From the NCBI GenBank assembly GCA_017940545.1, contig JAGAYI010000059.1:27177-91176 (forward strand): a stretch of 64,000 bases of DNA, in the 5' to 3' direction. Shown here piece by piece: positions 1 through 64,000 of this stretch (position 1 is the first letter of the stretch; each line of letters begins with the position of its first letter). A program made the translations under genes and the position numbers. The notes below the pieces were generated by a model that was not told the DNA's origin, ran no database searches, and saw nothing but the letters and a program-made list of their open reading frames with translations. Origin of the DNA: Prevotella sp. (GTDB lineage Bacteria > Bacteroidota > Bacteroidia > Bacteroidales > Bacteroidaceae).

Positions 1-1459
1 GCGCCCCATGTTCTACGAGATGAAGAAGGCTGAAAGCGTCGGCGCCCTGCTGAACTATGCAGGCGGCTTCACAGGCGATGCCTACAAGAAGTCCGTCCGT
101 ATCATCCGCAAGACGGGCCAGCAATACTCTGTCTTTAACGTCAGCGAGTTCGACATGGCCAAGTTCCCTGTCAGCGACGAAGACTCCGTAAGTGTTGACT
201 CCGTCCTGCCCCGCTTCGCCAACATGGTAGAGGTGAAGGGTGCCGTTTTCCGTCCCGGCATGTATCAGGTGGGAGGCGACATACAAAGTGTCCGCCAGCT
301 GATAGAAAGCGCAGAAGGCGTTACTGAAGAAGCATTTACCCCACATGCCATTCTGCACCGCATGAAACCCGACCGTACACTCGAAATGCTGTCAGTCGAT
401 CTGCAGGGAATCCTTGCCGGCACAGCAGCCGACATTCCCCTGCGCAATGAGGACGTTCTCTTCATACCCAGCAAGAAAGACATGCAGGAAGAGAAGACCA
501 TCACCATCCACGGTGAGGTGCGCAACCCCGGCATCTATAAATACGCCGACAACGAGACCCTTGAAGACTTTGTCCTTCAGGCAGGTGGCTTGACCGATGC
601 CGCCTCACTGGTAAAGGTCGATGTGGCACGTCGTCTGAAGAACCCCTCGGCAACAACAGCCTCCGACACCATTGCCCATACCTTCTCCTTTGCCCTCAAA
701 GACGGTTTCGTCATTGACGGCGAGACAGCCTTCAAGCTCATGCCGTACGATGAAGTTTATGTACGCACCAGTCCCGGCTACACCAAGCAGCAGAACATTA
801 CCATAGAAGGTGAGGTCAACTTCGAAGGCACTTATACGCTGAGCAAGAAGAGCCAGCGCCTGAGCGATGCCATTAAGATGACTGGCGGCCTTCGCTCAAC
901 GGCCTACCCCATAGGAGCACGCCTGGAGCGCCGCATCACCCCCGAGGAGCGACTGCGCATGCAGACCGTCCTGAAGATGGCACAAGCACAAAGCGGAGAC
1001 CGTGACTCCATAGATATCAGCAAGCTGGACCTTGGCAGCACCTACTACGTAGGCATTCACTTAGACCAGGCACTCGCCAACCCAGGCTCTGACGACGACA
1101 TTGTACTTCGTGAGGGCGACCGTATCATCGTGCCGGAATACACTAACACCGTCAAGATCAGCGGCGACGTGATGTACCCCAACACCGTTACCTACCGCGA
1201 AGGAAAAGGTGTTAAGTACTACATCAACCAAGCCGGCGGCTGGGGCAACCGGGCCAAGAAAAGCAAGACCTATATTATTTACATGAATGGAACCGTGGCC
1301 CGTGTCGGCTATAACACCAAGATACTTCCCGGCAGTGAAATCGTCGTGCCCAGCAAGCCCAAGAACAGCCGTCTGACACTGCCTGAAATCATGAGCATCG
1401 GTACCGGTACAGCCTCTATTGCCACCATGATAGCCTCCATTGCCAACTTATTGAAGTAA
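1..1459 (+). CDS. Capsule export protein with SLBB repeats (Wza-like), 5' end outside window
   Basis: Polysaccharide export protein of the Wza/SLBB type, which forms or lines the outer-membrane channel for capsule or exopolysaccharide. The frame is open to the left window edge (the codons at 2-7 are sense), so the N-terminus, including signal peptide and Poly_export domain, is missing. At least four SLBB-like beta-grasp units are visible, each with a G-x-V-x-x-P-G/N-x-Y pattern: from the ATG at 8 they lie near residues 74 (EVKGAVFRPGMY), 164 (IHGEVRNPGIY), 263 (IEGEVNFEGTY) and 383 (ISGDVMYPNTV). The last 20 residues are hydrophobic and small-residue rich, suggesting a C-terminal membrane helix. 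It is followed by chain-length, flippase and polymerase genes, which fits a Wzx/Wzy-dependent locus. Confidence 0.88.
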   Translation, partial: RPMFYEMKKAESVGALLNYAGGFTGDAYKKSVRIIRKTGQQYSVFNVSEFDMAKFPVSDEDSVSVDSVLPRFANMVEVKGAVFRPGMYQVGGDIQSVRQLIESAEGVTEEAFTPHAILHRMKPDRTLEMLSVDLQGILAGTAADIPLRNEDVLFIPSKKDMQEEKTITIHGEVRNPGIYKYADNETLEDFVLQAGGLTDAASLVKVDVARRLKNPSATTASDTIAHTFSFALKDGFVIDGETAFKLMPYDEVYVRTSPGYTKQQNITIEGEVNFEGTYTLSKKSQRLSDAIKMTGGLRSTAYPIGARLERRITPEERLRMQTVLKMAQAQSGDRDSIDISKLDLGSTYYVGIHLDQALANPGSDDDIVLREGDRIIVPEYTNTVKISGDVMYPNTVTYREGKGVKYYINQAGGWGNRAKKSKTYIIYMNGTVARVGYNTKILPGSEIVVPSKPKNSRLTLPEIMSIGTGTASIATMIASIANLLK

Positions 1460-1524
1460 AACAACCTCAATTATACAAAAACAATCATAACGCAACTTTG
1501 AGGAAGTTTTTGGGTACAAAAGCA

Positions 1525-1554
1525 TTGCCAATTCGGAAAAATATCTTATCTTTG
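1525..1554 (+). promoter_or_regulatory. Bacteroidales-type promoter before the ATPase remnant
   Basis: TTG at 1525-1527 and TATCTTTG at 1547-1554 are separated by 19 bases and match the -33/-7 consensus of Bacteroidales. The next start codon is the ATG of the broken ATPase gene at 1641, so the remnant keeps its own promoter. Confidence 0.6.
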
Positions 1555-1640
1555 CAGCCGTGAAAAGTCATGAAATTCGTGACCACATTCCCGATTTTAT
1601 ATAAAAAATCCGGAATACGATTACTAAATTTACATGGATT

Positions 1641-1929
1641 ATGTATAAAAGAGCATTTGATATTGAACACAAGTTGGATGAGGGAATGTTTCTTTTTGGC
1701 GCACGCCAGACGGGGAAATCCACTCTACTGAAAGAGCGGTTTAAAGGAGCCATCTATTACGATTTGCTCAATCCAAATGTCAGAAAGGCTCAAGTCCTTT
1801 AACGAGGAGCACCCTGATTGCCGACTGGTTTTGGTCTCTCTCGACCCGATTACCCGCAAATCAGGAGACGAAGAACTTATATATGTATTAGACTTCCTGA
1901 GGATGCTTTGGAATGGTGAAATATTCTAA
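1641..1929 (+). pseudogene. Broken AAA ATPase (DUF4143 type), internal deletion
   Basis: The ATG at 1641 starts a 53-codon frame with a Walker A motif (FLFGARQTGKSTLLKERF) that stops at 1800-1802. The neighbouring frame continues directly, from about 1785 to the stop at 1927-1929, with a C-terminal segment (HPDCRLVLVSLDPITRK, then DFLRMLWNGEIF). This is the kind of tail I recognise at the end of the same family of roughly 400-residue Bacteroidales ATPases. N-terminal and C-terminal ends are therefore joined across a missing middle of about 300 codons, in different frames. It sits between the export gene and the Wzz-like gene. I see no function left; the family assignment is from the Walker A context and the tail. 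Confidence 0.7.
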
Positions 1930-2025
1930 TTTGACATTTTCAGATGAAATATCCCCAAGATTATCTCATAAGCGCAATAAATACAACTTCTCACGCGTTA
2001 TAATAATAACATGTAAACTATTTTT

Positions 2026-3075
2026 ATGGAAGAATCGAAGAAACAACCAGAAGTCATTGACCTAAGGGTCGTGATGAGCAAGATATGGAAGAACAAAAAA
2101 CTGTTCTATAAGACACTCCCCATAGCCTTCGTGCTATCATGTATCTATATACTGAGCATCCCCCGCTATTACACCTCCGACGTAAAGTTAGCACCAGAAT
2201 TAGATAATGGTATTAGCGGAGGAACTTTAGGTGACATCGCCTCGTCATTAGGTTTCGACATTTCGACAGCCCAGACCAGCGACGCCATCTCCCCACTGCT
2301 CTACCCGGACTTGATGGAAGATAACAAATTTGTAACCAACCTGTTCGGCATCCAGGTAGCTACTAAGGATGGTGAAGTAAAGGACAACTACTACAACTAT
2401 CTGAAGAAGCGCCAAAAAAAGGCATGGTGGATGTATCCTATTGGATGGATTAAGAATTTATTTCCCAAAGACGATAATGGGCAAGGAGCCAAAGGAGAAC
2501 TTGACCCGTATCACCTTTCTAAAAAGGATAACAACCTTGTTGAAAAAATAAGGGACAACATCAAACTCAGCATCGATAAAAAAACAGGTGTTATTACTAT
2601 TAATGTGACCGATCAAGACCCCATCATTTGCAAAACGATAGCGGATACCTTAATGACCCGTCTTCAAGACTTTATTACAGAATACCGCACCAACAAGGCA
2701 CGTGTAGATGTGGAATATTACAAGAAGCTCACAGCCGAAGCCAAACAGGAATACGAGAAGGCTCGTCAGCGTTATGGCAGTTATGCAGATGCAAACATGG
2801 ACATCGTGCTTGAAAGCTATCGTTCCAAACGCGACGATTTGGAGAATGACATGCAGTTGAAGTTCAACGCTTATAGCACTATGAACACCCAACTACAAGC
2901 TGCCATGGCAAAAGTACAGGAACGCACTCCAGCCTTCACCGTCGTTAAAGGTGCTGCAGTACCCGTAAAACCAGCAGGCCCGAAACGCATGTTGTTTGTA
3001 GCAGGCATGTTGATCCTTACCTTTATTGGCACTGCCTTCTACCTTGTTAGGAAAGACCTTCATTTTGCTTTTTAG
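2026..3075 (+). CDS. Wzz-like polysaccharide chain-length determinant
   Basis: Inner-membrane polysaccharide co-polymerase of the Wzz family (349 aa), controlling chain length of the polymer made by Wzy. A cytoplasmic N-terminus is followed by a first membrane segment at about residues 31-50 (LPIAFVLSCIYILSI), then a long periplasmic part with a coiled-coil-like stretch rich in Glu, Lys and Arg (about 215-300), then the typical proline-rich approach (VVKGAAVPVKPAGPKRM) and a second membrane segment at about 322-342. There is no fused tyrosine kinase domain, unlike Wzc. It lies 21 bp before the flippase gene. The start is chosen because the ATG follows the ATPase remnant and gives a complete Wzz N-terminus. 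Confidence 0.87.
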   Translation: MEESKKQPEVIDLRVVMSKIWKNKKLFYKTLPIAFVLSCIYILSIPRYYTSDVKLAPELDNGISGGTLGDIASSLGFDISTAQTSDAISPLLYPDLMEDNKFVTNLFGIQVATKDGEVKDNYYNYLKKRQKKAWWMYPIGWIKNLFPKDDNGQGAKGELDPYHLSKKDNNLVEKIRDNIKLSIDKKTGVITINVTDQDPIICKTIADTLMTRLQDFITEYRTNKARVDVEYYKKLTAEAKQEYEKARQRYGSYADANMDIVLESYRSKRDDLENDMQLKFNAYSTMNTQLQAAMAKVQERTPAFTVVKGAAVPVKPAGPKRMLFVAGMLILTFIGTAFYLVRKDLHFAF

Positions 3076-3096
3076 TGCCATCTACAATTCTATCGC

Positions 3097-4437
3097 ATGG
3101 AATTATTACAACACATTACCAGCAAGTTGCATCTTTCGGGAACGAAAGAAGCTATTGTCCAAAACTTGTTCTGGGCAGTGTTGGGTAAAATTGTAAATTT
3201 GTGTAGCGGACTACTGGTGGGTATTATTGTCGCACGTTATCTTGGTCCAGAACAATATGGTCTAATGAACTATGTCATCAGCTACGTTTTCCTTTTCCAG
3301 ACATTTGCGCTCTTCGGACTTGACTCCATAGAAATACGGGAAGAGGCCCGCGGGCAAAAACCTTACACAACAATTATCGGTACGGCATTCTTTCTGAAAC
3401 TTTTCTTCGGCTGTTGCTTCATCGTCTTAGCAATTCTTACCTCATGGTTGATGGAGGCAGACCTCTACACGACACTATTGATAGCCATTTACTCTCTGGT
3501 TGTTGTTCTTAATTCACTGATTGTCATCCGCAATTATTTTACAGCCATTGTACAGAACGAATATGTTGTCAAGGCAGAAATAAGTCGGAGCGTCATAAGT
3601 ATCATTATTAAACTGATACTTCTGTTTCTTCACGCTAATCTGACATGGTTTATCACTGCCTACATGTTTGACTTCGTGTTGTTAGGCACCGGCTATTTGA
3701 TGGCATACCGCACAAAAATTGGCTCACTGAGAGAATGGCATTTTGACCGTGATTATGCAAGATTTCTGTTAAAAGAGTCTTTCCCACTACTACTGACCAA
3801 TGCCGCAGTCATCATCTACCAGCGTATCGACCAAGTGATGATTGGCAGCATGATTGACAAAAGTGCCGTCGGCTTCTTTTCTGTAGCAGCAAGATTCACC
3901 GAAGTCTTGGTGTTTTTGCCTATGATACTGGCACAAACCATAACGCCAATACTTGTAAAAGCAAGAGAACGTGATGTTGCGGAATACAAAGTAAAAGCTC
4001 AGCAATTCATGAATTTCTCGTTTTGGCTGTCATTGGCAGCATCTGCTATTGTTTCCGTATTGGCCTATTGGCTCATCCGCTATACTTTCGGGCCAGCTTA
4101 CCTGCCAGCTGTCGCCGTGCTTCAGGTCATGGCATTCAAGGCTGCCAGCGTTGCGCTGTCTAATACAGCAGGCTCCATGATTGTCACCGAAGGATTACAG
4201 CGATGGGCTATTCTTCGCGATGGTTTCGGTTGCCTTGTCTGTGTTGTACTCAACTATCTACTGTTACCTCGCTACGGCATCTTGGCAGCAGCCTTTGTGT
4301 CTATTGCCAGCAACATTGCCGCTGGCTATTTGGCTGATGCATTGGTGCCTGCTTACCGGCATTTGTTTGTTTGCCAAACGAGAACACTCCTATTTGGGTG
4401 GAGGAATATTAAGAACATAAAATCAATTCTTACATAG
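3097..4437 (+). CDS. Wzx-like oligosaccharide flippase
   Basis: Polytopic inner-membrane protein (446 aa) of the MOP/polysaccharide transporter superfamily, expected to flip the undecaprenyl-linked repeat unit to the periplasm. About 12 hydrophobic segments are visible. The N-terminal region AVLGKIVNLCSGLLVGIIVA followed by RYLGPEQYGLMNYVISYV is characteristic of these flippases, and YQRIDQVMIGSMIDKSAVGFF is a conserved mid-protein motif (Arg-Ile-Asp-Gln). It lies between the Wzz-like gene (21 bp gap) and the polymerase gene (5 bp gap), so all three are probably co-transcribed. Confidence 0.9.
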   Translation: MELLQHITSKLHLSGTKEAIVQNLFWAVLGKIVNLCSGLLVGIIVARYLGPEQYGLMNYVISYVFLFQTFALFGLDSIEIREEARGQKPYTTIIGTAFFLKLFFGCCFIVLAILTSWLMEADLYTTLLIAIYSLVVVLNSLIVIRNYFTAIVQNEYVVKAEISRSVISIIIKLILLFLHANLTWFITAYMFDFVLLGTGYLMAYRTKIGSLREWHFDRDYARFLLKESFPLLLTNAAVIIYQRIDQVMIGSMIDKSAVGFFSVAARFTEVLVFLPMILAQTITPILVKARERDVAEYKVKAQQFMNFSFWLSLAASAIVSVLAYWLIRYTFGPAYLPAVAVLQVMAFKAASVALSNTAGSMIVTEGLQRWAILRDGFGCLVCVVLNYLLLPRYGILAAAFVSIASNIAAGYLADALVPAYRHLFVCQTRTLLFGWRNIKNIKSILT

Positions 4438-4442
4438 AAACC

Positions 4443-5699
4443 ATGCTGTTAATACCACTCATATATTTCATTTTGCTTGCTGCATATTTTTATATGAAGC
4501 ACAAATGTTTTAATCTTGATATTGCAGCAACTATCATATTGATTACCATATCATTTTTCTCCATTCTCATTGACATTAATGATGTTTATGGGGATTATGG
4601 TATCAATGAGTATTCTGTAACACTGCCTACAATTTTACTATATTGTGTTCAATGGACGATAATACTGCTACCCATACACTATATATCCTGTATAAAACTA
4701 CAAAAGCACGAATCACATAAACAACTTTTTTTATTTATTTTAATCATCATACTCATTGCCTCTTCTTCAATCATGATTGCTACTAGTCTTTCTGATATTA
4801 AGGAAGCATTGATTATGGATATGGTTGACGTTTACAAGCAGAATGACACATTACGTTCATTAGGAGGGCATGGGGAGAGCAACTACCTTATGTTGATACC
4901 ACAAATATTCGTGGCTGCCCCATTCCCTACACTGGCTTTATTCCTTTGGTTCTACCTTAAAACATTTACAAAGGTCCCTGCCATCATCCGAATGGGACTT
5001 CTTGTGGCATCTATTGTCCAAGCGATTCTATCTATTATCGTTGCAGGTCGAGCAGCTCTAATTTATTGGATTTTCGACTTTTTCCTACTCTTTGGATACT
5101 TTTACCAATATCTTTCACCGCGCTTAAAAAAAGGAATTTCCATTGCCTCTATTGCAATTGGAGGTATAATCATCACACAATTATTGATAATTACCATATC
5201 TCGATTTGGAGAAGATTCCGGAAGAGGTGGTAAAGTAGACCCTCTGATATCATTATACGCTTATGCAGGCCAACATGTCAACAACTTTTGCGCTGTCATT
5301 TCCGAAGGTGGCAACGCTCCATTACAATTAGGGCGCGTATTACCTCTGACTAATAAAATAATGAACCATCAGGATTTTGACCTTATTCAGCATTATGAAA
5401 ACATCCATGCATCTGTAAACATCATCGTCAATGTATTCGACACTTTTGGAGGGGAAATATTTCTTGATTTGGGTTGGTTCGGATATATCGTATTTTTCTT
5501 TGTATGGTTATTTGTCACCCAAATCATTAGATATAATTGGCAGGAAATGACATTCTACCGAGCATTTTTACTAATAATACTCATTGCATTTTTCACCCGT
5601 GGTCTCTTTGCATGGCCATTTGTAGGCCACTATACGACAATAGCAATCATGATTGTTCTGCTTTGCAGTTTCCTGTTCAAATACGCATTCAAAACATGA
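4443..5699 (+). CDS. Wzy-like polysaccharide polymerase
   Basis: Hydrophobic protein (418 aa) with about 11-12 predicted membrane segments and one large periplasmic loop at about residues 255-335, the usual layout of O-antigen/capsule polymerases (Wzy). No conserved catalytic motif can be named because these proteins are very divergent; the call rests on topology and on position directly after the flippase. Base composition is more AT-rich than the export gene, as is common for serotype-specific genes. The last codons overlap an ATG (5696-5698) whose frame stops after 12 codons. A diverged second copy of the last 17 codons lies at 7028-7078, just before the next glycosyltransferase. Confidence 0.75.
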   Translation: MLLIPLIYFILLAAYFYMKHKCFNLDIAATIILITISFFSILIDINDVYGDYGINEYSVTLPTILLYCVQWTIILLPIHYISCIKLQKHESHKQLFLFILIIILIASSSIMIATSLSDIKEALIMDMVDVYKQNDTLRSLGGHGESNYLMLIPQIFVAAPFPTLALFLWFYLKTFTKVPAIIRMGLLVASIVQAILSIIVAGRAALIYWIFDFFLLFGYFYQYLSPRLKKGISIASIAIGGIIITQLLIITISRFGEDSGRGGKVDPLISLYAYAGQHVNNFCAVISEGGNAPLQLGRVLPLTNKIMNHQDFDLIQHYENIHASVNIIVNVFDTFGGEIFLDLGWFGYIVFFFVWLFVTQIIRYNWQEMTFYRAFLLIILIAFFTRGLFAWPFVGHYTTIAIMIVLLCSFLFKYAFKT

Positions 5700-5763
5700 A
5701 GCACAATAAAGAACTTTCGAATATTTTTTTTTGAAAAGATTTAGTCTTTCCAATATTTTTTTG

Positions 5764-5771
5764 TACCTTTG
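5764..5771 (+). promoter_or_regulatory. Promoter -7 box for the DUF4143 ATPase gene
   Basis: TACCTTTG, a perfect match to the Bacteroidales -7 consensus, sits 25 bases before the ATG at 5797 inside an otherwise operonic capsule cluster. The ATPase gene can thus be transcribed independently. Confidence 0.6.
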
Positions 5772-5796
5772 CACCACCTAACAAAAAATCCTTGAG

Positions 5797-7005
5797 ATGG
5801 AGGAGACATCAATAAGCGGACTATACCGCACATCGGCCAGACTGGTTGGACAAACAACAACCAACTTCCACAGATACCTGTATGATAAAATCTGTTGGGC
5901 AAACAAGTTGATTGCCATAAAAGGAGCGAGGGGTGTAGGTAAGACTACCATGATGTTGCAGAGCATCAAGGAGCGGTTTGCGGAGCACCCTGAACGTGCT
6001 CTCTATGTTTCTTTGGACAATCTATGGTTCGCCAATCATTCTCTAAGCGAAGTTGTGGAGTATCACTACACCCACGGCGGAACTCATCTGTTCATTGACG
6101 AGGTACATAAATATCCTTCATGGCAGACGCTAATAAAGAATATCTACGACGAATACCCTGACCTGCATGTAGCATTTACCGGTTCATCAATGCTGAAGAT
6201 TGACAACAGCAAGGCCGACCTATCCCGGCGTATGTCTGACTATACCCTTCATGGGCTCTCATTCAGGGAGTACCTCAGTTTTGAGGCAGGCATAGATGTG
6301 CCAGTGGTTAGTTTGGAAGAGTTATTGAATGACCATGTCCGCATAGCCATGCAGTTGACGTCAAAAACAAAGGTATTGCCATTATTTGAGACCTATCTTG
6401 AGTATGGCTATTATCCTTTCTACAAAGAGGAAATGGACGATTACTACGAACGTCTGAAGAAAACCATCTATGTCATTCTAAACGAAGACATACCTGCTAT
6501 TGAGGAGATAACCTACCCCACCGTGCAGAAGCTTCAGCGTATGCTGATGATTCTGGCCGAGCGAGTACCTCAAACACCAAAGATGAACGAATTGTATGCC
6601 ATTCTTGAGACCACCAGAGAACAGGGACTGAAGATGATGGGACTGCTACAACGTGCCACACTGCTACAACTTTTATCCACAGAGACAAGAGAATTCCACC
6701 ATCTGCTAAAGCCCGACAAAATATATCTGAACAATCCAAACTTGATGTATGCACTCACCGTACAGCCAGACAAGGGGACGTTGAGGGAAACTTTCTTCAT
6801 CAATCAACTGTCGGCAGTAGCAGATGTCAGCTACCCGCGCAAGGGAGATTTTCTGGTTAACCACAAATATCTGTTTGAGGTTGGCGGCAAGAACAAGACT
6901 TTCAACCAGATAAAAGGCATCCCCGATGGTTTTCTTGCCACAGACGGTATTGAAACTGGCTTTGGCAACCGAGTTCCTTTGTGGATGTTCGGATTGCTTT
7001 ATTAG
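5797..7005 (+). CDS. AAA ATPase with DUF4143-type C-terminus
   Basis: 402 aa protein of the ATP-binding AAA_14/DUF4143 family, which is abundant and scattered in Bacteroidales genomes and whose function is not established. Walker A is at residues 43-51 (GARGVGKTT), Walker B near LFIDEVHKYPSW, and a sensor-like segment follows (VAFTGSSMLKI). The C-terminal part contains LFEVGGKNKTFNQIKG, an E-x-G-G-K pattern reminiscent of a PD-(D/E)XK nuclease fold. It has its own promoter and breaks the capsule operon between the polymerase gene and a glycosyltransferase gene. It is followed 17 bases later by a relic of another polymerase 3' end, so it probably arrived by recombination or insertion. It is unlikely to act in sugar assembly. 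Confidence 0.8.
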   Translation: MEETSISGLYRTSARLVGQTTTNFHRYLYDKICWANKLIAIKGARGVGKTTMMLQSIKERFAEHPERALYVSLDNLWFANHSLSEVVEYHYTHGGTHLFIDEVHKYPSWQTLIKNIYDEYPDLHVAFTGSSMLKIDNSKADLSRRMSDYTLHGLSFREYLSFEAGIDVPVVSLEELLNDHVRIAMQLTSKTKVLPLFETYLEYGYYPFYKEEMDDYYERLKKTIYVILNEDIPAIEEITYPTVQKLQRMLMILAERVPQTPKMNELYAILETTREQGLKMMGLLQRATLLQLLSTETREFHHLLKPDKIYLNNPNLMYALTVQPDKGTLRETFFINQLSAVADVSYPRKGDFLVNHKYLFEVGGKNKTFNQIKGIPDGFLATDGIETGFGNRVPLWMFGLLY

Positions 7006-7021
7006 CAGACTAAGACTTCAA

Positions 7022-7078
7022 AGTATCATGATAGTCTTGGCGTGCAGCTTTTTGTTCAAATACATTTTCAAGATATGA
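7022..7078 (+). pseudogene. Relic of a second wzy 3' end
   Basis: The frame ending at 7076-7078 reads SIMIVLACSFLFKYIFKI-stop, against IAIMIVLLCSFLFKYAFKT-stop at the end of the polymerase gene at 5643-5699. The stop overlaps the ATG of the following glycosyltransferase as ATGA, the arrangement expected of an intact wzy-glycosyltransferase pair. Only about 18 codons remain; upstream of them the similarity ends and the ATPase gene begins. Confidence 0.7.
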
Positions 7079-7977
7079 AAATATATACCATCATAGTAAC
7101 ATATAATGCCATGCGTCGAGGATGGATTGACCGCTGCATTAAGAGTCTGCAGGCAAGTACTGTACAGACAACGGCCATCATTATTGATAACGGCTCGTCA
7201 GACGGTACACGGGAGCACATACCCGTCCATTATCCTAACGCCATTTGGTTGCCACAGGAGAAGAACCTTGGTTTTGGTCAAGCCAACAATCTCGGCATCA
7301 AGTATGCTATAGAGCATCAGGCAGACTACGTATTGTTACTAAATCAAGACGCAACTCTTTCACCTGACGCAATCGAGAAAATGTTAGCAATAAGTGATGG
7401 TAAGTCTTTATTGTCTCCATTACACCTGAATGGCGACGGTACCCGCATCGACGAGATGTTCCGTTATTCACTGAAACAATCCAACAACATGATGAATGAC
7501 GACCTACTAATTCGGCACGAATTAGCCCCTTGCTATGAATCTGGCGAAATTTGTGCCGCTTGCTGGCTGATGCCTGTATCTCTTATCAAAAAAATCGGTG
7601 GATTCAATCCATTGTTCTTCCATTATAGCGAGGACAACAACTACTATCACCGCATGGTGTATCATGGTGTCAAAACGCTACTTGTTCCAGATGCACATAT
7701 GTATCATGACCGGAAATTACAAGGAAACACGGAAGCGTTCAACCGCAAACGTCTGAGGCGAGATATCATCTTAGAGGCATGCAATATCAACCAAGGTCTT
7801 CCAAAATGTTTTTGGAGATGGTTCAAAATACTCATACGTTGTTACACAAAGGATATTCGGAACCATCAATATCGCATAGGGGCATTCACTTGGGAAATAC
7901 TCTGGCTTATTGGGCACTCACCCAGTATAATTCATTCAAGAAGGAAAGAAAAGAAGATAGGTTTAAACTGGCTATAG
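7075..7977 (+). CDS. GT2-family glycosyltransferase (rhamnosyltransferase-like)
   Basis: Cytoplasmic/membrane-associated glycosyltransferase (300 aa) with a GT-A fold. The N-terminal IYTIIVTYN, the nucleotide-binding DNGSSDGT near residue 43 and the metal-binding LLLNQDA near residue 93 are family signatures; CAACWLMPVSLIKKIGGFN is the typical acceptor-side motif. The start at 7075 is chosen over an upstream in-frame ATG at 7042 because 7075 begins directly with the GT2 core and overlaps the stop of the polymerase relic (ATGA), while the upstream 11 codons are the relic read in another frame. The next glycosyltransferase gene begins 3 bp after the stop. Confidence 0.85.
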   Translation: MKIYTIIVTYNAMRRGWIDRCIKSLQASTVQTTAIIIDNGSSDGTREHIPVHYPNAIWLPQEKNLGFGQANNLGIKYAIEHQADYVLLLNQDATLSPDAIEKMLAISDGKSLLSPLHLNGDGTRIDEMFRYSLKQSNNMMNDDLLIRHELAPCYESGEICAACWLMPVSLIKKIGGFNPLFFHYSEDNNYYHRMVYHGVKTLLVPDAHMYHDRKLQGNTEAFNRKRLRRDIILEACNINQGLPKCFWRWFKILIRCYTKDIRNHQYRIGAFTWEILWLIGHSPSIIHSRRKEKKIGLNWL

Positions 7978-7980
7978 ACT

Positions 7981-9150
7981 ATGAATATTCTATTGGACTT
8001 TATACCATTTCAGCATAATGGAGGTATAGGTGGAGCGGCAAGTTTTACTAAGGCTGTGTGTGATGAAGTTTGTCTAAAAAAAACTTCTAAAGATCGTCTA
8101 TTTGCAGTTTACGACTCATCGCAACCAATAGGCAAGCAATACAATTACCAAGAGTATGCTAAGGAGCACGGCATACAGCTACTTGATTTGGCAACGACCC
8201 CACTTAGTCTGCATATTGACCGGCATGCTATTAGCACTTTCTTCATGTCCATAGGACAATTCTATGCAAATTATTCTCTTGATAACATTCACTGTAAAGT
8301 TGTCATGGGCATACATGACATCTGGGATATTGAACGAGAAGACAATCATATAGAATTAATAATTCACGACAAGACTTCAGAAAACAAATGGCGTTGGGCT
8401 AAGCGAATGATAAATGTCATCAGCGGACGTTTCAACCGCCAGCAGCAAGCGCTTTATAATCACATCATACCCCTCTATTCGGCCTCAAACACTATAGCCT
8501 TCACTGTATCAGAATACTCACGTAACGCCCTGTCTTACTACTTTCCGCACCTTGTAAGCAAGGACATACATATCTGCTACTCACCAAGCAGGAGGGTTAC
8601 CGTGTTTCCCGAAATAGAGAATAAAGAACTAAGGGAAATCATCAAAGGAGGAAAAACATATCTTTTAATGCTGGCAGCCAATAGAAGACTTAAGAATGCC
8701 CATACGCTCATTAAGGTTTTCAAACGGTTATTGTCTGATTATCCCAACCTGTATCTGCTAACGACAAAATACGGTCATAGTATTCATTCGCAACATATTG
8801 ACATCCCATTCTTATCGGATTCAGACCTTGAGCATGCATATCAACACGCATATGCTCTGATTTTCGGTTCTTTTTTTGAAGGATTTGGTTACCCCCCAGT
8901 AGAGGCTATACGCCACGGAACGCCCTGTATAGCTTCCAATGTCACAAGCATTCCTGAAATATTAGGTGATGCTGGTATCTATTTCTCACCCCTTTACCCT
9001 GCCGACATGTATCGTGCCATCAAGACAGTACTGAACGACCGAAACTGCCGGAAAGAACAAATCACACAGAGATATACAGAGATATCACTTCGCCAACAAA
9101 ATGACTTGCAAGCATTGGTAAAAGAAATATTTACAGTATCTGATCTATAG
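7981..9150 (+). CDS. GT4-family (GT-B fold) glycosyltransferase
   Basis: 389 aa retaining-type glycosyltransferase. The N-terminus has the glycine-rich donor/acceptor loop (HNGGIGGAASFTKAV). The C-terminal half has the GT4 signature FGSFFEGFGYPPVEAIRHGT (E-x7-E) followed by PCIASNVTSIPEILGDAGI. This is a cytosolic enzyme adding one sugar of the repeat unit; donor and linkage cannot be read from sequence. It is probably translated with the preceding GT2 gene (3 bp gap). The cluster is then interrupted by a promoter and the ATPase/nuclease gene. Confidence 0.87.
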   Translation: MNILLDFIPFQHNGGIGGAASFTKAVCDEVCLKKTSKDRLFAVYDSSQPIGKQYNYQEYAKEHGIQLLDLATTPLSLHIDRHAISTFFMSIGQFYANYSLDNIHCKVVMGIHDIWDIEREDNHIELIIHDKTSENKWRWAKRMINVISGRFNRQQQALYNHIIPLYSASNTIAFTVSEYSRNALSYYFPHLVSKDIHICYSPSRRVTVFPEIENKELREIIKGGKTYLLMLAANRRLKNAHTLIKVFKRLLSDYPNLYLLTTKYGHSIHSQHIDIPFLSDSDLEHAYQHAYALIFGSFFEGFGYPPVEAIRHGTPCIASNVTSIPEILGDAGIYFSPLYPADMYRAIKTVLNDRNCRKEQITQRYTEISLRQQNDLQALVKEIFTVSDL

Positions 9151-9205
9151 AGGACATGGAGAAATCTTAAATTACACAAAAAGGGATAATACATGTTTGT
9201 ATAAT

Positions 9206-9236
9206 TTGCCTAATCAAATATTTTGTTATATCTTTG
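9206..9236 (+). promoter_or_regulatory. Promoter of the ATPase/nuclease gene
   Basis: TTG at 9206-9208 and TATCTTTG at 9229-9236 (20-base spacing), followed by the ATG at 9265. This is a second independent promoter inside the capsule cluster. Confidence 0.6.
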
Positions 9237-9264
9237 CATCCAACAACAATATAACATTGAACAG

Positions 9265-11001
9265 ATGAAGCGAATCCCATACGGTATCAGCAACTTCAGG
9301 CAAGTGAGACGTGACAATATGTACTACGTCGATAAAACTATGTATATAGAGCGGTTGGAACAGGCTGGAAACTTCTTGTTCCTCATTCGCCCGCGACGTT
9401 TTGGCAAGAGTCTTTTTCTCAACATGCTCTGTTCCTACTACGACTTGGCACGGCAGGACGAGTTCGACACCGTCTTTGACGGTCTCTATGCCAAAGAGCA
9501 CCCAACACCAGAAAAAGGTCAATACCAAGTTCTTCGCCTTGACTTCTCACGCATCGGCGGCAAAGACAGCGAGCTGGAGGACAATTTCGACTCCTACTGC
9601 GGAATCATGCTTGACTCCTTTGCCAGTACCTACGCCCAATGCTATCCTGAAGGATTTGCCGAAAGGGTGCGAAACATCAAGAAAGCCAACCAGAAACTGA
9701 ACTTCATTGATGCCGAGGCGAAAAACACCGGGGCACGGCTCTATCTTGTCATTGACGAATATGACAACTTCACAAATACAGTGCTTAACGAAGAGGGGGA
9801 GGCCGTCTATCATGCCCTGACCCATGCTACAGGATTCTATCGTAACACTTTCAAGCAATACAAGGGTATGTTCGACCGCATTTTGATGCTCGGCGTCAGT
9901 CCCGTCACCATGGACGACCTCACGTCGGGCTACAATATTGCAACGAACATCACTATGGACCCTCGATTCAACATGATGCTGGGGTTCTCTGAGACCGATG
10001 TGCGCGAAATGATACGCTACTATCAAGGCACGGGGCAAATTTCTGCTACAGAAAAGGAAATCATTGACGAGATAAAGCCTTGGTATGACAATTATTGCTT
10101 TGCGAAGTATTCTCTTGATGCAGATCCCAAGATGTTCAACTGCGACATGGTGCTCTATTATATGCAGCACTTGGTGAACCTTGGGCAGTCACCAGAGCAG
10201 ATGATAGACCCTAATACCCGCACAGACTATGGCAAGATGAAGAAACTCATCCGCCTGGACGGTACGGGAAGCTATCGCACCGGCATTATCAACAAGATTG
10301 CAGAACAGGGCTATATCTTGGGAAACATCGAAGAGTCATTTCCTGCCGAGCAGCTCACGAAACCAGAGAAGTTCGTCAGCCTATTGTTCTACTATGGCAT
10401 GCTTACTATAGGAGAAAACTTAGGCAATATGCTCAAACTGATCATTCCCAACAACAATGTACGTAAACAATATTACGACTATATGCTGGAGGAATACCAA
10501 AACATTGCCAATGTTGACACATGGCAACTGAACATGGATTTCCACCAGACTGCCGTTGAGGGCAACTGGCAGCCTATGATGCAACACCTTGCAGAGTACT
10601 ACCGCCAGAATACCGCCATACGCCAACTTATAGAGGGAGAGCGTAACGTACAAGGGTTCTTCAATGCATATCTGTCGCTGAATCCTTATTATCTGACGGC
10701 TCCAGAGGTAGAACTAAACCACGGCTATTGTGACTTCTTCCTCATGCCCGACCTGAAGCGCTACCCCATGATACGCCATTCTTACATCGTAGAACTGAAG
10801 TATCTGCCCACCACCGCATCAGAAACAGAGGTTACTAAACAGTGGGAACAGGCTGTGAGCCAAATTCTCCAATACGCAGAGGGACGAATGGTCAACAAAC
10901 TGGCTGGGGAAACTGAGTTGCACCTGATTATCATGCAGATAAAGGGATTCAGCATGATTAGAATGGAGGAAATTCCTTTTACCGACACGAAAGAAGAATG
11001 A
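9265..11001 (+). CDS. AAA-ATPase-like / PD-(D/E)XK nuclease protein (DUF1703 type)
   Basis: 578 aa protein of the AAA-ATPase-like plus DUF1703 family, common and multicopy in Bacteroidales, with no established function. The N-terminal motif is YGISNFRQVRRDNMYYVDKT, then a Walker-A-like RPRRFGKS at residues 42-49, and a Walker-B-like YLVIDEYDNF. The C-terminus carries a nuclease-like pattern, GYCDFFLMPD then IVELKYLP (D...ExK). The start at 9265 is used because it matches the family N-terminus and follows the promoter; an in-frame ATG at 9223 precedes the promoter -7 box. Its stop overlaps the start of the WbsX-like gene by ATGA, so that gene is translationally coupled to it. Confidence 0.83.
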   Translation: MKRIPYGISNFRQVRRDNMYYVDKTMYIERLEQAGNFLFLIRPRRFGKSLFLNMLCSYYDLARQDEFDTVFDGLYAKEHPTPEKGQYQVLRLDFSRIGGKDSELEDNFDSYCGIMLDSFASTYAQCYPEGFAERVRNIKKANQKLNFIDAEAKNTGARLYLVIDEYDNFTNTVLNEEGEAVYHALTHATGFYRNTFKQYKGMFDRILMLGVSPVTMDDLTSGYNIATNITMDPRFNMMLGFSETDVREMIRYYQGTGQISATEKEIIDEIKPWYDNYCFAKYSLDADPKMFNCDMVLYYMQHLVNLGQSPEQMIDPNTRTDYGKMKKLIRLDGTGSYRTGIINKIAEQGYILGNIEESFPAEQLTKPEKFVSLLFYYGMLTIGENLGNMLKLIIPNNNVRKQYYDYMLEEYQNIANVDTWQLNMDFHQTAVEGNWQPMMQHLAEYYRQNTAIRQLIEGERNVQGFFNAYLSLNPYYLTAPEVELNHGYCDFFLMPDLKRYPMIRHSYIVELKYLPTTASETEVTKQWEQAVSQILQYAEGRMVNKLAGETELHLIIMQIKGFSMIRMEEIPFTDTKEE

Positions 11002-12152
11002 AACCAAGAATAATAGGACTATACCTGCCGCAATATCACCCCATCCCCGAGAACGATAAGTGGTGGGGGAAAGGTTTTACCGAATGGACGAACGTAGCAA
11101 AGGCCAAACCACTGTTCCGTGGTCATTACCAGCCACGCATTCCTGCCGACCTGGGCTTTTATGACTTACGTCTCCCTGAAGTACGTGAGTTGCAAGCAGA
11201 ACTGGCCCGTGAAGCAGGACTGGAGGGCTTCTGCTATTACCACTACTGGTTCGGCAACGGCAAACAGTTATTGGAGCGTCCTTTCAACGAAGTACTTCAA
11301 AGCGGTAAACCCAATTTTCCTTTCTGCCTTTGTTGGGCCAACCACGATTGGACGAGCAAGACATGGGAGAAGGGGAAAAGCTTACAACATGACTCAATGA
11401 TAATGCAGATGCATTATTCTAAGGAGGATCACATTAAACACTTTAATTCTATTCTGCCAGCATTTCTTGATTCAAGATATATCAAAGTTGACGGGAAACC
11501 ATTATTTGCAGTGTGGGAACCTAGAGCTATACCTGAATGCAGACATTATATTGATTTATGGCAGGATTTAGCTGAAAAGAATGGACTTAACGGCATTCAT
11601 TTCGTTGGATACACCCAGAACTCCTCTGGACGATCGACAAAAGATGGTCATATTAGTCTTTGGGACCCTAACCAATCAGCCGAACGTTACCGTGAGGTTC
11701 TCGACTTAGGTTTCGATGCAGTAATGTCAGCAGGGCTAGGTAGAGCTCAGACCATTTGTGGAGGAAAATGGAAGAAAGCACTGTACTTTGCTGCTAATCA
11801 TACATTCCTACCTATATCGTTCCGCAATGATTATGCTAGAGTAATGCGCCACTACTATGTGCCAGAAGATGGTTGGGAAGATGTTTATCCCACCTTACTG
11901 CCCCAATGGGATCGCACCCCACGTGCTGGCATAAAAACAGACCCTCTTATTGATAGTACTCCTGAGAAATTCCAAATATCGATAGAGAAGGCTCTGCAAC
12001 TTATTGCCAATAAACAACCAGAGCATCAAATACTGTTCTTAAAAGCTTGGAACGAATGGGGAGAAGGAAACTATGTGGAACCCGACCTGAAGTTTGGACA
12101 TGGATATATTCTGGCCATACGTTCTGCCATCGAAAATTTTAAACGTAAATGA
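10998..12152 (+). CDS. WbsX-type glycosyltransferase / GH99-like protein
   Basis: 384 aa protein of the WbsX family (Glyco_tran_WbsX), found in capsule and O-antigen clusters. The N-terminal IGLYLPQYHPIPENDKWWG, then GFTEWTNVAKAKPLFRGHYQP, and FCYYHYWFGNGKQLLERP, are hallmark stretches; LKAWNEWGEGNYVEPD near the C-terminus resembles GH99-like catalytic regions. The ATG is shared with the stop of the upstream ATPase/nuclease (10998-11001). The next glycosyltransferase gene starts 3 bp after its stop. Substrate is unknown. Confidence 0.85.
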   Translation: MKPRIIGLYLPQYHPIPENDKWWGKGFTEWTNVAKAKPLFRGHYQPRIPADLGFYDLRLPEVRELQAELAREAGLEGFCYYHYWFGNGKQLLERPFNEVLQSGKPNFPFCLCWANHDWTSKTWEKGKSLQHDSMIMQMHYSKEDHIKHFNSILPAFLDSRYIKVDGKPLFAVWEPRAIPECRHYIDLWQDLAEKNGLNGIHFVGYTQNSSGRSTKDGHISLWDPNQSAERYREVLDLGFDAVMSAGLGRAQTICGGKWKKALYFAANHTFLPISFRNDYARVMRHYYVPEDGWEDVYPTLLPQWDRTPRAGIKTDPLIDSTPEKFQISIEKALQLIANKQPEHQILFLKAWNEWGEGNYVEPDLKFGHGYILAIRSAIENFKRK

Positions 12153-12155
12153 ATT

Positions 12156-13196
12156 ATGAAAAGAGTGGCTGTTTTAGGGCATTTTGGCTTTGGTGCCGAC
12201 AAAGCCAATGGACAGACTATCAAAACTAAGATTGTAACGGACGAAGTTTGTCGCCAACTGGGAGCAAACGCTACAGACCTCTATGACACTGCAGGCGGCT
12301 GGCACTTCTTGCTGCGTCTACCTATTGTCATCGTTCAGCTACTTAGTTACCATAAGAACATTATTTTTATGCCTGCACACAAAGGGGTGCGTGTCATTGT
12401 TCCCCTTATGGTCGTTCTCAACATGTTTTTTCGCAGGAAACTACACTATGTGGTCATTGGCGGCTGGCTACCCCAATATATCAACAACTATTCGATTCTG
12501 CGACTGACACTTAGAAAGGTTGACTGCATCTATGTAGAAACCCGCCACATGTATGAAGAGCTATTACTCCGTGGTTACCATAACATCCTAATAATGCCTA
12601 ACTGCAAACCACTTGATATTGTGGCCGAAAATGAACTGCAACACCCCATACATCCCCCCTTCAGACTATGTACTTTCTCTCGTGTCATGAAAGAGAAAGG
12701 CATAGAGGATGCCATTCTGGCGATAAAGAAATGCAATGAGATATCAGGACGAGTTGTATACACGCTCGACATATATGGAATGATAGAAAAGAAACAAACT
12801 CAGTGGTTTAACGAACTTATGAAAGAACAACCAAAGACAATCAAGTATGCTGGCATTGTCCCCTTCAATCACAGTACTCAGGTTCTTCGTTCCTATTTTG
12901 CATTGCTTTTCCCCACTCATTTCAAAACCGAAGGCTTTGCTGGCACACTAGTTGACGCCATGTCAGCTGGCGTTCCACCTATTGCCAGTGACTGCACATC
13001 AAATATTGAGTTGATAAACCAAGGGCATACGGGATGGCTTTACAACATGGGGGCGGTAGACCAATTGACGCATTTTCTCATAGAGTGTGCCGACACACCT
13101 GCAATCATTAACGACATGAGAGTTCAATGTGTCAGAAGAGCTGCCGACTTCCTGCCAGAACAAGTCTGTACCACCTTAATTACTGAACTTATATAG
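12156..13196 (+). CDS. GT4-family glycosyltransferase
   Basis: 346 aa GT-B-fold glycosyltransferase. The N-terminus reads VAVLGHFGFGADKANGQTIK with a glycine-rich loop, the middle contains FRLCTFSRVMKEKGIEDAI (start of the nucleotide-binding domain), and the C-terminal part has FPTHFKTEGFAGTLVDAMSA, a GT4 E-x7-E-like motif, followed by GVPPIASDCTSNIELI. It is the last gene of the second capsule gene block; after it comes 450 bp without a gene. Donor sugar cannot be inferred. Confidence 0.85.
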   Translation: MKRVAVLGHFGFGADKANGQTIKTKIVTDEVCRQLGANATDLYDTAGGWHFLLRLPIVIVQLLSYHKNIIFMPAHKGVRVIVPLMVVLNMFFRRKLHYVVIGGWLPQYINNYSILRLTLRKVDCIYVETRHMYEELLLRGYHNILIMPNCKPLDIVAENELQHPIHPPFRLCTFSRVMKEKGIEDAILAIKKCNEISGRVVYTLDIYGMIEKKQTQWFNELMKEQPKTIKYAGIVPFNHSTQVLRSYFALLFPTHFKTEGFAGTLVDAMSAGVPPIASDCTSNIELINQGHTGWLYNMGAVDQLTHFLIECADTPAIINDMRVQCVRRAADFLPEQVCTTLITELI

Positions 13197-13645
13197 AAAG
13201 AACAATATGATCTTCAATGCATATAATCTCAAGATATGGTATTTGATGCTAATATAAGAAGTATCGTTAAACACCAAAAAGCATTATATCTAATTAGTTT
13301 TCAATACAATAGGCACCTTGCTCATTTGTAAGTGATAAGAAAATCACCTCGACCGCGAACTGGGGAATTTCAAATCAAAGGTTAGACCATCAATGCGAGA
13401 ACATTTCACTTCATCGCAACGTGGAATGCATTTGTTTGAAGGCTAGCGCCGACCACGTGACAGACGCTACTTTTGCAAAGAGTATTTTGTCAGCCAGCGC
13501 GAACATCGATATCATTTGAGCGAAATTAGCAAAAAAAACATTATCATCTCCATTTATATGTACATACTCAGCAGAAAAAAAAAGGAAATATCAACATAAA
13601 ACAAAAAAAAGTTGTACCTTTGCAGCCGCAAATCAAAAAACGAGG
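13197..13645 (+). other. 450-bp intergenic stretch with decayed sequence and a promoter
   Basis: No intact gene. A short open stretch at about 13456-13530 reads RDRRYFCKEYFVSQREHRYH, which looks coding-like but has no start and is cut upstream by a stop; it may be the relic of a lost gene. TACCTTTG at 13615-13622, followed by GCAGCC, is a clear promoter -7 box for the glycosyltransferase at 13646. Poly-A tracts at about 13533 and 13575 precede it. Confidence 0.45.
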
Positions 13646-14440
13646 ATGGAAAAGGAGTTAGTATCAGTCATCATGCCCACTTATAATGCCAGCCAGTTTC
13701 TTGCTGACAGCATTGAAAGCGTGCTTAGCCAGACCTATACTAATTTGGAACTGCTGATTACTGATGACTGTTCTTCTGATGAAACCCAGAATATACTCCA
13801 AAAATATGCTCAAAAGGATTCACGCGTAAAAGTAGAATACCTCAAGGAAAACTTCGGTCCAGGAATCGCACGCAATAAGTCTATAGAACAGGCCCAAGGA
13901 CGGTATATTGCCTTCTGCGACTGTGATGACCGCTGGCTTCCCGAGAAATTGGAGAAGCAAATTGCTCACATGACACGGAAGGATTGTGCGCTATGCAGTT
14001 CATCGTATTACATTTGTGATGAGAACAACCAAGTGACTGGCATTAACATATCACCCAAGCACCTGACTTTTAGCATGATGAAGCGTGACAACAAGATTGG
14101 TTGTCTGACGGCCATTTACGATATCAAGCGATTGGGGCACAAGTTCTATATGCCTGCCATCCGCAAGCGTCAGGACTGGGCATTGTTTCTGAACATCATG
14201 AAAGAATGTCAGATATGTTTTTGTGTTACTGAACCTTTGGCATATTACAGACAGCGTCAGAATTCTGTTTCCAGCAACAAACTCTCACTCGTCAAATACA
14301 ATGTTGATGTTTACCAAACGGTTTTTGGATATACAGAGGTACGTGCCTATTTCCATTTTCTATTTAGCTTTATGCCTGCCTACCTTCTGAAAGTTCTGAA
14401 GAGAAGGAGAGACAGCAAGCGGTATCTGCAGCATCGCTGA
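13646..14440 (+). CDS. GT2-family glycosyltransferase
   Basis: 264 aa inverting glycosyltransferase with GT-A fold. Signatures are VSVIMPTYNASQFLADSIES at the N-terminus, LELLITDDCSSDET (nucleotide binding), GIARNKSIEQAQGRYIAFCD with the metal-binding DCDD at about residue 93, and an acceptor-side RQDWALFLNIMK with the catalytic-type D. It stands alone with its own promoter between two gene-free stretches. A C-terminal hydrophobic segment (FHFLFSFMPAYLLKVLKRRR) may anchor it to the membrane. It probably adds a sugar or side branch to the same polysaccharide. Confidence 0.86.
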   Translation: MEKELVSVIMPTYNASQFLADSIESVLSQTYTNLELLITDDCSSDETQNILQKYAQKDSRVKVEYLKENFGPGIARNKSIEQAQGRYIAFCDCDDRWLPEKLEKQIAHMTRKDCALCSSSYYICDENNQVTGINISPKHLTFSMMKRDNKIGCLTAIYDIKRLGHKFYMPAIRKRQDWALFLNIMKECQICFCVTEPLAYYRQRQNSVSSNKLSLVKYNVDVYQTVFGYTEVRAYFHFLFSFMPAYLLKVLKRRRDSKRYLQHR

Positions 14441-14590
14441 AATATACATGTTTACAGCATCACATACAGAGACAACGTCCGCGCACGTCATCCTTGCAAT
14501 TTTTCGATTTCTTCTATCGACAGATTTGTATAGCTTGCTATCTTTTCTACAGACTCTCCTGCTTGGAATCACAAGACTATACCTTATTTG

Positions 14591-14598
14591 TATCTTTG
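14591..14598 (+). promoter_or_regulatory. Orphan promoter -7 box before the 22-bp array
   Basis: TATCTTTG followed by GCAGC matches the local -7 consensus, but no convincing gene follows; transcription from here would run into the repeat array at 14706-14950. A TTG at 14563-14565 is 25 bases upstream, longer than usual, so this is weak. Confidence 0.35.
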
Positions 14599-14705
14599 CA
14601 GCATTAAACAATTCTGAAAAAATTGAAATTAGGTATTCATCTATCCACTAAACATCGCAACTTACTTATATTTTAATAGTTAGATAGTGGATAGATGCCT
14701 TTCAG

Positions 14706-14950
14706 CTATCCACTAACTATCCACTGACAGGAAAACGGCACTTTGAGTAAGTGAAAGTGCCGTTTTGAGTAGGTGTAAGTGCCGTTTTGAGTAGGTGTAA
14801 GTGCCGTTTACAGCATGTAGAAGTGCCGTTTACAGCACCTAAATATGGCGTTTTCATGATGCAAACCTATGGTTTACGACTGGTAAACCTATGGTTTACA
14901 AACGCCAAGTATATGGTTTATGAGGGAAATAGTGGATAGTTAGTGGATAG
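14706..14950. repeat. 22-bp-phased repeat array flanked by 20-bp inverted repeats
   Basis: Units start every 22 bases from 14733 to 14909. The core AAACGGCACTT is at 14733, its reverse complement AAGTGCCGTTT is at 14755, 14777, 14799 and 14821, a variant ATATGGCGTTT is at 14843, and CTATGGTTTA cores end at 14876, 14898 and 14920 (the last as ATATGGTTTA). The units at 14755 and 14777 are identical over all 22 bases. Near-palindromes TAAACC-TAT-GGTTTA overlap the later units. The array is bracketed by CTATCCACTAACTATCCACT (14706-14725) and its exact reverse complement (14931-14950); more CTATCCACT copies lie at 14641, 14685 and 14962. The layout resembles iterons of a replication origin, and a primase/helicase gene follows. 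Spacing and copies are direct observations; function is inference. Confidence 0.9.
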
Positions 14951-15050
14951 TAAAAATACAGCTATCCACTATACAAAATACTGTAAATAAGCATATTATC
15001 GTCATTAATGGATAGATGGATAGTTTTTCATATATTTTATGATAAAAAAA

Positions 15051-15082
15051 TTTGCAATCACAAGAATAATTTTGTACCTTTG
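15051..15082 (+). promoter_or_regulatory. Promoter of the VirE-type gene
   Basis: TTTG at 15051-15054 and TACCTTTG at 15075-15082 with 20-base spacing, about 87 bases before the ATG at 15169. The leader between them contains no reading frame that I can support. Confidence 0.6.
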
Positions 15083-15168
15083 TAGCAAACTTTTCGAATG
15101 GACGAAAGCAAACATAAGTAATAACATTACTTTAGTTTTATAGAAGGTAATAATGAAAAACAATTAAT

Positions 15169-17307
15169 ATGGCACAGTTCACACTCATTAAAAAATACCG
15201 TAACCAGGACACCTTACGTCCTATTGACGAACAACAGCTGTTCGACCTCATCACCAACGACACCTATATAGAAGAGGTGGGCAATTTCAGGAACGTCTTT
15301 TCCAGCCTGCTGCCCCTGCAACGCGAGGATGGCACGCTCGACTGTGACAGCAGCTTCGTGAATCCGCTGCCACGCATCTGCTTTGCGCAGCTCATGGAAA
15401 ACCGCAACCGTCAGCGCATCACAAAAAACTACACAGGACTGGTGCTCCTGGAAGTGAACAACCTGCCCGGCTACGACGAGGCCGACGCCATCAGAAGGGG
15501 AGCGGCGGAAATGCCACAGACATACATGGCGTTTGTCGGAGCCGACGGACTATCCGTGAAGATTGTCTGCCGTGGCGAACTCTTCCCGGGAGAACAGGAG
15601 GGTACACTGCCGTCAAGGCAAGAGGAAATTTCCCTGTTTCATGAGAACTTGTACGAGCGGGCACGACTCATCTATAACGGACAATTAGGAGTGACGGTGG
15701 AGAAACTGGTGCCGAAGCTGGAGCGCATCTGCTACCTGAGCCATGACCCGAAAGTTTACTACAACCCGATGGCAACACCTGTCTATGCAAAAGCGGAGAA
15801 GCCAACAAGACAAATGAACCTCCGGGAGTCGGCACAGCAGACTGGCGACGAGCTGAACGACGAGCATTTGCTGTCACTACGAACGGCCTACGAGTTTATG
15901 CTCAGCAAGGCATACGACGCAGCAGTAGGCATTCATAACGAAGAGGAATACTGCTATGTAGTACTGACAAAGCTGGCTCAATACTGCCAACAGGCGAACA
16001 TTCCGATGGCCATTGCACGCAGGATGACCCTGCTCCACTCGACTATTGCCAAGGACCGGCCGCTGACGGAAAAGATCTTCGACAATGCCTACAAGCGGAA
16101 ACACACAAAGGAATATGAGGAGCGAATGGGTTTGCGGCTGACAAGGCACATGCCTCCCGAAACGCTCATGACCATGAGAGTCAACATCTTCCTGCACGAG
16201 AACTACGAACTGCGTAAGAACGTGATGCGGGGAGTGGCAGAATACCGCGAAAGAACGGGGCTGGGATTCTCGTTTCAGGACCTCACCGAAGAAGCCCGCA
16301 ACAGCATTACCATGCGAGCCCTGGAAATGGGCATACGCTGCTGGGACAAGGACATCAGACGCTACGTCAACTCCAACGACATTACGCTATATGACCCGCT
16401 GAACGAATATTTGGACCGGCTGCCGCGATGGGACGGCCAAGACCGCGTAGGACCGCTGGCAGACAGGGTGCCGACCGCCTACGAGGAGTGGCCACAGCTG
16501 TTCCACATCTGGATGCGGAGCATGGTGGCCATGTGGCTGGGCAAGGGACAGCTGACGGGTAACGCCCTCGTGCCGCTGTTCATTGGCCGGCAGGGCTGTG
16601 GCAAATCCAGCTTCTGTCGCATTATTTTGCCGAAAGAGCTGCGGGAATACTACAACGACCGCATCAACTTCAAGAACGAGAGTGACCTGAACCTCGGGCT
16701 GACCTCGTTCGGACTCATCAACCTGGATGAGTTCGACAAGATTACCCAACGGCAGCAGATTGTACTGAAGTACCTCGTATCGACGCCAGACCTGAAGTAT
16801 CGCCCACCATACGGCAAGGCCTACCAGCAGCAGCGCCGCTACGCCTCGTTCGTCGGTACGACCAACAACCCCACCCCACTGACCGACCCCACGGGGTCAC
16901 GCCGTTTCATCTGTGTCGGCATCGACGGTGACATAGACTTCGAGAGTGCCATTGACTACGACCAGCTCTATGCCCAGCTGTTGCATGAGGTCTGTCACGG
17001 CGAGAGCTACTGGCTGACTAAGGAGCAGGAGCATCGGCTGATGCAGCACAACCTGCAGTATCAGCAGCTGAACGGTCTTGGAGAAATGCTGATGAGTCTG
17101 CTACAGAAGCCGAAGGCTGACGACAAAGAGGCGCAATGGATGTCGCTGAAGGACATCTCGGACATGCTGAAGGAGCACTTCAGCAGCTACAAGGTGGACG
17201 AAGGCACCTTCATCAAGATAGGCAGCTACCTGAGCCGGCCGGAGTATCGCTTCGAGAAAAAGATGCTGGCTTCCGGCGTGACGTATCGGGTAAAGATGAG
17301 GGAGTAA
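15169..17307 (+). CDS. VirE-type primase/helicase (BT4734-like N-terminus, VirE P-loop domain)
   Basis: 712 aa protein with an N-terminal BT4734/VirE_N-like domain (about residues 50-150, containing TGLVLLEVNNLPG and DGLSVKIVCRGELFP, related to primase-polymerase folds). The C-terminal half is a superfamily-3-like VirE ATPase: Walker A IGRQGCGKSS at about 473-482, Walker B LINLDEFDK at about 515, and TTNNPTPLTDPTGSRRF with the sensor Asn and arginine finger. A DUF3874-like tail follows. Such proteins are found in plasmids, phages and next to capsule loci of Bacteroidales. The codons are more GC-rich than the flanking glycosyltransferase genes. Its promoter directly follows the 22-bp array, which suggests the protein and array act together, for example as a replication module or its domesticated remnant. 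Confidence 0.85.
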   Translation: MAQFTLIKKYRNQDTLRPIDEQQLFDLITNDTYIEEVGNFRNVFSSLLPLQREDGTLDCDSSFVNPLPRICFAQLMENRNRQRITKNYTGLVLLEVNNLPGYDEADAIRRGAAEMPQTYMAFVGADGLSVKIVCRGELFPGEQEGTLPSRQEEISLFHENLYERARLIYNGQLGVTVEKLVPKLERICYLSHDPKVYYNPMATPVYAKAEKPTRQMNLRESAQQTGDELNDEHLLSLRTAYEFMLSKAYDAAVGIHNEEEYCYVVLTKLAQYCQQANIPMAIARRMTLLHSTIAKDRPLTEKIFDNAYKRKHTKEYEERMGLRLTRHMPPETLMTMRVNIFLHENYELRKNVMRGVAEYRERTGLGFSFQDLTEEARNSITMRALEMGIRCWDKDIRRYVNSNDITLYDPLNEYLDRLPRWDGQDRVGPLADRVPTAYEEWPQLFHIWMRSMVAMWLGKGQLTGNALVPLFIGRQGCGKSSFCRIILPKELREYYNDRINFKNESDLNLGLTSFGLINLDEFDKITQRQQIVLKYLVSTPDLKYRPPYGKAYQQQRRYASFVGTTNNPTPLTDPTGSRRFICVGIDGDIDFESAIDYDQLYAQLLHEVCHGESYWLTKEQEHRLMQHNLQYQQLNGLGEMLMSLLQKPKADDKEAQWMSLKDISDMLKEHFSSYKVDEGTFIKIGSYLSRPEYRFEKKMLASGVTYRVKMRE

Positions 17308-17328
17308 TGTTTTTTTCATATATTTGTA

Positions 17329-17336
17329 AAATAAAG
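17329..17336 (+). promoter_or_regulatory. Possible promoter -7 box for the sugar transferase gene
   Basis: TATATTTG in the AT-rich 74-bp gap after the VirE-type gene. No good -33 box is seen, so the assignment is weak. Confidence 0.3.
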
Positions 17337-17381
17337 CAATATTTATATAATTTATGAGTTATATATATAAAGAATATATGT

Positions 17382-18047
17382 ATGACGAATATATCTACCC
17401 CAAAATACAAGCTAAATCAGGAGAAGGACAACCCGAGATATATCTCAGACGGAATGAATGAATTTGAGCGCAACGTGAAACGCATTGGAGACCTCATTCT
17501 GGCCGGTATTTGTCTGGTAGTATTCTCGCCACTGTTCCTCATCTGCTACATAGCCATCAAACGGGAAGATGGAGGTCCGGCTATCTTCAAGCAGGAGCGC
17601 ATAGGGCGTTTCGGCAGGCCTTTTAACATTTACAAGTTCCGCAGCATGGTGGTGGATGCAGAAAAAGACGGTCCTGCCCTGTTTCAGCATGAAAACGAGA
17701 CGCGCATGACCAAGGTAGGCAAATTCCTGCGCGACCATCACCTTGACGAGCTGCCTCAGCTGTGGAACGTCTTTGTTGGCGACATGGCCTTTATCGGGCC
17801 ACGCCCCGAACGGAAATTCTACATTGACCAGATTATCAAGCACGACCCGCGCTACGTCTTTCTGTATCAGATTCGACCGGGAGTAACGTCGTATGCCACG
17901 TTATATAACGGATATACTGACACGATGGAGAAAATGCTGCGCCGCTTAGAGATAGACCTTTATTACCTGGAGCACCGCTCCTGGTGGTTTGACGCTACCA
18001 TACTTTTCAAGACCTTCATTAACATCGTCTTCGGCAAGAAGTTTTAA
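17382..18047 (+). CDS. Undecaprenyl-phosphate sugar phosphotransferase (initiating enzyme)
   Basis: 221 aa monotopic/monotransmembrane bacterial sugar transferase (PF02397 type) that moves a sugar-1-phosphate from a UDP-sugar to undecaprenyl phosphate and starts the repeat unit. The membrane segment at about residues 36-58 (IGDLILAGICLVVFSPLFLI) is followed by the signature GGPAIFKQERIGRFGRPFNI, YKFRSM, then LDELPQLWNVFVGDMAFIGP-RPE and the RPGVTSY motif. It lacks the extra N-terminal membrane domain of WbaP-like enzymes, so it is the short PglC/WecP-like form. Its 3' end overlaps by 4 bases with the convergent lipoprotein gene. Confidence 0.9.
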   Translation: MTNISTPKYKLNQEKDNPRYISDGMNEFERNVKRIGDLILAGICLVVFSPLFLICYIAIKREDGGPAIFKQERIGRFGRPFNIYKFRSMVVDAEKDGPALFQHENETRMTKVGKFLRDHHLDELPQLWNVFVGDMAFIGPRPERKFYIDQIIKHDPRYVFLYQIRPGVTSYATLYNGYTDTMEKMLRRLEIDLYYLEHRSWWFDATILFKTFINIVFGKKF

Positions 18048-18523
18048 TATCTGCGGAAGTGAAAGCGGAAGCGGTCTGACTGCAGATCCATGTAGCTGCC
18101 GTCTAACCGTCCGACGAAGAAGCCCTCACGCAAACGGTAGATGCCAAGATGTTGCAAAAGCGTCGGGTCGGTAATTTCCGGGTCACCACTTCTACGATCG
18201 TTATAACGCGGCTGATTGATAATGAGCGAGTCGCCCTTGCGCTCAAAGCGGAAAATAACATTCTTAGAAGTATTGCCGCTGGGTTCCCTGACCTCCAACA
18301 AATGCATCTGAACGGACCAGAAGGCATTCCGTTCACGCATGTCAGTAGTTCCACCTGTCTTAATGGTGTCCAACTGCGTCAGCTGCCAGAAGCCGTCCAA
18401 TTTGCCATTGCTTGAGGCTTCCAACGTACAGGAAGAAAAAAACAAAGGTAAAAGGGTAAGAAGGTAAAAAGGTAAAAGTACCCATACCAACCTATGTACA
18501 CGTTTCAAATATAATTGTCTCAT
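18044..18523 (-). CDS. Small lipocalin-like lipoprotein
   Basis: About 159 aa. The start is the ATG at 18523 because it overlaps the stop of the upstream Wzi-family gene (ATGA) and is followed by a clear lipoprotein signal: basic MRQLYLKRVHR, hydrophobic core LVWVLLPFYLLTLLPLFF and lipobox SSC. The longer upstream frame is the other gene in a different register. The mature part (GKLDGFWQLTQLDTIKTGGT, later FRFERKGDSLIINQPRYNDR) resembles lipocalin-like domains of Bacteroidales lipoproteins. Coupling to the Wzi-family gene suggests a role at the outer membrane in capsule attachment or export, but this is inference. Confidence 0.7.
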   Translation of the reverse strand: MRQLYLKRVHRLVWVLLPFYLLTLLPLFFSSCTLEASSNGKLDGFWQLTQLDTIKTGGTTDMRERNAFWSVQMHLLEVREPSGNTSKNVIFRFERKGDSLIINQPRYNDRRSGDPEITDPTLLQHLGIYRLREGFFVGRLDGSYMDLQSDRFRFHFRRY

Positions 18524-20001
18524 TGTGCTTGAAGATTTTTTACTTTTTTGCCTTTCAGCAGGGTGCCCGTCTTGACGATGGTCAGCTGGAATCCGATGTT
18601 CTTTCCATAGACGTGTCCGAAGTCGGCACCCAAAGCAGCTTTCACTGACCACCCATTCAAGGGAGAATAACAGGAAAAGTGGTAGTCTGCCTCTGCCAGC
18701 AGGTGCTGGGTGTTTTCAGGGTCTGCAAACGGCTTGTCATACGTGCCAAAACTCCGCTGGAACGTTGCCAGCAGCCGGTAACGCAGATTATAGTTCGGAG
18801 TGCCGGATATGCCGAAGTGCCATGCCGAGAAACGGTTGTTCTTGAACAGAATGGCACCATCATCATTGTATAGCGGCGACGTGTACAGCGGATTGCCCAT
18901 GGCCTGTCCCCAGTGCTGCCAACCGGTGAACAGGTAATGATTATAGAAGTTATCCTTACCACACACATGGTCGGACATGCCCTCGCTATGGTCATGATAG
19001 ATGGGGCCTCCCTGATACTTCGAATAAAGGTATTCTACCAACACGTTATTAATCCAGTAATTGCCTTTCAGACGGAAATCCACGCCTAACAGAATATCCT
19101 TGAAGTCGTAAACCACATAGCGACGTTTCTTCTTGACATTCCATTCCGAGCCCGTTCCGTAGCCGTCATAATCAAGGTGAAGCATCGAGGAGTGGTCTTC
19201 GAAATAGTGGTCGCCATAGATTCCGAAATACCAGGTGTCATAGTCGAAATTCAGACGAAACATCCAACTGCCCAGCTGGTTACCGGAGGCGTTCTGATAG
19301 ACCGTTCCCTGCTCTACCGTCTCGCCGCCACCGGGAATCAGGGCTCGCCACATGCCTTTCAGCCCTCCTTCGTTCTCGACCACATCGCCATGACCGGTCT
19401 TGTATGACTTGCCACCAAACTGTGCAGCCATCTCTAAGCCCAGCTCCAGCGAAATGGGTTTGAAGCGATAGGAGTTTCCTATTTTAATATAGCCGGCCTT
19501 GCTGTGATGCCATGCACCCCCGGTGTATTTGGACTTGAGCTGTGTAAAGTCTTTCTGCCACTTGTCGTCGGTAGTCTTGCCGTAGGCTATGTGGCCCTTA
19601 ATGCTGACCCAGCCGTCGGTAAACGGCAAGGCCCAGTAATCGGGCAGGGCCAGCCGCACCTGCGGAATGGGACGGGCATTGATGCCCAAGGTCTGGGAGC
19701 CTGTGCTCAGCAACTGGTTTTTCAGTTCCATGGGATATTCTTTGCTGCCTATGGTCAGCGTGCCATACAGCCAGCGTCCCTCCAAATAGGCCTGCTGGAC
19801 AACGACCTTGCTGGTGAAATGGTAGGCTCCGGCAACGTCAATACCGGCTCCCCAGCCGAATTTCTTGCCCATGTCGTTGGTCAGCGGGCGCTCCAACGAA
19901 GCACGCAGATAGCCATTGCTCTTTTCCAGAGAGCTGAGACCGTACTTGTTGGCATTCAGCCACAGCGGCTCATGGTCGCCACGCGACAGAGATGCCTGCA
20001 T
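18520..20001 (-). CDS. Wzi-family capsule assembly protein, N-terminus uncertain
   Basis: Outer-membrane beta-barrel protein (493 aa from the ATG at 20001) resembling the capsule assembly Wzi family, which anchors or organises capsule at the cell surface. It is rich in alternating aromatic strands (WMFRLNFDYDTWYFGIYGDH, FRLKGNYWINNVLVEYLYSK). The ATG at 20001 cannot be the true start: the frame stays open upstream to 20137 and encodes LFFIFLFFPVAAQQDDDDEE at about 20032-20091, which looks like the end of a signal peptide. No ATG, GTG or TTG occurs in that frame. A GTG at 20126-20124 opens in the adjacent frame and would give MTDGQKSIVLRRSFLFF before a poly-T run. A one-base slip there would join them, so either a frameshift, a sequence error or an unusual start must be considered. 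Confidence 0.78.
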   Translation of the reverse strand: MQASLSRGDHEPLWLNANKYGLSSLEKSNGYLRASLERPLTNDMGKKFGWGAGIDVAGAYHFTSKVVVQQAYLEGRWLYGTLTIGSKEYPMELKNQLLSTGSQTLGINARPIPQVRLALPDYWALPFTDGWVSIKGHIAYGKTTDDKWQKDFTQLKSKYTGGAWHHSKAGYIKIGNSYRFKPISLELGLEMAAQFGGKSYKTGHGDVVENEGGLKGMWRALIPGGGETVEQGTVYQNASGNQLGSWMFRLNFDYDTWYFGIYGDHYFEDHSSMLHLDYDGYGTGSEWNVKKKRRYVVYDFKDILLGVDFRLKGNYWINNVLVEYLYSKYQGGPIYHDHSEGMSDHVCGKDNFYNHYLFTGWQHWGQAMGNPLYTSPLYNDDGAILFKNNRFSAWHFGISGTPNYNLRYRLLATFQRSFGTYDKPFADPENTQHLLAEADYHFSCYSPLNGWSVKAALGADFGHVYGKNIGFQLTIVKTGTLLKGKKVKNLQAQ

Positions 20002-20367
20002 CTCTACCTTGTATTGAAGTCCTTCCGTGGGCTCCTCGTCGTCATCATCCTGTTGTGCTGCAACAGGGAAGAATAAAAAAATAAAAAAGAGCGTCGGAGA
20101 ACTATCGACTTCTGACCGTCTGTCACTCCGAGTCTTCTACTACTATATAATATATATGGTATGTTCATTGCCTCCACTTTTCTTCTTTTATTTTTCTATT
20201 CTTTTTTTTTTTACCTTTTTAAATATAACGTTTTCTGCCGACAAATATTGCATAATAGGGAAATTCCCCCCCGTGTTTAGGGAAAATCCTTTGCAAAGGT
20301 ACGAAAAAAGCCGTTACTTTGCACCAGAAAAAGAAAATAATGTTGAACAATTAAAAACTTTACAGTT
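20002..20367. other. AT-rich gap between divergent genes
   Basis: It contains the probable leader of the Wzi-family gene on the minus strand (up to about 20126), long A and T runs (20074-20088 and 20186-20213), and a -7-like TTACTTTG at 20314-20321 followed by CACC that fits the promoter of the plus-strand gene at 20368. Nothing else is recognisable. Confidence 0.4.
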
Positions 20368-21348
20368 ATGAAAAAGATCATGATAGCCCTGGTAGCACTG
20401 CTGACAATGTCAGTTTCTACCCATGCCATGAGTTACGAGCAGGCACGTAACGAGGCACTCTTCCTGACGGACAAGATGGCTTACGAGCTGAACCTGACGG
20501 ACGAGCAGTATGAAGCTGCCTACGAGATAAACCTGGACTACCTGATGGGTGTGACCAGCGTCGATGATGTCTATGGTCCCTACTGGGAGCGCCGTAACCT
20601 CGACCTGAGCTATATTCTGTTGGAGACACAGTGGAACGCCTTTATCGCGGCAACCTACTTCTACCGTCCGCTCTACTTCGAGGCCGGCTACTGGCACTTC
20701 GGCATCTATGCCCGCTATCCGCACCGTGACTACTTCTACTTCGGACGGCCGCACTTCTATGCCACTTACCGTGGCGGACATGCCTGGCACCGCATTGGCG
20801 GGCACGGCTACTACTACGGTCGCCGTCACCACTTCCGCCCCGCAGGAGGTCACCACATCGGCATGCGTGACGGATGGCACAGCGGCCACTACCGCATCGG
20901 TCGTCATCACGGCTCAACGGTTCGCCATGGCGGACGCATTGGCAGCAGTACGTACAACGGAAACTACCGCGGAAACGGCAATTATCGCGGAGATGGGAAC
21001 TACCGCGGAAATGGAAGCTATCGTGGTAACGGAACTACGGGCAGCAGACACTTCGGTAACGGAACCTTCGGTGGCAGAAGTATCGGCAACGGAACCTACA
21101 ACGGACGTGGAAATGGAAACACCCGCATCGGCGGAACAACGACCACCACACCGCGTAATAACGGCACCTTCGGCGGCGGTACACACTCCGGCGGTCGCTT
21201 CGGCGGCACACACTCCGGCGGCACCTTTGGCGGTAGCACCCGTTCTGGCGGTTCGTTCGGTGGAGGTTCGCACGGCGGTGGACACTTCGGTGGCGGCTCG
21301 CATGGTGGCGGAAGCCACGGAGGCGGACACTTTGGCGGCCGTCGTTAG
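20368..21348 (+). CDS. Exported Gly/His-rich repeat protein
   Basis: 326 aa protein with a signal peptide (MKKIMIALVALLTMSVSTHA). Residues about 22-110 form a predicted structured part (YEQARNEALFLTDKMAYELN, LTDEQYEAAYEINLDYLMGV) of a type I have seen only in hypothetical Bacteroidales proteins. From about 110 it becomes rich in His, Tyr and Gly (GGHAWHRIGGHGYYYGRRHH), then has tandem GNYRGNG-type repeats (about 193-225), and ends in repeats such as GGGSHGGGHFGG. His-rich exported proteins can bind metals, but no function is assigned here. The codons GGC/GGT repeat with high GC content, and long open frames on the opposite strand are artefacts of that. Its stop overlaps the convergent phosphatase gene by 4 bases. 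Confidence 0.75.
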   Translation: MKKIMIALVALLTMSVSTHAMSYEQARNEALFLTDKMAYELNLTDEQYEAAYEINLDYLMGVTSVDDVYGPYWERRNLDLSYILLETQWNAFIAATYFYRPLYFEAGYWHFGIYARYPHRDYFYFGRPHFYATYRGGHAWHRIGGHGYYYGRRHHFRPAGGHHIGMRDGWHSGHYRIGRHHGSTVRHGGRIGSSTYNGNYRGNGNYRGDGNYRGNGSYRGNGTTGSRHFGNGTFGGRSIGNGTYNGRGNGNTRIGGTTTTTPRNNGTFGGGTHSGGRFGGTHSGGTFGGSTRSGGSFGGGSHGGGHFGGGSHGGGSHGGGHFGGRR

Positions 21349-21854
21349 AGCTTCAGCTCGCGCACCTCGGCATTACCCATGCGCTCAATCTGGTTCATCG
21401 GCTTGTGATGATAGGCAGCCTGTATAGCCTTATTTACAATGCCATGACCGACAGCGACAACGGTTTTTCCCTCATAGTTTGTCATAATATATTTCAAGAA
21501 TCGCTGGGCTCGCTGCAACAGGCAGTCCAGCGATTCTATGTCGTCAGGCCACACCTCGTCTTTCAGGTCGGGAATAAAACGTCCTGTAAAACCACCCCAG
21601 TCACGCTCACGCAGCAATGGGGTCTGAACGACGGGAAGGCCATGGGGGGCGGCTATCAGTTCTGCTGTCTCAACGGCCCGTCGCAAGTCGCTTGACACCA
21701 CAGCGTCTATCGGCCAATGGCACATCAGCCCGCTGACCTCTGCCGCCTGTTCGCGGCCATGCTCCGTCAGGCAGCCTTGCGTCTGTCCCTGCATGATTTG
21801 CCGCACGTTGTCAACAGTCTCGCCGTGACGGACTAAATAAAGTGTTGTGTCCAT
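21345..21854 (-). CDS. Histidine phosphatase family protein
   Basis: 169 aa phosphatase of the phosphoglycerate-mutase-like branch. The catalytic LVRHGETVDN is at residues 7-16, the second arginine motif SSDLRRAVETAE is near 55, the catalytic Glu is in LRERDWGGF, and VAVGHGIVNK supplies the second histidine. The substrate is not readable from sequence. It is the last gene of a minus-strand group of four with short gaps (30 bp to the uridine kinase gene), so a nucleotide- or sugar-phosphate substrate is possible. Confidence 0.87.
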   Translation of the reverse strand: MDTTLYLVRHGETVDNVRQIMQGQTQGCLTEHGREQAAEVSGLMCHWPIDAVVSSDLRRAVETAELIAAPHGLPVVQTPLLRERDWGGFTGRFIPDLKDEVWPDDIESLDCLLQRAQRFLKYIMTNYEGKTVVAVGHGIVNKAIQAAYHHKPMNQIERMGNAEVRELKL

Positions 21855-21884
21855 CTATATGCAAAGTACTATTCCCGCAGCCCG

Positions 21885-22502
21885 TCACTTCACGTTCGTA
21901 ACGATGCCCTCAATATAGGTCTTGAGGATGTGAATACCGTTGTTATTGTATCCAGCCCAGGGAATGATGAGGTCGGCAAATTTCTTAGTGGGCTCTATAA
22001 ACTGCTCGTGCATGGGCTTCAGCACCTTTTCGTAACGGTCGAGCACCATATCGACGGTGCGCCCACGTTCCACCACGTCGCGGCGGATGTTACGAATGAG
22101 ACGCACATCACTATCGGTATCAACAAAGATTTTCAGGTCCATCATGTCGCGCAGTTTCTTGTAATGCAGCGTCATGATGCCCTCCAGAATAATCACCGGT
22201 TTAGGCTCCACATGAATGGTTTCCGGCAAGCGGTTGGAGATGACATAGGAATAAGTGGGCTGTTCCACGGCCTGACCGTTCTTGAGCATCTTGATGTGCT
22301 CGCTGAGCAGCTTCCAGTCGAACGCATCGGGATGGTCGAAGTTGATCTGCTTACGCTCTTCGTCAGTCATTCCAGTAGTGTCATTGTAATAGGAGTCCAA
22401 AGGAATAATGGCTGCGCAATGGGGTGGCAGTACTTTTGCAATTTTCTTAACGACGGTGGTCTTACCTGAGCCCGTTCCGCCTGCGATACCTATGATATAC
22501 AT
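21885..22502 (-). CDS. udk: Uridine kinase
   Basis: 205 aa cytosolic enzyme phosphorylating uridine and cytidine to UMP and CMP in pyrimidine salvage. Walker A is GIAGGTGSGKTTVV at residues 5-18, followed by the substrate-binding LDSYYNDTTGMTDEER and INFDHPDAFDW, characteristic of Udk; IILEGIMTLHY and the lid region RLIRNIRRDVVERGRTVD follow. Length matches the family. It lies in a minus-strand group with a UDG-like gene and a secreted nuclease gene, a context that fits use of nucleosides released from nucleic acids. Confidence 0.93.
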   Translation of the reverse strand: MYIIGIAGGTGSGKTTVVKKIAKVLPPHCAAIIPLDSYYNDTTGMTDEERKQINFDHPDAFDWKLLSEHIKMLKNGQAVEQPTYSYVISNRLPETIHVEPKPVIILEGIMTLHYKKLRDMMDLKIFVDTDSDVRLIRNIRRDVVERGRTVDMVLDRYEKVLKPMHEQFIEPTKKFADLIIPWAGYNNNGIHILKTYIEGIVTNVK

Positions 22503-22541
22503 CTTTTATAATTTACAATTTGACGATTTACAATTTACAAT
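22503..22541. repeat. Short ATTTACAATTT direct repeats
   Basis: The 39-bp gap between two minus-strand genes is made of repeated ATTTACAATTT-like units (at 22510, 22525 and 22533). Such units are common spacers in Bacteroidales genomes; I see no gene or terminator in it. Confidence 0.5.
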
Positions 22542-23108
22542 TTATTTGACTATTTCATCGAATACAGTCTGATAGGCCTGAGCCTTTTTCTCCACAGACA
22601 GAGGATAAGCCCGTGAACTGCTGGGCATGCGATAGAGACGAATACGACGGGAATCAACAGTGAATTCTACACTTTCGCCGACAGCAGGCTCTTCCACTCC
22701 AAACTGACGACAAGCAATCGTTGTTGATAATTGTCCTGCTGTAATAATTGCACGACACCGAGGAAGAAGGTTTAGCATCTCCTTCAAATCGGTCTCTTTC
22801 ACAACCTGTAAATCCTTGTCACTGGCCGTATTCTTAGTACGAATGACCTGCGTCGCCGTATCATACATGGCAATGCCTTTTTCTTTTAAAAAAGCGATAA
22901 TGCCATCCATATCATACGTTTTCTCTTCCTGCCGCACAAAGTGCAGTTTGTCACCAAAGAAACAGAGGCCGAAGATGCGCCACATATCGTTGGTGAAATT
23001 AGGGTAAAAGAACTTCATAGCCCACCGCTTCTCCGCCGGAGGGAAGGTGCCAAGCATAAGTAACTTGGCATTATCAGGCAAAAATGGCTCGAAAGGATGG
23101 ACTTCCAT
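22542..23108 (-). CDS. Uracil-DNA glycosylase family protein
   Basis: 188 aa member of the UDG superfamily (Mug/TDG or family 4/6-like). The N-terminal KLLMLGTFPPAEKRW corresponds to the GxxPG-like uracil-pocket loop. FYPNFTNDMWRIFGLCFFG provides the conserved Phe/Asn region, AIITAGQLSTT is the second core strand, and RMPSSSRAYPLSVEKK resembles the C-terminal DNA-intercalation loop (M/L-P-S-S). It removes damaged or deaminated bases from DNA in family members; specificity here is not known. It lies 12 bp after the secreted nuclease gene. Confidence 0.75.
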   Translation of the reverse strand: MEVHPFEPFLPDNAKLLMLGTFPPAEKRWAMKFFYPNFTNDMWRIFGLCFFGDKLHFVRQEEKTYDMDGIIAFLKEKGIAMYDTATQVIRTKNTASDKDLQVVKETDLKEMLNLLPRCRAIITAGQLSTTIACRQFGVEEPAVGESVEFTVDSRRIRLYRMPSSSRAYPLSVEKKAQAYQTVFDEIVK

Positions 23109-23120
23109 GATGCCTGACGC

Positions 23121-24176
23121 TTACTTTTGTTCCTTCACCAGATAGACGACAGTAGGCAGGTGGTCGCTGTAGCCGTTGAGCCACTGTCCGCCAGCATGTG
23201 TACGAAGCGTATTGCCTTTATATTTCCCTTCCTGCTGGAAAAGATAGTCGCGACGGAACACCTGATGCTTCAGATACTTCAGTTCACGGTAATCTTTCTT
23301 GCCGTCGAGGTTCAGCAACTTGGAAGAGAGGATAATCTGGTCGAACAGGTTCCATGCACCATCATACTGCAGGGTGCCGGTGCCTGATGCCAACACGTTC
23401 CACCAGGGATTCCACAAGCCGTCAGCCTCCTCGACCTCGCTGATTTCGCGCCGCGCTCCCAGCTCTACAGCCATGGAGCGATCCTGTGGGTCGTCGTTCA
23501 TGTCGCCCATGATGAAAATCTTGACGTTCGGGTCGTCACGCAGCAACGAGTCTTTGACCTGCCTAATCTGACGGCCACCCTGCTCACGGTAGTAAGAGCC
23601 GGAAAAACGGCTGGGCAGGTGATTCACGATGACGGCCACATGCTCGCCGGCCAGGGTTCCGCTGACGGTAAGGAAGCCACGGGTGGCACGCATGCTGTCT
23701 TCCGGCAACTCATAGATATAAGGTACGAGTGTCACGTCACGGACGGTGAAGAGCTTGGGATTGTAGAGCAACGCACAATCGACGCCACGCTGGTCGGGAC
23801 CCTCAACATGGACGAACTGCATGTTACGGGCAGCCAAGGGCTCCTGGGCACAGAGGTCGGTCAGACACTTGGCATTCTCGACCTCTGACACGCCGATGAA
23901 GGCACAGCCCACCGACTTGGGCAGCACGTCGGTACCCAGTTCGCTAAGCACACGAGCCATGTTGCGCAACTTGTTGGTATATTTCATGCCTGTCCATTTG
24001 TTGCGGCCTTCCGGCAGGTATTCGTAGTCGTTATGACCTGCGTCATGACAAGTGTCGAACAGGTTTTCCAGATTGTAGAAACCTACGGCATAGACCGAAA
24101 ATTTCTTTTGTTGAGCTTGCGCCGTTGCCATTCCCATCAGAAGGGCCAGCGCCATGAGGATAGACAGTTTTTTCAT
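23121..24176 (-). CDS. Secreted endonuclease/exonuclease/phosphatase family protein
   Basis: 351 aa with a signal peptide (MKKLSILMALALLMGMATAQA). It has the metal-dependent EEP fold: VGFYNLENLFD (Asn), GVSEVEN (catalytic Glu), VNHLPSR (His), IFIMGDMNDDPQDRS (Asp/Asn) and GYSDHLPTVVYLV (Asp-His dyad). All catalytic positions are present, so the enzyme is probably active as a periplasmic or surface nuclease or phosphodiesterase. It heads a minus-strand gene group and is divergent from a TonB-dependent receptor operon carrying OB-fold lipoproteins, which suggests joint action on extracellular nucleic acid. Confidence 0.88.
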   Translation of the reverse strand: MKKLSILMALALLMGMATAQAQQKKFSVYAVGFYNLENLFDTCHDAGHNDYEYLPEGRNKWTGMKYTNKLRNMARVLSELGTDVLPKSVGCAFIGVSEVENAKCLTDLCAQEPLAARNMQFVHVEGPDQRGVDCALLYNPKLFTVRDVTLVPYIYELPEDSMRATRGFLTVSGTLAGEHVAVIVNHLPSRFSGSYYREQGGRQIRQVKDSLLRDDPNVKIFIMGDMNDDPQDRSMAVELGARREISEVEEADGLWNPWWNVLASGTGTLQYDGAWNLFDQIILSSKLLNLDGKKDYRELKYLKHQVFRRDYLFQQEGKYKGNTLRTHAGGQWLNGYSDHLPTVVYLVKEQK

Positions 24177-24196
24177 AAGTTATAGGTTTTATGCCA

Positions 24197-24256
24197 CAAA
24201 GATAAAAAATAATTATGAAATATGAATTATAAATTAAGAATTATTTTGTATCTTTG
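24197..24256. promoter_or_regulatory. Divergent promoters of the nuclease and TonB-receptor operons
   Basis: On the minus strand TATCTTTG reads from 24204 to 24197; on the plus strand TATCTTTG is at 24249-24256 followed by GCAGC. The two -7 boxes are only about 45 bases apart and their start sites diverge, so one regulator could control both operons. Confidence 0.65.
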
Positions 24257-24291
24257 CAGCAAAATATATACTAACAATTAAATTTCAAACT

Positions 24292-26847
24292 ATGAAGAAA
24301 AAGCTGAAACTTGTTGTGATGGCTATGTGCATGTCGCCAGCTGCTTTTGCTCAGGAGGTGGACACGCTCCAAACGACGCAAAGCGGACTGCAGGATGAAC
24401 AGGCCTTCACCTTTACTGAAGCTCAGCTGGGCGAAGATGACGACATGTCGCAAAACGTGACCATCATCTCCTCGAACAACAACATCTATGCCTCACAGGT
24501 GGGATTCTTGTTCAGCCCCATGCGTTTCCGGTATCGTGCTTTTAACCAGAAGTACAACGAGATTTACATCAACGGTGCTCCCATGAACGACATGGAGTCA
24601 GGGCAGTTCCGCTATTCGCTCGTTGGGGGACTGAACAACCAGACCCGTGGTGTGGAGCACTCTCTGCCTTTTGAGGTCAACAACTTCTCCATGTCTGCGA
24701 TGGCCGGTTCAAACAACTACGACTTCCGTCCGAGCCACTTCGCCACAGGCCACCGTGCAACCATCAGTGCCGCAAACCGTAACTACACCCTGCGTGGCAT
24801 GTACACCTACAATACCGGACTGATGGAAAACGGATGGGCTTTCTCTGCTAACCTGACCTACCGTTTTGCCGACACCAAGACGTCGTACATTGAGGGTACG
24901 TTCTACAATTCCCTTTCCTATTTCCTCGGCATAGAGAAGGTTATCAACGACAAGCACTCCCTGGCCCTCGTCACCTGGGGAAACCCCACCGAGCGTTCCA
25001 CACAGGGTGCCGCCACCGACGAGAGCTACTGGCTGGCCAACAGCAACTACTACAACCCCTACTGGGGCTACCAGAACGGCAAGGTGCGCAACTCACGCGT
25101 GGTGACCGACTTCTCACCGTCAGTATTGCTGACATGGGACTGGAAAATCAATCAGACCATGAAGCTGACCACCAGCGTATTCGGGAAATACAGCAAATAT
25201 AAAGGCACCAAGCTGAACTACAACAATGCCGACAACCCGCAGCCGGACTACTGGAAGAACCTGCCGTCGAGCTACTTCGACGTCTGGGACATGACGGATG
25301 ACATAAACCGTACCCAGCAGGGCTACTACGACTTCTACACGACACGCGACTACCTGATGGGAAGCAAGGCTGCCCGCCAGATAGACTTCGACCGTCTGTA
25401 CTACATGAACAAGCAAGCCAACGCACAGGGGGCTGACGCCATGTACTTCATTCAGGCCAAGAACATCAACAACCTGAACCTCGCACTGGCTTCCACCCTG
25501 AAGACCGACCTCAGCAAGTTTTCGAGCCTGAACCTTGGCATTCAGTTGGGCACCAACAAGGGTATGCACTTCCAAACGATGGAAGACTTGTTAGGTGCAA
25601 CCATCTATCACAACATCAACACCTATGCTTTAGGAAACTACGGAGCACACCAGAAGGAGATTCAATACGACCTGAACAATCCCAACGCCGAAGTTCGCGA
25701 GGGCGACAAATTCGGGTATAACTACAACATCTTCGTCAGCAAGGCATCGGCATGGGGAAACTACACTTATAAGCGCGGACGACTGCAGACCTTTCTGGCC
25801 GCCCGAATTGGCGGTACACAAATGCAGCGTGAGGGTCTGATGCGTAACGGTCTGGCTCCGGAGAACTCCTACGGAAAGGGCGGTACAGCCCGTTTCTTGG
25901 ACGGTGGAGGCAAGGTCGGTCTGAACTTCAACCTGGGAGCAGGCAGCACCATTCTGCTGGGTGCAGGATATGAGTGGCGTGCTCCACAGGCTAACACCGC
26001 CTTCGTATCGCCGGAAATAAACAACGACTTCGTCAACAACCTGAAAAACGAGCGTATCTTCAGCGCCGAAGTGGGATATAACTTCCAGAACGCCTGGCTG
26101 AAGGCTAACGTCAACGGTTACTACAGTCGCGTAACGAACGGTACCGACTGGCAGAATTTCTATTTTGACGACATCAACTCCTTCTCGTACGTCTCCATGA
26201 CGAACATCAAGAAGGCTTACTACGGCGTGGAAGTCGGTGCACGTTTCCGCCTGACATCCTATCTCGACCTGAAGGCCATTGGCACCTGGAGCGAGGCCAA
26301 GAACACCAACAATGCCAACGTGCGGTACATGAACTCCACGAAGGGTGTCTATTATGACGACATCGTCATGAACAAGAACATGCGTGAGGCCGGAACACCA
26401 TTGTCAGCATACAGCCTCGGTCTGAGCTACCACGCCAACGGATGGTACATTGACCTGAACGGAAACTACTATCATCGAATCTACCTCTCCTACTCGCCCA
26501 GCTACCGCTACCAGAAGACTTTGACAACGATGGGCAGCGTTGACAACAACGGTGAGTACATCGTGCCAGACCAGGCACGGGGCAACGGTGGATTCATGCT
26601 TGACGCATCCATCGGCAAGTCGCTACGACTGAAAAAGGGACGCTCGCTCAGCATCAATCTCATGCTGACCAACCTGCTCAACAATACGCACATTGTGACC
26701 GGCGGTTACGAGCAGAGCAGAAGCGACTATACCGTGAAGGACGATGGCTCTTTAAATAATGTACGCGCGTACAAATTTTCTCTCAACCCGAAGAAATACT
26801 ATGCTTACGGTATCAACGGCATGCTGAACATCGCTTATAAATTCTAA
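24292..26847 (+). CDS. TonB-dependent outer-membrane receptor
   Basis: 851 aa. A signal peptide (MKKKLKLVVMAMCMSPAAFA) is followed by a short acidic stretch and a plug domain containing RYRAFNQKYNEIYINGAPMN. It ends in a large beta-barrel with many aromatic strands and the terminal KYYAYGINGMLNIAYKF ending in Phe, as expected for recognition by the BAM complex. There is no N-terminal carboxypeptidase-like domain and no SusD partner, so it is not a typical glycan-utilisation SusC. It leads an operon with two OB-fold lipoproteins (14 and 19 bp gaps). The substrate is inferred to be nucleic-acid-derived from the neighbours only. Confidence 0.88.
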   Translation: MKKKLKLVVMAMCMSPAAFAQEVDTLQTTQSGLQDEQAFTFTEAQLGEDDDMSQNVTIISSNNNIYASQVGFLFSPMRFRYRAFNQKYNEIYINGAPMNDMESGQFRYSLVGGLNNQTRGVEHSLPFEVNNFSMSAMAGSNNYDFRPSHFATGHRATISAANRNYTLRGMYTYNTGLMENGWAFSANLTYRFADTKTSYIEGTFYNSLSYFLGIEKVINDKHSLALVTWGNPTERSTQGAATDESYWLANSNYYNPYWGYQNGKVRNSRVVTDFSPSVLLTWDWKINQTMKLTTSVFGKYSKYKGTKLNYNNADNPQPDYWKNLPSSYFDVWDMTDDINRTQQGYYDFYTTRDYLMGSKAARQIDFDRLYYMNKQANAQGADAMYFIQAKNINNLNLALASTLKTDLSKFSSLNLGIQLGTNKGMHFQTMEDLLGATIYHNINTYALGNYGAHQKEIQYDLNNPNAEVREGDKFGYNYNIFVSKASAWGNYTYKRGRLQTFLAARIGGTQMQREGLMRNGLAPENSYGKGGTARFLDGGGKVGLNFNLGAGSTILLGAGYEWRAPQANTAFVSPEINNDFVNNLKNERIFSAEVGYNFQNAWLKANVNGYYSRVTNGTDWQNFYFDDINSFSYVSMTNIKKAYYGVEVGARFRLTSYLDLKAIGTWSEAKNTNNANVRYMNSTKGVYYDDIVMNKNMREAGTPLSAYSLGLSYHANGWYIDLNGNYYHRIYLSYSPSYRYQKTLTTMGSVDNNGEYIVPDQARGNGGFMLDASIGKSLRLKKGRSLSINLMLTNLLNNTHIVTGGYEQSRSDYTVKDDGSLNNVRAYKFSLNPKKYYAYGINGMLNIAYKF

Positions 26848-26861
26848 AACACGACAAGACA

Positions 26862-27725
26862 ATGAAACAGATAAAATATCTTCTTATTGCATTGGCATGC
26901 ACACTGAGTGCATCGTGCATGGACGGCGACGACGGTGATTGGACAAACCCGGTGACAGACGAAACCAAGAACCACTTTGGCAACCAAAATCTGCAGGAAA
27001 GCAATCTGATTACGATTGAACAACTGAAGAACACCTATAACACCGTAATAGAAAACGGCACATACGAACAAGTGACCCGACCAACACAGATTAAGGGTGT
27101 GGTGACGGGTAATGACATTGCCGGAAACATCTATAACGAGGTTTCCATTCAGGACGAGACGGGGGCTTTCATCATCTGCATCGCGCAAGGCGGACTCTAC
27201 GGCTATCTGCCCATGGGCCAGGAAATTCTCGTTGAACTGGAAGGCCTTTACGTTGGAGGATACGGCAAGCAAGGCGAAATAGGCACACTTTACACCAGCA
27301 AGAGCGGTTCCACCTATGTCAGCCGCATGGCTCGTGCTCTATGGAACACCCACTACAAACTGCTCGACAAGAAACCCGTCACACCTATCCTGGTCAGCGA
27401 TATCAAACAGCTTGACCTGAAGCGTGACTGTGGAAAGCTCATTACGCTGAAGGGGGTCACCATCAAGGAGGCTAACGGAACTGCAGTCTATGCCCCGAGC
27501 GACGGCAGTGTACCGCTGACAGCCAACTGTGCCAACCGTGCTTTCAAGGGCATCAGCGACCGCACCCTGGTATTGCGCACCAGCACCTATGCCGACTTTG
27601 CCAACTCGGTCATGCCTACCGGCGTTCTTGACGTAACGGGCATTGCCACCCGCTTCAATGACACCTGGCAGATACTGCTGCGCACCGAAGACGACGTAAA
27701 ACCAACGGAACTCACTAATTACTAA
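26862..27725 (+). CDS. DUF5689-type OB-fold lipoprotein
   Basis: 287 aa lipoprotein: signal MKQIKYLLIALACTLSASC with Cys as the lipid anchor, then acidic MDGDDGDW typical of surface-exposed Bacteroidetes lipoproteins. The body has two beta-rich halves with the pattern THIKGVVTGND-like (QIKGVVTGNDIAGNIYNEVS) and KLITLKGVTIKEANGTAVY, matching DUF5689/OB-fold domains. OB folds commonly bind nucleic acids or oligosaccharides. It is the second gene of the receptor operon and likely a surface binding partner of the TonB receptor. Specificity is inferred, not seen. Confidence 0.75.
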   Translation: MKQIKYLLIALACTLSASCMDGDDGDWTNPVTDETKNHFGNQNLQESNLITIEQLKNTYNTVIENGTYEQVTRPTQIKGVVTGNDIAGNIYNEVSIQDETGAFIICIAQGGLYGYLPMGQEILVELEGLYVGGYGKQGEIGTLYTSKSGSTYVSRMARALWNTHYKLLDKKPVTPILVSDIKQLDLKRDCGKLITLKGVTIKEANGTAVYAPSDGSVPLTANCANRAFKGISDRTLVLRTSTYADFANSVMPTGVLDVTGIATRFNDTWQILLRTEDDVKPTELTNY

Positions 27726-27744
27726 AAATCAAAAAAAACATTAT

Positions 27745-29772
27745 ATGAGAAAGATTGCATATTCAATGATTGCGATGGCCATGGCGGCTTTCACACTCAC
27801 CAGTTGCGAGGACGTTCCCGCTCCGTTCGGACAGCCTGAAGACCCAGGGTCTGGTGGTGGCGGAACGGTAGTTATTGAACCCACAGGTAGCGGTACTGAG
27901 GCTGACCCGTATAACGTGGCAGCAGCTATTGAAAAATGTAAGGAAATCGGAGACGAAACTCCAACTGCCAGTTCTCCAAAATACTACGTTAAAGGTATTG
28001 TTACTACAGCAGGAGAAGCCGATGCAAGTTACGGTAATGCCACATTTGTTATCTCTGACGACGAAAATGGCACCAATAAGTTTACGGCTTTTCAGGTTTT
28101 AGGCTTTAATGGCGCAAAGATGCCCGCTGGTTATTCCATACCGGTAGGAGCAGAAGTCGTTATTTATGGCCCAATTTACAACTATAAAGGCAATACTCCT
28201 GAAACTGGCGGTAAAGGAATGGCTTACATATATTCAATCAACGGAGAAGGCGGTGGTGATCAGCCCAGCGGAGAGACTATCGGCACGAAAGATGACCCCA
28301 TCAAGGCTTCTGAGGCATTAACAAAGATCAACGCCCTTGCCGATGGCGAAAAGAGCACATCCAAAGCATACGTTAAGGGTAAGATTGTGAAAGTAACCAC
28401 CTCACAGGAGAACTTCGAGAAGTATGGTAACATCAACTACTGGATTTCTGACGACGGAACAGAGGCCAATCAGGTTCAGGTATATGCCGGTGACGGCTTG
28501 AATGGTGAGAAGTTTAAGTCTGTCAACGATATCGCAGCAGGCGATGAGGTTGTAGTCTTCGGTACTCTTTACAAGTATGTCAACAAGAATAGCGGTGCTG
28601 TTACTCCTGAAATTGAGGGTAGCTACCTTGTAAGTCTCGTCAAAGGCCAAGGTGGCGGTGGCGATACGCCGAGCGGTGATGGTGACGGAACAGAAGCAAA
28701 TCCGTACAGTGTTTCTGCTGCTATCGCAAAAGCAGACCAGGCTGGTGTTTTCGTAAAGGCATACATTGTTGGATGGATTGAGGGTCAGGTATATAATACT
28801 GGAGCTCATTTTAACGGTTCATCCACTGTCGCTACAAATATCCTCATTGCTGAATCAGCCAACGAAACAGATCCTGCAAAATGTATGCCCGTACAGCTCC
28901 CCAGCGGAGCCGTTCGCAGCGGAGTGAATCTGGTAGATAATCCAGACAACTACAAGAAGGAGATTCTTCTTTATGGTGATATTACTAAGTATTTTGGTAC
29001 AGCAGGACTCAAGAATACTAAGTATGCAAAAATAGGAACTACAGAAGTAGGAACTAAGCCTGAAGGCGGCGACACTCCAACACCTAGCGGTGGTGAAGGT
29101 GCTGATGGTTCGAAGATTGTTAGCATTGCAGACTTCAATGCTGCTTCTGAGAGCGACAACGTATGGTATCAGCTGACTGGTACGGTGAAAAATTTAAAGG
29201 ATGGAGACCAATATGGAAATTTCGACCTTGAAGATGCCTCAGGTTCTGTTTATGTATATGGTGTACTATCTGAAAAGGGTGGTGCAAAGAAAAAATTCCA
29301 AGATCTTGTAAGCAAATACGGTATAAAGAACGGAACTAAGATTACAATCGTAGGCACTCGTGGGTCTTTCCAAGGAAAGATTGAGGTTATGAATGCCTAC
29401 TTCATCCGCGTAGAAAGTGACGGTGGACAAGGTGGTGGTTCTAGTACGGGTGCCGATGGTTCTACAGTCATCAGTGTAGCAAACTTCAATGCTGCTGCAG
29501 AAAGTAATGACGTTTGGTATCAGCTCACCGGTACCATCAAAAATCTGAAGGATGGGGATCAGTATGGTAACTTTGACCTAGAAGATAATACAGGTTCTGT
29601 TTATGTATATGGCGTCCTTTCAGAGAAGGGCGGTGCCAAGAAAAAATTCCAAGACCTTGTAAGCAAATACGGAATTAAAAACGGCAGTGTAATAACCATT
29701 GTTGGTAACCGTGGGTCTTTCCAAGGAAAGATTGAGGTTATGAATGCCTATTTCATCAAGGTAACAAATTAG
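27745..29772 (+). CDS. Lipoprotein with five tandem OB-like domains
   Basis: 675 aa lipoprotein (signal MRKIAYSMIAMAMAAFTLTSC). Five beta-rich domains follow, separated by Gly/Ser linkers: three DUF6359-like units beginning GTEADPYNVAAAIEK (about residue 50), GTKDDPIKASEAL (about 183) and GTEANPYSVSAAIAK (about 318). Two nearly identical OB-fold units then begin at GADGSKIVSIADFNAA (about 453) and GADGSTVISVANFNAA (about 570). Each OB unit contains VWYQLTGT-K-NLKDGDQYGN and GSFQGKIEVMNAYFI. The last two units differ by few residues and their DNA is offset by exactly 351 bp, so they arose by recent tandem duplication. It closes the receptor operon and ends at a strong terminator. It is probably a surface-exposed multivalent ligand binder. 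Confidence 0.8.
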   Translation: MRKIAYSMIAMAMAAFTLTSCEDVPAPFGQPEDPGSGGGGTVVIEPTGSGTEADPYNVAAAIEKCKEIGDETPTASSPKYYVKGIVTTAGEADASYGNATFVISDDENGTNKFTAFQVLGFNGAKMPAGYSIPVGAEVVIYGPIYNYKGNTPETGGKGMAYIYSINGEGGGDQPSGETIGTKDDPIKASEALTKINALADGEKSTSKAYVKGKIVKVTTSQENFEKYGNINYWISDDGTEANQVQVYAGDGLNGEKFKSVNDIAAGDEVVVFGTLYKYVNKNSGAVTPEIEGSYLVSLVKGQGGGGDTPSGDGDGTEANPYSVSAAIAKADQAGVFVKAYIVGWIEGQVYNTGAHFNGSSTVATNILIAESANETDPAKCMPVQLPSGAVRSGVNLVDNPDNYKKEILLYGDITKYFGTAGLKNTKYAKIGTTEVGTKPEGGDTPTPSGGEGADGSKIVSIADFNAASESDNVWYQLTGTVKNLKDGDQYGNFDLEDASGSVYVYGVLSEKGGAKKKFQDLVSKYGIKNGTKITIVGTRGSFQGKIEVMNAYFIRVESDGGQGGGSSTGADGSTVISVANFNAAAESNDVWYQLTGTIKNLKDGDQYGNFDLEDNTGSVYVYGVLSEKGGAKKKFQDLVSKYGIKNGSVITIVGNRGSFQGKIEVMNAYFIKVTN

Positions 29773-29791
29773 CACGAATATTCCCTAACCA

Positions 29792-29824
29792 AGCCGCAGC
29801 CCACACAGGGTTGCGGCTTTTTCA
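29792..29824 (+). terminator. Rho-independent terminator of the receptor operon
   Basis: AGCCGCA (29792-29798) pairs with TGCGGCT (29812-29818) and is followed by a T run. Confidence 0.85.
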
Positions 29825-29852
29825 TTCGAAAAAACAAAAAAACAAGATTTCT

Positions 29853-29884
29853 TTTGGTTTTTTGCTCACTTATTCGTACCTTTG
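29853..29884 (+). promoter_or_regulatory. Promoter of the L31 gene
   Basis: TTTG at 29853-29856 and TACCTTTG at 29877-29884, 20 bases apart, 49 bases before the L31 start codon. Confidence 0.65.
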
Positions 29885-29932
29885 CACCCTCAAAGCGAAT
29901 TTTAGTAAAATAATTAATAAGTAACAAGTAAA

Positions 29933-30187
29933 ATGAAAAAAGGTATTCATCCAGAAAACTATCGCCCCGTCGTGTTCAAGGACATGTCCAACGGCGATAT
30001 GTTCCTCTCGCGTTCTACCGCAAAGACAAATGACACCGTAGAATTCGAAGGCGAAACTTACCCAGTGGTAAAAATCGAAATTTCTAGCACCTCTCACCCC
30101 TTCTATACGGGTAAGAGCAAGCTTGTTGACACGGCCGGCCGCGTTGATAAGTTCATGAGCCGCTACGGTAAGGCTGCGAAGAAATAA
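29933..30187 (+). CDS. rpmE2: 50S ribosomal protein L31 type B
   Basis: 84 aa ribosomal protein. [20 protein letters not shown], then [20 protein letters not shown], are typical of the type B (RpmE2/YkgM) form. No CxxC zinc-binding pair is present, so this is the zinc-independent paralogue type. It is monocistronic, with its own promoter upstream and a terminator immediately after. Confidence 0.96.
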
Positions 30188-30213
30188 GATAAAGCCTACA
30201 GACGAAACCAAAA

Positions 30214-30256
30214 GGGACGCTTTCCAGTAGTTGCATATGCCGGAAGCGTCCTTTTT
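30214..30256 (+). terminator. Terminator after the L31 gene
   Basis: GGACGCTTTCC (30215-30225) pairs with GGAAGCGTCC (30242-30251), with one bulge, followed by TTTTT. Confidence 0.85.
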
Positions 30257-30316
30257 AAATAACTTTAGGAGCCATCAATCCTATTATAACAAGATAAGTA
30301 TCATTACAGCAGACCT

Positions 30317-31267
30317 ATGAACATCAAGAACCTGTTGCTGAACAGTCTGACAGTCCTGACACTGACCTTAACACTTGCTGCCTGCGGCGGCGATGACGAC
30401 GACCCGTTTGCACCCGTCAACCCGGTAAATCCCGGTGGCACACAGCCATCGGATGGTTCCAACAACACCAACCGCAACTCAACGACTACGACGTCAGAGG
30501 CCTGGCGACTGGAGTTTCCCAAACTGAAAGGCGGAAATAATCTGGTCATTGTTCACACAGCACCCATGCCAACAAAAGCAGATGTCAACTACTCCGTGGA
30601 GTGGGACATCAGCAAGAAGTCACAGCGCTGGTCGTGCTATCAGATGCATGCCTCCAACAGCGTGTCGAACACCAAACGGTACTCCAGCACGGACAACCAA
30701 TATCCGCAAGACCCTGATCTGCCTACGCAATATCGGCTATCGTCCGACCCGTTCTGGGGTACAGGCTACGACCACGGCCATATTTGTCCGTCGGCCGACC
30801 GTCTATGTTCTTCCGAAGCCAACTACCAGACATTCTTCCTCACTAACATGCAACCACAGGTCAACTCTTTTAATGCCGGTATCTGGGAAAAAATGGAAGG
30901 ACAGGTGCGTACGTGGAATCGAGGCAACTTCCGTGACACGCTTTACGTCTGCAAGGGCGGCACCATCGACAGCGAGGAAAACATCATCAGATACTTAGGT
31001 AGCGGAGCCAATAAGATTCCCGTACCCAAATACTTCTTCATGGCCATTCTCTGCAAGAATTCCGAGGGATATAAAGCTCTTGGTTTCTGGGTTGAGCACG
31101 ACGGCGGCATCAGTTCTACCACTCCCTTGGGCGACTACGTGGTCAACTTACGTGAACTGGAGGAAAAGACCGGCATCGATTTCTTCTGCAACCTGCCTGA
31201 CAACGTGGAAAAACAAGTGGAAACACTACCTGTCGATAACGTTAAGCGGGCATGGGGATTGAACTGA
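30317..31267 (+). CDS. DNA/RNA non-specific endonuclease, lipoprotein
   Basis: 316 aa. The signal MNIKNLLLNSLTVLTLTLTLAAC has a Cys anchor followed by GGDDDD, a surface-export-like acidic signal. A Pro/Asn/Thr linker leads to an endonuclease NUC1/NucA-type domain at about residues 85-300. The catalytic motif reads YDHGHICPSADR, so the usual D-R-G-H is D-H-G-H here; the catalytic His and the following Asn (FFLTNMQPQVNSFN) are kept. Family members cut double- and single-stranded DNA and RNA using Mg. It lies downstream of the TonB-receptor operon with L31 in between, so it is probably part of the same functional set although not the same transcript. Confidence 0.87.
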   Translation: MNIKNLLLNSLTVLTLTLTLAACGGDDDDPFAPVNPVNPGGTQPSDGSNNTNRNSTTTTSEAWRLEFPKLKGGNNLVIVHTAPMPTKADVNYSVEWDISKKSQRWSCYQMHASNSVSNTKRYSSTDNQYPQDPDLPTQYRLSSDPFWGTGYDHGHICPSADRLCSSEANYQTFFLTNMQPQVNSFNAGIWEKMEGQVRTWNRGNFRDTLYVCKGGTIDSEENIIRYLGSGANKIPVPKYFFMAILCKNSEGYKALGFWVEHDGGISSTTPLGDYVVNLRELEEKTGIDFFCNLPDNVEKQVETLPVDNVKRAWGLN

Positions 31268-31310
31268 AAAAGTCTTAAAATACAACGCGTGAACCATTAT
31301 CAGCACAAGT

Positions 31311-31346
31311 GGGGGTGTGCCCAAAAACAGGCACATCCTCTTTTTC
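31311..31346 (+). terminator. Terminator after the endonuclease gene
   Basis: GGGGGTGTGCC (31311-31321) pairs with GGCACATCCTC (31330-31340), including G-T pairs, followed by TTTTTC. Confidence 0.75.
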
Positions 31347-31415
31347 TTTTTACTCGAAAGACGGCATCATTAATAGCTTTCCAGTTAAGAAAAAATGCTA
31401 ATTTAACATAATTAC

Positions 31416-31446
31416 TTGCAGATGTCAGGGAAATTGCGTAAATTTG
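31416..31446 (+). promoter_or_regulatory. Promoter of the glutathione peroxidase gene
   Basis: TTG at 31416-31418 and TAAATTTG at 31439-31446 with 20-base spacing, 38 bases before the start codon. Confidence 0.55.
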
Positions 31447-31483
31447 CGACATCAAGAATATTACTTTTATAGAACAATAGAAA

Positions 31484-32035
31484 ATGAAAACAGTTTATGA
31501 TTTTTCTGTCAAGGACAGAAAGGGAAAAGATGTTTCACTGAAAGAGTATGCCAACGAAGTGCTGCTCATCGTAAACACAGCGACTAAATGCGGTTTCACA
31601 CCACAGTATGAAGAACTGGAAAAGCTCTACGAGAAGTACCACAACCAGGGATTCGAGATTCTGGACTTCCCCTGCAACCAGTTTGGCCAGCAGGCTCCCG
31701 GTACCGATGAATCCATACACGAGTTCTGCAAGCTGAACTTTGGCACGGAGTTTCCGCGTTTCAAGAAAGTCAAGGTCAACGGCGAGGATGCCGACCCGCT
31801 CTTTAAGTTCTTAAAAGAGGAGAAGGGCTTTGCCGGCTGGGACATGGAGCACCCCATTGCCCACATCTTAGACGACATGCTGACCAAGGCAGACCCAGAC
31901 TACAAGGAGAAGGCCGACATTAAATGGAATTTCACCAAATTCCTCATCAACAAGAAGGGCCTTGTCGTTGCCCGCTTCGAGCCTACAGAAAAAATGGAAA
32001 ACATTGAAAAGCAGATAGAGGAACTGCTGAAATAG
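31484..32035 (+). CDS. Glutathione peroxidase-family thiol peroxidase
   Basis: 183 aa cytosolic peroxidase. The active-site segment NTATKCGFTPQYEELEKLY at about residues 28-46 carries Cys, not selenocysteine; Gln in DFPCNQFGQQAPGTDE and Trp in KWNFTKFLI complete the catalytic triad. Bacteria with this form usually reduce peroxides with thioredoxin, and the thioredoxin reductase gene follows 120 bp downstream. It has its own promoter. Confidence 0.92.
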   Translation: MKTVYDFSVKDRKGKDVSLKEYANEVLLIVNTATKCGFTPQYEELEKLYEKYHNQGFEILDFPCNQFGQQAPGTDESIHEFCKLNFGTEFPRFKKVKVNGEDADPLFKFLKEEKGFAGWDMEHPIAHILDDMLTKADPDYKEKADIKWNFTKFLINKKGLVVARFEPTEKMENIEKQIEELLK

Positions 32036-32045
32036 TGGAGAGTGG

Positions 32046-32109
32046 AGAGTTTGCTACCGCCCATGAACAACAGCTGACAAGCTCAAACGATGAGGCGGTA
32101 GCAAACTCT
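32046..32109. repeat. 16-bp inverted repeat, part of a dispersed element
   Basis: AGAGTTTGCTACCGCC (32046-32061) and its exact reverse complement (32094-32109) form a hairpin with a 32-base loop in the gap before trxB. The right arm occurs again at 44652-44667 in the sulfur operon, so this is a dispersed intergenic repeat. No T run follows, so it is not a classic terminator. Confidence 0.75.
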
Positions 32110-32155
32110 AAACTCTACATTCCCAACTCTCAACTAAAATTACGAACTAAAGAAT

Positions 32156-33088
32156 ATGGAACATACGAAATGCCTGATTATCGGTAGTGGACCAGCTGGT
32201 TATACTGCCGCCATTTACGCCTCACGCGCCAATCTCTCACCTATAGAGTATAGCGGACTGCAGCCGGGCGGACAACTGACGCAGACCACAGAAGTTGAGA
32301 ATTTTCCCGGATATCCGCAGGGGGTTGACGGTAACCAGATGATGATGGATCTTCGCGAACAGGCGGAGCGTTTTGGCGCCGACATTCGCGATGGTTCCAT
32401 TACGAAGGTTGACTTCTCCAAGTCTCCTTACAAGCTCTGGGCCGAGGATGGTACAGAGATTGAGGCAGACACCGTCATTATTGCCACAGGAGCCTCAGCC
32501 AAATACTTAGGACTTGACGACGAGCGTAAATACAACGGTCAGGGCGTTTCTGCCTGTGCCACCTGCGACGGATTCTTCTACAGGAAGAAAAACGTTGCCG
32601 TAGTGGGCGGTGGCGACACCGCCTGCGAAGATGCGCTCTACCTGAGCGGACTGGCCAAGAAGGTATATCTCATTGTGCGCAAACCGTATCTCCGCGCCTC
32701 TCAGGTCATGCAGCAGCGTGTCAGGGAAGCCGAGAACATCGAGATTCTTTTTGAGCACAACACCCTTGGACTCTTCGGTGAGAATGGCGTGGAAGGTGCC
32801 CACCTGGTAAAGCGCAAAGGCGAAGTTGACGAAGAACTGGTTGACATTCAGATTGACGGCTTTTTCCTTGCCATCGGCCATAAGCCCAATACGGACATCT
32901 TCCGCGAATGGCTTGACACTGACGAGACAGGCTATCTGATGAAGACTGACGGCACGCCACGCACCAAACTGCCCGGCATATTTGTTGCCGGCGACTGCGC
33001 TGACCCTGTCTATCGGCAGGCCATCACCGCTGCCGGTACTGGCTGTCAAGCTGCCATCGAGGCAGAAAGATACTTAGCCTCACTATAG
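32156..33088 (+). CDS. trxB: Thioredoxin reductase
   Basis: 310 aa FAD/NADPH flavoenzyme reducing thioredoxin. The N-terminal FAD motif is IIGSGPAGYTAAIYASR, the redox-active pair is CATCDGFF at about residues 135-142, the NADPH motif is VAVVGGGDTACEDALYLS and the C-terminal FAD motif is GIFVAGDCADPVYRQAITAA. Length matches the low-Mr bacterial enzyme. Together with the preceding peroxidase gene it forms a thiol-redox pair, although a hairpin repeat lies between them. Confidence 0.97.
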   Translation: MEHTKCLIIGSGPAGYTAAIYASRANLSPIEYSGLQPGGQLTQTTEVENFPGYPQGVDGNQMMMDLREQAERFGADIRDGSITKVDFSKSPYKLWAEDGTEIEADTVIIATGASAKYLGLDDERKYNGQGVSACATCDGFFYRKKNVAVVGGGDTACEDALYLSGLAKKVYLIVRKPYLRASQVMQQRVREAENIEILFEHNTLGLFGENGVEGAHLVKRKGEVDEELVDIQIDGFFLAIGHKPNTDIFREWLDTDETGYLMKTDGTPRTKLPGIFVAGDCADPVYRQAITAAGTGCQAAIEAERYLASL

Positions 33089-33153
33089 TGCACAAAAAAA
33101 GAAGAACATAACCAGAACGAAGAAAAGATAACATTACATAGCTGGAAAAAATC

Positions 33154-33190
33154 GAAAAGCCCCCGCTTCACAGCGAGGGCTTTTCGTTCA
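33154..33190 (+). terminator. Terminator after trxB
   Basis: GAAAAGCCCCCGC (33154-33166) pairs with GCGAGGGCTTTTC (33173-33185), one mismatch, followed by a short T-rich stretch. It may serve in both directions. Confidence 0.8.
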
Positions 33191-33452
33191 ATACTTTTTA
33201 AAAAACTAAATTAATCAACCATAAACCTTAACCATTAAAAAATCTTTCTGACGCAAAGGTACAACACTTTCACCTATCTTGCAAACTCTTCCAGAAAAAA
33301 AACTTCTAAAATCCGCTTACATCACGTTTTTTCAACTAAAAATATCGGAAAACGAACTTTTTGCGACAAAAATAACGTTTTTTCAACCTAAACATCGTTC
33401 TTTTTGAAAATAAATTAGTAACTTTACAACCTGAAAATCTAAGTTAGCATTC
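33191..33452. promoter_or_regulatory. AT-rich control region before the hybrid kinase, with 13-bp direct repeats
   Basis: No gene. ACGTTTTTTCAAC occurs at 33324-33336 and again at 33375-33387, with related ACGAACTTTTT (33352) and CGTTCTTTTTG (33395) between and after. TAACTTTA at 33419-33426 could be the -7 box for the kinase gene at 33453. The repeated motif is a candidate operator. Confidence 0.45.
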
Positions 33453-35147
33453 ATGTACCTTAGCAGTTGGTGGTTCATCATAGGCATTATCGCACTGGTA
33501 GTCGCATTCTATTTAGGAAGGTGGCTATACATTCGCAGTCTGCGCATGCGTAACCGACTTCAGATGGAGCGCATCTACACCAATATCACCCACGAACTGC
33601 TGACTCCACTGACCATTATCTCAGCTTCAGTAGAACATCTGCGGAACTCTGAACCCAAATATGGGTACGACTACGACATGATGCAACTGAACATTCAGCG
33701 CATGGTACGACTGCTTCAGCAAGTTCTGGAGACCAGCAAGTCGCAGGCTGGCGAACTGAAGCTGCTGGTCAGCAACGGTGACGTGATGAAATTTATTCGC
33801 GAAACAGCACTGACCATTGAGCCACTCATGCAAAAGAAAGGACTGAAATTCAGCATCAACTGCACTCCGGAAAGCATGATGGGCTGGATTGATACCGACA
33901 AGCTGGACAAAATTATTTTCAATCTGCTGACAAACGCGGCGAAATATACAGAAAAGCAAGGGCATGTAGAGTTAGACGTCAAGACCAACAAGCGTTTCGA
34001 CCATATTATTATACGCGTAAGGGACAATGGCATCGGTATTCCCAAAGAACGCCAGAAAGGACTGTTCCACCGTTTTTACGACGGGGAATACCGCAACCGC
34101 AACACCTTCGGTACAGGTATCGGTCTCTCGCTGACACGCGATTTAGTCTATCTGCACCACGGCACCATCAGTTTTGAGAGCGAGGAAGGTAAAGGAACAA
34201 CGTTCACCATCACCCTGCCTATCAACAAGGAAACCTTTGCCCCGTCGCAGATTGACGAGAAGAACAAGATTAACATCAAGGTTCCACAGAGCGTCATTCT
34301 CGACTTCGCCGAGATAGAGAGGAAAACCGGCGAAGAAATAGCCAAGGAGCATGAGGCAGAGGAGAATGCCTATAAGCTGCTAATTGTTGAGGACAACGTG
34401 GAACTGCTCATACTCATGCAACAACTGCTGCGCACCCAGTATCGCATATATACTGCCCAGAACGGCATGGAAGCACTCCAGGTGATCCAATCGACAGAGC
34501 TTGACCTCATCATCTCTGACGTCATGATGCCTGAAATGAACGGCTACGAACTGACCAAAGCCATTAAGGGGAACCCCGATTACAGCCATCTGCCCATCAT
34601 TCTGCTCACGGCAAAGATTCAGGACAACGACCGCCAGGAGGCACTCACCATTGGGGCCGACGACTTTATTGCCAAACCGTTCCACCTTCAAGACCTCCGC
34701 TTGCGCATAGACAACATTATCAAGAACCGTCAGCGCATACAGCGTGAGTTCAGGCAGCAGTCCATCAAAGAAACCAAAAAGAAGATTGCAGAAGCACCCA
34801 CACCCGACAATGAGTTCCTGCAACGAGCCATCCAGTGCGTCAACGACCATTTAGACGACACGGAGTTCGACCGCGATGCCTTTGCCCGCGAAATGGGCGC
34901 AAGCCAGTCAACGCTCTATAACAAGCTGCGGGCCATGACAGGCATGAACGTCACCAACTTCATTCGCAGCATCCGCATGAAGGCCATCGACGACATCATC
35001 CGTCAGGAACCCGACATCCGCGTCAGCGACCTGGCCTACAAGGTCGGCTTCAAGGACCCCAAATATTTTGCTACAGCATTTAAGAAGGAGTTTGGCATTC
35101 AGCCGAAGGAGTACATTGAGAAGATGACGTCAGCCACAACAAGCTGA
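33453..35147 (+). CDS. Hybrid histidine kinase/response regulator with AraC domain, no sensor
   Basis: 564 aa one-protein two-component system of the Bacteroidales hybrid type. A single membrane segment at residues about 5-25 (WWFIIGIIALVVAFYLGRWL) leads into a HisKA domain (ITHELLTPLTIISASVEHLR, His about 48) and HATPase (NLLTNAAKYTEK, RDNGIGIP, GTGIGLSL). A receiver domain (LIVEDN near 311, phospho-acceptor in DLIISDVMMPEMNG, Lys in AKPFH) and a C-terminal AraC-type HTH (residues about 460-560) follow. Classical members have about 700 residues of periplasmic propeller before the membrane segment; here only about five residues precede it. The start is at the first ATG after the control region. 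Its 3' end overlaps the convergent symporter gene by 68 bp. Confidence 0.87.
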   Translation: MYLSSWWFIIGIIALVVAFYLGRWLYIRSLRMRNRLQMERIYTNITHELLTPLTIISASVEHLRNSEPKYGYDYDMMQLNIQRMVRLLQQVLETSKSQAGELKLLVSNGDVMKFIRETALTIEPLMQKKGLKFSINCTPESMMGWIDTDKLDKIIFNLLTNAAKYTEKQGHVELDVKTNKRFDHIIIRVRDNGIGIPKERQKGLFHRFYDGEYRNRNTFGTGIGLSLTRDLVYLHHGTISFESEEGKGTTFTITLPINKETFAPSQIDEKNKINIKVPQSVILDFAEIERKTGEEIAKEHEAEENAYKLLIVEDNVELLILMQQLLRTQYRIYTAQNGMEALQVIQSTELDLIISDVMMPEMNGYELTKAIKGNPDYSHLPIILLTAKIQDNDRQEALTIGADDFIAKPFHLQDLRLRIDNIIKNRQRIQREFRQQSIKETKKKIAEAPTPDNEFLQRAIQCVNDHLDDTEFDRDAFAREMGASQSTLYNKLRAMTGMNVTNFIRSIRMKAIDDIIRQEPDIRVSDLAYKVGFKDPKYFATAFKKEFGIQPKEYIEKMTSATTS

Positions 35148-36525
35148 ACGTCAGAATACCATTCATCATCAAGAGCTCATAGCCGAAGGCATAGCCTGCG
35201 GCAGCAGCCGCTTTGTCAATAACCAGACACACTAAGGGCGACGCTACGGCTATGTAAGGCACAAAACGGTCACGTGGCATCCGACTGGTCAACAGTCCAA
35301 AGGCAAACAACCCTAACAACGGGCCGTAGGTATAGCTGACCAGTATATAGACAGCATCAATCACACTCGTCGAATTGAACACCCTGAACAGGACTATAAA
35401 TACGGCAAAGACCACGCTCATTCCCAAGTGCACCTTTTTCCGCAACCGTACGTCGTCGGTACGCTTGCAAATATCAACGCAGAAACTGGTGGTCATCGAC
35501 GTGATGGCAGAGTCGGCACTGGAAAAAGATGCCGCCACCACGCCCAACGTGAAGAGCACAATGACTGTAGTGCCTAATTCACCTGTTGCGGCAAACATGG
35601 TCAGCAGTTCGTCGCCCGCAGCAGGCAGCGCTATGCCCCGACGGTCAGCCAGCAAAACCAGCAGGATGCCCAAGGCCAAAAAGAGGAGGTTGACCGGCAC
35701 GAAGGCCAATCCGTAGCTGCACATGTCCTTTTGCGCTTCCCTCAGCGTCTTGCATGTCAGGTTCTTTTGCATTTTGTCCTGGTCAAGCCCCGTCATGACT
35801 ATCACAATAAAAATACCACTCAAAAACTGTTTCCAGAAATATTGCCTTGAGGTCCAGTCATCCCACACGAAGATGCGTGACATGGGGTGCTCACTCACCG
35901 TTTCAACGGCCTCGGCAGCCGTCAGCCCCAATTCACCCACCACCTTATATATAATAAGTAGCAGGGCGCCGAGCAGGCAAAACGTCTGGAGCGTGTCAGT
36001 CCACACCAATGTCTTGATGCCTCCCCGCCGGGTGTAGAGCCATATCAGCGCCACCAATCCAGACACCGTCAGGGCAAAGGGAACCCCCGCCCCGTCAAAG
36101 ACAAATCGCTGCAGAAGCATACACACCACATAGAACGCCACGGCTGCACCCGACATTTTCGAAACAAGAAAAAAACAGGCTCCTGTCTGATAGGCTCTCG
36201 TACCTAAACGTTGTCCCAGATAGCTGTATATGGAGGTCAGGTTCAGCCGGTAATACAATGGCAGTAGCAGGAAAGCCACGGCAAAATAGCCTACTATGAA
36301 GCCTAAACACGTCTGCAGGTAAGTCATTTCTATCTTCGTCACCATGCCGGGAACGCTGACAAAAGTCACGCCCGAAATAGAGGCCCCCACCATGCCGAAG
36401 GCCACCATATACCATGGCGACTTCCGCTCAGCACGGAAAAACGTCTCGTTCGTTGCCTGCCGACTGGTCCAGCGACTCACGCCGAACAGCACCAGAAAAT
36501 AGAGTAAAACAGTCAGAATCATCAT
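35080..36525 (-). CDS. Sodium/solute symporter (SSS family)
   Basis: About 481 aa membrane transporter with roughly 13 hydrophobic segments. Signatures are ERKSPWYMVAFGMVGASISG with VTFVSVPGM (SSS motif), GTRAYQTGACFFLVSK, and the C-terminal ASFSSADSAITSMTTSFCVD (sodium-site Ser residues). The start is placed at ATG 36525 because the promoter -7 box (TACCTTTG, 36541-36534) lies between that ATG and an upstream in-frame ATG at 36564; the transcript leader would then be very short. The solute is unknown. The last 68 bp are read in both directions with the hybrid kinase gene. Confidence 0.87.
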   Translation of the reverse strand: MMILTVLLYFLVLFGVSRWTSRQATNETFFRAERKSPWYMVAFGMVGASISGVTFVSVPGMVTKIEMTYLQTCLGFIVGYFAVAFLLLPLYYRLNLTSIYSYLGQRLGTRAYQTGACFFLVSKMSGAAVAFYVVCMLLQRFVFDGAGVPFALTVSGLVALIWLYTRRGGIKTLVWTDTLQTFCLLGALLLIIYKVVGELGLTAAEAVETVSEHPMSRIFVWDDWTSRQYFWKQFLSGIFIVIVMTGLDQDKMQKNLTCKTLREAQKDMCSYGLAFVPVNLLFLALGILLVLLADRRGIALPAAGDELLTMFAATGELGTTVIVLFTLGVVAASFSSADSAITSMTTSFCVDICKRTDDVRLRKKVHLGMSVVFAVFIVLFRVFNSTSVIDAVYILVSYTYGPLLGLFAFGLLTSRMPRDRFVPYIAVASPLVCLVIDKAAAAAGYAFGYELLMMNGILTFSLLWLTSSSQCTPSAECQTPS

Positions 36526-36533
36526 TTCGCCTG

Positions 36534-36565
36534 CAAAGGTACGATTAAGTGAGCGAAAAACCAAA
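36534..36565 (-). promoter_or_regulatory. Promoter of the symporter gene
   Basis: On the minus strand TACCTTTG runs from 36541 to 36534 with a TTTG box at 36565-36562, 20 bases upstream. The start codon at 36525 is only 8 bases past the -7 box, so the mRNA is leaderless or nearly so. Confidence 0.6.
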
Positions 36566-36685
36566 CGGAGAAAGAAATTTCAGTAGAATATCTTTCCAAA
36601 AAGGGGTCTTTCTGGCCGCCCATTCAGAACATTCGCAAAGAAAAAAAGCAAAATAACAGTAATATTTTCTGTATTTCAACGGTAA

Positions 36686-36717
36686 TTTGGGCAAAACGTC
36701 TAAGCTTCGTACCTTTG
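36686..36717 (+). promoter_or_regulatory. Promoter of the LuxR-type regulator gene
   Basis: TTTG at 36686-36689 and TACCTTTG at 36710-36717, 20 bases apart. This places the start of transcription after the in-frame ATG at 36687 and supports the ATG at 36738. Confidence 0.65.
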
Positions 36718-36737
36718 TACCCACAAATCAGATAAAT

Positions 36738-37379
36738 ATGGATCATTATATATTAGCTGACAATCAAGACCTGACCCGGTATGCCTTCGAAGCCATCATC
36801 AGGAAAGACGAACGGAACGTCATTCACCGGTCAACGGACAAAGCAGGGCTGATGCAACTGCTAAAGGAAAACGAAAACTCCGTGGTGGTTTTAGACTATA
36901 CGCTCTTCGACTTTATTGACGAAGAGCAGTTGCTCATCATCAGCGAGCGCTTTGCCATGGCCTCATGGGTGCTTGTCAGCGACGAACTCACCGAGTCGTT
37001 CCTGCGTCAGGTCATCTACTCTTCGCATGCCTTCAGCATTGTGTTCAAAGACAGCCCTCTCAAAGACATTCGCGATGCCCTTCGGTCAGCATCCCGCGGT
37101 CAGCGCTACGTGAGCCAAAAAGTCATGGAACAGCTTCTTTCCAAGCAGAGTGAGGAGAAGAACAACGGTGTGCTGACAGCTACTGAGATGGAAATCATCA
37201 AAGCCATTGCTCAAGGCAAGACGACAAAGGAAATTGCAGAGGAGCGTTTTTCAAGCATCCACACCATTACCACCCACCGCAAGAATATTTTTCGGAAACT
37301 GGATGTCAACACAGCCCACGAAGCCATTAAGTATGCCATTCGTGCCGGCTGGGTTCACCCCAGTGAGTTCTACATTTAG
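36738..37379 (+). CDS. LuxR-type response regulator
   Basis: 213 aa. The N-terminal half is a receiver-like domain: the acidic position is ADN (Asp8-Asn9), the putative phospho-acceptor is Asp53 in SVVVLDYTL, and Lys is in IVFKDS near 104. The C-terminal half is a LuxR HTH: LTATEMEIIKAIAQGKTTKE, then IAEERFSSIHTITTHRKNIF. The start at 36738 is chosen from the promoter position and because MDHYILADNQ begins the domain; the 17 codons upstream overlap the promoter. The stop abuts the stop of the convergent PLP-enzyme gene, with no terminator between, so antisense interference is possible. Confidence 0.87.
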   Translation: MDHYILADNQDLTRYAFEAIIRKDERNVIHRSTDKAGLMQLLKENENSVVVLDYTLFDFIDEEQLLIISERFAMASWVLVSDELTESFLRQVIYSSHAFSIVFKDSPLKDIRDALRSASRGQRYVSQKVMEQLLSKQSEEKNNGVLTATEMEIIKAIAQGKTTKEIAEERFSSIHTITTHRKNIFRKLDVNTAHEAIKYAIRAGWVHPSEFYI

Positions 37380-38618
37380 TCAGACCTGCGAAATGGCATT
37401 CTTGATGTCGTCGAGAAGATCCTCCGGAGCCTCCAGTCCTATGCTGAGGCGCACGGTTTTCTCTGAAACTGCCATTTCCCGGCGTTGCTCGTCTGTAAAG
37501 AGTCCGAAGATGGTGGAGGCAGGGTGAATGGCCAGCGACTTGCGGTCGAAGAGATTAGTGGCACGGTGGACGACCTGCAGGTGGTCAATGAATGCGAAGG
37601 CAGCCTCCCGGGTGTCGAGGTCAATGGTAAAGACGGCTCCTGGCAACGGGCCGAACTGCCGGGAAGATATTTCATAGAACGGATTATCCTCTAATCCCGT
37701 ATAGTTGACGTGTTTGATTTCGGGCAGTTCACGACATTGCCGCGCCAGCCACAGCGTGCTTTCCGCCTGCCGTTGGAAGCGCAGCTGCAGCGTGTCAAGT
37801 CCCAGTGTTTCCATGTAGGCAGGCTGTGGTGTCATCAGTGCTCCGAGGTTGGTCACCAGTTCGGTCTTGACACGGGCGGTGAAGGCCAGTTTCTTCCCCA
37901 CCCTTTTCGTCAGGTTCTGCAATACTTTTCCGGGGTGTCGTGACCAGTCAAATTGTCCGTAGTCAATGAGCAGGCCGCCAAGCCCAGTTCCTCCGCCCGA
38001 AATATATTTGGTACTGCTGACCACTTCAATATCTATTCCGAAGTTTCGGGCATGGAAGGTGCTGAAAGGCACAATGGTCGTATCGGCTATCAGGGGCACC
38101 CCTGCTCTGTGTGCCAGGTCAGCTAATGCGGAGATGTCGGCCACGAAGAGCTGGGGGTTGGTAATTACTTCAAAGAATATGGCACAGGTCTTTTCGTCAA
38201 TAAGCGACTCTACGGCTTTTAGGTCGGTAAAATCAGCAAAGCGCGCCTCCACGCCAAAAGCTCCCAACGTGTCACGGATGAGCGACACGCTGTTGCCAAA
38301 CAAATGCTTGGAAGCAACAATGTTCAGTGCTGAGCCACTGACAGCCGTCAGCGCATAGCTGATGGCAGCCATACCCGTATTGAGTGCCGTCACGCTGACG
38401 GCCCCGGTTATCTGCTGCACGCGCCTTTCCAAATATGTCGTCGTCGGGTTGGCTATGCGTGCATAGCTGGGTGCCATGCTCCTGCCGCAGAAAGCATCGC
38501 TCATGTCCTTCGCCGTGGGGAACTCGAATGCTGCTGTGTAATACACCGGCATTGCGAGTGCCCCATAGGCATCGGGTTTCTGGTATTTGGTTGTTAAGAC
38601 CTTTGTTTCGTATCTCAT
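37380..38618 (-). CDS. Cys/Met-metabolism PLP enzyme (MetY/MetB/methionine gamma-lyase family)
   Basis: 412 aa fold-type I PLP enzyme. PSYARIANPTTTYLERRV near residue 50 is the family phosphate-binding start, TALNTGMAAISYALTAV follows, and the PLP lysine is in SSTKYISGGGTGLGG near residue 207. Family members act on O-acetylhomoserine, cystathionine or methionine; sequence alone does not settle which. As the last gene of the sulfur-carrier/encapsulin operon, a MetY-like role (accepting sulfur from a carrier-protein thiocarboxylate onto an activated homoserine) is the best contextual fit. It lies 53 bp after the cysteine desulfurase gene. Confidence 0.85.
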   Translation of the reverse strand: MRYETKVLTTKYQKPDAYGALAMPVYYTAAFEFPTAKDMSDAFCGRSMAPSYARIANPTTTYLERRVQQITGAVSVTALNTGMAAISYALTAVSGSALNIVASKHLFGNSVSLIRDTLGAFGVEARFADFTDLKAVESLIDEKTCAIFFEVITNPQLFVADISALADLAHRAGVPLIADTTIVPFSTFHARNFGIDIEVVSSTKYISGGGTGLGGLLIDYGQFDWSRHPGKVLQNLTKRVGKKLAFTARVKTELVTNLGALMTPQPAYMETLGLDTLQLRFQRQAESTLWLARQCRELPEIKHVNYTGLEDNPFYEISSRQFGPLPGAVFTIDLDTREAAFAFIDHLQVVHRATNLFDRKSLAIHPASTIFGLFTDEQRREMAVSEKTVRLSIGLEAPEDLLDDIKNAISQV

Positions 38619-38671
38619 ATTCTTGCTATTTTTTCGAGGAGGGAGAAGGGAGGAACGAAAATCCCCCCGTT

Positions 38672-40138
38672 TTATCTTCCAACTATCTTTCTGACGGCAA
38701 CAACCAGTTTGTCCACGTCATCACGGGTATTGTAGAGGGCAAAGGTAGGACGTACAGACATTTCGTAGCCTAAGGCCCTGAGCGCCGGCTGCGCACAGTG
38801 GTGACCGGCACGCACGGCAATACCCTCCTTGTCGAGCAGGGTGCCCACCTCAGGCACGGGGATTCCGTCGAGCACAAATGAAACGACAGAGACCCGCTGC
38901 CGGGGATTGCCGATGAGTGTCAGCCCGGGAATCTGGGCGAGCTGTTCGCGGGCATACTCAGTCAGCTGGTGCTCATGGTGTTCAATATTTCGGATTCCCA
39001 AATGGCTGACGTAGTCGAGAGCAGCCCCCAGCCCGATGGCATCAGCCACGTTGGGCGTACCAGCTTCGAAACGTGCCGGGGGCTGGTTGTACTCCGTGCG
39101 TTCTATGGTCACATCCTTAATCATGTTGCCACCTCCCTGCCACGGCTGCATCTTGTCGAGCAAGTCCTTACGGCCATACACCGCGCCGATGCCGTTGGGA
39201 CCGTAAATCTTATGACCGCTGAAGACGAAGAAATCGGCCCCTAACTGCTGTACGTCAACAGGCGTGTGGGCTATTGACTGTGCACCATCTATCAGCACAG
39301 GAATGTGGTGACTGTGGGCAATGTCAATGATGCGCCGTACGTCGTTGATGGTGCCGAAGGTATTATTCACATGCCCAACGCTGACAAAACGCGTCCGTGG
39401 CGTAATGAGCCGTTCAAACTCTGAAAGAATCAGGTCACCGTTCTGGTCGGTGGGAATGGCCCGGAGCGTAGCACCCTTCTCCTGGCACACCCGCTGCCAA
39501 GGCACGATGTTGGCATGATGGTCCAGCTCGCTGACAATGACCTCGTCGCCTGGCGTCAGGTACTGACGGCCGTATGCCTGTGCCACGAGATTGATGCCTT
39601 CGGTGGTGCCTCGCACGAAGACTATCTCCTCGCTCGAGGCGGCATTAATGAAGCGCTGCACCTTCTCGCGGGCTTCCTCGTAGGCATCGGTGGCTCGGGC
39701 GGCCAACGTGTGGGCTCCGCGGTGAATGTTCGAATTATACGTCTTGTAATAGTCCGAAATCTTGTCAATGACCTGCAAGGGCTTCTGCGTGGTAGCCCCG
39801 TTGTCGAGCCAGACGAGGTCGTGACCATTCACCTTTTGGTTGAGCACGGGGAAGTCGGCCTTAATCTGTTCCGAGTTCAGCGTGTCGGCCTCCTCGTAGT
39901 GCAGCTGGTTCAGCTCCGACTCCCCAAAGGGTCTCACCCCCAAGCCCCCACCCCGTTCTTCAGGGTTAGGCAAGGCGGAGAGGTTCAGCGGCTCGTCAGT
40001 TGGCAGCGGAAACTGCTCTTTGCGCTGCTCCTGCCACTCCTCGGGACAATTCTTCTGCGCCACCTGCCGCAGCAGCTCAAACCCTGGGTCGTCGAGCCCG
40101 TAGCCGTTTATTACATTCGTGTCTATTGAGGTAATCAT
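38672..40138 (-). CDS. Cysteine desulfurase (SufS-like), probable encapsulin cargo
   Basis: 488 aa PLP enzyme taking sulfur from cysteine to form a persulfide. The SufS/CsdA-type core begins at about residue 88 (QIKADFPVLNQKVNGHDLVW, LDNGATTQKP); HRGAHTLAARATDAYE, the PLP lysine in FVFSGHKIYGPNGIGAVYG and the active Cys in RAGHHCAQPALRA are intact. The core is preceded by about 85 extra residues that are polar and low in complexity (NCPEEWQEQRKEQF, later PEERGGGLGVRPF). Ordinary SufS lacks this; such N-terminal extensions mark desulfurases loaded into Family 2 encapsulins, and the shell gene lies 17 bp upstream. Part of the extension is encoded by a repeat-like GC-rich stretch (39921-39962). 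Confidence 0.88.
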   Translation of the reverse strand: MITSIDTNVINGYGLDDPGFELLRQVAQKNCPEEWQEQRKEQFPLPTDEPLNLSALPNPEERGGGLGVRPFGESELNQLHYEEADTLNSEQIKADFPVLNQKVNGHDLVWLDNGATTQKPLQVIDKISDYYKTYNSNIHRGAHTLAARATDAYEEAREKVQRFINAASSEEIVFVRGTTEGINLVAQAYGRQYLTPGDEVIVSELDHHANIVPWQRVCQEKGATLRAIPTDQNGDLILSEFERLITPRTRFVSVGHVNNTFGTINDVRRIIDIAHSHHIPVLIDGAQSIAHTPVDVQQLGADFFVFSGHKIYGPNGIGAVYGRKDLLDKMQPWQGGGNMIKDVTIERTEYNQPPARFEAGTPNVADAIGLGAALDYVSHLGIRNIEHHEHQLTEYAREQLAQIPGLTLIGNPRQRVSVVSFVLDGIPVPEVGTLLDKEGIAVRAGHHCAQPALRALGYEMSVRPTFALYNTRDDVDKLVVAVRKIVGR

Positions 40139-40155
40139 AATATCTCACTAAAAAA

Positions 40156-41595
40156 CTATTTTTCTACTTTATTCCGGTGCTGGTAGTCATGGTAGTAGCC
40201 CACTTCCACATTCTCCAGTACGGCAATGGCATCGTCTGTCAGGGCGGCCAGCGAGAAGTATTTCGTCAGCAGATAGGAGGCTACACCAAACTTGTCGAGT
40301 CCCATCAGGCGTGCTGACAAACTGGGGGCTATCTCTCCGGGAATGCCACTCTGATGCAGACCCACCACGCCCTGGCTCTTTTCACCGACACGCACCAAGA
40401 TTATTTTGGTGGTGCCGACGCCACGCCCCGTCAGGAACTGGCCTTCCACCTCCACCTTGTCGCTCGGAATCAGAGGGACGCCACGCCACAGAATGACCTT
40501 TGTGCCAAACAAATCGGTGGTCGTCGGCGGTACGCCACGCCAGGTACATTCGCGCTCAAAGGCCGCAATAGCACGCGGATGAGCCACGAAGAATGCCGGT
40601 TCCTTCCATACAAGCGACAACAGCTCGTCCAGGTCGTCGGGCGTCGGGGCACCATAGCGTGTGGTGATACGGTAGGCCGGATTGACAGCCGACAGCAGGC
40701 CGAACTTCTGGTTGTTAATCAGTTCCCACTCCTGACGCTCCTTGATACTCTCTATAGAGAGTCGCAACTGTTCCTCCAACTGATTGTAGGGATTATTATA
40801 AAGGTCACTCACCCGGGTATGCACACGAACCACCGTCTGCAGCGTGTTCAGCGAATACTCCGTCGGTTGTTCTTCGTAGTCAATGTATGTCTCGGGAATG
40901 ATGTTGTCTTCCTCATGACCACTCACCAAGTCGATGTGCTTCTCACCATGGTCGTTGACGGTGGCCTTCAGACGCAGCTGCTTATCGACGGCTTTATTGA
41001 AGGTCTCGCGGAAATCGGGCACTTCCCTGATAAACTTCTCCAGTTCCTTGAGCTTCAGTCCGAGAAACACGGTGGGCGTAACGGCACGCACGGAAACGGT
41101 CGATTCTGCATCGTCCAGCAGGTCTGTCTCGCCGAAATATTCACCATCGCCCAGCAGGGCAATGCGCAACTCCTCACCGTGAGGGCCATGACTGATAACC
41201 TCTGCCTGCCCGCTGGCCACAATAAAGAACTTCTGCTTGTCCTTTCCTTCTTCAACGAAGAGCTTGCCGAGTCCTATTTCCTGTGTCTCAAACGAACGGG
41301 CCAGCCGGTTTACTATCTCGTCGTCGAACTCTGAGAACAGCGGAATAGCCTTCAGACTCTTCGCAGAGAACGAGGGTTCTCCGTTCAGAAACTGAATGGG
41401 GAGCCGTTCGCTCTTGCGAAGCTCCACCTTGGTACGGTTCACGCGGAACGTGCCGCCACTTACTTGTACCCAAGGTAACAGTTTCAGCAATAATCTTGGG
41501 GTAATGCTGCCCATCTGGGGAGCCGTTTTGGTTGTGGTCGCCAGTTTTCTGGCGGTGGCAGTGGTCACACTGCGCTGCAAATTTGAATCAGCCAT
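40156..41595 (-). CDS. Family 2 encapsulin shell protein with cyclic-nucleotide-binding-like insert
   Basis: 479 aa from the ATG at 41595 (a GTG three codons earlier is less likely). The N-terminal arm TITPRLLLKLLPWVQVSGGT-like segment (SITPRLLLKLLPWVQVSGGT) and VNRTKVELRKSERLPIQF precede a cNMP-binding-like domain at about residues 80-195 (LKAIPLFSEFDDEIVNRLAR, then GDGEYFGETDLLDDAES). From about 240 to the end is the HK97-like shell fold (LNTLQTVVRVHTRVSDLYNN, LSLVWKEPAFFVAHPRAIAA, GVPPTTTDLFGTKVILWRGV, GVVGLHQSGIPGEI). Proteins like this have often been annotated as Crp/Fnr regulators, but there is no HTH. By domain content it is Family 2B-like, yet the adjacent cargo gene is a cysteine desulfurase. 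It forms an icosahedral cytosolic compartment in family members. Confidence 0.87.
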   Translation of the reverse strand: MADSNLQRSVTTATARKLATTTKTAPQMGSITPRLLLKLLPWVQVSGGTFRVNRTKVELRKSERLPIQFLNGEPSFSAKSLKAIPLFSEFDDEIVNRLARSFETQEIGLGKLFVEEGKDKQKFFIVASGQAEVISHGPHGEELRIALLGDGEYFGETDLLDDAESTVSVRAVTPTVFLGLKLKELEKFIREVPDFRETFNKAVDKQLRLKATVNDHGEKHIDLVSGHEEDNIIPETYIDYEEQPTEYSLNTLQTVVRVHTRVSDLYNNPYNQLEEQLRLSIESIKERQEWELINNQKFGLLSAVNPAYRITTRYGAPTPDDLDELLSLVWKEPAFFVAHPRAIAAFERECTWRGVPPTTTDLFGTKVILWRGVPLIPSDKVEVEGQFLTGRGVGTTKIILVRVGEKSQGVVGLHQSGIPGEIAPSLSARLMGLDKFGVASYLLTKYFSLAALTDDAIAVLENVEVGYYHDYQHRNKVEK

Positions 41596-41640
41596 AACTT
41601 TCACTCTTTTTATATGAATTACTATTGATTGGTTTTTCTA

Positions 41641-41862
41641 CTATTTACGGATTGTCACCTTGTGGGTAGTGCCCTCCACATGCTCCACCGAAACCACGTC
41701 ATATCCCTGTTCCCTGGCATTGCGGGGCACGTTGTCAAGCGGTTCTCCTTCCGAGAGCAGTACCTCTAAGATGTCTCCCTCCTGTAATTTCGACAACTCT
41801 ATCTTGGTCTTGACAAATGTCATCGGGCAGTGTTCCCGAGTTATGTCTAAAGTCTTTTTCAT
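41641..41862 (-). CDS. TusA/SirA-like sulfur carrier protein
   Basis: 73 aa. The start is the ATG at 41862 (MKKTLDITREHCPMTFVKTK); the much longer upstream frame belongs to the intergenic region and to another register of the DsrE-like gene. Cys12 in HCPMTFVKTKIELSKLQEGD matches the TusA active cysteine (CPxP in E. coli, CPMT here), and GDILEVLLSEGEPLDNVPRN is the typical second half. TusA-like proteins pass persulfide sulfur from a desulfurase to acceptors. Its place between the DsrE-like and encapsulin genes supports a sulfur-relay role. Confidence 0.88.
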   Translation of the reverse strand: MKKTLDITREHCPMTFVKTKIELSKLQEGDILEVLLSEGEPLDNVPRNAREQGYDVVSVEHVEGTTHKVTIRK

Positions 41863-41921
41863 TTTACTATATTTCTGTTTTAACCATTTTACTATTTCAC
41901 AGCTCTTTTCGACGGCAAAAG

Positions 41922-42401
41922 TCAAATAAACAGCGTTTGTCCGCCTTCTGAAAGCTTCAGGAACGATGCAACACCAAGCACGTCCTTCACCTCGGGTATG
42001 AAGTCTTCCTTCTTCAGTCCCAGCACGTGCATGGCCATCTCGCAGGCATACAGGTTGATGCCCAGCACCTTGGCCGCCTCCACCAGTTCCTCTAATGTTG
42101 CAACGTTGTTTTTCTTCATCAGGTAGCGGAAAATCCTGGGACCGGCACCACAAAAGTTAAACTTTGTGGTGGGTGCTACATGCAGGCCACCCATCATGAA
42201 GCCGAAAAGCTTAGTCAGCCATGTTCCGCCCACAAACGAGTGGCCCTGCTTCTGCTTGATGGCATCCAGCCCCCAGAAGGTAAAGAAGATGTTTACTTCG
42301 TAACCCACGGCAGCAGCCCCCGTAGCAAGTGTGAAGACGGCCGTCAGCTTGTCAAAATCGCCGCTGAAGGCGATGATGCTCAGTTTTCTTGTTTCGCTCA
42401 T
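41922..42401 (-). CDS. DsrE/DsrF/DrsH-like sulfur-transfer protein
   Basis: 159 aa protein of the DsrE-like peroxiredoxin-fold family. The N-terminal KLSIIAFSGDFDKLTAVFTL, then GYEVNIFFTFWGLDA, and the cysteine-containing LYACEMAMHVLGLKKEDFI are typical; a second Cys is in KFNFCGAG. Family members bind persulfide sulfur on the conserved Cys and work with TusA. It starts 6 bp after the cysteine synthase gene and lies 59 bp before the TusA-like gene, so it belongs to the same relay. Confidence 0.87.
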   Translation of the reverse strand: MSETRKLSIIAFSGDFDKLTAVFTLATGAAAVGYEVNIFFTFWGLDAIKQKQGHSFVGGTWLTKLFGFMMGGLHVAPTTKFNFCGAGPRIFRYLMKKNNVATLEELVEAAKVLGINLYACEMAMHVLGLKKEDFIPEVKDVLGVASFLKLSEGGQTLFI

Positions 42402-42407
42402 ACTTTT

Positions 42408-43343
42408 TTATTCCACATGATATATTTGTGTACTCAGATAACGTTCTCCCGTGTCAGGCAGCAGCACCACAATGGTTTTCCCCTCATTCTCAGGTCTGCG
42501 GGCCAGCTTGACGGCGGCAGCAACAGCAGCACCGCTGGAGGTGCCGGCCAGCACACCGTCCTTACGTGCCAGCAGCCTGCCTACGGCAAACGCCTCGTCG
42601 TCCTTGATGCGCAGCAGCTCGTCATAGACCTCGGCATCCAATGTCTTCGGCTTGAAACCGGCTCCAATGCCCTGAATTTTATGGGGTCCCGGGCGTCCGC
42701 CGCTGAGCACCGCCGACGTGTAAGGTTCCACGCCCACCACCTTCACCTTCGCATTGTACTGCTTCAGCACCTGTCCGACACCCGTAATGGTGCCGCCCGT
42801 GCCAATGCCCGCCACAAACAGGTCAATTCTGCCGTCGGTATCGCGCCATATTTCCTCGGCCGTCGTCCGTCGATGCACCTCCGGGTTGGCAGGGTTCTCG
42901 AATTGCTGGGGTATGTAGGCATCGCCTATTGCCGCTGCTAACTCTTGCGCCTTGCGAATGGCACCCGCCATTCCCTCGTGGGCAGGGGTCAGCACCAGCT
43001 CGGCACCTAACGAGCTGAGCAGCTGTCTGCGCTCCACCGTCATGGCATCGGGCATGGTCAGAATAAGCCGGTAGCCACGAATAGCACTGATGAAGGCCAG
43101 TCCTATTCCGGTGTTACCACTCGTAGGCTCAATAATCGTTGTGTGAGGACCTATGAGTCCCTTGCGCTCTGCCCGTTCTATAAGGGCCAGTGCCGTGCGG
43201 TCTTTCACCGACCGCAGCGGGTTCAACTGCTCCAGCTTGGCTACTATGCGTGCGCTGAGTTTCAGTTCCTGCTCAGTTCCCGTCAGTTCCAGCAAAGGCG
43301 TATTGCCTATCAGATCAGTCAAATTTTTTGCTATCTGTGCCAT
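42408..43343 (-). CDS. Cysteine synthase (CysK/CysM family)
   Basis: 311 aa fold-type II PLP enzyme. The PLP lysine is in LNPLRSVKDRTALAL at about residue 42, the phosphate/substrate loop is EPTSGNTGIGLAFISAIRGY, the second glycine loop is VAGIGTGGTITGVGQVLKQ and the C-terminal Ser is in VLAGTSSGAAVAAAV. It makes cysteine from O-acetylserine or O-phosphoserine with sulfide or a carrier-protein thiocarboxylate. Direct neighbours encode a ThiS-like carrier, E1-like enzyme and JAMM protease, as in the mycobacterial CysM-CysO-Mec+ pathway, which makes a carrier-dependent (CysM-like) role likely. Confidence 0.93.
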   Translation of the reverse strand: MAQIAKNLTDLIGNTPLLELTGTEQELKLSARIVAKLEQLNPLRSVKDRTALALIERAERKGLIGPHTTIIEPTSGNTGIGLAFISAIRGYRLILTMPDAMTVERRQLLSSLGAELVLTPAHEGMAGAIRKAQELAAAIGDAYIPQQFENPANPEVHRRTTAEEIWRDTDGRIDLFVAGIGTGGTITGVGQVLKQYNAKVKVVGVEPYTSAVLSGGRPGPHKIQGIGAGFKPKTLDAEVYDELLRIKDDEAFAVGRLLARKDGVLAGTSSGAAVAAAVKLARRPENEGKTIVVLLPDTGERYLSTQIYHVE

Positions 43344-43370
43344 CTCTTCCTCTTTATTTTTAATTAAGTC

Positions 43371-43772
43371 TTACTTGTTTTCCTGTTTGAAATGCTCCTC
43401 CTTGCCAACCACCTCACCGTGCTGAATGCTGAAGGAGTTTAAGTGTATGCCTTCGTGCAGCGAGAGTATGGCATAGCGAATGCGCGGGTCATTAGCCAGA
43501 CGGATGTCTTCCTGCGAGGGGCGCGACGGCGATGCCGGATGACTGTGCCAGTTGGCCAGAATCTGCAGTCCGTGCTCACGAGCATACTTCAGGGCTGCAA
43601 ACTGCTGTCGAGGAGCAAAAGAGAAATGTTCTGGCGAGTGGTCAATATTCTCCATTGCATAGTTTTCTGTCACCTCGTCGCCCCGGCCTAACAGGTAGCC
43701 GCACGACTCGTCGGGAGCCTCGCGCTGCGCCTGTCTGATCAGTTCATCTACAATGTTCTGTGGTACAAACAT
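43371..43772 (-). CDS. JAMM/MPN+ zinc metalloprotease (Mec+-like)
   Basis: 133 aa single-domain JAB1/MPN+ peptidase. All JAMM ligands are visible: Glu22 in PDESCGYLLG, the His pair in NWHSHPASPSRPSQED with the Ser and Asp. In characterised sulfur-carrier pathways such proteases free the diglycine end of a ThiS-like protein or release the amino acid joined to it. The adjacent E1-like enzyme gene (24 bp) and the carrier ending in Gly-Gly-Cys make it the probable processing enzyme here. Confidence 0.9.
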   Translation of the reverse strand: MFVPQNIVDELIRQAQREAPDESCGYLLGRGDEVTENYAMENIDHSPEHFSFAPRQQFAALKYAREHGLQILANWHSHPASPSRPSQEDIRLANDPRIRYAILSLHEGIHLNSFSIQHGEVVGKEEHFKQENK

Positions 43773-43796
43773 ATTTATTCCCTGTTTTTTTATTCT

Positions 43797-44606
43797 TCAC
43801 TTATGCAGGTCGCACGCAGCCTGCTCATAGTCTATGAGGTGGTCTATGGTAGGATGCTCACCACAAATTTCACAAGTCGCACGGCGCTTGACCTTGAAGC
43901 TGCGGAAGTCCATCGTCTTGGCATCGAACGTCAGCAGGCGGTCGGTCAGCAGGTCGCCAATACCTATAACGTACTTCAGCGCTTCAGCGGCCTGAATGGT
44001 GCCCAGCATACCGGCAATGGCACCCAGCACACCGGCCTGCGAACAGGTAGGCACGGCGCCTGCAGGGGGCGGCTGTTTAAAGAAACAGCGGTAACAAGCC
44101 GAGCCGGGCACGTGGGTAAACGTCTGTCCGCGGAAACGGAGTATTCCACCATGCGAGAACGGCTTGTCTAACCGCATGCAGGCATCATTGATGAGGAACT
44201 TCACGGGGAAGTTGTCCGTCCCGTCAATGACAAAGTCCCACGGGGCAATGATTTCCTCGGCATTCGTCGAGTCTAAGAACTGGTAGTACGTGGTCACCTC
44301 CACGTCGGGGTTAATGGCAAGCATTTTCTCCTTGGCGCTTTCCACTTTCGGTACGTTCACGTCCTTCGTAAAGTGAATCACCTGACGCTGCAGGTTGCTT
44401 AAATCAACCACATCGGCATCAACAATTCCTATGTGCCCCACCCCGGCTGCTGCCAGATAGAGGGCAGCCGGAGCACCCAGCCCGCCGGCACCGACAATGA
44501 GCACGCGAGCATTCAGAATTTTCTCCTGGCCCTCTACGCCCACGTCCTGCAGCAAGATGTGGCGCGAATATCGCTGTATTTGTTCTTCTGAAAAGTCAAA
44601 CATCAT
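43797..44606 (-). CDS. ThiF/MoeB/HesA-type E1-like adenylyltransferase
   Basis: 269 aa from the ATG at 44606 (a GTG 12 codons upstream is a weaker start). EEQIQRYSRHILLQDVG is the standard ThiF/MoeB opening, GAGGLGAPAALYLAAAGVG binds ATP, and DVVDLSNLQRQVIHF follows. The zinc cysteines are in CYRCFF and CEICGEH, and TCSQAGVLGAIAGMLGTIQA carries the conserved Cys. It has no C-terminal rhodanese domain, unlike MoeZ, so sulfur must come from a partner (the desulfurase/TusA/DsrE set encoded downstream). It adenylates the C-terminal glycine of the ThiS-like carrier. The gap to the carrier gene is 78 bp and holds a dispersed repeat. Confidence 0.92.
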   Translation of the reverse strand: MMFDFSEEQIQRYSRHILLQDVGVEGQEKILNARVLIVGAGGLGAPAALYLAAAGVGHIGIVDADVVDLSNLQRQVIHFTKDVNVPKVESAKEKMLAINPDVEVTTYYQFLDSTNAEEIIAPWDFVIDGTDNFPVKFLINDACMRLDKPFSHGGILRFRGQTFTHVPGSACYRCFFKQPPPAGAVPTCSQAGVLGAIAGMLGTIQAAEALKYVIGIGDLLTDRLLTFDAKTMDFRSFKVKRRATCEICGEHPTIDHLIDYEQAACDLHK

Positions 44607-44651
44607 TCCTAACTTTTTTGTGTTGCAAAATTCATTCTTCACTTTTCATGA

Positions 44652-44667
44652 GCGGTAGCAAACTCTA
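44652..44667. repeat. Second copy of the dispersed GCGGTAGCAAACTCT repeat
   Basis: GCGGTAGCAAACTCTA here matches 32095-32110 exactly. It sits between the carrier gene and the E1-like gene inside the operon, followed by ACACTCTAAAC, which resembles the sequence after the other copy. Confidence 0.7.
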
Positions 44668-44684
44668 CACTCTAAACTTTTCAC

Positions 44685-44897
44685 TCAACAGCCTCCTCCA
44701 CCCATGAAGTAGAGAAAATCCACCTTGTCGCCCTCCGCGACCTGAATGCGGTCCCAGTCGTCGCGCTCGGCAAACTCTTCGTTCACCTGCACCGAAACCA
44801 TTTCCGGGTTCTCTACCAACAGGTTCCTAACAAGCTCTGTCACCGTGAGCGGCAGCTTCACTTCCTGTACGTCTCCATTTACATAAATCTTAGCCAT
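44685..44897 (-). CDS. ThiS/MoaD-like sulfur carrier protein ending in Gly-Gly-Cys
   Basis: 70 aa beta-grasp carrier. The start is the ATG at 44897 (MAKIYVNGDVQEVKLPLTVT), because the promoter lies between it and the longer upstream frame. It contains VQVNEEFAERDDWDRIQVAE and ends KVDFLYFMGGGGC. Standard ThiS/MoaD end in Gly-Gly; here one Cys follows. A C-terminal extra residue or dipeptide that a JAMM protease removes is known for QbsE in Pseudomonas; the same is likely here, since the protease gene is two genes downstream. It is the first gene of the nine-gene operon. Confidence 0.9.
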   Translation of the reverse strand: MAKIYVNGDVQEVKLPLTVTELVRNLLVENPEMVSVQVNEEFAERDDWDRIQVAEGDKVDFLYFMGGGGC

Positions 44898-44924
44898 AGT
44901 CTTAACAGTTACAAATTCCGTTGG

Positions 44925-44954
44925 CAAAGGTACGGCGAAAACCGCACGTGCAAA
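44925..44954 (-). promoter_or_regulatory. Promoter of the sulfur-carrier/encapsulin operon
   Basis: Minus-strand TACCTTTG (44932-44925) with TTTG (44954-44951) 18 bases upstream, 27 bases before the carrier start codon. Confidence 0.65.
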
Positions 44955-44977
44955 ATCGCATAACAATGGTAAACCGC

Positions 44978-44995
44978 ATACCAAACGTTTGGTAT
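44978..44995. promoter_or_regulatory. 18-bp perfect palindrome, candidate operator
   Basis: ATACCAAACGTTTGGTAT is fully self-complementary. It lies 23 bases upstream of the -33 box of the sulfur operon and about 70 bases upstream of the trpB-like promoter, a position suited to an activator or shared regulator. No regulator gene is adjacent. Confidence 0.6.
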
Positions 44996-45062
44996 TTTTA
45001 CTGTTTTCGCCTGCCGGAAGGGCTCATGCACACTCAATAAAATAAAAAAAGGGCTTTTTTAT

Positions 45063-45093
45063 TTTGTATTGTGCTCACTTATTCGTACCTTTG
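45063..45093 (+). promoter_or_regulatory. Promoter of the trpB-like gene
   Basis: TTTG at 45063-45066 and TACCTTTG at 45086-45093 (19-base spacing), 42 bases before the start codon. Confidence 0.65.
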
Positions 45094-45135
45094 AACCCAG
45101 TTTGCAGAAACTAACCCAAAAACTGATAAAAAACA

Positions 45136-46497
45136 ATGGCAACAAGACAAAAGAAATTCCTGTTACAGGAAAATGAGATTCCCACACAGTGGTACAACAT
45201 TCAGGCCGACATGCCCACCAAACCCATGCCGCCCATTCACCCCGCCACCAAGCAACCACTCGGCGTTGACGACCTGGCACACATCTTCCCGCGTGAATGC
45301 TGCGTACAGGAACTGGACACGGAACACCGCTGGATTGACATTCCCGAGGAGGTGCTCGAGAAATACAAGTATTACCGCTCCACACCGCTGGTACGTGCCT
45401 ACGGACTGGAGGAGGCTCTCGGCACTCCGGCACATATCTACTTCAAGAACGAAAGTACCAACCCGCTGGGTTCACATAAAATCAACTCCGCAATACCCCA
45501 GTGCTACTATGCCAAGCAGGAAGGAACCACCAACGTCACCACTGAGACGGGTGCCGGACAGTGGGGCGCCGCACTCAGCTACGCCGCCAAGCTCTACGGG
45601 CTGGACTGTGCCGTATATCAGGTGAAAATCACCATGCAGCAGAAGCCCTACCGCTCCAGCATCATGCGCACCTTCGGCGCCGTCGTTGAAGGCTCACCGT
45701 CCATGTCCACCCGTGCCGGTAAGGACATACTTACCAAGGACCCCACCCACAGCGGCTCACTCGGCACCGCCATTTCTGAGGCCGTCGAGCTGGCCACCAC
45801 CACCCCCAACTGTAAATATGTACTCGGCTCCGTGCTCAACCACGTAGGGCTGCACCAGACCATCATCGGACTGGAGGCCGAGAAGCAGATGCAGATGGCC
45901 GGCGAATATCCAGACACGGTCATTGCCTGCTTCGGCGGAGGCTCCAACTTCGGCGGCATCGCGTTTCCCTTCATGCGTCACAACCTGCTGGACGGAAAGA
46001 AGACGGAGTTCATAGCCGCAGAACCCGACAGCTGTCCTAAACTGACACGCGGACAGTTCCGCTACGACTTCGGCGACGAGGCCGGCTACACACCGCTGCT
46101 GCCCATGTTCACCCTGGGCCACAACTTCAAGCCCTCTAACATACACGCCGGCGGACTGCGCTACCACGGCGCCGGCATGATAGTCAGCCAACTCATCAAG
46201 GACGGACTGATGCACGGCGTGGATATTCCACAGTTGGAGACATTCGAAGCCGGTATGCTGTTCGCACGTACCGAGGGCATCATTCCCGCACCCGAGAGCT
46301 GCCATGCCATAGCAGCAACCATCCGCGAGGCCAAGAAGTGCAAGGAGACCGGCCAGGAGAAGGTCATTCTGTTCAACCTCTCCGGACACGGGCTCATCGA
46401 CATGCCCAGCTATGAATCGTTCATCAAGGGCGACCTGCAGAACTATACCGTGACCGACGAGATGATAGCCGAAAACCTGGCTGAACTCGACAAATAA
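45136..46497 (+). CDS. TrpB2-type tryptophan synthase beta subunit
   Basis: 453 aa PLP enzyme. The PLP lysine is in NPLGSHKINSAIPQCYYAK at about residue 115; ETGAGQWGAALSYAAKLYG, the second-half CFGGGSNFGG loop and EPDSCPKLTRGQFRYDFGDE follow. The long N-terminus (RQKKFLLQENEIPTQWYNIQ) and overall length are those of the TrpB2 subgroup, not the TrpA-bound TrpB1. TrpB2 enzymes join indole to serine or act with other partners. It is monocistronic with its own promoter and terminator, and divergent from the sulfur operon with which it may share the palindrome. Confidence 0.9.
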   Translation: MATRQKKFLLQENEIPTQWYNIQADMPTKPMPPIHPATKQPLGVDDLAHIFPRECCVQELDTEHRWIDIPEEVLEKYKYYRSTPLVRAYGLEEALGTPAHIYFKNESTNPLGSHKINSAIPQCYYAKQEGTTNVTTETGAGQWGAALSYAAKLYGLDCAVYQVKITMQQKPYRSSIMRTFGAVVEGSPSMSTRAGKDILTKDPTHSGSLGTAISEAVELATTTPNCKYVLGSVLNHVGLHQTIIGLEAEKQMQMAGEYPDTVIACFGGGSNFGGIAFPFMRHNLLDGKKTEFIAAEPDSCPKLTRGQFRYDFGDEAGYTPLLPMFTLGHNFKPSNIHAGGLRYHGAGMIVSQLIKDGLMHGVDIPQLETFEAGMLFARTEGIIPAPESCHAIAATIREAKKCKETGQEKVILFNLSGHGLIDMPSYESFIKGDLQNYTVTDEMIAENLAELDK

Positions 46498-46515
46498 AAC
46501 GAAACTTTTTCCGCC

Positions 46516-46552
46516 GACTCAGGGAGACAGTTGCTCCCTGAGTCACCTTTTT
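46516..46552 (+). terminator. Terminator after the trpB-like gene
   Basis: GACTCAGGGAG (46516-46526) pairs perfectly with CTCCCTGAGTC (46534-46544), followed by ACCTTTTT. Confidence 0.9.
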
Positions 46553-46579
46553 CCTTCAAAATACAAAAAACAAATTACT

Positions 46580-48010
46580 ATGAGAGCCTATCAAAAAATC
46601 CTGTTCTTCCTGCTCCTCACCATTTTCTCAGCAGGACTTAGCTCATGCTCAAAAAGCGTAGTTGACGAGACTGTAAGCAATGCCCCGGGCGACGGCAACA
46701 GCACGCTCAACATCATCACCCGAACTGACGACGGTGAAGCCCAGCTCAGTTACCCCATCAGCCTCTACGTGTTCAACAGCAGCAACCAGTGCATTGCCAC
46801 GCAGACGCTCAACTCGTCTGACGATGCCATCGCCATAGCCGACCTGCGGGCCGGCACCTACAGCGTTTATGCCATTGGCGGAGCCGACGAAAACAGATAT
46901 ACCCTACCCTCGAAGGCGGAAGCTACACCCAACTCGCTGATCAGCCTGCAGGAAGGAAAGATACACGAAGACCTCATGGCTGGGCACAACACCGTCGTCA
47001 TAGGCGACAACGAGACCAACCAGCTCACACTCACCATGTCGCGAATGGTCAGCATGCTCAAGAGCATCAAGGTCAACCAAATACCCGACGAGGTAAGTGC
47101 CGTGGCAGTCACCATCACCCCACTCCGCGAAGCCATCCGGCTGAACGGGGAGCCCGACGGCGATGCAGGCATCTTCTCGCTCAACCTGGTGGAGCAGAGC
47201 GACGGCCGGACGTGGAAAAACGCAACCCAGCAATACATGCTGCCCTCCAACGGACAGGCCACCATCACCATCAAAATGACGAGAGGCACCGTCACCAACA
47301 GCTATTCCTATACTTGTCAGGAAGCCTTCCTCGCCAACTACATCATCAACATTGACGCCACCTACACCGGTTCCACCTTCAACATGACGGGTACACTGAC
47401 CGGAGCCACATGGGCAGGCGAACGCACCATTACCTTCGAGTTCGACGAAAACAGCTCTGTCGGCAGCGAGACCACACAAGGCAATGAGCAAGGCGGCGGA
47501 AACAGCGGAAACGAAAATCAAGGAAGTGGAAGCAGTACTGACCAGGGAAATAACGTGGTCATTGGGGAAGCACCAACCGAAGGCACCGTATATCAAGGGT
47601 GCTATGTGCTGAGTTCAATTAACAACAATAATGGCACATCAACAGTAACGCTGATGACAGCAAAACAGAAAAAAGAGGTAGTTGATGGCAATATAGGACA
47701 AGCAGCCACGAAAGCAGCAGTAGAAGAGGCCGTCTCATCATTAGCTGTTGAAGGCATTTCCGGATGGAGATTACCAACAATTGAAGAACTTGATTTCCTC
47801 TATGCGAATTTCAGCGAAATAGCCGACAATCTGAAAAACTGTTCATTTGAGAACTTTGGTGCAAGCAGCTACTATTTCGTCTATAAAAGTGACGGAACTA
47901 TAACATCCTACAGAGCCGAGGCTAACACAGAATCTGCCAAATACAGCACAAGCTTTACCAAAGCCACCATTGTGCGTGCCTTCACCACTCTGACCTTCAA
48001 GGAGAATTAA
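46580..48010 (+). CDS. FimB/Mfa2-like lipoprotein with C-terminal added domain
   Basis: 476 aa lipoprotein (MRAYQKILFFLLLTIFSAGL, lipobox SSC). Residues about 40-295 are beta-sandwich-like with ISLYVFNSSNQCIATQTLNS, LRAGTYSVYAIGGADENRY and LTLTMSRMVSMLKSIKVNQI, features of FimB/Mfa2-type anchors of Bacteroidales fimbriae. A Gly/Asn/Gln/Ser linker (about 300-325) is followed by a second part with ISGWRLPTIEELDFLYANFS, the WRLP pattern of DUF1566-like domains. It may be a minor pilin or anchor with a tip or ligand domain. No partner pilin gene is adjacent and no promoter is clear in the 27 bp after the previous terminator. Confidence 0.68.
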   Translation: MRAYQKILFFLLLTIFSAGLSSCSKSVVDETVSNAPGDGNSTLNIITRTDDGEAQLSYPISLYVFNSSNQCIATQTLNSSDDAIAIADLRAGTYSVYAIGGADENRYTLPSKAEATPNSLISLQEGKIHEDLMAGHNTVVIGDNETNQLTLTMSRMVSMLKSIKVNQIPDEVSAVAVTITPLREAIRLNGEPDGDAGIFSLNLVEQSDGRTWKNATQQYMLPSNGQATITIKMTRGTVTNSYSYTCQEAFLANYIINIDATYTGSTFNMTGTLTGATWAGERTITFEFDENSSVGSETTQGNEQGGGNSGNENQGSGSSTDQGNNVVIGEAPTEGTVYQGCYVLSSINNNNGTSTVTLMTAKQKKEVVDGNIGQAATKAAVEEAVSSLAVEGISGWRLPTIEELDFLYANFSEIADNLKNCSFENFGASSYYFVYKSDGTITSYRAEANTESAKYSTSFTKATIVRAFTTLTFKEN

Positions 48011-48042
48011 ACTGAAAAAAGAAAGACATCTCGATTTTTGGT

Positions 48043-48112
48043 CAACACCTACCTGCGCAGGGCTGAAACTGCGATGAACAAAGGGGTTTCAGCCCTATTG
48101 AGGTAGGTGTTG
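48043..48112. repeat. Long inverted repeat downstream of the lipoprotein gene
   Basis: CAACACCTACCT (48043-48054) and AGGGCTGAAAC (48059-48069) pair with GTTTCAGCCCT (48086-48096) and AGGTAGGTGTTG (48101-48112). The two 11-12 bp stems are separated by a symmetric 4-base internal loop. There is no T run directly after it, so it may be a transcript-end stabiliser or a mobile hairpin rather than a simple terminator. Confidence 0.75.
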
Positions 48113-48121
48113 GTAATCTTT

Positions 48122-48275
48122 TCATGCCAAGTAACTACCCTTCTTATGCCGTTAAACCCTTCTTTCCCACGGTGGGAAATCTTGCAGAAGTGCCGTTTCG
48201 TGGTTGTAAATACGGTACATACAGTTGGAAAACACAGTACTTACAATTGCTATATATGCCGTTAGCAAGGACAAA
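48122..48275. repeat. Degenerate 22-bp-phased array sharing the core of the 14.7 kb array
   Basis: TGCC occurs at 48125, 48147, 48191 and 48257, that is, at steps of 22, 44 and 66. The surrounding cores are TTATGCCGTTA (48144), AAGTGCCGTTT (48188) and ATATGCCGTTA (48254). AAGTGCCGTTT is an exact match to the core of the array at 14755-14831. A palindrome CCCACGGTGGG-like unit occupies the phase position 48166. The array precedes a lipoprotein gene. A 71-codon open frame across it has no coding features. Confidence 0.55.
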
Positions 48276-48425
48276 TATACAGGGAAACGTGCAAAAACCT
48301 ATTTTTCGTCCACACGCACGACACTTTAGAAACGTATAATCCTGGTTTGTCGTATATTCATGCAGTTGTCGCAACGAGTCTGGACAAAAACCAGCTGATT
48401 TCTTGGAATCTGTTCAAATACTTCA

Positions 48426-48433
48426 TAATTTTG
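48426..48433 (+). promoter_or_regulatory. Possible -7 box for the repeat lipoprotein gene
   Basis: TAATTTTG, 53 bases before the ATG at 48487; the rest of the 48276-48425 stretch shows nothing that I can name. Confidence 0.4.
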
Positions 48434-48486
48434 CCGTCAGAAACAAAAAACAAACAAAAAGTTGAACAATTAAAAAAAGCAAGATT

Positions 48487-49755
48487 ATGAAAACAAAGAA
48501 TTTCATCAGCAACAACGCTAAGACAGCGATTGCTATCGTGACAGCATCAGTAGTAACAATGATGGGTATGACGGCCTGTTCAGCCGACTGTGAAGAGGAC
48601 CTGTTGGCACCAGTACCTACAATGACCCGAGGAGGAGGCCCAGCGCCCGTGAGCTACGTAGAGCGCAGCTGGGACGGCAAGCAGGTGGTATCGACAGTGA
48701 AGACAGTGACCGATTACATAGAACTGAAGGGCAGCGACATGACTGACTATAGCAGTTACGAGCTGCAGTCGGACAAATGGTATGTAGTCAAGTCGAACTT
48801 CGAGCGGTGCTTTATCAATGCGCCCTCAGGCAAGCCTGCCAACCTCATCATCTGCAACGGTGCAAGGGTGTTTGCGGGAGTGATGATCGACGAGGGCGAC
48901 GCGCTCAACATCTACTCACAGGAGGGCGATGGCGGCGAGTTAAGAGCCACAGCTGCCGACGACAGGGTCAACCACTGGAAATATCCCGGCATCGGCAGCC
49001 GGAGGACCATGGGCACGCTGACCATCCACGGTGGCAAAATAACGGCCATCAGCAAAGGAATCGAAGAAATTGCAGCTATTGGTGGCGGGAACAAAGGCAG
49101 CGGCGGCAAGGTGACCATCTACGGCGGCAACATCACAGCCGACGGTGGTGATTATGGCGCAGGCATCGGCAGCGGATATGGCGCTTACAAAATGGAGTCG
49201 CTTTTTGACAGACGTCCCAGGAACGATGGTGGCACGCTGACCATCTACGGCGGAAACGTGACAGCTAAAGGTGGCAAATACGGTGCAGGTATTGGCGGAG
49301 GCATCGATGCAAACGGCGCAACGGTCACCATCTACGGCGGAAAAGTCCGTGCCACTGGTGGTGTTGACGCAGCAGGCATCGGCAGCGGTGAGGAACAAGA
49401 CGTGGCTCCCAACATCCACGGCGGCTCGCTGACCGTCTATGGCGGAGAGGTCTTTGCCGACGGCACCGACTGGGGAGCCGGAATCGGCGGCGGTGAGGAT
49501 GCCGACGGTGCCAAGGTCGAGATTTATGGTGGTTCGGTGACGGCATGGGCTGGTCAGGATGCCGGAAAGAAGAACGGCTCGGCCATCGGCAGCGAGGATG
49601 GCGACGGACACCGTGGCTCGCTCAAGCTGGGTGACAACATGAAGGTGTGGGCCGGACAGAACCCGTCGGATGCCGACAAGCATCTCTTCCCCTTCGAGAC
49701 CCGCGTACCTGCCTGCTTCTTCAGACCCTACACACGCATCGTGGCCAGCAGATAG
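48487..49755 (+). CDS. Lipoprotein with glycine-rich beta-helix-like repeats
   Basis: 422 aa. A long signal (NNAKTAIAIVTASVVTMMGM) with lipobox TAC precedes an acidic Cys-containing stretch. A first beta-rich part (about 55-160) leads to six or seven repeats of about 30-38 residues with the pattern T-I-Y-G-G-x-V/I-T-A-x-G-G-x-x-G-A-G-I-G-G-G, e.g. LTIYGGNVTAKGGKYGAGIG at about 255-275. Such repeats form beta-helix or beta-roll adhesin-like structures on the surface. The repeats are diverged, not identical, so they are functional rather than freshly copied. Ligand unknown. The gene ends before a strong 25-bp hairpin terminator. Confidence 0.72.
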   Translation: MKTKNFISNNAKTAIAIVTASVVTMMGMTACSADCEEDLLAPVPTMTRGGGPAPVSYVERSWDGKQVVSTVKTVTDYIELKGSDMTDYSSYELQSDKWYVVKSNFERCFINAPSGKPANLIICNGARVFAGVMIDEGDALNIYSQEGDGGELRATAADDRVNHWKYPGIGSRRTMGTLTIHGGKITAISKGIEEIAAIGGGNKGSGGKVTIYGGNITADGGDYGAGIGSGYGAYKMESLFDRRPRNDGGTLTIYGGNVTAKGGKYGAGIGGGIDANGATVTIYGGKVRATGGVDAAGIGSGEEQDVAPNIHGGSLTVYGGEVFADGTDWGAGIGGGEDADGAKVEIYGGSVTAWAGQDAGKKNGSAIGSEDGDGHRGSLKLGDNMKVWAGQNPSDADKHLFPFETRVPACFFRPYTRIVASR

Positions 49756-49786
49756 CAGAAAAGGCACTTAGATGCCAGTAACCTAC

Positions 49787-49850
49787 AAAAACTTAAAAGG
49801 TTTCAAAGAAAAAAAATTGCTTTTATTTCTTTGAAACCTTTTAAGTTTTT
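49787..49850. terminator. Strong bidirectional-type terminator hairpin
   Basis: A 25-bp perfect inverted repeat: left arm 49787-49811 (begins AAAAACTTAAAAGG) and right arm 49826-49850, with a 14-base loop and T or A runs on both sides. It can end both the lipoprotein gene and the minus-strand tRNA transcript. Confidence 0.85.
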
Positions 49851-49856
49851 CATCAT

Positions 49857-49879
49857 GTGATTCCATTGGGATTCGAACT
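49857..49879 (-). pseudogene. tRNA-like 3' fragment (T-arm and acceptor half)
   Basis: On the minus strand AGTTCGAATCCCAATGGAAT followed by CAC resembles the 3' third of a tRNA. It matches 17 of 20 positions of the intact tRNA-Arg end (TTGAATCCCAACGGGATCAC) located 50 bases upstream on the same strand. The 5' two thirds are absent. It could be a decayed second tRNA gene or an old attachment-site copy. Confidence 0.5.
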
Positions 49880-49930
49880 ACGTTCGTTTTCCCTACCCTA
49901 CCACGGGTAATCACCGATAATGAATTTTCG

Positions 49931-50004
49931 TGATCCCGTTGGGATTCAAACCCAAGACCTTCAGAACCGGAATCTGACGCTCTATTCAGCTAAGCTACGG
50001 GACC
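49931..50004 (-). tRNA. tRNA-Arg (anticodon CCG)
   Basis: The minus strand folds into a full cloverleaf: acceptor GGTCCCG/CGGGATC, D arm GCTT/GAGC, anticodon stem TCAGA/TCTGA with loop TTCCGGT (anticodon CCG, reading CGG), and T arm TTGGG/CCCAA, with A as discriminator base. CCA is not encoded. A -7 box TACCTTTG (50032-50025) lies about 20 bases upstream. Confidence 0.92.
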
Positions 50005-50024
50005 TGCTTTTAAGTTTGCGGATG

Positions 50025-50032
50025 CAAAGGTA
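50025..50032 (-). promoter_or_regulatory. Promoter -7 box of the tRNA-Arg gene
   Basis: Minus-strand TACCTTTG reading 50032 to 50025, 21 bases before the mature tRNA 5' end. Confidence 0.6.
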
Positions 50033-50160
50033 AGAAAAATATTAATGATAAAAGATAAATGTGCTGAAGAATTAATTTCTTTTAAGCATTACATGTGCAT
50101 GCAAAATGAAAGCAAATCAAGAAAAAAGGTGGCATTTTGTAAAAATATTTCGGTTTACGC

Positions 50161-50190
50161 TTGCATATTCGCTTAAAAGTAGTACCTTTG
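50161..50190 (+). promoter_or_regulatory. Promoter of asnA
   Basis: TTG at 50161-50163 and TACCTTTG at 50183-50190 (19-base spacing), 40 bases before the start codon. Confidence 0.65.
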
Positions 50191-50230
50191 CACGCAATAT
50201 TTGTAAAAAGTAAGTTTTTTAGTATCAAAA

Positions 50231-51268
50231 ATGAGCATATTAATCAAGCCAAGCAACTATGAACGTCTGCTGGACATGAGACAGACGGAACAAGGTATCA
50301 AATTGATCAAGGAGTTTTTCCAGCAAAACATATCGACCGAGCTTCGGCTTCGCCGCGTGACAGCTCCGCTGTTTGTGCTTCAGGGTCTGGGTATCAACGA
50401 CGACCTGAACGGTGTGGAGCGTGCCGTGACGTTCCCCATCAAGGACTTGGGTGATGCGCGTGCCGAGGTGGTCCACTCGTTAGCCAAGTGGAAGCGTCTA
50501 AGTCTGGCTGAATACCAGATAGAGCCAGGCTATGGCATTTATACGGACATGAACGCCATTCGCGCCGACGAAGAATTGGACAACCTGCACTCGCTGTATG
50601 TTGACCAGTGGGACTGGGAAGCTGTCATTACGAAGGAGCAGCGCACCGTCAGTTTCCTGAAGAATGTGGTGGAGCGTATCTATGCTGCCATCCGGCGGAC
50701 GGAGTACCTGACGTGTGAGACGTACCCGCAAATCAAGCCTTTCCTTCCGGAGAAGATTACCTTTATTCACAGTGAGGAGCTGCTGCAGTTGTATCCTGAC
50801 ATGACGCCGAAGGAGCGCGAGGATGCCATCTGCAAGAAATATGGTGCCGTATTTATAATAGGTATTGGCGGCAGGCTGTCGAACGGAGAGAAGCACGATG
50901 GTCGTGCGCCTGACTACGACGACTGGACGACTGAGGGCGAGGGAGGCCAGAAGGGTCTGAATGGCGACATTCTGATATGGTACCCTATTCTGGAGCGTTC
51001 GTTCGAGCTGTCGTCGATGGGTATTCGCGTAGATAAGGAGAGTCTGCTGCGCCAGTTGAAGCTGGAGCATCAGGAGGAGCGCAAGCAGTTGTATTTCCAC
51101 CAGAAGCTGCTGAACGGCGAGCTGCCCCTGTCTATTGGCGGCGGTATCGGTCAGAGCCGCCTGTGCATGGTTATGCTGCACAAGGCTCACATCGGTGAGA
51201 TTCAGGCCAGCATCTGGCCCGACGACATGCGGAAGGAGTGTAAGGAGCTGGGAATGCCGCTGATATGA
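50231..51268 (+). CDS. asnA: Aspartate-ammonia ligase (asparagine synthetase A)
   Basis: 345 aa class II tRNA-synthetase-like enzyme making asparagine from aspartate, ammonia and ATP. LRLRRVTAPLFVLQGLGIND, AEVVHSLAKWKRLSLAEY, GIYTDMNAIRADEELDNLHS, YVDQWDWEAVI and the C-terminal GGGIGQSRLCMVMLHKAHIG are diagnostic stretches. Length agrees with AsnA (about 330-345 aa). Monocistronic with its own promoter; convergent with dnaX, leaving 22 bp between stops and no clear terminator. Confidence 0.97.
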   Translation: MSILIKPSNYERLLDMRQTEQGIKLIKEFFQQNISTELRLRRVTAPLFVLQGLGINDDLNGVERAVTFPIKDLGDARAEVVHSLAKWKRLSLAEYQIEPGYGIYTDMNAIRADEELDNLHSLYVDQWDWEAVITKEQRTVSFLKNVVERIYAAIRRTEYLTCETYPQIKPFLPEKITFIHSEELLQLYPDMTPKEREDAICKKYGAVFIIGIGGRLSNGEKHDGRAPDYDDWTTEGEGGQKGLNGDILIWYPILERSFELSSMGIRVDKESLLRQLKLEHQEERKQLYFHQKLLNGELPLSIGGGIGQSRLCMVMLHKAHIGEIQASIWPDDMRKECKELGMPLI

Positions 51269-51290
51269 AGAAGAAAGGACAGAAGATTAT

Positions 51291-53072
51291 TCAGGCCAGT
51301 TCCAGCTGGAATATTTCCCTCAGTTTTGCGACTGAGGGATTTTCTTTTTCCAGTGCCTCGAACTGTTCGCGGCGTGTCAGTACGTGTACCGGTTCCGAGC
51401 GTTCCACGACATGTACTGAGAACGTGATGCTGCTGTTGTGCAGGTGTAGTTTCAGAGTGTTGAGGATGCTTCCGTGAATCTGGTCTATCTGGTCCTTTGC
51501 CAGTTGGTTTTCCACTTCGAGTTCGACGGCGGGGAACTCTGCTATTTGCGGCTGCATGTTTTTCATGCGTGCAGCGAGTCCGCTGTACTTCTGAGGCATG
51601 CGGTTGCACATGGAAATCCACTGGAACTGCAGGTCTTGGTTGGTGAAGGGCTGGTTCTCGGCGGTGGTGGCGTTAGCTGCCGGTGTGTTGTCCCGGTTCT
51701 TTTCGCCCTTGTTCATCATGCGGTTCCACGAAAAGCCTAACTGCTGTTTCAGTCGTATTGAAGAATCTAATTTTCCTTTGTTGATGGGTGTTTTTGCTAC
51801 GTTAGCAGCCGGTGCGTCTTCCGTTTCCGTCTTTTTCAAGACGGAGACGGAAGGCGTATGACTCTCAGCCGCGGCTACCTGCGGGGCCACATTTTTCTTT
51901 GGCTGGGGTTGCTGTAGCAGGTGCTTGAACAGGGTTTTCAATCGCTTAGGGCGGCGCCCCGCGGCGGGCGTATCGTCGGGTTGCGTAATCTGCGCCACCT
52001 CAATGAGCGTCAGCTCGACGAGCAGCCGCTTGTTGCCCGACTGCTTGTAGTTGATGTCGCACTGGTTCATCAGTCGCAGGGCCTGGTATAGGAACCGCGT
52101 GTCGCACTTCGCGGCCTGCTGCTGGTAGCGTTCACGCTGCTGCTGACTGACTTCGAGCAGGGGCAGCGTGGCGGCATCCTTGGCCATGAGCACATTACGG
52201 ACGTGCTTGGCCAGCCCGCCAATGAGCAGTCCGCCGTCGAATCCCTTATTGATAATCGTATTGAGCAGCACCATGATGTCGCTCACTTTATTTTCCACCG
52301 CGAGGTCTATCAGCCGGAAGTAGTTGTCAGCGTCGAGCACGTTCAGGTCTTCAATGACCTTCTGATAGGTGATGTTTCCCTGGCAGAACGATGCCGCCTG
52401 GTCGAAGATGGACAGTGCGTCGCGCATGCCGCCGTCAGCCTTTTCGGCAATGACAGCGAGCGCCTGTTCTTCATACTGTATGTTCTCCTTCTGTGCCACG
52501 TACTTCAGGTGGTCGATGGTACCCTGTACGGTCATGCGTTCGAAGTCGTATATCTGGCACCTGCTGAGTATGGTGGGCAGAATCTTGTGCTTTTCCGTGG
52601 TGGCCAGTATGAAGATGACGTGTGCTGGCGGCTCCTCGAGTGTCTTGAGGAAGGCGTTGAATGCCGCCGTCGATAGCATGTGCACCTCGTCGATGATGAA
52701 CACCTTGTACTTTCCCACTTGTGGCGGAATGCGCGTCTGCTCCATGAGTGTCTTAATGTGCTCCACCGAGTTGTTGGATGCCGCGTCGAGTTCAAAGATG
52801 TTGAACGAGCGCTGCTCGTTGAAGGCCTGACAGCTCTCACACTGTCCGCAGGCCTCGCCGTCGGCCGTTGGTGTCAGGCAGTTGATGGCTTTTGCGAAAA
52901 TACGTGCGCAGGTGGTCTTTCCGACGCCTCGCGGTCCGCAGAAGAGGTAGGCATGTGCCAGCTTTCCGCTCTTCACGGCATTCTTCAGCGTTGTGGTCAG
53001 CGCTAACTGTCCCACCACGGAGTCGAATGTCATGGGCCTGTATTTTCGTGCCGAAACGATATACTCTTCCAT
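51291..53072 (-). CDS. dnaX: DNA polymerase III subunit gamma/tau
   Basis: 593 aa clamp-loader ATPase. The start is at ATG 53072 (MEEYIVSARKYRPMTFDSVV); the promoter -7 box (53101-53094) overlaps the longer upstream frame. Walker A HAYLFCGPRGVGKTTCARIF, four zinc cysteines (CLTPTADGEACGQCESC), Walker B KVFIIDEVHMLS and LATTEKHKILPTILSRCQIY are intact, followed by domain III (to about 370). A low-complexity Ala/Pro/Lys linker and a tau-like C-terminal domain lie at about 470-593. I did not find an obvious A-rich slippery site for programmed frameshifting. Confidence 0.95.
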   Translation of the reverse strand: MEEYIVSARKYRPMTFDSVVGQLALTTTLKNAVKSGKLAHAYLFCGPRGVGKTTCARIFAKAINCLTPTADGEACGQCESCQAFNEQRSFNIFELDAASNNSVEHIKTLMEQTRIPPQVGKYKVFIIDEVHMLSTAAFNAFLKTLEEPPAHVIFILATTEKHKILPTILSRCQIYDFERMTVQGTIDHLKYVAQKENIQYEEQALAVIAEKADGGMRDALSIFDQAASFCQGNITYQKVIEDLNVLDADNYFRLIDLAVENKVSDIMVLLNTIINKGFDGGLLIGGLAKHVRNVLMAKDAATLPLLEVSQQQRERYQQQAAKCDTRFLYQALRLMNQCDINYKQSGNKRLLVELTLIEVAQITQPDDTPAAGRRPKRLKTLFKHLLQQPQPKKNVAPQVAAAESHTPSVSVLKKTETEDAPAANVAKTPINKGKLDSSIRLKQQLGFSWNRMMNKGEKNRDNTPAANATTAENQPFTNQDLQFQWISMCNRMPQKYSGLAARMKNMQPQIAEFPAVELEVENQLAKDQIDQIHGSILNTLKLHLHNSSITFSVHVVERSEPVHVLTRREQFEALEKENPSVAKLREIFQLELA

Positions 53073-53093
53073 TGTTATGATGATTTTTGAGGG

Positions 53094-53101
53094 CAAAGGT
53101 A
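53094..53101 (-). promoter_or_regulatory. Promoter -7 box of dnaX
   Basis: Minus-strand TACCTTTG reading 53101 to 53094, 22 bases before the ATG. Confidence 0.6.
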
Positions 53102-53178
53102 CAAAAAAAATGGGCAGAAAACCAAGTAAATTTGGAAAAAATTTATGTGCAGAGGCCGACAATCTCGAAAATTTTACC

Positions 53179-53186
53179 TAAATTTG
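53179..53186 (+). promoter_or_regulatory. Promoter -7 box of the DivIC/FtsB operon
   Basis: TAAATTTG followed by GCAGCC, 86 bases before the ATG at 53272. Confidence 0.5.
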
Positions 53187-53271
53187 CAGCCGAATTGTCG
53201 GCCGGCCTGGTGCCAAGTGCAATGACACAATAACCAGTTGTAATACATATATAAAACAAGGGGGGACAACT

Positions 53272-53637
53272 ATGAAGAATTTTTTTAGGAAAATATGGCT
53301 TTTCATCAAGGCATCCACAGTATTGAAATATGCCGTGGTAGCCTTGGTTGCCGTCATCATCATTGGTTTTGTTGACGAGAACAGCATCTGGAACCACATG
53401 AAGAACAAGGAGACCATCAGCGAGTTAGAGAGCGAAATAGAGAAATACGACGCTGAGCACAAGGCCAACCAGTACAAAATAAGGCAGTTGGACAGAGACC
53501 CGAAGGCCATTGAGAAGATAGCCCGCGAGCGCTACTTCATGAAGGCTGACGACGAAGACATCTACGTGCTGGACGACGACGTTGAGCAATCATCCCCTAC
53601 CTCACAAGCAGACCTGAGCCATGAAACAGCTGAGTAA
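53272..53637 (+). CDS. FtsB/DivIC septum-formation protein
   Basis: 121 aa bitopic membrane protein. A short cytoplasmic start, one membrane segment at about residues 22-43 (KYAVVALVAVIIIGFVDEN) and a periplasmic coiled coil (ISELESEIEKYDAEHKANQY) are followed by the conserved DPKAIEKIARERYFMKADDE. This is the standard FtsB/DivIC layout; the protein works in the divisome with FtsL and FtsQ. It overlaps the next gene by 17 bp. Confidence 0.88.
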   Translation: MKNFFRKIWLFIKASTVLKYAVVALVAVIIIGFVDENSIWNHMKNKETISELESEIEKYDAEHKANQYKIRQLDRDPKAIEKIARERYFMKADDEDIYVLDDDVEQSSPTSQADLSHETAE

Positions 53638-54013
53638 GACGCAGAGCCTCATCTTCGCCACAGGAGGCATCCTCATGGTGGCGGGTGCCTTCATGGCCCT
53701 GTTCAGGGTGAGTTACGCCACGCTGTGCTTCGCCCCCGGTGTCGTCATGTTCGTCTCCATGCAGATGCTGCAGCGCTACGAGGGCCGCAACATCAACATA
53801 CGCCGCCTGCGCCGCTACATGCTGCTGAGCGACGTGCTGCTCATAGTCAGCGCCCTGCTGATGTATGCGTCCGACGGGAACCCGTTTCAGTTCGACCAGA
53901 TTACCTACGTGCAGTACATCGGCAACAACTGGGTGGTGGCCCTGCTCATAGCGGCGCTGCTGCAGCTCTACACCACCTTTCGCATCAGTAAAGAACTGGA
54001 AAAGGAATCTTGA
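53621..54013 (+). CDS. Small four-helix membrane protein
   Basis: 130 aa with four hydrophobic segments (about 10-30, 33-47, 65-85, 100-120), e.g. TGGILMVAGAFMALFRVSYA and VLLIVSALLMYASDGNPFQF. I do not recognise a named function; similar short proteins follow divIC in Bacteroidales. The 17-bp overlap with the DivIC-like gene implies co-translation, so a link to the envelope or division is possible. Confidence 0.7.
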   Translation: MKQLSKTQSLIFATGGILMVAGAFMALFRVSYATLCFAPGVVMFVSMQMLQRYEGRNINIRRLRRYMLLSDVLLIVSALLMYASDGNPFQFDQITYVQYIGNNWVVALLIAALLQLYTTFRISKELEKES

Positions 54014-54089
54014 TGGCAAAAAAACGCTAAAAGTTTGCGCAAATGTTTTAAATTGCGCAAATTTTTTTTCTTATTCCAATATAACGTAC

Positions 54090-54097
54090 TACTTTTG
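54090..54097 (+). promoter_or_regulatory. Promoter -7 box of the DUF4369 operon
   Basis: TACTTTTG followed by CTG, 23 bases before the ATG at 54121. Confidence 0.45.
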
Positions 54098-54120
54098 CTG
54101 AAAAGAACAAGACACATATC

Positions 54121-54918
54121 ATGTCAACAAGAAAAATACTGTATCTCACGGCTGCACTCGCAGCATTGACATCGTGCTCTACATCGTACCATGTGCAGGG
54201 CTCTTCCTCCATTTCCTCACTTGACGGCAGCAAACTCTATCTGAAAGCCATTAAGAACCAGGAACTGAAAAGCCTTGACTCGTGTGACGTGGTACACGGA
54301 AAGTTCCAGTTCAGCGGTGTGCTTGACACCGTGCGCATTGCCAGCCTCTTCATGGACGACGAGAGCATCATGCCCATTGTACTGGAAGAAGGTGAGATAA
54401 ACATTCAGATTGACCGCGCCAAGCAGACTGTTACCGGAACGGTGCTGAACGACAGCCTCTACCGCTTCATTGACAAGCACAACCAGTTGGACAACCGCAT
54501 GAACGAACTGGGACACAAGCAGAACCAGATGATTCTGGAGGGCATCGACGAGAACCAGATTATGCAGGAGGTGCAGGCAGAGGCCAACGAGATTGCTCAG
54601 GAGCGCGAGCAGCTGATGACCAACTCCATCATCGAGAACTTCGACAACGCCCTGGGGCCCTACCTCTTTGAGATGCTGACCAGCGTCTATCGCTATCCGG
54701 TGCTGACACCCCAGATAGAATACATCATGTCGAAGGCCACCAAGAAATTCAAGAAAGACCCCTACGTCAACGACTATTACACGACCGCCCAGGAGAACGA
54801 GAAGCGCATGCAGGGATTCGACGTTGACAGCACCTCTACACCGCAGCCCGTCCCGGAACACGTCCCGGCAGTAACCGACACGGCAGCAGCCTCGATTGTT
54901 AATGTCCCACAGGAATAA
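54121..54918 (+). CDS. DUF4369-type lipoprotein
   Basis: 265 aa with a lipoprotein signal (MSTRKILYLTAALAALTSC). Residues about 25-115 match the DUF4369 beta domain (GSKLYLKAIKNQELKSLDSC, VVHGKFQFSGVLDT, then MPIVLEEGEINIQIDRAKQ) often found before thioredoxin-like domains in Bacteroidales. Here no CxxC thioredoxin part follows; instead there is an alpha-helical, charged region (about 130-190) and a Pro-rich tail. It is followed 16 bp later by dihydroorotase, apparently in one operon. Function unknown. Confidence 0.78.
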   Translation: MSTRKILYLTAALAALTSCSTSYHVQGSSSISSLDGSKLYLKAIKNQELKSLDSCDVVHGKFQFSGVLDTVRIASLFMDDESIMPIVLEEGEINIQIDRAKQTVTGTVLNDSLYRFIDKHNQLDNRMNELGHKQNQMILEGIDENQIMQEVQAEANEIAQEREQLMTNSIIENFDNALGPYLFEMLTSVYRYPVLTPQIEYIMSKATKKFKKDPYVNDYYTTAQENEKRMQGFDVDSTSTPQPVPEHVPAVTDTAAASIVNVPQE

Positions 54919-54934
54919 CAGAACCGGATACTGA

Positions 54935-56287
54935 ATGAAAACAGCCATCGTAGGAGGGGTCATCGTCAACGAAGGACGCACCTTCGCCGGGTCAGTCATT
55001 GTTGAAGACGACCACATCGCAGACATCATAGAAGGACAGCAGCAGCCCGAAGCATCTTACGACCAAGTGAAAGATGCGTCGGGCTGTTACGTTCTGCCGG
55101 GCATCATCGACGACCATGTCCACTTCCGTGAGCCCGGCCTGACGGACAAGGCCGACATTGATACTGAAAGCCGTGCGGCAGCGGCCGGAGGCATCACCAG
55201 CTTCTTTGACATGCCCAACACCGTGCCGCAGACCACCACCCTGGAAGCACTCGAAGAGAAATTCTGTACGGCAGCCCGAAAGAGCCATGTCAACTACTCC
55301 TTCTTCTTCGGTGCCACCAACGACAACTACCCGCTGTTTCCGCAGCTGCCCGCCCACCGCATTCCCGGCATCAAGCTGTTCATGGGTTCCTCAACCGGCA
55401 ACATGCTGGTTGACCGCGACGAAGCGCTGGAGCACATCTTCGCTTCGGCAAAGCTCCCACTGATGGCTCATTGCGAAGACACCGCCATCATCGACCGTAA
55501 CATGACGGCCTTCCGTGAGCAGTTCGGCGACGACCCTGACGTCCGCCTGCACCCGCTCATCCGCTCTGAGGAGGCCTGCATGGCATCGACCGTGAAAGCC
55601 ATCCAACTGGCCGTCAGGCACGGTGCCCGTCTGCACATAGCCCATGTGACCACCGCCGAAGAGCTCCGCATGTTCACACCCGCCCCCCTCTCGCTGAGGA
55701 ACACCAGACCTTTGATTACCGCCGAGGCCACCGTCGGGCACCTGTATTTCTCGCTGACGGACTACCAGCGCTTAGGAGCCAGAATCAAGGTAAACCCCGC
55801 CATCAAGAACTTCCGCGACTGCCAGGCGCTGCGCGACGGACTGGCTGACGGACGGGTGACCGTCGTCGGCACCGACCATGCCCCCCACCTGCTGGAGCAG
55901 AAGCAAGGCGGCTGCGCCAAGGCTGCCTCGGGCATGCCCATGATACAGTTCTCGTTAGTCACCATGCTCGAACTGGTTGACGAAGGGGTACTGACCATCG
56001 AACGGTTAGTACAGCTGATGTGCCACAACCCGGCCCTGCTGTTTGGCGTGGAAAACCGCGGATTCCTGCGCAAGGGCTGCCAGGCCGACATCGTCATCGT
56101 CAGGCCACACAGCCCGTGGACAGTCACCAAGGACACGATTCAGAGCAAGTGCGGCTGGAGCCCCATGGAGGGGCACGAATACCAGTGGCGCGTGGAGCAG
56201 ACACTCTGCAACGGCCACACCGTCTATAGCAACGGGAAAGTAGATACCGACTACCTTGGCGAAGAAATAAGGTTTCAGCACACATGA
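54935..56287 (+). CDS. Dihydroorotase (or closely related cyclic amidohydrolase)
   Basis: 450 aa metal-dependent amidohydrolase, pyrimidine synthesis step 3. Metal ligands are in GIIDDHVHFREPGLTDKADI; SFFDMPNTVPQTTTLEALEE, HIAHVTTAEELRMF and GTDHAPHLLEQKQGG are the next conserved blocks, and AGLLFGVENRG-like (ALLFGVENRGFLRKGCQADI) closes the barrel. It belongs to the class I (PyrC-like, long) type. The gene overlaps the next one by ATGA, so both are translated together. Confidence 0.9.
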   Translation: MKTAIVGGVIVNEGRTFAGSVIVEDDHIADIIEGQQQPEASYDQVKDASGCYVLPGIIDDHVHFREPGLTDKADIDTESRAAAAGGITSFFDMPNTVPQTTTLEALEEKFCTAARKSHVNYSFFFGATNDNYPLFPQLPAHRIPGIKLFMGSSTGNMLVDRDEALEHIFASAKLPLMAHCEDTAIIDRNMTAFREQFGDDPDVRLHPLIRSEEACMASTVKAIQLAVRHGARLHIAHVTTAEELRMFTPAPLSLRNTRPLITAEATVGHLYFSLTDYQRLGARIKVNPAIKNFRDCQALRDGLADGRVTVVGTDHAPHLLEQKQGGCAKAASGMPMIQFSLVTMLELVDEGVLTIERLVQLMCHNPALLFGVENRGFLRKGCQADIVIVRPHSPWTVTKDTIQSKCGWSPMEGHEYQWRVEQTLCNGHTVYSNGKVDTDYLGEEIRFQHT

Positions 56288-57099
56288 AAATAGACTACCG
56301 CATCAGCGCCGTCAAGCCCTACATCAACTGGGACTACTTCTACTTTGCCTGGGGCGTGCACAACAAACCACAAGAGGAGAAACAGAGGCTGCGCGACGAG
56401 GCGGAGCGACTGTTGCAGAAACACGGCGGGCACTACCAGACCCACGCCCTCTTCCTGCTTCTGAATGCCAACAGCGACGGCGACGACATTCTGGCAGGCT
56501 ACCCGGGGCAAGGAGCCGAAGAGCGGCTGCGCCTGCCTTTCCTTCGACAGCAACACGGCGACATCTGCCTTTGTCTGGCCGACTTCATCCGTCCGCTGTC
56601 AGCAGGTATCGACGATCAGATGGGCATCTTTGCCGCCACAACAGACGAAGCGATGGTCAGCGACTTTGACCACGACCCCTACCTGAAGATGATGATGCAG
56701 CTGCTGGCCGACCGACTGGCAGAAGCCACGGCAGAACGGCTGCACAAGGAGGTGCGCCAGACCTACTGGGGATACGCCCCCGACGAGCACCTTTCCATAG
56801 ACGATCTGCACATGGAGAAATTTCAGGGCATCCGTCCTGCCGTGGGCTACCCCTCGCTGCCCGATGCCAGCTTCAACTTCCTGATTGACCGGCTGCTTCA
56901 CATGAACCAGATTGGCATCACGCTGACTGAAAACGGAGCCATGAAGCCCCACGCCAGCGTAAGCGGACTGATGATTGCCCACCCTGAGGCACGCTACTTC
57001 GACGTGGGGAAGATTGACGAACAGCAGCTTCATGACTATGCCCGCCGACGCGGTCTGCCCGTCGAGAAGATGCGGAAGTTTCTGCAAGGAAACGTGTGA
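56284..57099 (+). CDS. Stand-alone MetH reactivation (AdoMet-binding) domain protein
   Basis: 271 aa corresponding only to the C-terminal activation domain of cobalamin-dependent methionine synthase. KPYINWDYFYFAWGVH at the start, LLADRLAEATAERLHKEVRQ, GIRPAVGYPSLPDASFNFLI and NGAMKPHASVSGLMIAHPEA with RYF are the AdoMet-binding and conserved stretches of this domain. The Hcy, folate and cobalamin domains are absent, so MetH is split in this organism and the rest is encoded elsewhere. Translation is coupled to dihydroorotase through ATGA. Confidence 0.87.
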   Translation: MKIDYRISAVKPYINWDYFYFAWGVHNKPQEEKQRLRDEAERLLQKHGGHYQTHALFLLLNANSDGDDILAGYPGQGAEERLRLPFLRQQHGDICLCLADFIRPLSAGIDDQMGIFAATTDEAMVSDFDHDPYLKMMMQLLADRLAEATAERLHKEVRQTYWGYAPDEHLSIDDLHMEKFQGIRPAVGYPSLPDASFNFLIDRLLHMNQIGITLTENGAMKPHASVSGLMIAHPEARYFDVGKIDEQQLHDYARRRGLPVEKMRKFLQGNV

Positions 57100-57135
57100 G
57101 GGAAAAATTATAAAAATAAAAATTATATATTTAAG

Positions 57136-58101
57136 ATGTTTATAGCAAAATTTTCCACACCATTCACGCTCCTCCTGGGGTTCCTCGTTGTACCGTTGCT
57201 GGTTTTCTTCCTCTGCCGCTGGCTGTTGCCCAAGCGCTGGGGAAGAAAGATAGGGGCGGCCGGTGCCTGCGTGGTGTTCGGTCTCTTCGGCTACGGCCTT
57301 ACGTATGGTTTCGAGGAGTTTCATGTTAACCATATAACATACGAATCGTCCGACCTTCCTGAAGCGTTCGACGGCTACCGCATCGTTCATTTCTCCGATG
57401 CCCACTTGGGCTCTTACGCAGCCCGGCGGCAGTGGGTCATACAGCGGGTTGTTGACAGCATTCTGGCACAGAAGTCTGACATGATTGTCTTTACCGGCGA
57501 CCTGCAGAACGTGGTTCCTGCCGAGATACTGCCGTTTAAGGACATGCTCAGCCAACTGCATGCGCCCGATGGGGTCTATTCCATTCTGGGCAATCACGAC
57601 TACGATGTCTATCAGGATGCTGACGAGGCCACGAAGCGGGCCAACTGTCTGCTCACACAGGAATACGAGCGGCAATTAGGCTGGACGCTGCTCATGAACG
57701 AGAACCGCAGCATTCATCGCGGTGCCGACAGCATTGTGCTGGCCGGAATGGAGAACCGGGGCAACGTCAGCCGCATGCCCCGTCCCGGAAATCTTGCCAT
57801 GACCATGCAGGGTGTTGACACCGCGTCGTTTGTCGTCATGCTGCAGCACGACCCTTCAGCATGGTTTGAGAAGATTCTGCCCGAGAGCCACGCCCAGCTG
57901 ACGCTGAGCGGCCACACCCACGGCATGCAGTTCGGCATTGGCGGGTGGTCGCCCATGTCGCTGGTGAAAGAAGAATGGGGTGGCATGCTCTACCGTGGCA
58001 ACCGTGCCATGTACGTCTCTACGGGCATCGGCGGCCTCATTCCCTTCCGCTTAGGCATGCCGGGCGAGATTGCCGTTGTCACGCTGAAACGGAAACACTG
58101 A
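57136..58101 (+). CDS. Membrane-anchored metallophosphoesterase
   Basis: 321 aa. Two N-terminal hydrophobic segments (about 9-33 and 42-60) place the enzyme at the membrane. The calcineurin-like core has VHFSDAHLGSY (D-x-H), VFTGDLQNV (GD), ILGNHDYDVY (GNHD) and LSGHTHGMQFG (GHTH), all intact. Family members hydrolyse phosphodiesters such as UDP-diacylglucosamine or other lipids; the substrate is not known. It follows the MetH-domain gene after a 36-bp AT-rich gap. Confidence 0.88.
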   Translation: MFIAKFSTPFTLLLGFLVVPLLVFFLCRWLLPKRWGRKIGAAGACVVFGLFGYGLTYGFEEFHVNHITYESSDLPEAFDGYRIVHFSDAHLGSYAARRQWVIQRVVDSILAQKSDMIVFTGDLQNVVPAEILPFKDMLSQLHAPDGVYSILGNHDYDVYQDADEATKRANCLLTQEYERQLGWTLLMNENRSIHRGADSIVLAGMENRGNVSRMPRPGNLAMTMQGVDTASFVVMLQHDPSAWFEKILPESHAQLTLSGHTHGMQFGIGGWSPMSLVKEEWGGMLYRGNRAMYVSTGIGGLIPFRLGMPGEIAVVTLKRKH

Positions 58102-58108
58102 TTTTTTC

Positions 58109-58870
58109 TTACTGATCCGGGTTCTCCACATATCCCTGATACTGCTTGTCGAGTGCCGACATCACGCTGTCGTAAGCCTGACGTAGCGTTGCCTGCAGGT
58201 TTTCGGGACCTTGGCCAATGGGATAGATGGGCTGGTGAATGGTCAGCCGCAGCGGGTGCCAGTTGGCGAAGTGCCAGTCGCGGGTGCGCGGCATGATGTC
58301 GAACGAGCCATTGATGGTCAGCGGGACGACGGGCAGCTGCAACTCGTCGGCCAGCCAGAACGGGCCGCGACGGAACTCTCCCATGTGGCCCGTGAAAGTG
58401 CGTGAGCCCTCGGGAAACACCACCACGCTCATGCCCTTTTCCTTCAGTATTTCGCGTGCCGCGTCAATCGTCGCCTTGATTTTCTTGGGGCCGCGCTTAT
58501 CCACGAATATCTGGTGCGACTTTCTGCAGGCATAGCCCAGGAAGGGAATCTTGCCTAACTGGTGCTTCATCATCCACTTGAAGTTTCGGTCCAGGAACCC
58601 GTAAATCAGAAAGATGTCGAACGCTCCCTGATGGTTGGCCACAAAGACATACGACTGGTCTTTCTCCAGGTGTTCACGCCCCTCGACGGTGACGGGCAGC
58701 AGACAGACGCGGACGATGGCACGCGCCCACCAATGCCCCGGGTAGTAGCCCCAGAAGTGTCCGTTGCCGATGGTCGTGCCTATGCCCACGGCCATGGCCA
58801 AAAGGATGGTGTCCAGCACCAGAAACGGTACGACGACCAACAGCTGATAAATTCTGTAAAGGTATTTCAT
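58109..58870 (-). CDS. plsC: 1-acyl-glycerol-3-phosphate acyltransferase
   Basis: 253 aa membrane-associated acyltransferase of phospholipid synthesis. An N-terminal hydrophobic segment (YQLLVVVPFLVLDTILLAMA) is followed by the catalytic NHQGAFDIFLIYGF (H-x4-D), the acceptor motif VFPEGSRTFTGHMGEFRRGP and VVPLTINGS. Length and motif order fit PlsC. It is 28 bp downstream of a glycosyltransferase gene on the same strand and convergent with the metallophosphoesterase gene. Confidence 0.9.
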   Translation of the reverse strand: MKYLYRIYQLLVVVPFLVLDTILLAMAVGIGTTIGNGHFWGYYPGHWWARAIVRVCLLPVTVEGREHLEKDQSYVFVANHQGAFDIFLIYGFLDRNFKWMMKHQLGKIPFLGYACRKSHQIFVDKRGPKKIKATIDAAREILKEKGMSVVVFPEGSRTFTGHMGEFRRGPFWLADELQLPVVPLTINGSFDIMPRTRDWHFANWHPLRLTIHQPIYPIGQGPENLQATLRQAYDSVMSALDKQYQGYVENPDQ

Positions 58871-58898
58871 GATTTCCTAACGTTCACACTTCGCACGC

Positions 58899-59651
58899 TC
58901 AACCTTCCACGATTCTGGGGTACTGCCGTGTCCATCCGTCCATTCTGAGCTGCATGACGCCGAAGAATGCTTCGCCGAAGATGCCCGTATTCATCTTCGA
59001 CGTGCCTTCCCGGCGGTTGACGAAGACGACGGGAACCTCCTTGATGCGGAAGCCAATCTTGTAGGCGGTGTATTTCATTTCTATCTGGAAGGCATAGCCC
59101 TTGAAGCGAATCTTGTTCAGCTCGATGGTTTTCAGCACGCGGCGCCTGTAGCAGACGAAACCCGCCGTGGTGTCGTGAATGTTGACACCCGTAACCAGCT
59201 GCACATACTGCGAGGCAAAGTAGCTCATCAGCACGCGGCCCATGGGCCAGTTCACCACATTCACGCCGCTGACGTAACGGCTGCCGATGGCCACGTCGGC
59301 CTTTTCATCATGGCAGGCGTGGTAGAGCCGGGGCAGGTCGTTCGGGTCGTGGCTGAAGTCGGCATCCATCTCAAAGACGTAGTCGTAGCTGCGCTCCAGC
59401 GCCCACTTAAAGCCCTTGATGTAGGCGGTGCCCAACCCCATCTTGCCGCTGCGCTCCTCAATGAACAGGCGGTCGCCGAATTCCTCGCTGATGAGTCGCT
59501 TCACGATGGCAGCCGTTCCGTCGGGCGAACCGTCGTCAATCACTAAGATATGGAAACACTTGTCGAGTCCGAACACTGCCCGGATGATTTTTTCTATGTT
59601 CTCCTTCTCGTTATACGTCGGGATGATAATAAGGCTGTCGCTTTCGTGCAT
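58899..59651 (-). CDS. Polyprenol-phosphate mannosyltransferase-like GT2
   Basis: 250 aa GT2 enzyme of the DPM1 type, moving a sugar from a nucleotide donor to polyprenyl phosphate. IIIPTYNEKENIEKIIRAVF, VIDDGSPDGTAAIV, the metal-binding FEMDADFSHDPND, GSRYVSGVNVVNWP and the C-terminal VPVVFVNRREGTSKM are diagnostic. There are no C-terminal membrane segments, so it is the soluble or peripheral form. The lipid-linked sugar could feed protein or polysaccharide glycosylation. Promoter -7 box at 59680-59673 on the minus strand. Confidence 0.9.
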   Translation of the reverse strand: MHESDSLIIIPTYNEKENIEKIIRAVFGLDKCFHILVIDDGSPDGTAAIVKRLISEEFGDRLFIEERSGKMGLGTAYIKGFKWALERSYDYVFEMDADFSHDPNDLPRLYHACHDEKADVAIGSRYVSGVNVVNWPMGRVLMSYFASQYVQLVTGVNIHDTTAGFVCYRRRVLKTIELNKIRFKGYAFQIEMKYTAYKIGFRIKEVPVVFVNRREGTSKMNTGIFGEAFFGVMQLRMDGWTRQYPRIVEG

Positions 59652-59672
59652 TTCTTTTCTCTATTTGGGGGA

Positions 59673-59703
59673 CAAAGATAGTGCAAACCGAGCGAATAAC
59701 AAA
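59673..59703 (-). promoter_or_regulatory. Promoter of the GT2-plsC operon
   Basis: Minus-strand TATCTTTG (59680-59673) with a TTTG box at 59703-59700, 19 bases upstream. Confidence 0.6.
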
Positions 59704-59815
59704 ATTATTTCCGATTTATTTTTCCGTTCACAAAAAACCGGGGCTGTATTTTATTATAACCATTGCTGTCCGCTAAGCAACCGTTAAGAATGTCAGGCAT
59801 ATCTGACAAATGACG

Positions 59816-59991
59816 GGAGATTACCCGTGAGCTTGGGAGAAACTGCCGGGGAACGAGGGAGAAAGGTAGGGGGAAACGGGGAGTTTCTGCCGGGGTAGCC
59901 GGGACTTCGCGGGCGGCAGAAACAATTTGGGCGCCCGCCCCAATGCTTTTGGTCGGGCGCCCAAATGTCTTTGGTCGGGCGGTCAAATCCC
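59816..59991. repeat. GC-rich 22-bp-phased repeat array
   Basis: Eight consecutive 22-base units, set in phase, run from 59816 to 59991. Units at 59838, 59860 and 59882 share AG at positions 1-2, GGGG at 11-14 and GGG at 20-22; the pair at 59838 and 59882 share CTGCCGGGG with the preceding AAA/TTT inverted. Units at 59926, 59948 and 59970 start with TTTGG; the last two share TTTGGTCGGGCG. Dyads are embedded: ATTTGGGCGCCCG (59925-59937) with CGGGCGCCCAAAT (59954-59966), and GTTTCTGCCG (59883-59892) with CGGCAGAAAC (59914-59923). It fills most of the 500-bp gap between divergent genes; no coding frame is supported. Confidence 0.75.
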
Positions 59992-60128
59992 TGAATGTTC
60001 AGTTGCGTTCTTCACTTTTGCTTTCTGCAAAGTTACAAAATAGCGTTGAGACTTCCAAACATTTCGTTACTTTTTTTACACGAACGGAAATAGGAAAATC
60101 TGACTTATAGGAAAATCCGACAATAGGC

Positions 60129-60159
60129 TTGCATTTGCAAGATTATTTTTGTACCTTTG
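60129..60159 (+). promoter_or_regulatory. Promoter of mfd
   Basis: TTG at 60129-60131 and TACCTTTG at 60152-60159, 20 bases apart. The ATG at 60169 is 9 bases past the -7 box, so the transcript has almost no leader. Confidence 0.6.
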
Positions 60160-60168
60160 CACCGCGAA

Positions 60169-63100
60169 ATGAAAATTGAGGAGCTACAACAGCTTTACGC
60201 CATGTCGCCAAGAGTGAAGGCGCTGGCGGACGTACTGGGGAAAAAGTCTGACGAGACCGTTTTCCTGAGCGGTCTCGTGGCCTCCAGCCTCGCCATGACC
60301 TTCGCCGCACTGCCGTCAACACCCTGGGGAAAACAGAAAGGCTCCCCCCTGCTCTTCATCATGCAGGATGCCGATGCGGCAGGCTATCTATACCACGACC
60401 TGCAGCAGCTGCTGGGCGAGGGCAAGGTGCTCTTCTTCCCGTCGTCCTACCGCCGTTCGGTGAAGTACGGGCAGCGTGATGCCGCCAACGAGATTCTGCG
60501 CACCGAGGTGCTGGCGGCCCTGTCGTCGAAGCCCGACGGCTTATACATCGTCAGCTACCCCGAGGCAGTGGCCGAGCTCGTGGTGTCGAAGAAACGCCTT
60601 GACAGCCGCACGCTCTCGCTGCGCCTTGGGCAGTCCGTGGCAACCGACAGCATCACGGAGACGCTGCGCGACTTCGGCTTCCGCGAAGTGGATTACGTCT
60701 ATGAGCCGGGCCAGTTTGCCCAGCGCGGCAGCATTCTCGACGTCTTCTCCTACAGCAGCGAGTACCCCTTCCGCATCGACTTCTTCGGCGACGACATCGA
60801 CAGCATACGCACCTTCGAGGTGGAGAACCAGCTGTCGCGCGACAAGCGCGAACAGGTGGAGATAGTGCCCGAGCTGTCAGGCGAGGCAGAGGACAGGGTG
60901 TCGCTACTCTCGTTCCTGCCCAAGGACACGCTGCTCGTCATGAAAGACCGTACCTACGTGCGCGAGGTCATTGACAAAACCTACAACGAGGGATTCTCTG
61001 AGCAGGCCATCAAGGAGCGTCTGGCCGATGCCACCGAGCAGGAACAGGCACAAATCATCAGCGCCATGCGCAAGGAGGTGCAGCTCACCACGGGGGCGCA
61101 GTTTCAGCGCGAGGCACAAGCCTTCAGAAACATACTACTGTCTGCCGCCACCAACCACCAACCACCAACCGACAACCGCCAATCAACTCTCAGCTTCAGC
61201 GTGTCTCCACAACCGCTGTTCCACAAAAACTTCGAACTGCTGAAGCAGACGCTCGGCGACTACCGGCTGCGCGGCTACCACATCTACATATTGGCTGACA
61301 GCCAGAAGCAGAACGAACGACTGAAGGAAATTCTTGCACCCTCCATCACACCTTCCCGGACCAAGGTTTCGGCCGCAGCGCCGTCCACCCCCGGGGCGAC
61401 GGAAGAGGGGGCAGCACCCTTTACCCCCGTCGAGAAAACCCTTCATGAGGGATTCATTGACAACGACCTGAAGCTCTGCGTGCTGACCGACCACCAGATA
61501 TTCGACCGGTTCCACAAGTACAACCTGAAGAGCGACAAGGCACGCTCAGGCAAGATGGCCCTGACGCTGAAGGAGATACAGCAGTTTGAGGTGGGCGACT
61601 ACATTGTGCACATTGACCACGGCATAGGCAAGTTCGGCGGGCTGGTCAGGATGCCGATTGCTCAGAGTAATCAGAGTAATCAGAATAATCTGAGTAATCA
61701 GAATAATCAGAATAATCAGAGCTACCAAGAGATGATTAAAATCATCTACCACGGTGGCGGAGCCATCTACGTCAGCATACACTCGCTCTACAAAGTCTCC
61801 AAATACAAGTCGCAGGAGGGTGGCGAGGCACCACGCCTGTCGCAGCTGGGCACCGGACAGTGGGAGCGCATCAAGCAACGCACCAAGCAGAAACTCAAGG
61901 ACATTGCACGCGACCTCATCAAGCTCTATGCCGCACGGCGCAGGGAACGCGGCTATGCCTTCAGCCCCGACTCGTCACTGCAGCACGAACTGGAGGCCTC
62001 GTTCCTCTATGAGGACACGCCCGACCAGCTGAAGGCCACCAACGACGTGAAGGCCGACATGGAGAAGGCACGGCCCATGGACCGCCTGGTGTGCGGCGAC
62101 GTGGGATTCGGAAAAACCGAGGTCGCCGTGCGGGCCGCCTTCAAGGCTGCCTGCGACTCCAAGCAGACCGCCGTGCTGGTGCCCACCACCGTGCTGGCCT
62201 ATCAGCACTACCAGACCTTCTCGTCGCGACTGAAGAACATGCCCGTGCGCGTGGAATACCTCAGCAGGGCACGCAGCACGAAGAAGACAAAGGAAATACT
62301 GCAGGACTTGGCCGACGGCAAAATCGACATACTCATAGGCACCCACAAGCTCATCGGCAAGACGGTGAAGTTCAAGGACCTGGGACTGCTCATCATCGAC
62401 GAGGAGCAGAAGTTCGGCGTAAGCACCAAGGAGAAGCTGCGCCAGATGAAGACCAACGTTGACACGCTCACCATGAGCGCCACACCCATACCACGCACGC
62501 TGCAGTTCTCGCTGGTGGGCGCACGCGACCTGAGCACCATTCAGACACCGCCACCCAACCGCTACCCCATACAGACGGAGATTCACACCTTCTCGCCCGA
62601 CATCATTGCCGACGCCATCAACTTCGAGATGTCCAGAAACGGACAGGTGTATTTCGTCAACAACCGCATCAGCGACCTCACCCGACTGGCGGAAATGATA
62701 CACAAGTACGTGCCCGACGCACGCATTGCCGTGGGCCACGGACAAATGAAGCCCGACGAGCTGGAACAGATTATCTTCGACTTTGCCAACTACGACTACG
62801 ACGTGCTGCTCTCAACAACCATCGTTGAGAACGGCATCGACATTCCCAATGCCAACACCATCATCATCAACGGAGCACAGAACTTCGGGCTCAGCGACCT
62901 GCACCAGATGCGCGGACGCGTGGGACGAGGCAACCGAAAGGCGTTCTGCTACCTGCTGGCACCGCCACTGTCGGTGCTGAGCGTGGAGGCACGACGCCGG
63001 CTCGAAGCGCTGGAGAACTTCAGCGAACTGGGCTCCGGCATCAACATTGCCATGCAGGACCTTGACATTCGCGGTGCCGGAAACCTCTTAGGGTCGGAAC

Positions 63101-63720
63101 AGAGCGGCTTCATTGCCGACCTGGGCTACGAGACCTACCTGAAGATTCTGAACGAGGCCGTCGTGGAACTGCATAACGAGGATCCCCTTTCGTTTACCGA
63201 GGGGGACACCATCGTCCGGCGACAAGGCAATGAAGCCCCCTCGGGGGCCGTAGGGGGGGCTTCGTTCGTCACCGACTGCACCTTAGAGAGCGACCTGGAG
63301 ATGTACTTCCCCGACCAGTACGTGCCCAGCGACTCTGAACGCATGTTGCTCTACAGGGAGCTCGACAACCTGAACAGCGACGACGAGCTGGAGCGCTACA
63401 GGAAGCGGCTGCTGGACCGTTTCGGAAAACTGCCCCACCAGGCCGAAGAACTGCTCTTAGTGGTGCCGCTACGCAGAATAGGCAAACAGTTAGGCATCGA
63501 GAAAATCATGCTGAAGCAGGGACGCATGACGCTCTTCTTCGTCAGCAGCCCCCACAGTCCCTACTACCAGAGCGACGTCTTCGACAACATCCTGAACTTC
63601 GTGGCCACCAACCCACGCCGCTGTAACTTCCGCGAACAGAACGGACGCCGCTCGCTGGCCCTCACCGACGTTCCAACCGTCGAGGCCGCCGTGAAGCTGC
63701 TTGCCAGCATCAGGAAATAA
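60169..63720 (+). CDS. mfd: Transcription-repair coupling factor
   Basis: 1183 aa ATP-dependent translocase that removes stalled RNA polymerase and recruits UvrA. The UvrB-like N-terminus includes LFFPSSYRRSVKYGQRDAAN; the RNA-polymerase-interacting CarD-like domain is QFEVGDYIVHIDHGIGKFGG near residue 475; the translocase has Walker A CGDVGFGKTEVAVRAAFKAA, DEEQKFGV, SATPIPRTLQFS and DLHQMRGRVGRGNRKAFCYL. A TRCF C-terminal domain follows. The start is ATG 60169; a TTG in frame at 60157 lies inside the promoter box. Oddities are an in-frame 9-bp tandem repeat giving Gln-Asn-rich sequence (about 499-520), Ser/Pro/Thr linker insertions near 328 and 405, and a palindrome-encoded GNEAPSGAVGGASF near 1020. 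Confidence 0.96.
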   Translation: MKIEELQQLYAMSPRVKALADVLGKKSDETVFLSGLVASSLAMTFAALPSTPWGKQKGSPLLFIMQDADAAGYLYHDLQQLLGEGKVLFFPSSYRRSVKYGQRDAANEILRTEVLAALSSKPDGLYIVSYPEAVAELVVSKKRLDSRTLSLRLGQSVATDSITETLRDFGFREVDYVYEPGQFAQRGSILDVFSYSSEYPFRIDFFGDDIDSIRTFEVENQLSRDKREQVEIVPELSGEAEDRVSLLSFLPKDTLLVMKDRTYVREVIDKTYNEGFSEQAIKERLADATEQEQAQIISAMRKEVQLTTGAQFQREAQAFRNILLSAATNHQPPTDNRQSTLSFSVSPQPLFHKNFELLKQTLGDYRLRGYHIYILADSQKQNERLKEILAPSITPSRTKVSAAAPSTPGATEEGAAPFTPVEKTLHEGFIDNDLKLCVLTDHQIFDRFHKYNLKSDKARSGKMALTLKEIQQFEVGDYIVHIDHGIGKFGGLVRMPIAQSNQSNQNNLSNQNNQNNQSYQEMIKIIYHGGGAIYVSIHSLYKVSKYKSQEGGEAPRLSQLGTGQWERIKQRTKQKLKDIARDLIKLYAARRRERGYAFSPDSSLQHELEASFLYEDTPDQLKATNDVKADMEKARPMDRLVCGDVGFGKTEVAVRAAFKAACDSKQTAVLVPTTVLAYQHYQTFSSRLKNMPVRVEYLSRARSTKKTKEILQDLADGKIDILIGTHKLIGKTVKFKDLGLLIIDEEQKFGVSTKEKLRQMKTNVDTLTMSATPIPRTLQFSLVGARDLSTIQTPPPNRYPIQTEIHTFSPDIIADAINFEMSRNGQVYFVNNRISDLTRLAEMIHKYVPDARIAVGHGQMKPDELEQIIFDFANYDYDVLLSTTIVENGIDIPNANTIIINGAQNFGLSDLHQMRGRVGRGNRKAFCYLLAPPLSVLSVEARRRLEALENFSELGSGINIAMQDLDIRGAGNLLGSEQSGFIADLGYETYLKILNEAVVELHNEDPLSFTEGDTIVRRQGNEAPSGAVGGASFVTDCTLESDLEMYFPDQYVPSDSERMLLYRELDNLNSDDELERYRKRLLDRFGKLPHQAEELLLVVPLRRIGKQLGIEKIMLKQGRMTLFFVSSPHSPYYQSDVFDNILNFVATNPRRCNFREQNGRRSLALTDVPTVEAAVKLLASIRK
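61663..61716 (+). repeat. In-frame 9-bp tandem repeat inside mfd
   Basis: Six 9-base units (CAGAGTAAT, CAGAGTAAT, CAGAATAAT, CTGAGTAAT, CAGAATAAT, CAGAATAAT) encode Q-S-N/Q-N-N triplets within the RNA-polymerase-interacting region. Because the unit is a multiple of three, gain or loss of copies keeps the frame. Confidence 0.85.
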
Positions 63721-63921
63721 ACTTTCCCCTCGGGCCAACGGCCAATTTGACGTGAGTTCGATGTAAATCCTACGCAATAAACCTGCCTTTGTCAATGGTT
63801 TCAATGTTCATTTCTGACTTCTTTGGAAGCAGCCTCCCTTTCTCCTTAACTCCTTAGAGAAAAAATCGGGCATTTCCCTTTGCGTTTCCGTATTTTCTTC
63901 GTAACTTTGCAGAAAGCAAAG
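63721..63921. other. Gap after mfd with a promoter for a downstream gene
   Basis: No gene is supported. TTTG at 63879-63882 and TAACTTTG at 63902-63909 (19-base spacing) form a plus-strand promoter reading to the right window edge. No terminator for mfd is evident. Confidence 0.5.
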
Positions 63922-64000
63922 GTGCAGAAAGCAACTAACCAAGAAGGGACAGCACCGCCCGATGACAGACTTAGCAGCGCCCGCTACCACATCTGGCAGC
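63922..64000 (+). CDS. Possible start of a gene cut by the window edge
   Basis: After the promoter at 63902-63909 a frame beginning with GTG at 63922 stays open to the edge and ends DDRLSSARYHIW, which looks coding-like. A later ATG at 63963 is in another frame. Too little is present to name a product; the frame and start are guesses. Confidence 0.3.
   Translation, partial: MQKATNQEGTAPPDDRLSSARYHIWQ

Follow-up and report, generated by a model that had tools for sequence, protein, structure and literature searches.

A Family 2B encapsulin gene set and a sulfur-carrier pathway in Bacteroidaceae: a proposed sulfur-assimilation module

Genes and control region of the locus

The window (the whole 64,000-nucleotide stretch of Prevotella DNA analysed) carries nine minus-strand genes between 44897 and 37380. 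As the preliminary description had proposed, all nine reading frames are open at the positions listed here, and their names agree with Pfam and NCBIfam profiles. Internal ATG codons were chosen over the first-listed start for ThiS, ThiF, TusA and the encapsulin shell, and the intergenic gaps, in the order ThiS to MetY, are 78, 24, 27, 6, 59, 45, 17 and 53 bp.

44979..44994, no strand: palindromic operator TACCAAACGTTTGGTA, within an 18-bp perfect palindrome (44978-44995)
44925-44932, minus strand: -7 element TACCTTTG, 46 nt after the operator
44685-44897, minus strand: ThiS-like sulfur carrier, putative pro-carrier with residues past the first GGG (PF02597, TIGR01683)
43797-44606, minus strand: E1-like ThiF/MoeB adenylyltransferase without rhodanese domain (PF00899 the sole Pfam match)
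43371-43772, minus strand: JAMM/Prok-JAB metalloprotease with full catalytic motif (PF14464)
42408-43343, minus strand: cysteine synthase CysK, O-acetylserine type (TIGR01139)
41922-42401, minus strand: DsrE2-like sulfurtransferase with conserved YACEM cysteine (PF13686)
41641-41862, minus strand: TusA sulfurtransferase with conserved CPMT cysteine (PF01206)
40156-41595, minus strand: Family 2B encapsulin shell protein with cNMP-binding-fold insertion (NF041163, PF19307, PF00027)
38672-40138, minus strand: SufS-type cysteine desulfurase with an N-terminal extension of about 85 residues, putative cargo (PF00266)
37380-38618, minus strand: MetY-type O-acetylhomoserine sulfhydrylase (PF01053)
36687-37379, plus strand: LuxR/NarL-type regulator, convergent with MetY, candidate operator binder (GerE)

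The conserved palindrome and the -7 element support the earlier claim of one clear promoter, TACCTTTG fitting TAnnTTTG, the Bacteroidota -7 consensus; scanning for generic sigma-70 promoters and terminators gave no useful signal.

The predicted shell protein scores 567.6 bits against NF041163 (cut-off 400), which places it in Family 2B. It contains an SrpI-like HK97 shell domain (PF19307, 376 bits) with a cNMP-binding domain inserted at residues 110-190 (PF00027), and its PDB matches are 9bje and 6x8m. R[ST]A is a classic phosphate-binding pattern of cNMP-binding domains. A pattern scan found it in 0 of 30 shells, in line with the accessible portion of PMC12407261, which describes the 2B insertion domain as binding no cyclic nucleotide; control of the shell by cyclic nucleotides is consequently disfavoured.

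The desulfurase reaches 729 bits against the encapsulin-cargo model NF041166, under the curated cut-off of 800, and the alignment is confined to model positions 216-623, so that its N-terminus differs from that of the model. Within the N-terminal extension, LLRQVAQKNCPEE is similar by eye to the LARLANEFFS-like loading-domain motif; one motif retained by 62 of 83 has been lost from the window's copy. The active-site cysteine is conserved in 30/30 desulfurases, while the conserved-lysine pattern gave no match in one locus (L035).

The carrier of the window terminates in FMGGGGC, and not exactly at Gly-Gly as expected of a thiamine ThiS. All module carriers read possess a tail after GGG (25/25 and 63/63, in overlapping sets), whereas the thiamine-type paralogues end exactly at GG (20/20) and bear no tail (0/20), which suggests that trimming is probably the task of the JAMM protease, whose catalytic motif HxHPx5PSxxD is intact in 25/25 proteins. 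The carrier is unlikely to serve thiamine synthesis, and this role was rejected, since the thiamine-type paralogues are separate and differ at the C-terminus. The E1 protein (269 aa) finds its nearest PDB entries among MoeB/Uba4/ThiF.

The cysteine synthase scores 438.5 bits against TIGR01139 (cysK, cut-off 350.95) and 292.4 bits against TIGR01138 (cysM, cut-off 394.2), its best PDB matches are of the CysK/OASS type, and all 21 module CysK proteins contain GIGAGF, presumably the mark of an O-acetylserine-type enzyme. The NCBIfam scores and PDB matches thus lend no support to the earlier suggestion of a CysM-like user of the carrier. The gene is found in 21/30 module loci and missing from nine. 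CysK is absent in G104. Of four shells from outside the family that have no nearby carrier, two are adjoined by CysK-like genes. Given this association, the incomplete occurrence and the O-acetylserine type, it is more likely that CysK supplies the shell with cysteine than that it uses the carrier.

The DsrE2 protein falls below the cut-off of NF047629 (66.8 bits against 210); its YACEM cysteine and the CPMT cysteine of TusA are each conserved in 30/30. MetY scores 315.6 bits against TIGR01326 (cut-off 495.1) and lies under every listed NCBIfam cut-off. Its best PDB match, at 350 bits against 259 for the runner-up, is 3ri6, which we assume to be the Wolinella enzyme, a closeness that does not in itself prove the substrate. 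MetY is present in 28-29 of the 30 module loci, three of which (L040, L047, L049) gave no match to the conserved-lysine pattern. At least one additional PF01053 gene occurs in 29/30 shell-bearing genomes, which may thus have routes to homocysteine other than the module.

Co-inheritance and a common promoter type in relatives

We surveyed 201 genomes of the family, 30 with the shell gene and 171 without; these genomes are related and their counts are not independent. The JAMM gene is present in 30/30 shell-bearing genomes against 2/171 shell-less ones. Among named loci, 39 are flanked by 7.5 kb or more in each direction, and in 36 of these ThiS, ThiF, JAMM, DsrE, TusA and desulfurase genes occur together. 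The carrier trio (ThiS, E1, JAMM) is not near the shell in five loci, and the same five genomes encode it elsewhere. Gene order varies between relatives, in many of which the carrier and shell genes are divergent or in separate operons. The nine-gene operon described earlier therefore stands as a gene set, while its single-operon layout is only one among several arrangements. Beyond the nine genes, the LuxR-type regulator alone recurs in more than 9/30 loci, the next commonest neighbour being a TonB receptor (9/30).

The palindrome TACC-N8-GGTA lies upstream of 37/39 ThiS-led, 33/33 DsrE-led and 12/15 CysK-led operons, and is absent before 54 of 55 MetY-led operons (present in 1/55). The operator-promoter precedes carrier-led as well as shell-led operons; exactly 46 nt separate palindrome and -7 element in 86/96 regions, and a single palindrome can be common to both divergent operons (e.g., L050). 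Three of the five genomes in which trio and shell lie apart (G171, G199, G066) have the operator at the separate trio; in G023 and G049 the pattern found none there. Rare linkage of encapsulin and carrier genes, which would have refuted the earlier proposal, was not what these genomes showed: the genes are linked, they co-occur and they have a promoter type in common, all of which supports one system. As judged from these genomes, their link is not due to chance: the unit of shell and desulfurase is inherited together with the carrier unit, mostly at a linked position, and in many species the two have the same type of promoter and are apparently switched on together.

A regulator homologue is found near the module in 16/30 and 39/80 loci and co-occurs with the operator-promoter. 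It is missing in 6/30 shell-bearing genomes and present in 16/30 shell-less genomes, and no phased promoter precedes the regulator gene in module loci. A wider regulon drawn from short-palindrome matches in G000 and G075 was dropped, the control being similar (2 against 3; 8 against 8), and the search was then redone with the phased promoter pattern. Of the 65 first genes examined behind such a promoter, 14 encode MetY, 12 CysK and four regulators. In many species the module is probably controlled by a LuxR/NarL-type sulfur regulator that acts on TACC-N8-GGTA sites; the literature searched contained no sulfur regulator in Bacteroides. This predicts a Bacteroidaceae sulfur regulon with a defined operator, comprising CysK, MetY, transport genes, shell and carrier.

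By Pfam profiles, none of the nine genes of the window encodes a sulfite reductase or belongs to sulfate assimilation. In the shell-less genome G028, a sulfite reductase-TusA fusion adjoins the trio. PF01507 (E <1e-40) was detected in 4/30 shell-bearing against 13/30 shell-less genomes, the latter picked for 99-100% listed completeness and the former ranging from 69 to 99; it was found in 0/11 shell-less genomes of the window's own genus. These counts hint weakly that shell-bearing genomes lack sulfate assimilation.

Proposed sulfur route and its alternatives

We lean, with somewhat better than even confidence, towards a module by which rumen Bacteroidaceae of the Prevotella type assimilate sulfur, leading from an encapsulated desulfurase through the carrier to homocysteine. 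CysK would trap sulfide as cysteine, and the desulfurase within the Family 2B shell would strip off the cysteine sulfur, to be held as sulfane sulfur. DsrE2 and TusA would carry it out of the shell. JAMM would trim the pro-carrier to its Gly-Gly end, E1 would adenylate the carrier, and the TusA persulfide would yield the ThiS thiocarboxylate. MetY would then transfer the thiocarboxylate sulfur onto O-acetylhomoserine, JAMM releasing homocysteine for methionine. The shell would thereby stand where the sulfite reductase-TusA fusion sits in the shell-less relative. Both the direction of flux and sulfur storage in the shell are what we infer from gene content. The relay outlined earlier, from desulfurase and shell through TusA/DsrE2 and ThiS to MetY, fits this anatomy, apart from its CysM-like use of the carrier. 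We see an even chance that encapsulin sulfur leaves via DsrE2/TusA to a tail-processed carrier and on to homocysteine without free sulfide, under one operator type and a NarL-type regulator. The desulfurase uses cysteine and CysK makes it; this possible futile cycle, unless the two are separated in time, speaks against the model. So do the further PF01053 genes, the scores of desulfurase and MetY below their NCBIfam cut-offs, the motif lost from the window's desulfurase, the operator missing by pattern before nearly all MetY-led operons and from the trios of G023 and G049, and the uneven occurrence of the regulator, whose own gene has no phased promoter in module loci.

Alternatively, two sulfur units may share a regulator with no direct transfer between them: CysK, desulfurase, shell, DsrE2 and TusA would store sulfur, ThiS/E1/JAMM/MetY would make homocysteine from free sulfide, and their joint travel would reflect a shared response to sulfur limitation. 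That MetY and CysK genes at other loci have this type of promoter too would agree with this, as would the trios of G023 and G049, which lie about 15 kb or less from sulfate-assimilation genes and on a different contig from the shell. We nevertheless regard it as doubtful: the near-exclusive co-occurrence of trio and shell (30/30 against 2/171) is tighter than shared regulation needs, because CysK and MetY genes with the same promoter type occur without a shell, and the free TusA has its counterpart in the TusA domain that G028 and G023 carry as a fusion with sulfite reductase.

It is quite improbable that the carrier serves mainly cysteine synthesis with CysK as acceptor enzyme, as in the CysO-CysM-Mec+ system of Mycobacterium. 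While CysK occurs in most loci and part of Iyer 2006 (PMC1779556) describes class 4c operons pairing a cysteine synthase with ThiS/JAB/E1, the enzyme is canonical by score and by its GIGAGF motif, it is missing more often than MetY, and the E1 is devoid of the rhodanese domain described for MoeZR. Least probable is a ubiquitin-like role in which E1 would attach ThiS to shell or cargo and JAMM would remove it, controlling loading or turnover: a Ubl, E1 and JAMM set is present, and its E1 and JAMM match the models for archaeal SAMP activation and desampylase with scores short of the cut-offs (E1, 320 of 450 bits; JAMM, 59 of 130), but no E2-like gene was identified among recurring neighbours, the partner genes encode enzymes of sulfur metabolism, and CysK and MetY genes have the same type of promoter.

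Relation to known systems

Cysteine desulfurase is an established cargo of Family 2 encapsulins such as SrpI (Nichols 2021, PMC8049743; Andreas and Giessen 2021, PMC8346489, both as far as accessible). The available part of PMC8346489 counts 1281 Family 2A and 199 Family 2B desulfurase operons, so that such encapsulins are common; it finds the strongest enrichment among accessories for serine acetyltransferase and rhodanese, and proposes a rhodanese as sulfur acceptor. In the accessible portions of these Family 2 papers such acceptors are proposed and no final sulfur product is given. As in SrpI-type Family 2 systems, an HK97-type shell gene is followed by a SufS-type desulfurase with an extended N-terminus, but the window's shell is accompanied by ThiS, E1, JAMM, DsrE2, TusA and MetY. 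We found no printed description of this combination of shell and carrier pathway in the literature searched. A complete acceptor chain appears to be encoded with the shell, so the nine genes could serve to reconstitute the passage of sulfur from shell to product; the carrier pathway is the likely downstream user of shell sulfur and probably builds methionine. Many of these Bacteroidaceae come from the stomachs of ruminants, in which the economy of sulfide and methionine matters for animal nutrition.

In the HcyS/HcyF/HcyD-MetY pathway of Wolinella, the carrier HcyS has one or more residues after Gly-Gly. The window likewise combines a carrier extending past Gly-Gly with an E1, a JAMM protease and a MetY nearest to 3ri6. 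Unlike the thiocarboxylate-carrier methionine pathway of W. succinogenes (PMC6225789, accessible part), the nine genes include neither sulfite reductase nor sulfate genes and have a putatively encapsulated desulfurase, DsrE2 and CysK instead. With CysO-CysM-Mec+ of M. tuberculosis (PMC3227635, as available) the window shares a carrier, a protease and an enzyme of the cysteine synthase family; it departs from that system in the CysK type of the synthase, the E1 without rhodanese domain and the presence of MetY. Class 4e of Iyer 2006, in the portion of PMC1779556 at hand, comprises ThiS, JAB, an E1 without rhodanese, SirA (TusA) and O-acetylhomoserine sulfhydrylase, the same set as in the window; class 4e lists sulfate assimilation genes, whereas the module described here has a shell and a desulfurase.

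Shell and carrier genes at one locus

The preliminary description had placed nine minus-strand genes, separated by 6-78 bp, in an operon joining an encapsulin to a sulfur carrier pathway, and an ORF check of the window found all nine, running from 44897 to 37380. They encode a ThiS carrier, a ThiF/MoeB E1, a Prok-JAB (JAMM) protease, CysK, a DsrE2-like protein, TusA, a Family 2B encapsulin (shell), a SufS-type desulfurase and a MetY-family enzyme. The gene names first given held, with the shell refined to Family 2B and the CysK/M call narrowed to CysK, whose best PDB matches are CysK/OASS-type entries.

Features of the window
37380-44897, minus strand: nine-gene module
44978-44995: 18-bp perfect palindrome
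45136-46497, divergent from the operon: TrpB-like PLP enzyme gene
39915-39975: desulfurase linker (NPEERGGGLGVRPFGE)
35080-36564: SSF-family symporter, beyond the LuxR-type gene
33453-35147: hybrid histidine kinase/response regulator/AraC protein, likewise beyond it

The source is a 91-kb contig in a 2.2-Mb assembly, about 70% complete. Among the matches listed, the closest named shell sequence (99%) is from the uncultured Prevotellaceae genome RUG571; many other shell-bearing records listed come, by title, from ruminant stomach samples, and the named ones include Prevotella aff. ruminicola Tc2-24 and one Xylanibacter ruminicola assembly.

A PF19307 shell was detected above cut-off in 30 of 201 family genomes (31 at E 0.001). 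Stretches of 12-20 kb from 29 relatives were read, giving 30 loci with the window; a second set, the best 80 of 488 confirmed named shell loci, overlaps the first. The proposed association of the shell with the carrier, CysK, DsrE and TusA genes is supported by this neighbourhood comparison.

Loci holding each gene (first set, 30 loci including the window; second set, best 80 of 488 named loci, many truncated by contig ends)
Shell: 30 (first set)
Desulfurase: 30; 79
DsrE: 30; 77
TusA: 30; 77
MetY: 28 or 29; 71
ThiF: 25; 64
ThiS: 25; 63
JAMM: 25; 61
CysK: 21; 33
LuxR-type regulator: 16; 39

ThiS, ThiF, JAMM, DsrE, TusA and desulfurase were all held by 36 of the 39 named loci (from the best 80 of 488) with at least 7.5 kb on either side. 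Gene order varied widely among the 30 loci. Other ORF clusters present in at least 10 loci were shadow ORFs, all inside module genes save single ORFs, and the commonest genuine extra neighbour was a TonB receptor (9/30). Since a TrpB-like homologue lay near the module at 1 of the best 80 of 488 named loci and at none of the 29 others, we do not count it as a module part; no symporter homologue was found at those 80 loci.

Five shell loci lack a nearby carrier trio (ThiS, ThiF, JAMM). Each of those genomes has one elsewhere: G199 at a distance of about 13 kb, the other four (G171, G023, G066, G049) on a different contig. Standalone JAMM proteins (E < 1e-21, the next matches coming only from 1e-13) occur in 32 of the 201 genomes, namely all 30 shell genomes and the shell-less G028 (assembly 56% complete) and G039. 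Beyond the family the shell is rare, with 6 hits among 395 genomes of the class, one of them weak and another from the window's genome itself. The four clear outside cases each pair shell with desulfurase, and a CysK-like gene lies close by in two of them. In three, the shell frame is open for just 307-319 aa, which leaves no room for the insertion; the fourth shell has 492 aa. None of the four cases had a trio in the stretches read (5 to 20 kb) or a JAMM above cut-off (one fell below), so shell-carrier coupling was seen only within the Bacteroidaceae.

Carrier tails, catalytic residues and the shell

Every module carrier in the first set (25/25) bears a tail after FMGGG or the like, and so does every one identified in the best 80 of 488 named loci (63/63, the two sets overlapping); the tails span 1 to about 40 residues and are highly variable. 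Thiamine-type paralogues from the same family end exactly at GG (20/20). As the JAMM catalytic motif is also intact in 25/25 module proteins, JAMM is predicted to mature the carrier. Such maturation has precedents in HcyD acting on HcyS and QbsD on QbsE.

The TusA CPMT cysteine, the DsrE YACEM cysteine and the desulfurase active-site cysteine are each kept in 30/30 proteins, the desulfurase lysine pattern in 29/30 (exception L035), the CysK patterns in 21/21 and the MetY lysine pattern in 26/29 (exceptions L040, L047, L049). The nearest PDB sequence to MetY is 3ri6 (350 bits; next match 259), which we take to be the thiocarboxylate-pathway enzyme from Wolinella. The shell best matches 9bje and SrpI 6x8m. 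No classic phosphate-binding pattern was found in the shell insertion (0/30); according to PMC12407261, cyclic nucleotides do not bind to the Family 2B insertion domain.

Near its N-terminus, the window's desulfurase contains a stretch that by eye resembles LARLANEFFS, a motif taken from PMC8049743. A GFGIGIPE-type stretch kept in 62/83 relatives is lost from the window copy. Relatives differ strongly in their N-terminal linkers, which in L123 and L134 contain tandem repeats; by eye, the window linker looks like a translated dispersed repeat. The desulfurase frame of L167, a MAG contig, is apparently interrupted.

A palindromic site and a candidate regulator

We scanned 96 distinct loci for TACC-N8-GGTA within 250 bp upstream of operons. 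The site precedes 37/39 ThiS-led, 33/33 DsrE-led, 12/15 CysK-led, 5/10 ThiF-led and 1/2 shell-led operons, and 1/55 MetY-led and 0/3 desulfurase-led ones. It is rare ahead of internal genes (ThiS 1/39, DsrE 1/59, shell 0/91), CysK being the exception (9/36), and its density across the same loci is 0.019 per 250 bp, real sites included. A -7 element, TAnnTTTG, lies downstream in 91 of the 96 upstream regions that have the site and begins exactly 46 nt past the site in 86; the reversed control motif did not turn up. At divergent loci, such as L050, a single palindrome serves both promoters at the 46-nt spacing. Among trios apart from the shell, the site precedes ThiS in G171, G199 and G066, and not in G023 or G049; neither shell-less trio (G028, G039) has it directly ahead of ThiS, and in G039 it precedes CysK in the trio's own cluster.

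Genome-wide, the phased pattern matched in 63/201 family genomes; the reversed control also matched some, so part of these matches are chance. We read 70 site loci (30 as supplied, 40 picked by eye), 65 of which yielded a first gene. MetY came first in 14, CysK in 12 and the LuxR-type regulator in 4, the last all from shell-less genomes. A secreted 300-aa protein led 10 (no Pfam match in the two that were scanned) and a lipoprotein 6 (the one scanned is YtkA-like). MnmA-like genes led 3, SusD genes 2 and TonB receptor genes 2 (one of each of these three scanned), and the other first genes occurred once each. An apparent cysteine/methionine regulon in Bacteroidaceae, with a TACC-N8-GGTA-N46-TAnnTTTG promoter (L242, L260, L262, L284 and other loci among L230-L299), includes MetY, CysK, the regulator, MnmA-like genes and one SDF-family symporter gene.

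The phased site is present in 32/41 genomes with a regulator homologue vs 2/21 without (62 genomes; Fisher 2.7e-7, uncorrected for kinship). Upstream of the regulator in module loci, not de-duplicated, the palindrome occurs in 8/53 and the phased -7 element in 0/53. The LuxR/NarL-type regulator is a good candidate for acting at the site, which presumably fits the 7-2-7 sites of NarL.

The secreted protein, of no Pfam family, lies near the module in 8/30 loci, often beside SusC/SusD-like genes. As ten regulon sites precede its family, it may import a sulfur source.

Loci with the secreted 300-aa protein
L042:17481-20000
L043:11505-17239
L048, L053, L054, L055, L056, L057

Sulfur source and known systems

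In shell-less G028, the trio's neighbours are three proteins (two of PF01507 and one GTPase) that we read as CysH, CysD and CysN, together with a sulfite reductase whose C-terminal domain is TusA; a LuxR-type gene lies ahead of this cluster. The same fusion lies about 11 kb from the trio in G023, and in G104 CysD/CysN/CysH-like genes directly precede a module without CysK.

Sulfite reductase-TusA fusions with CysH/CysN/CysD-like genes
L188:4216-12471 (G028)
L189:6876-12113 (G023)

The G028 arrangement matches class 4e of Iyer 2006. In the window module, free TusA, DsrE2 and a putatively encapsulated desulfurase stand in the place of the sulfite reductase-TusA fusion. Family 2B desulfurase operons are already published (199 counted in PMC8346489), as are thiocarboxylate pathways; no published account of their combination was found in a search that reached a minority of subscription papers and no preprints. 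We set the module apart from both the CysO-CysM pathway and the sulfate-fed HcyS system, classing it with neither.
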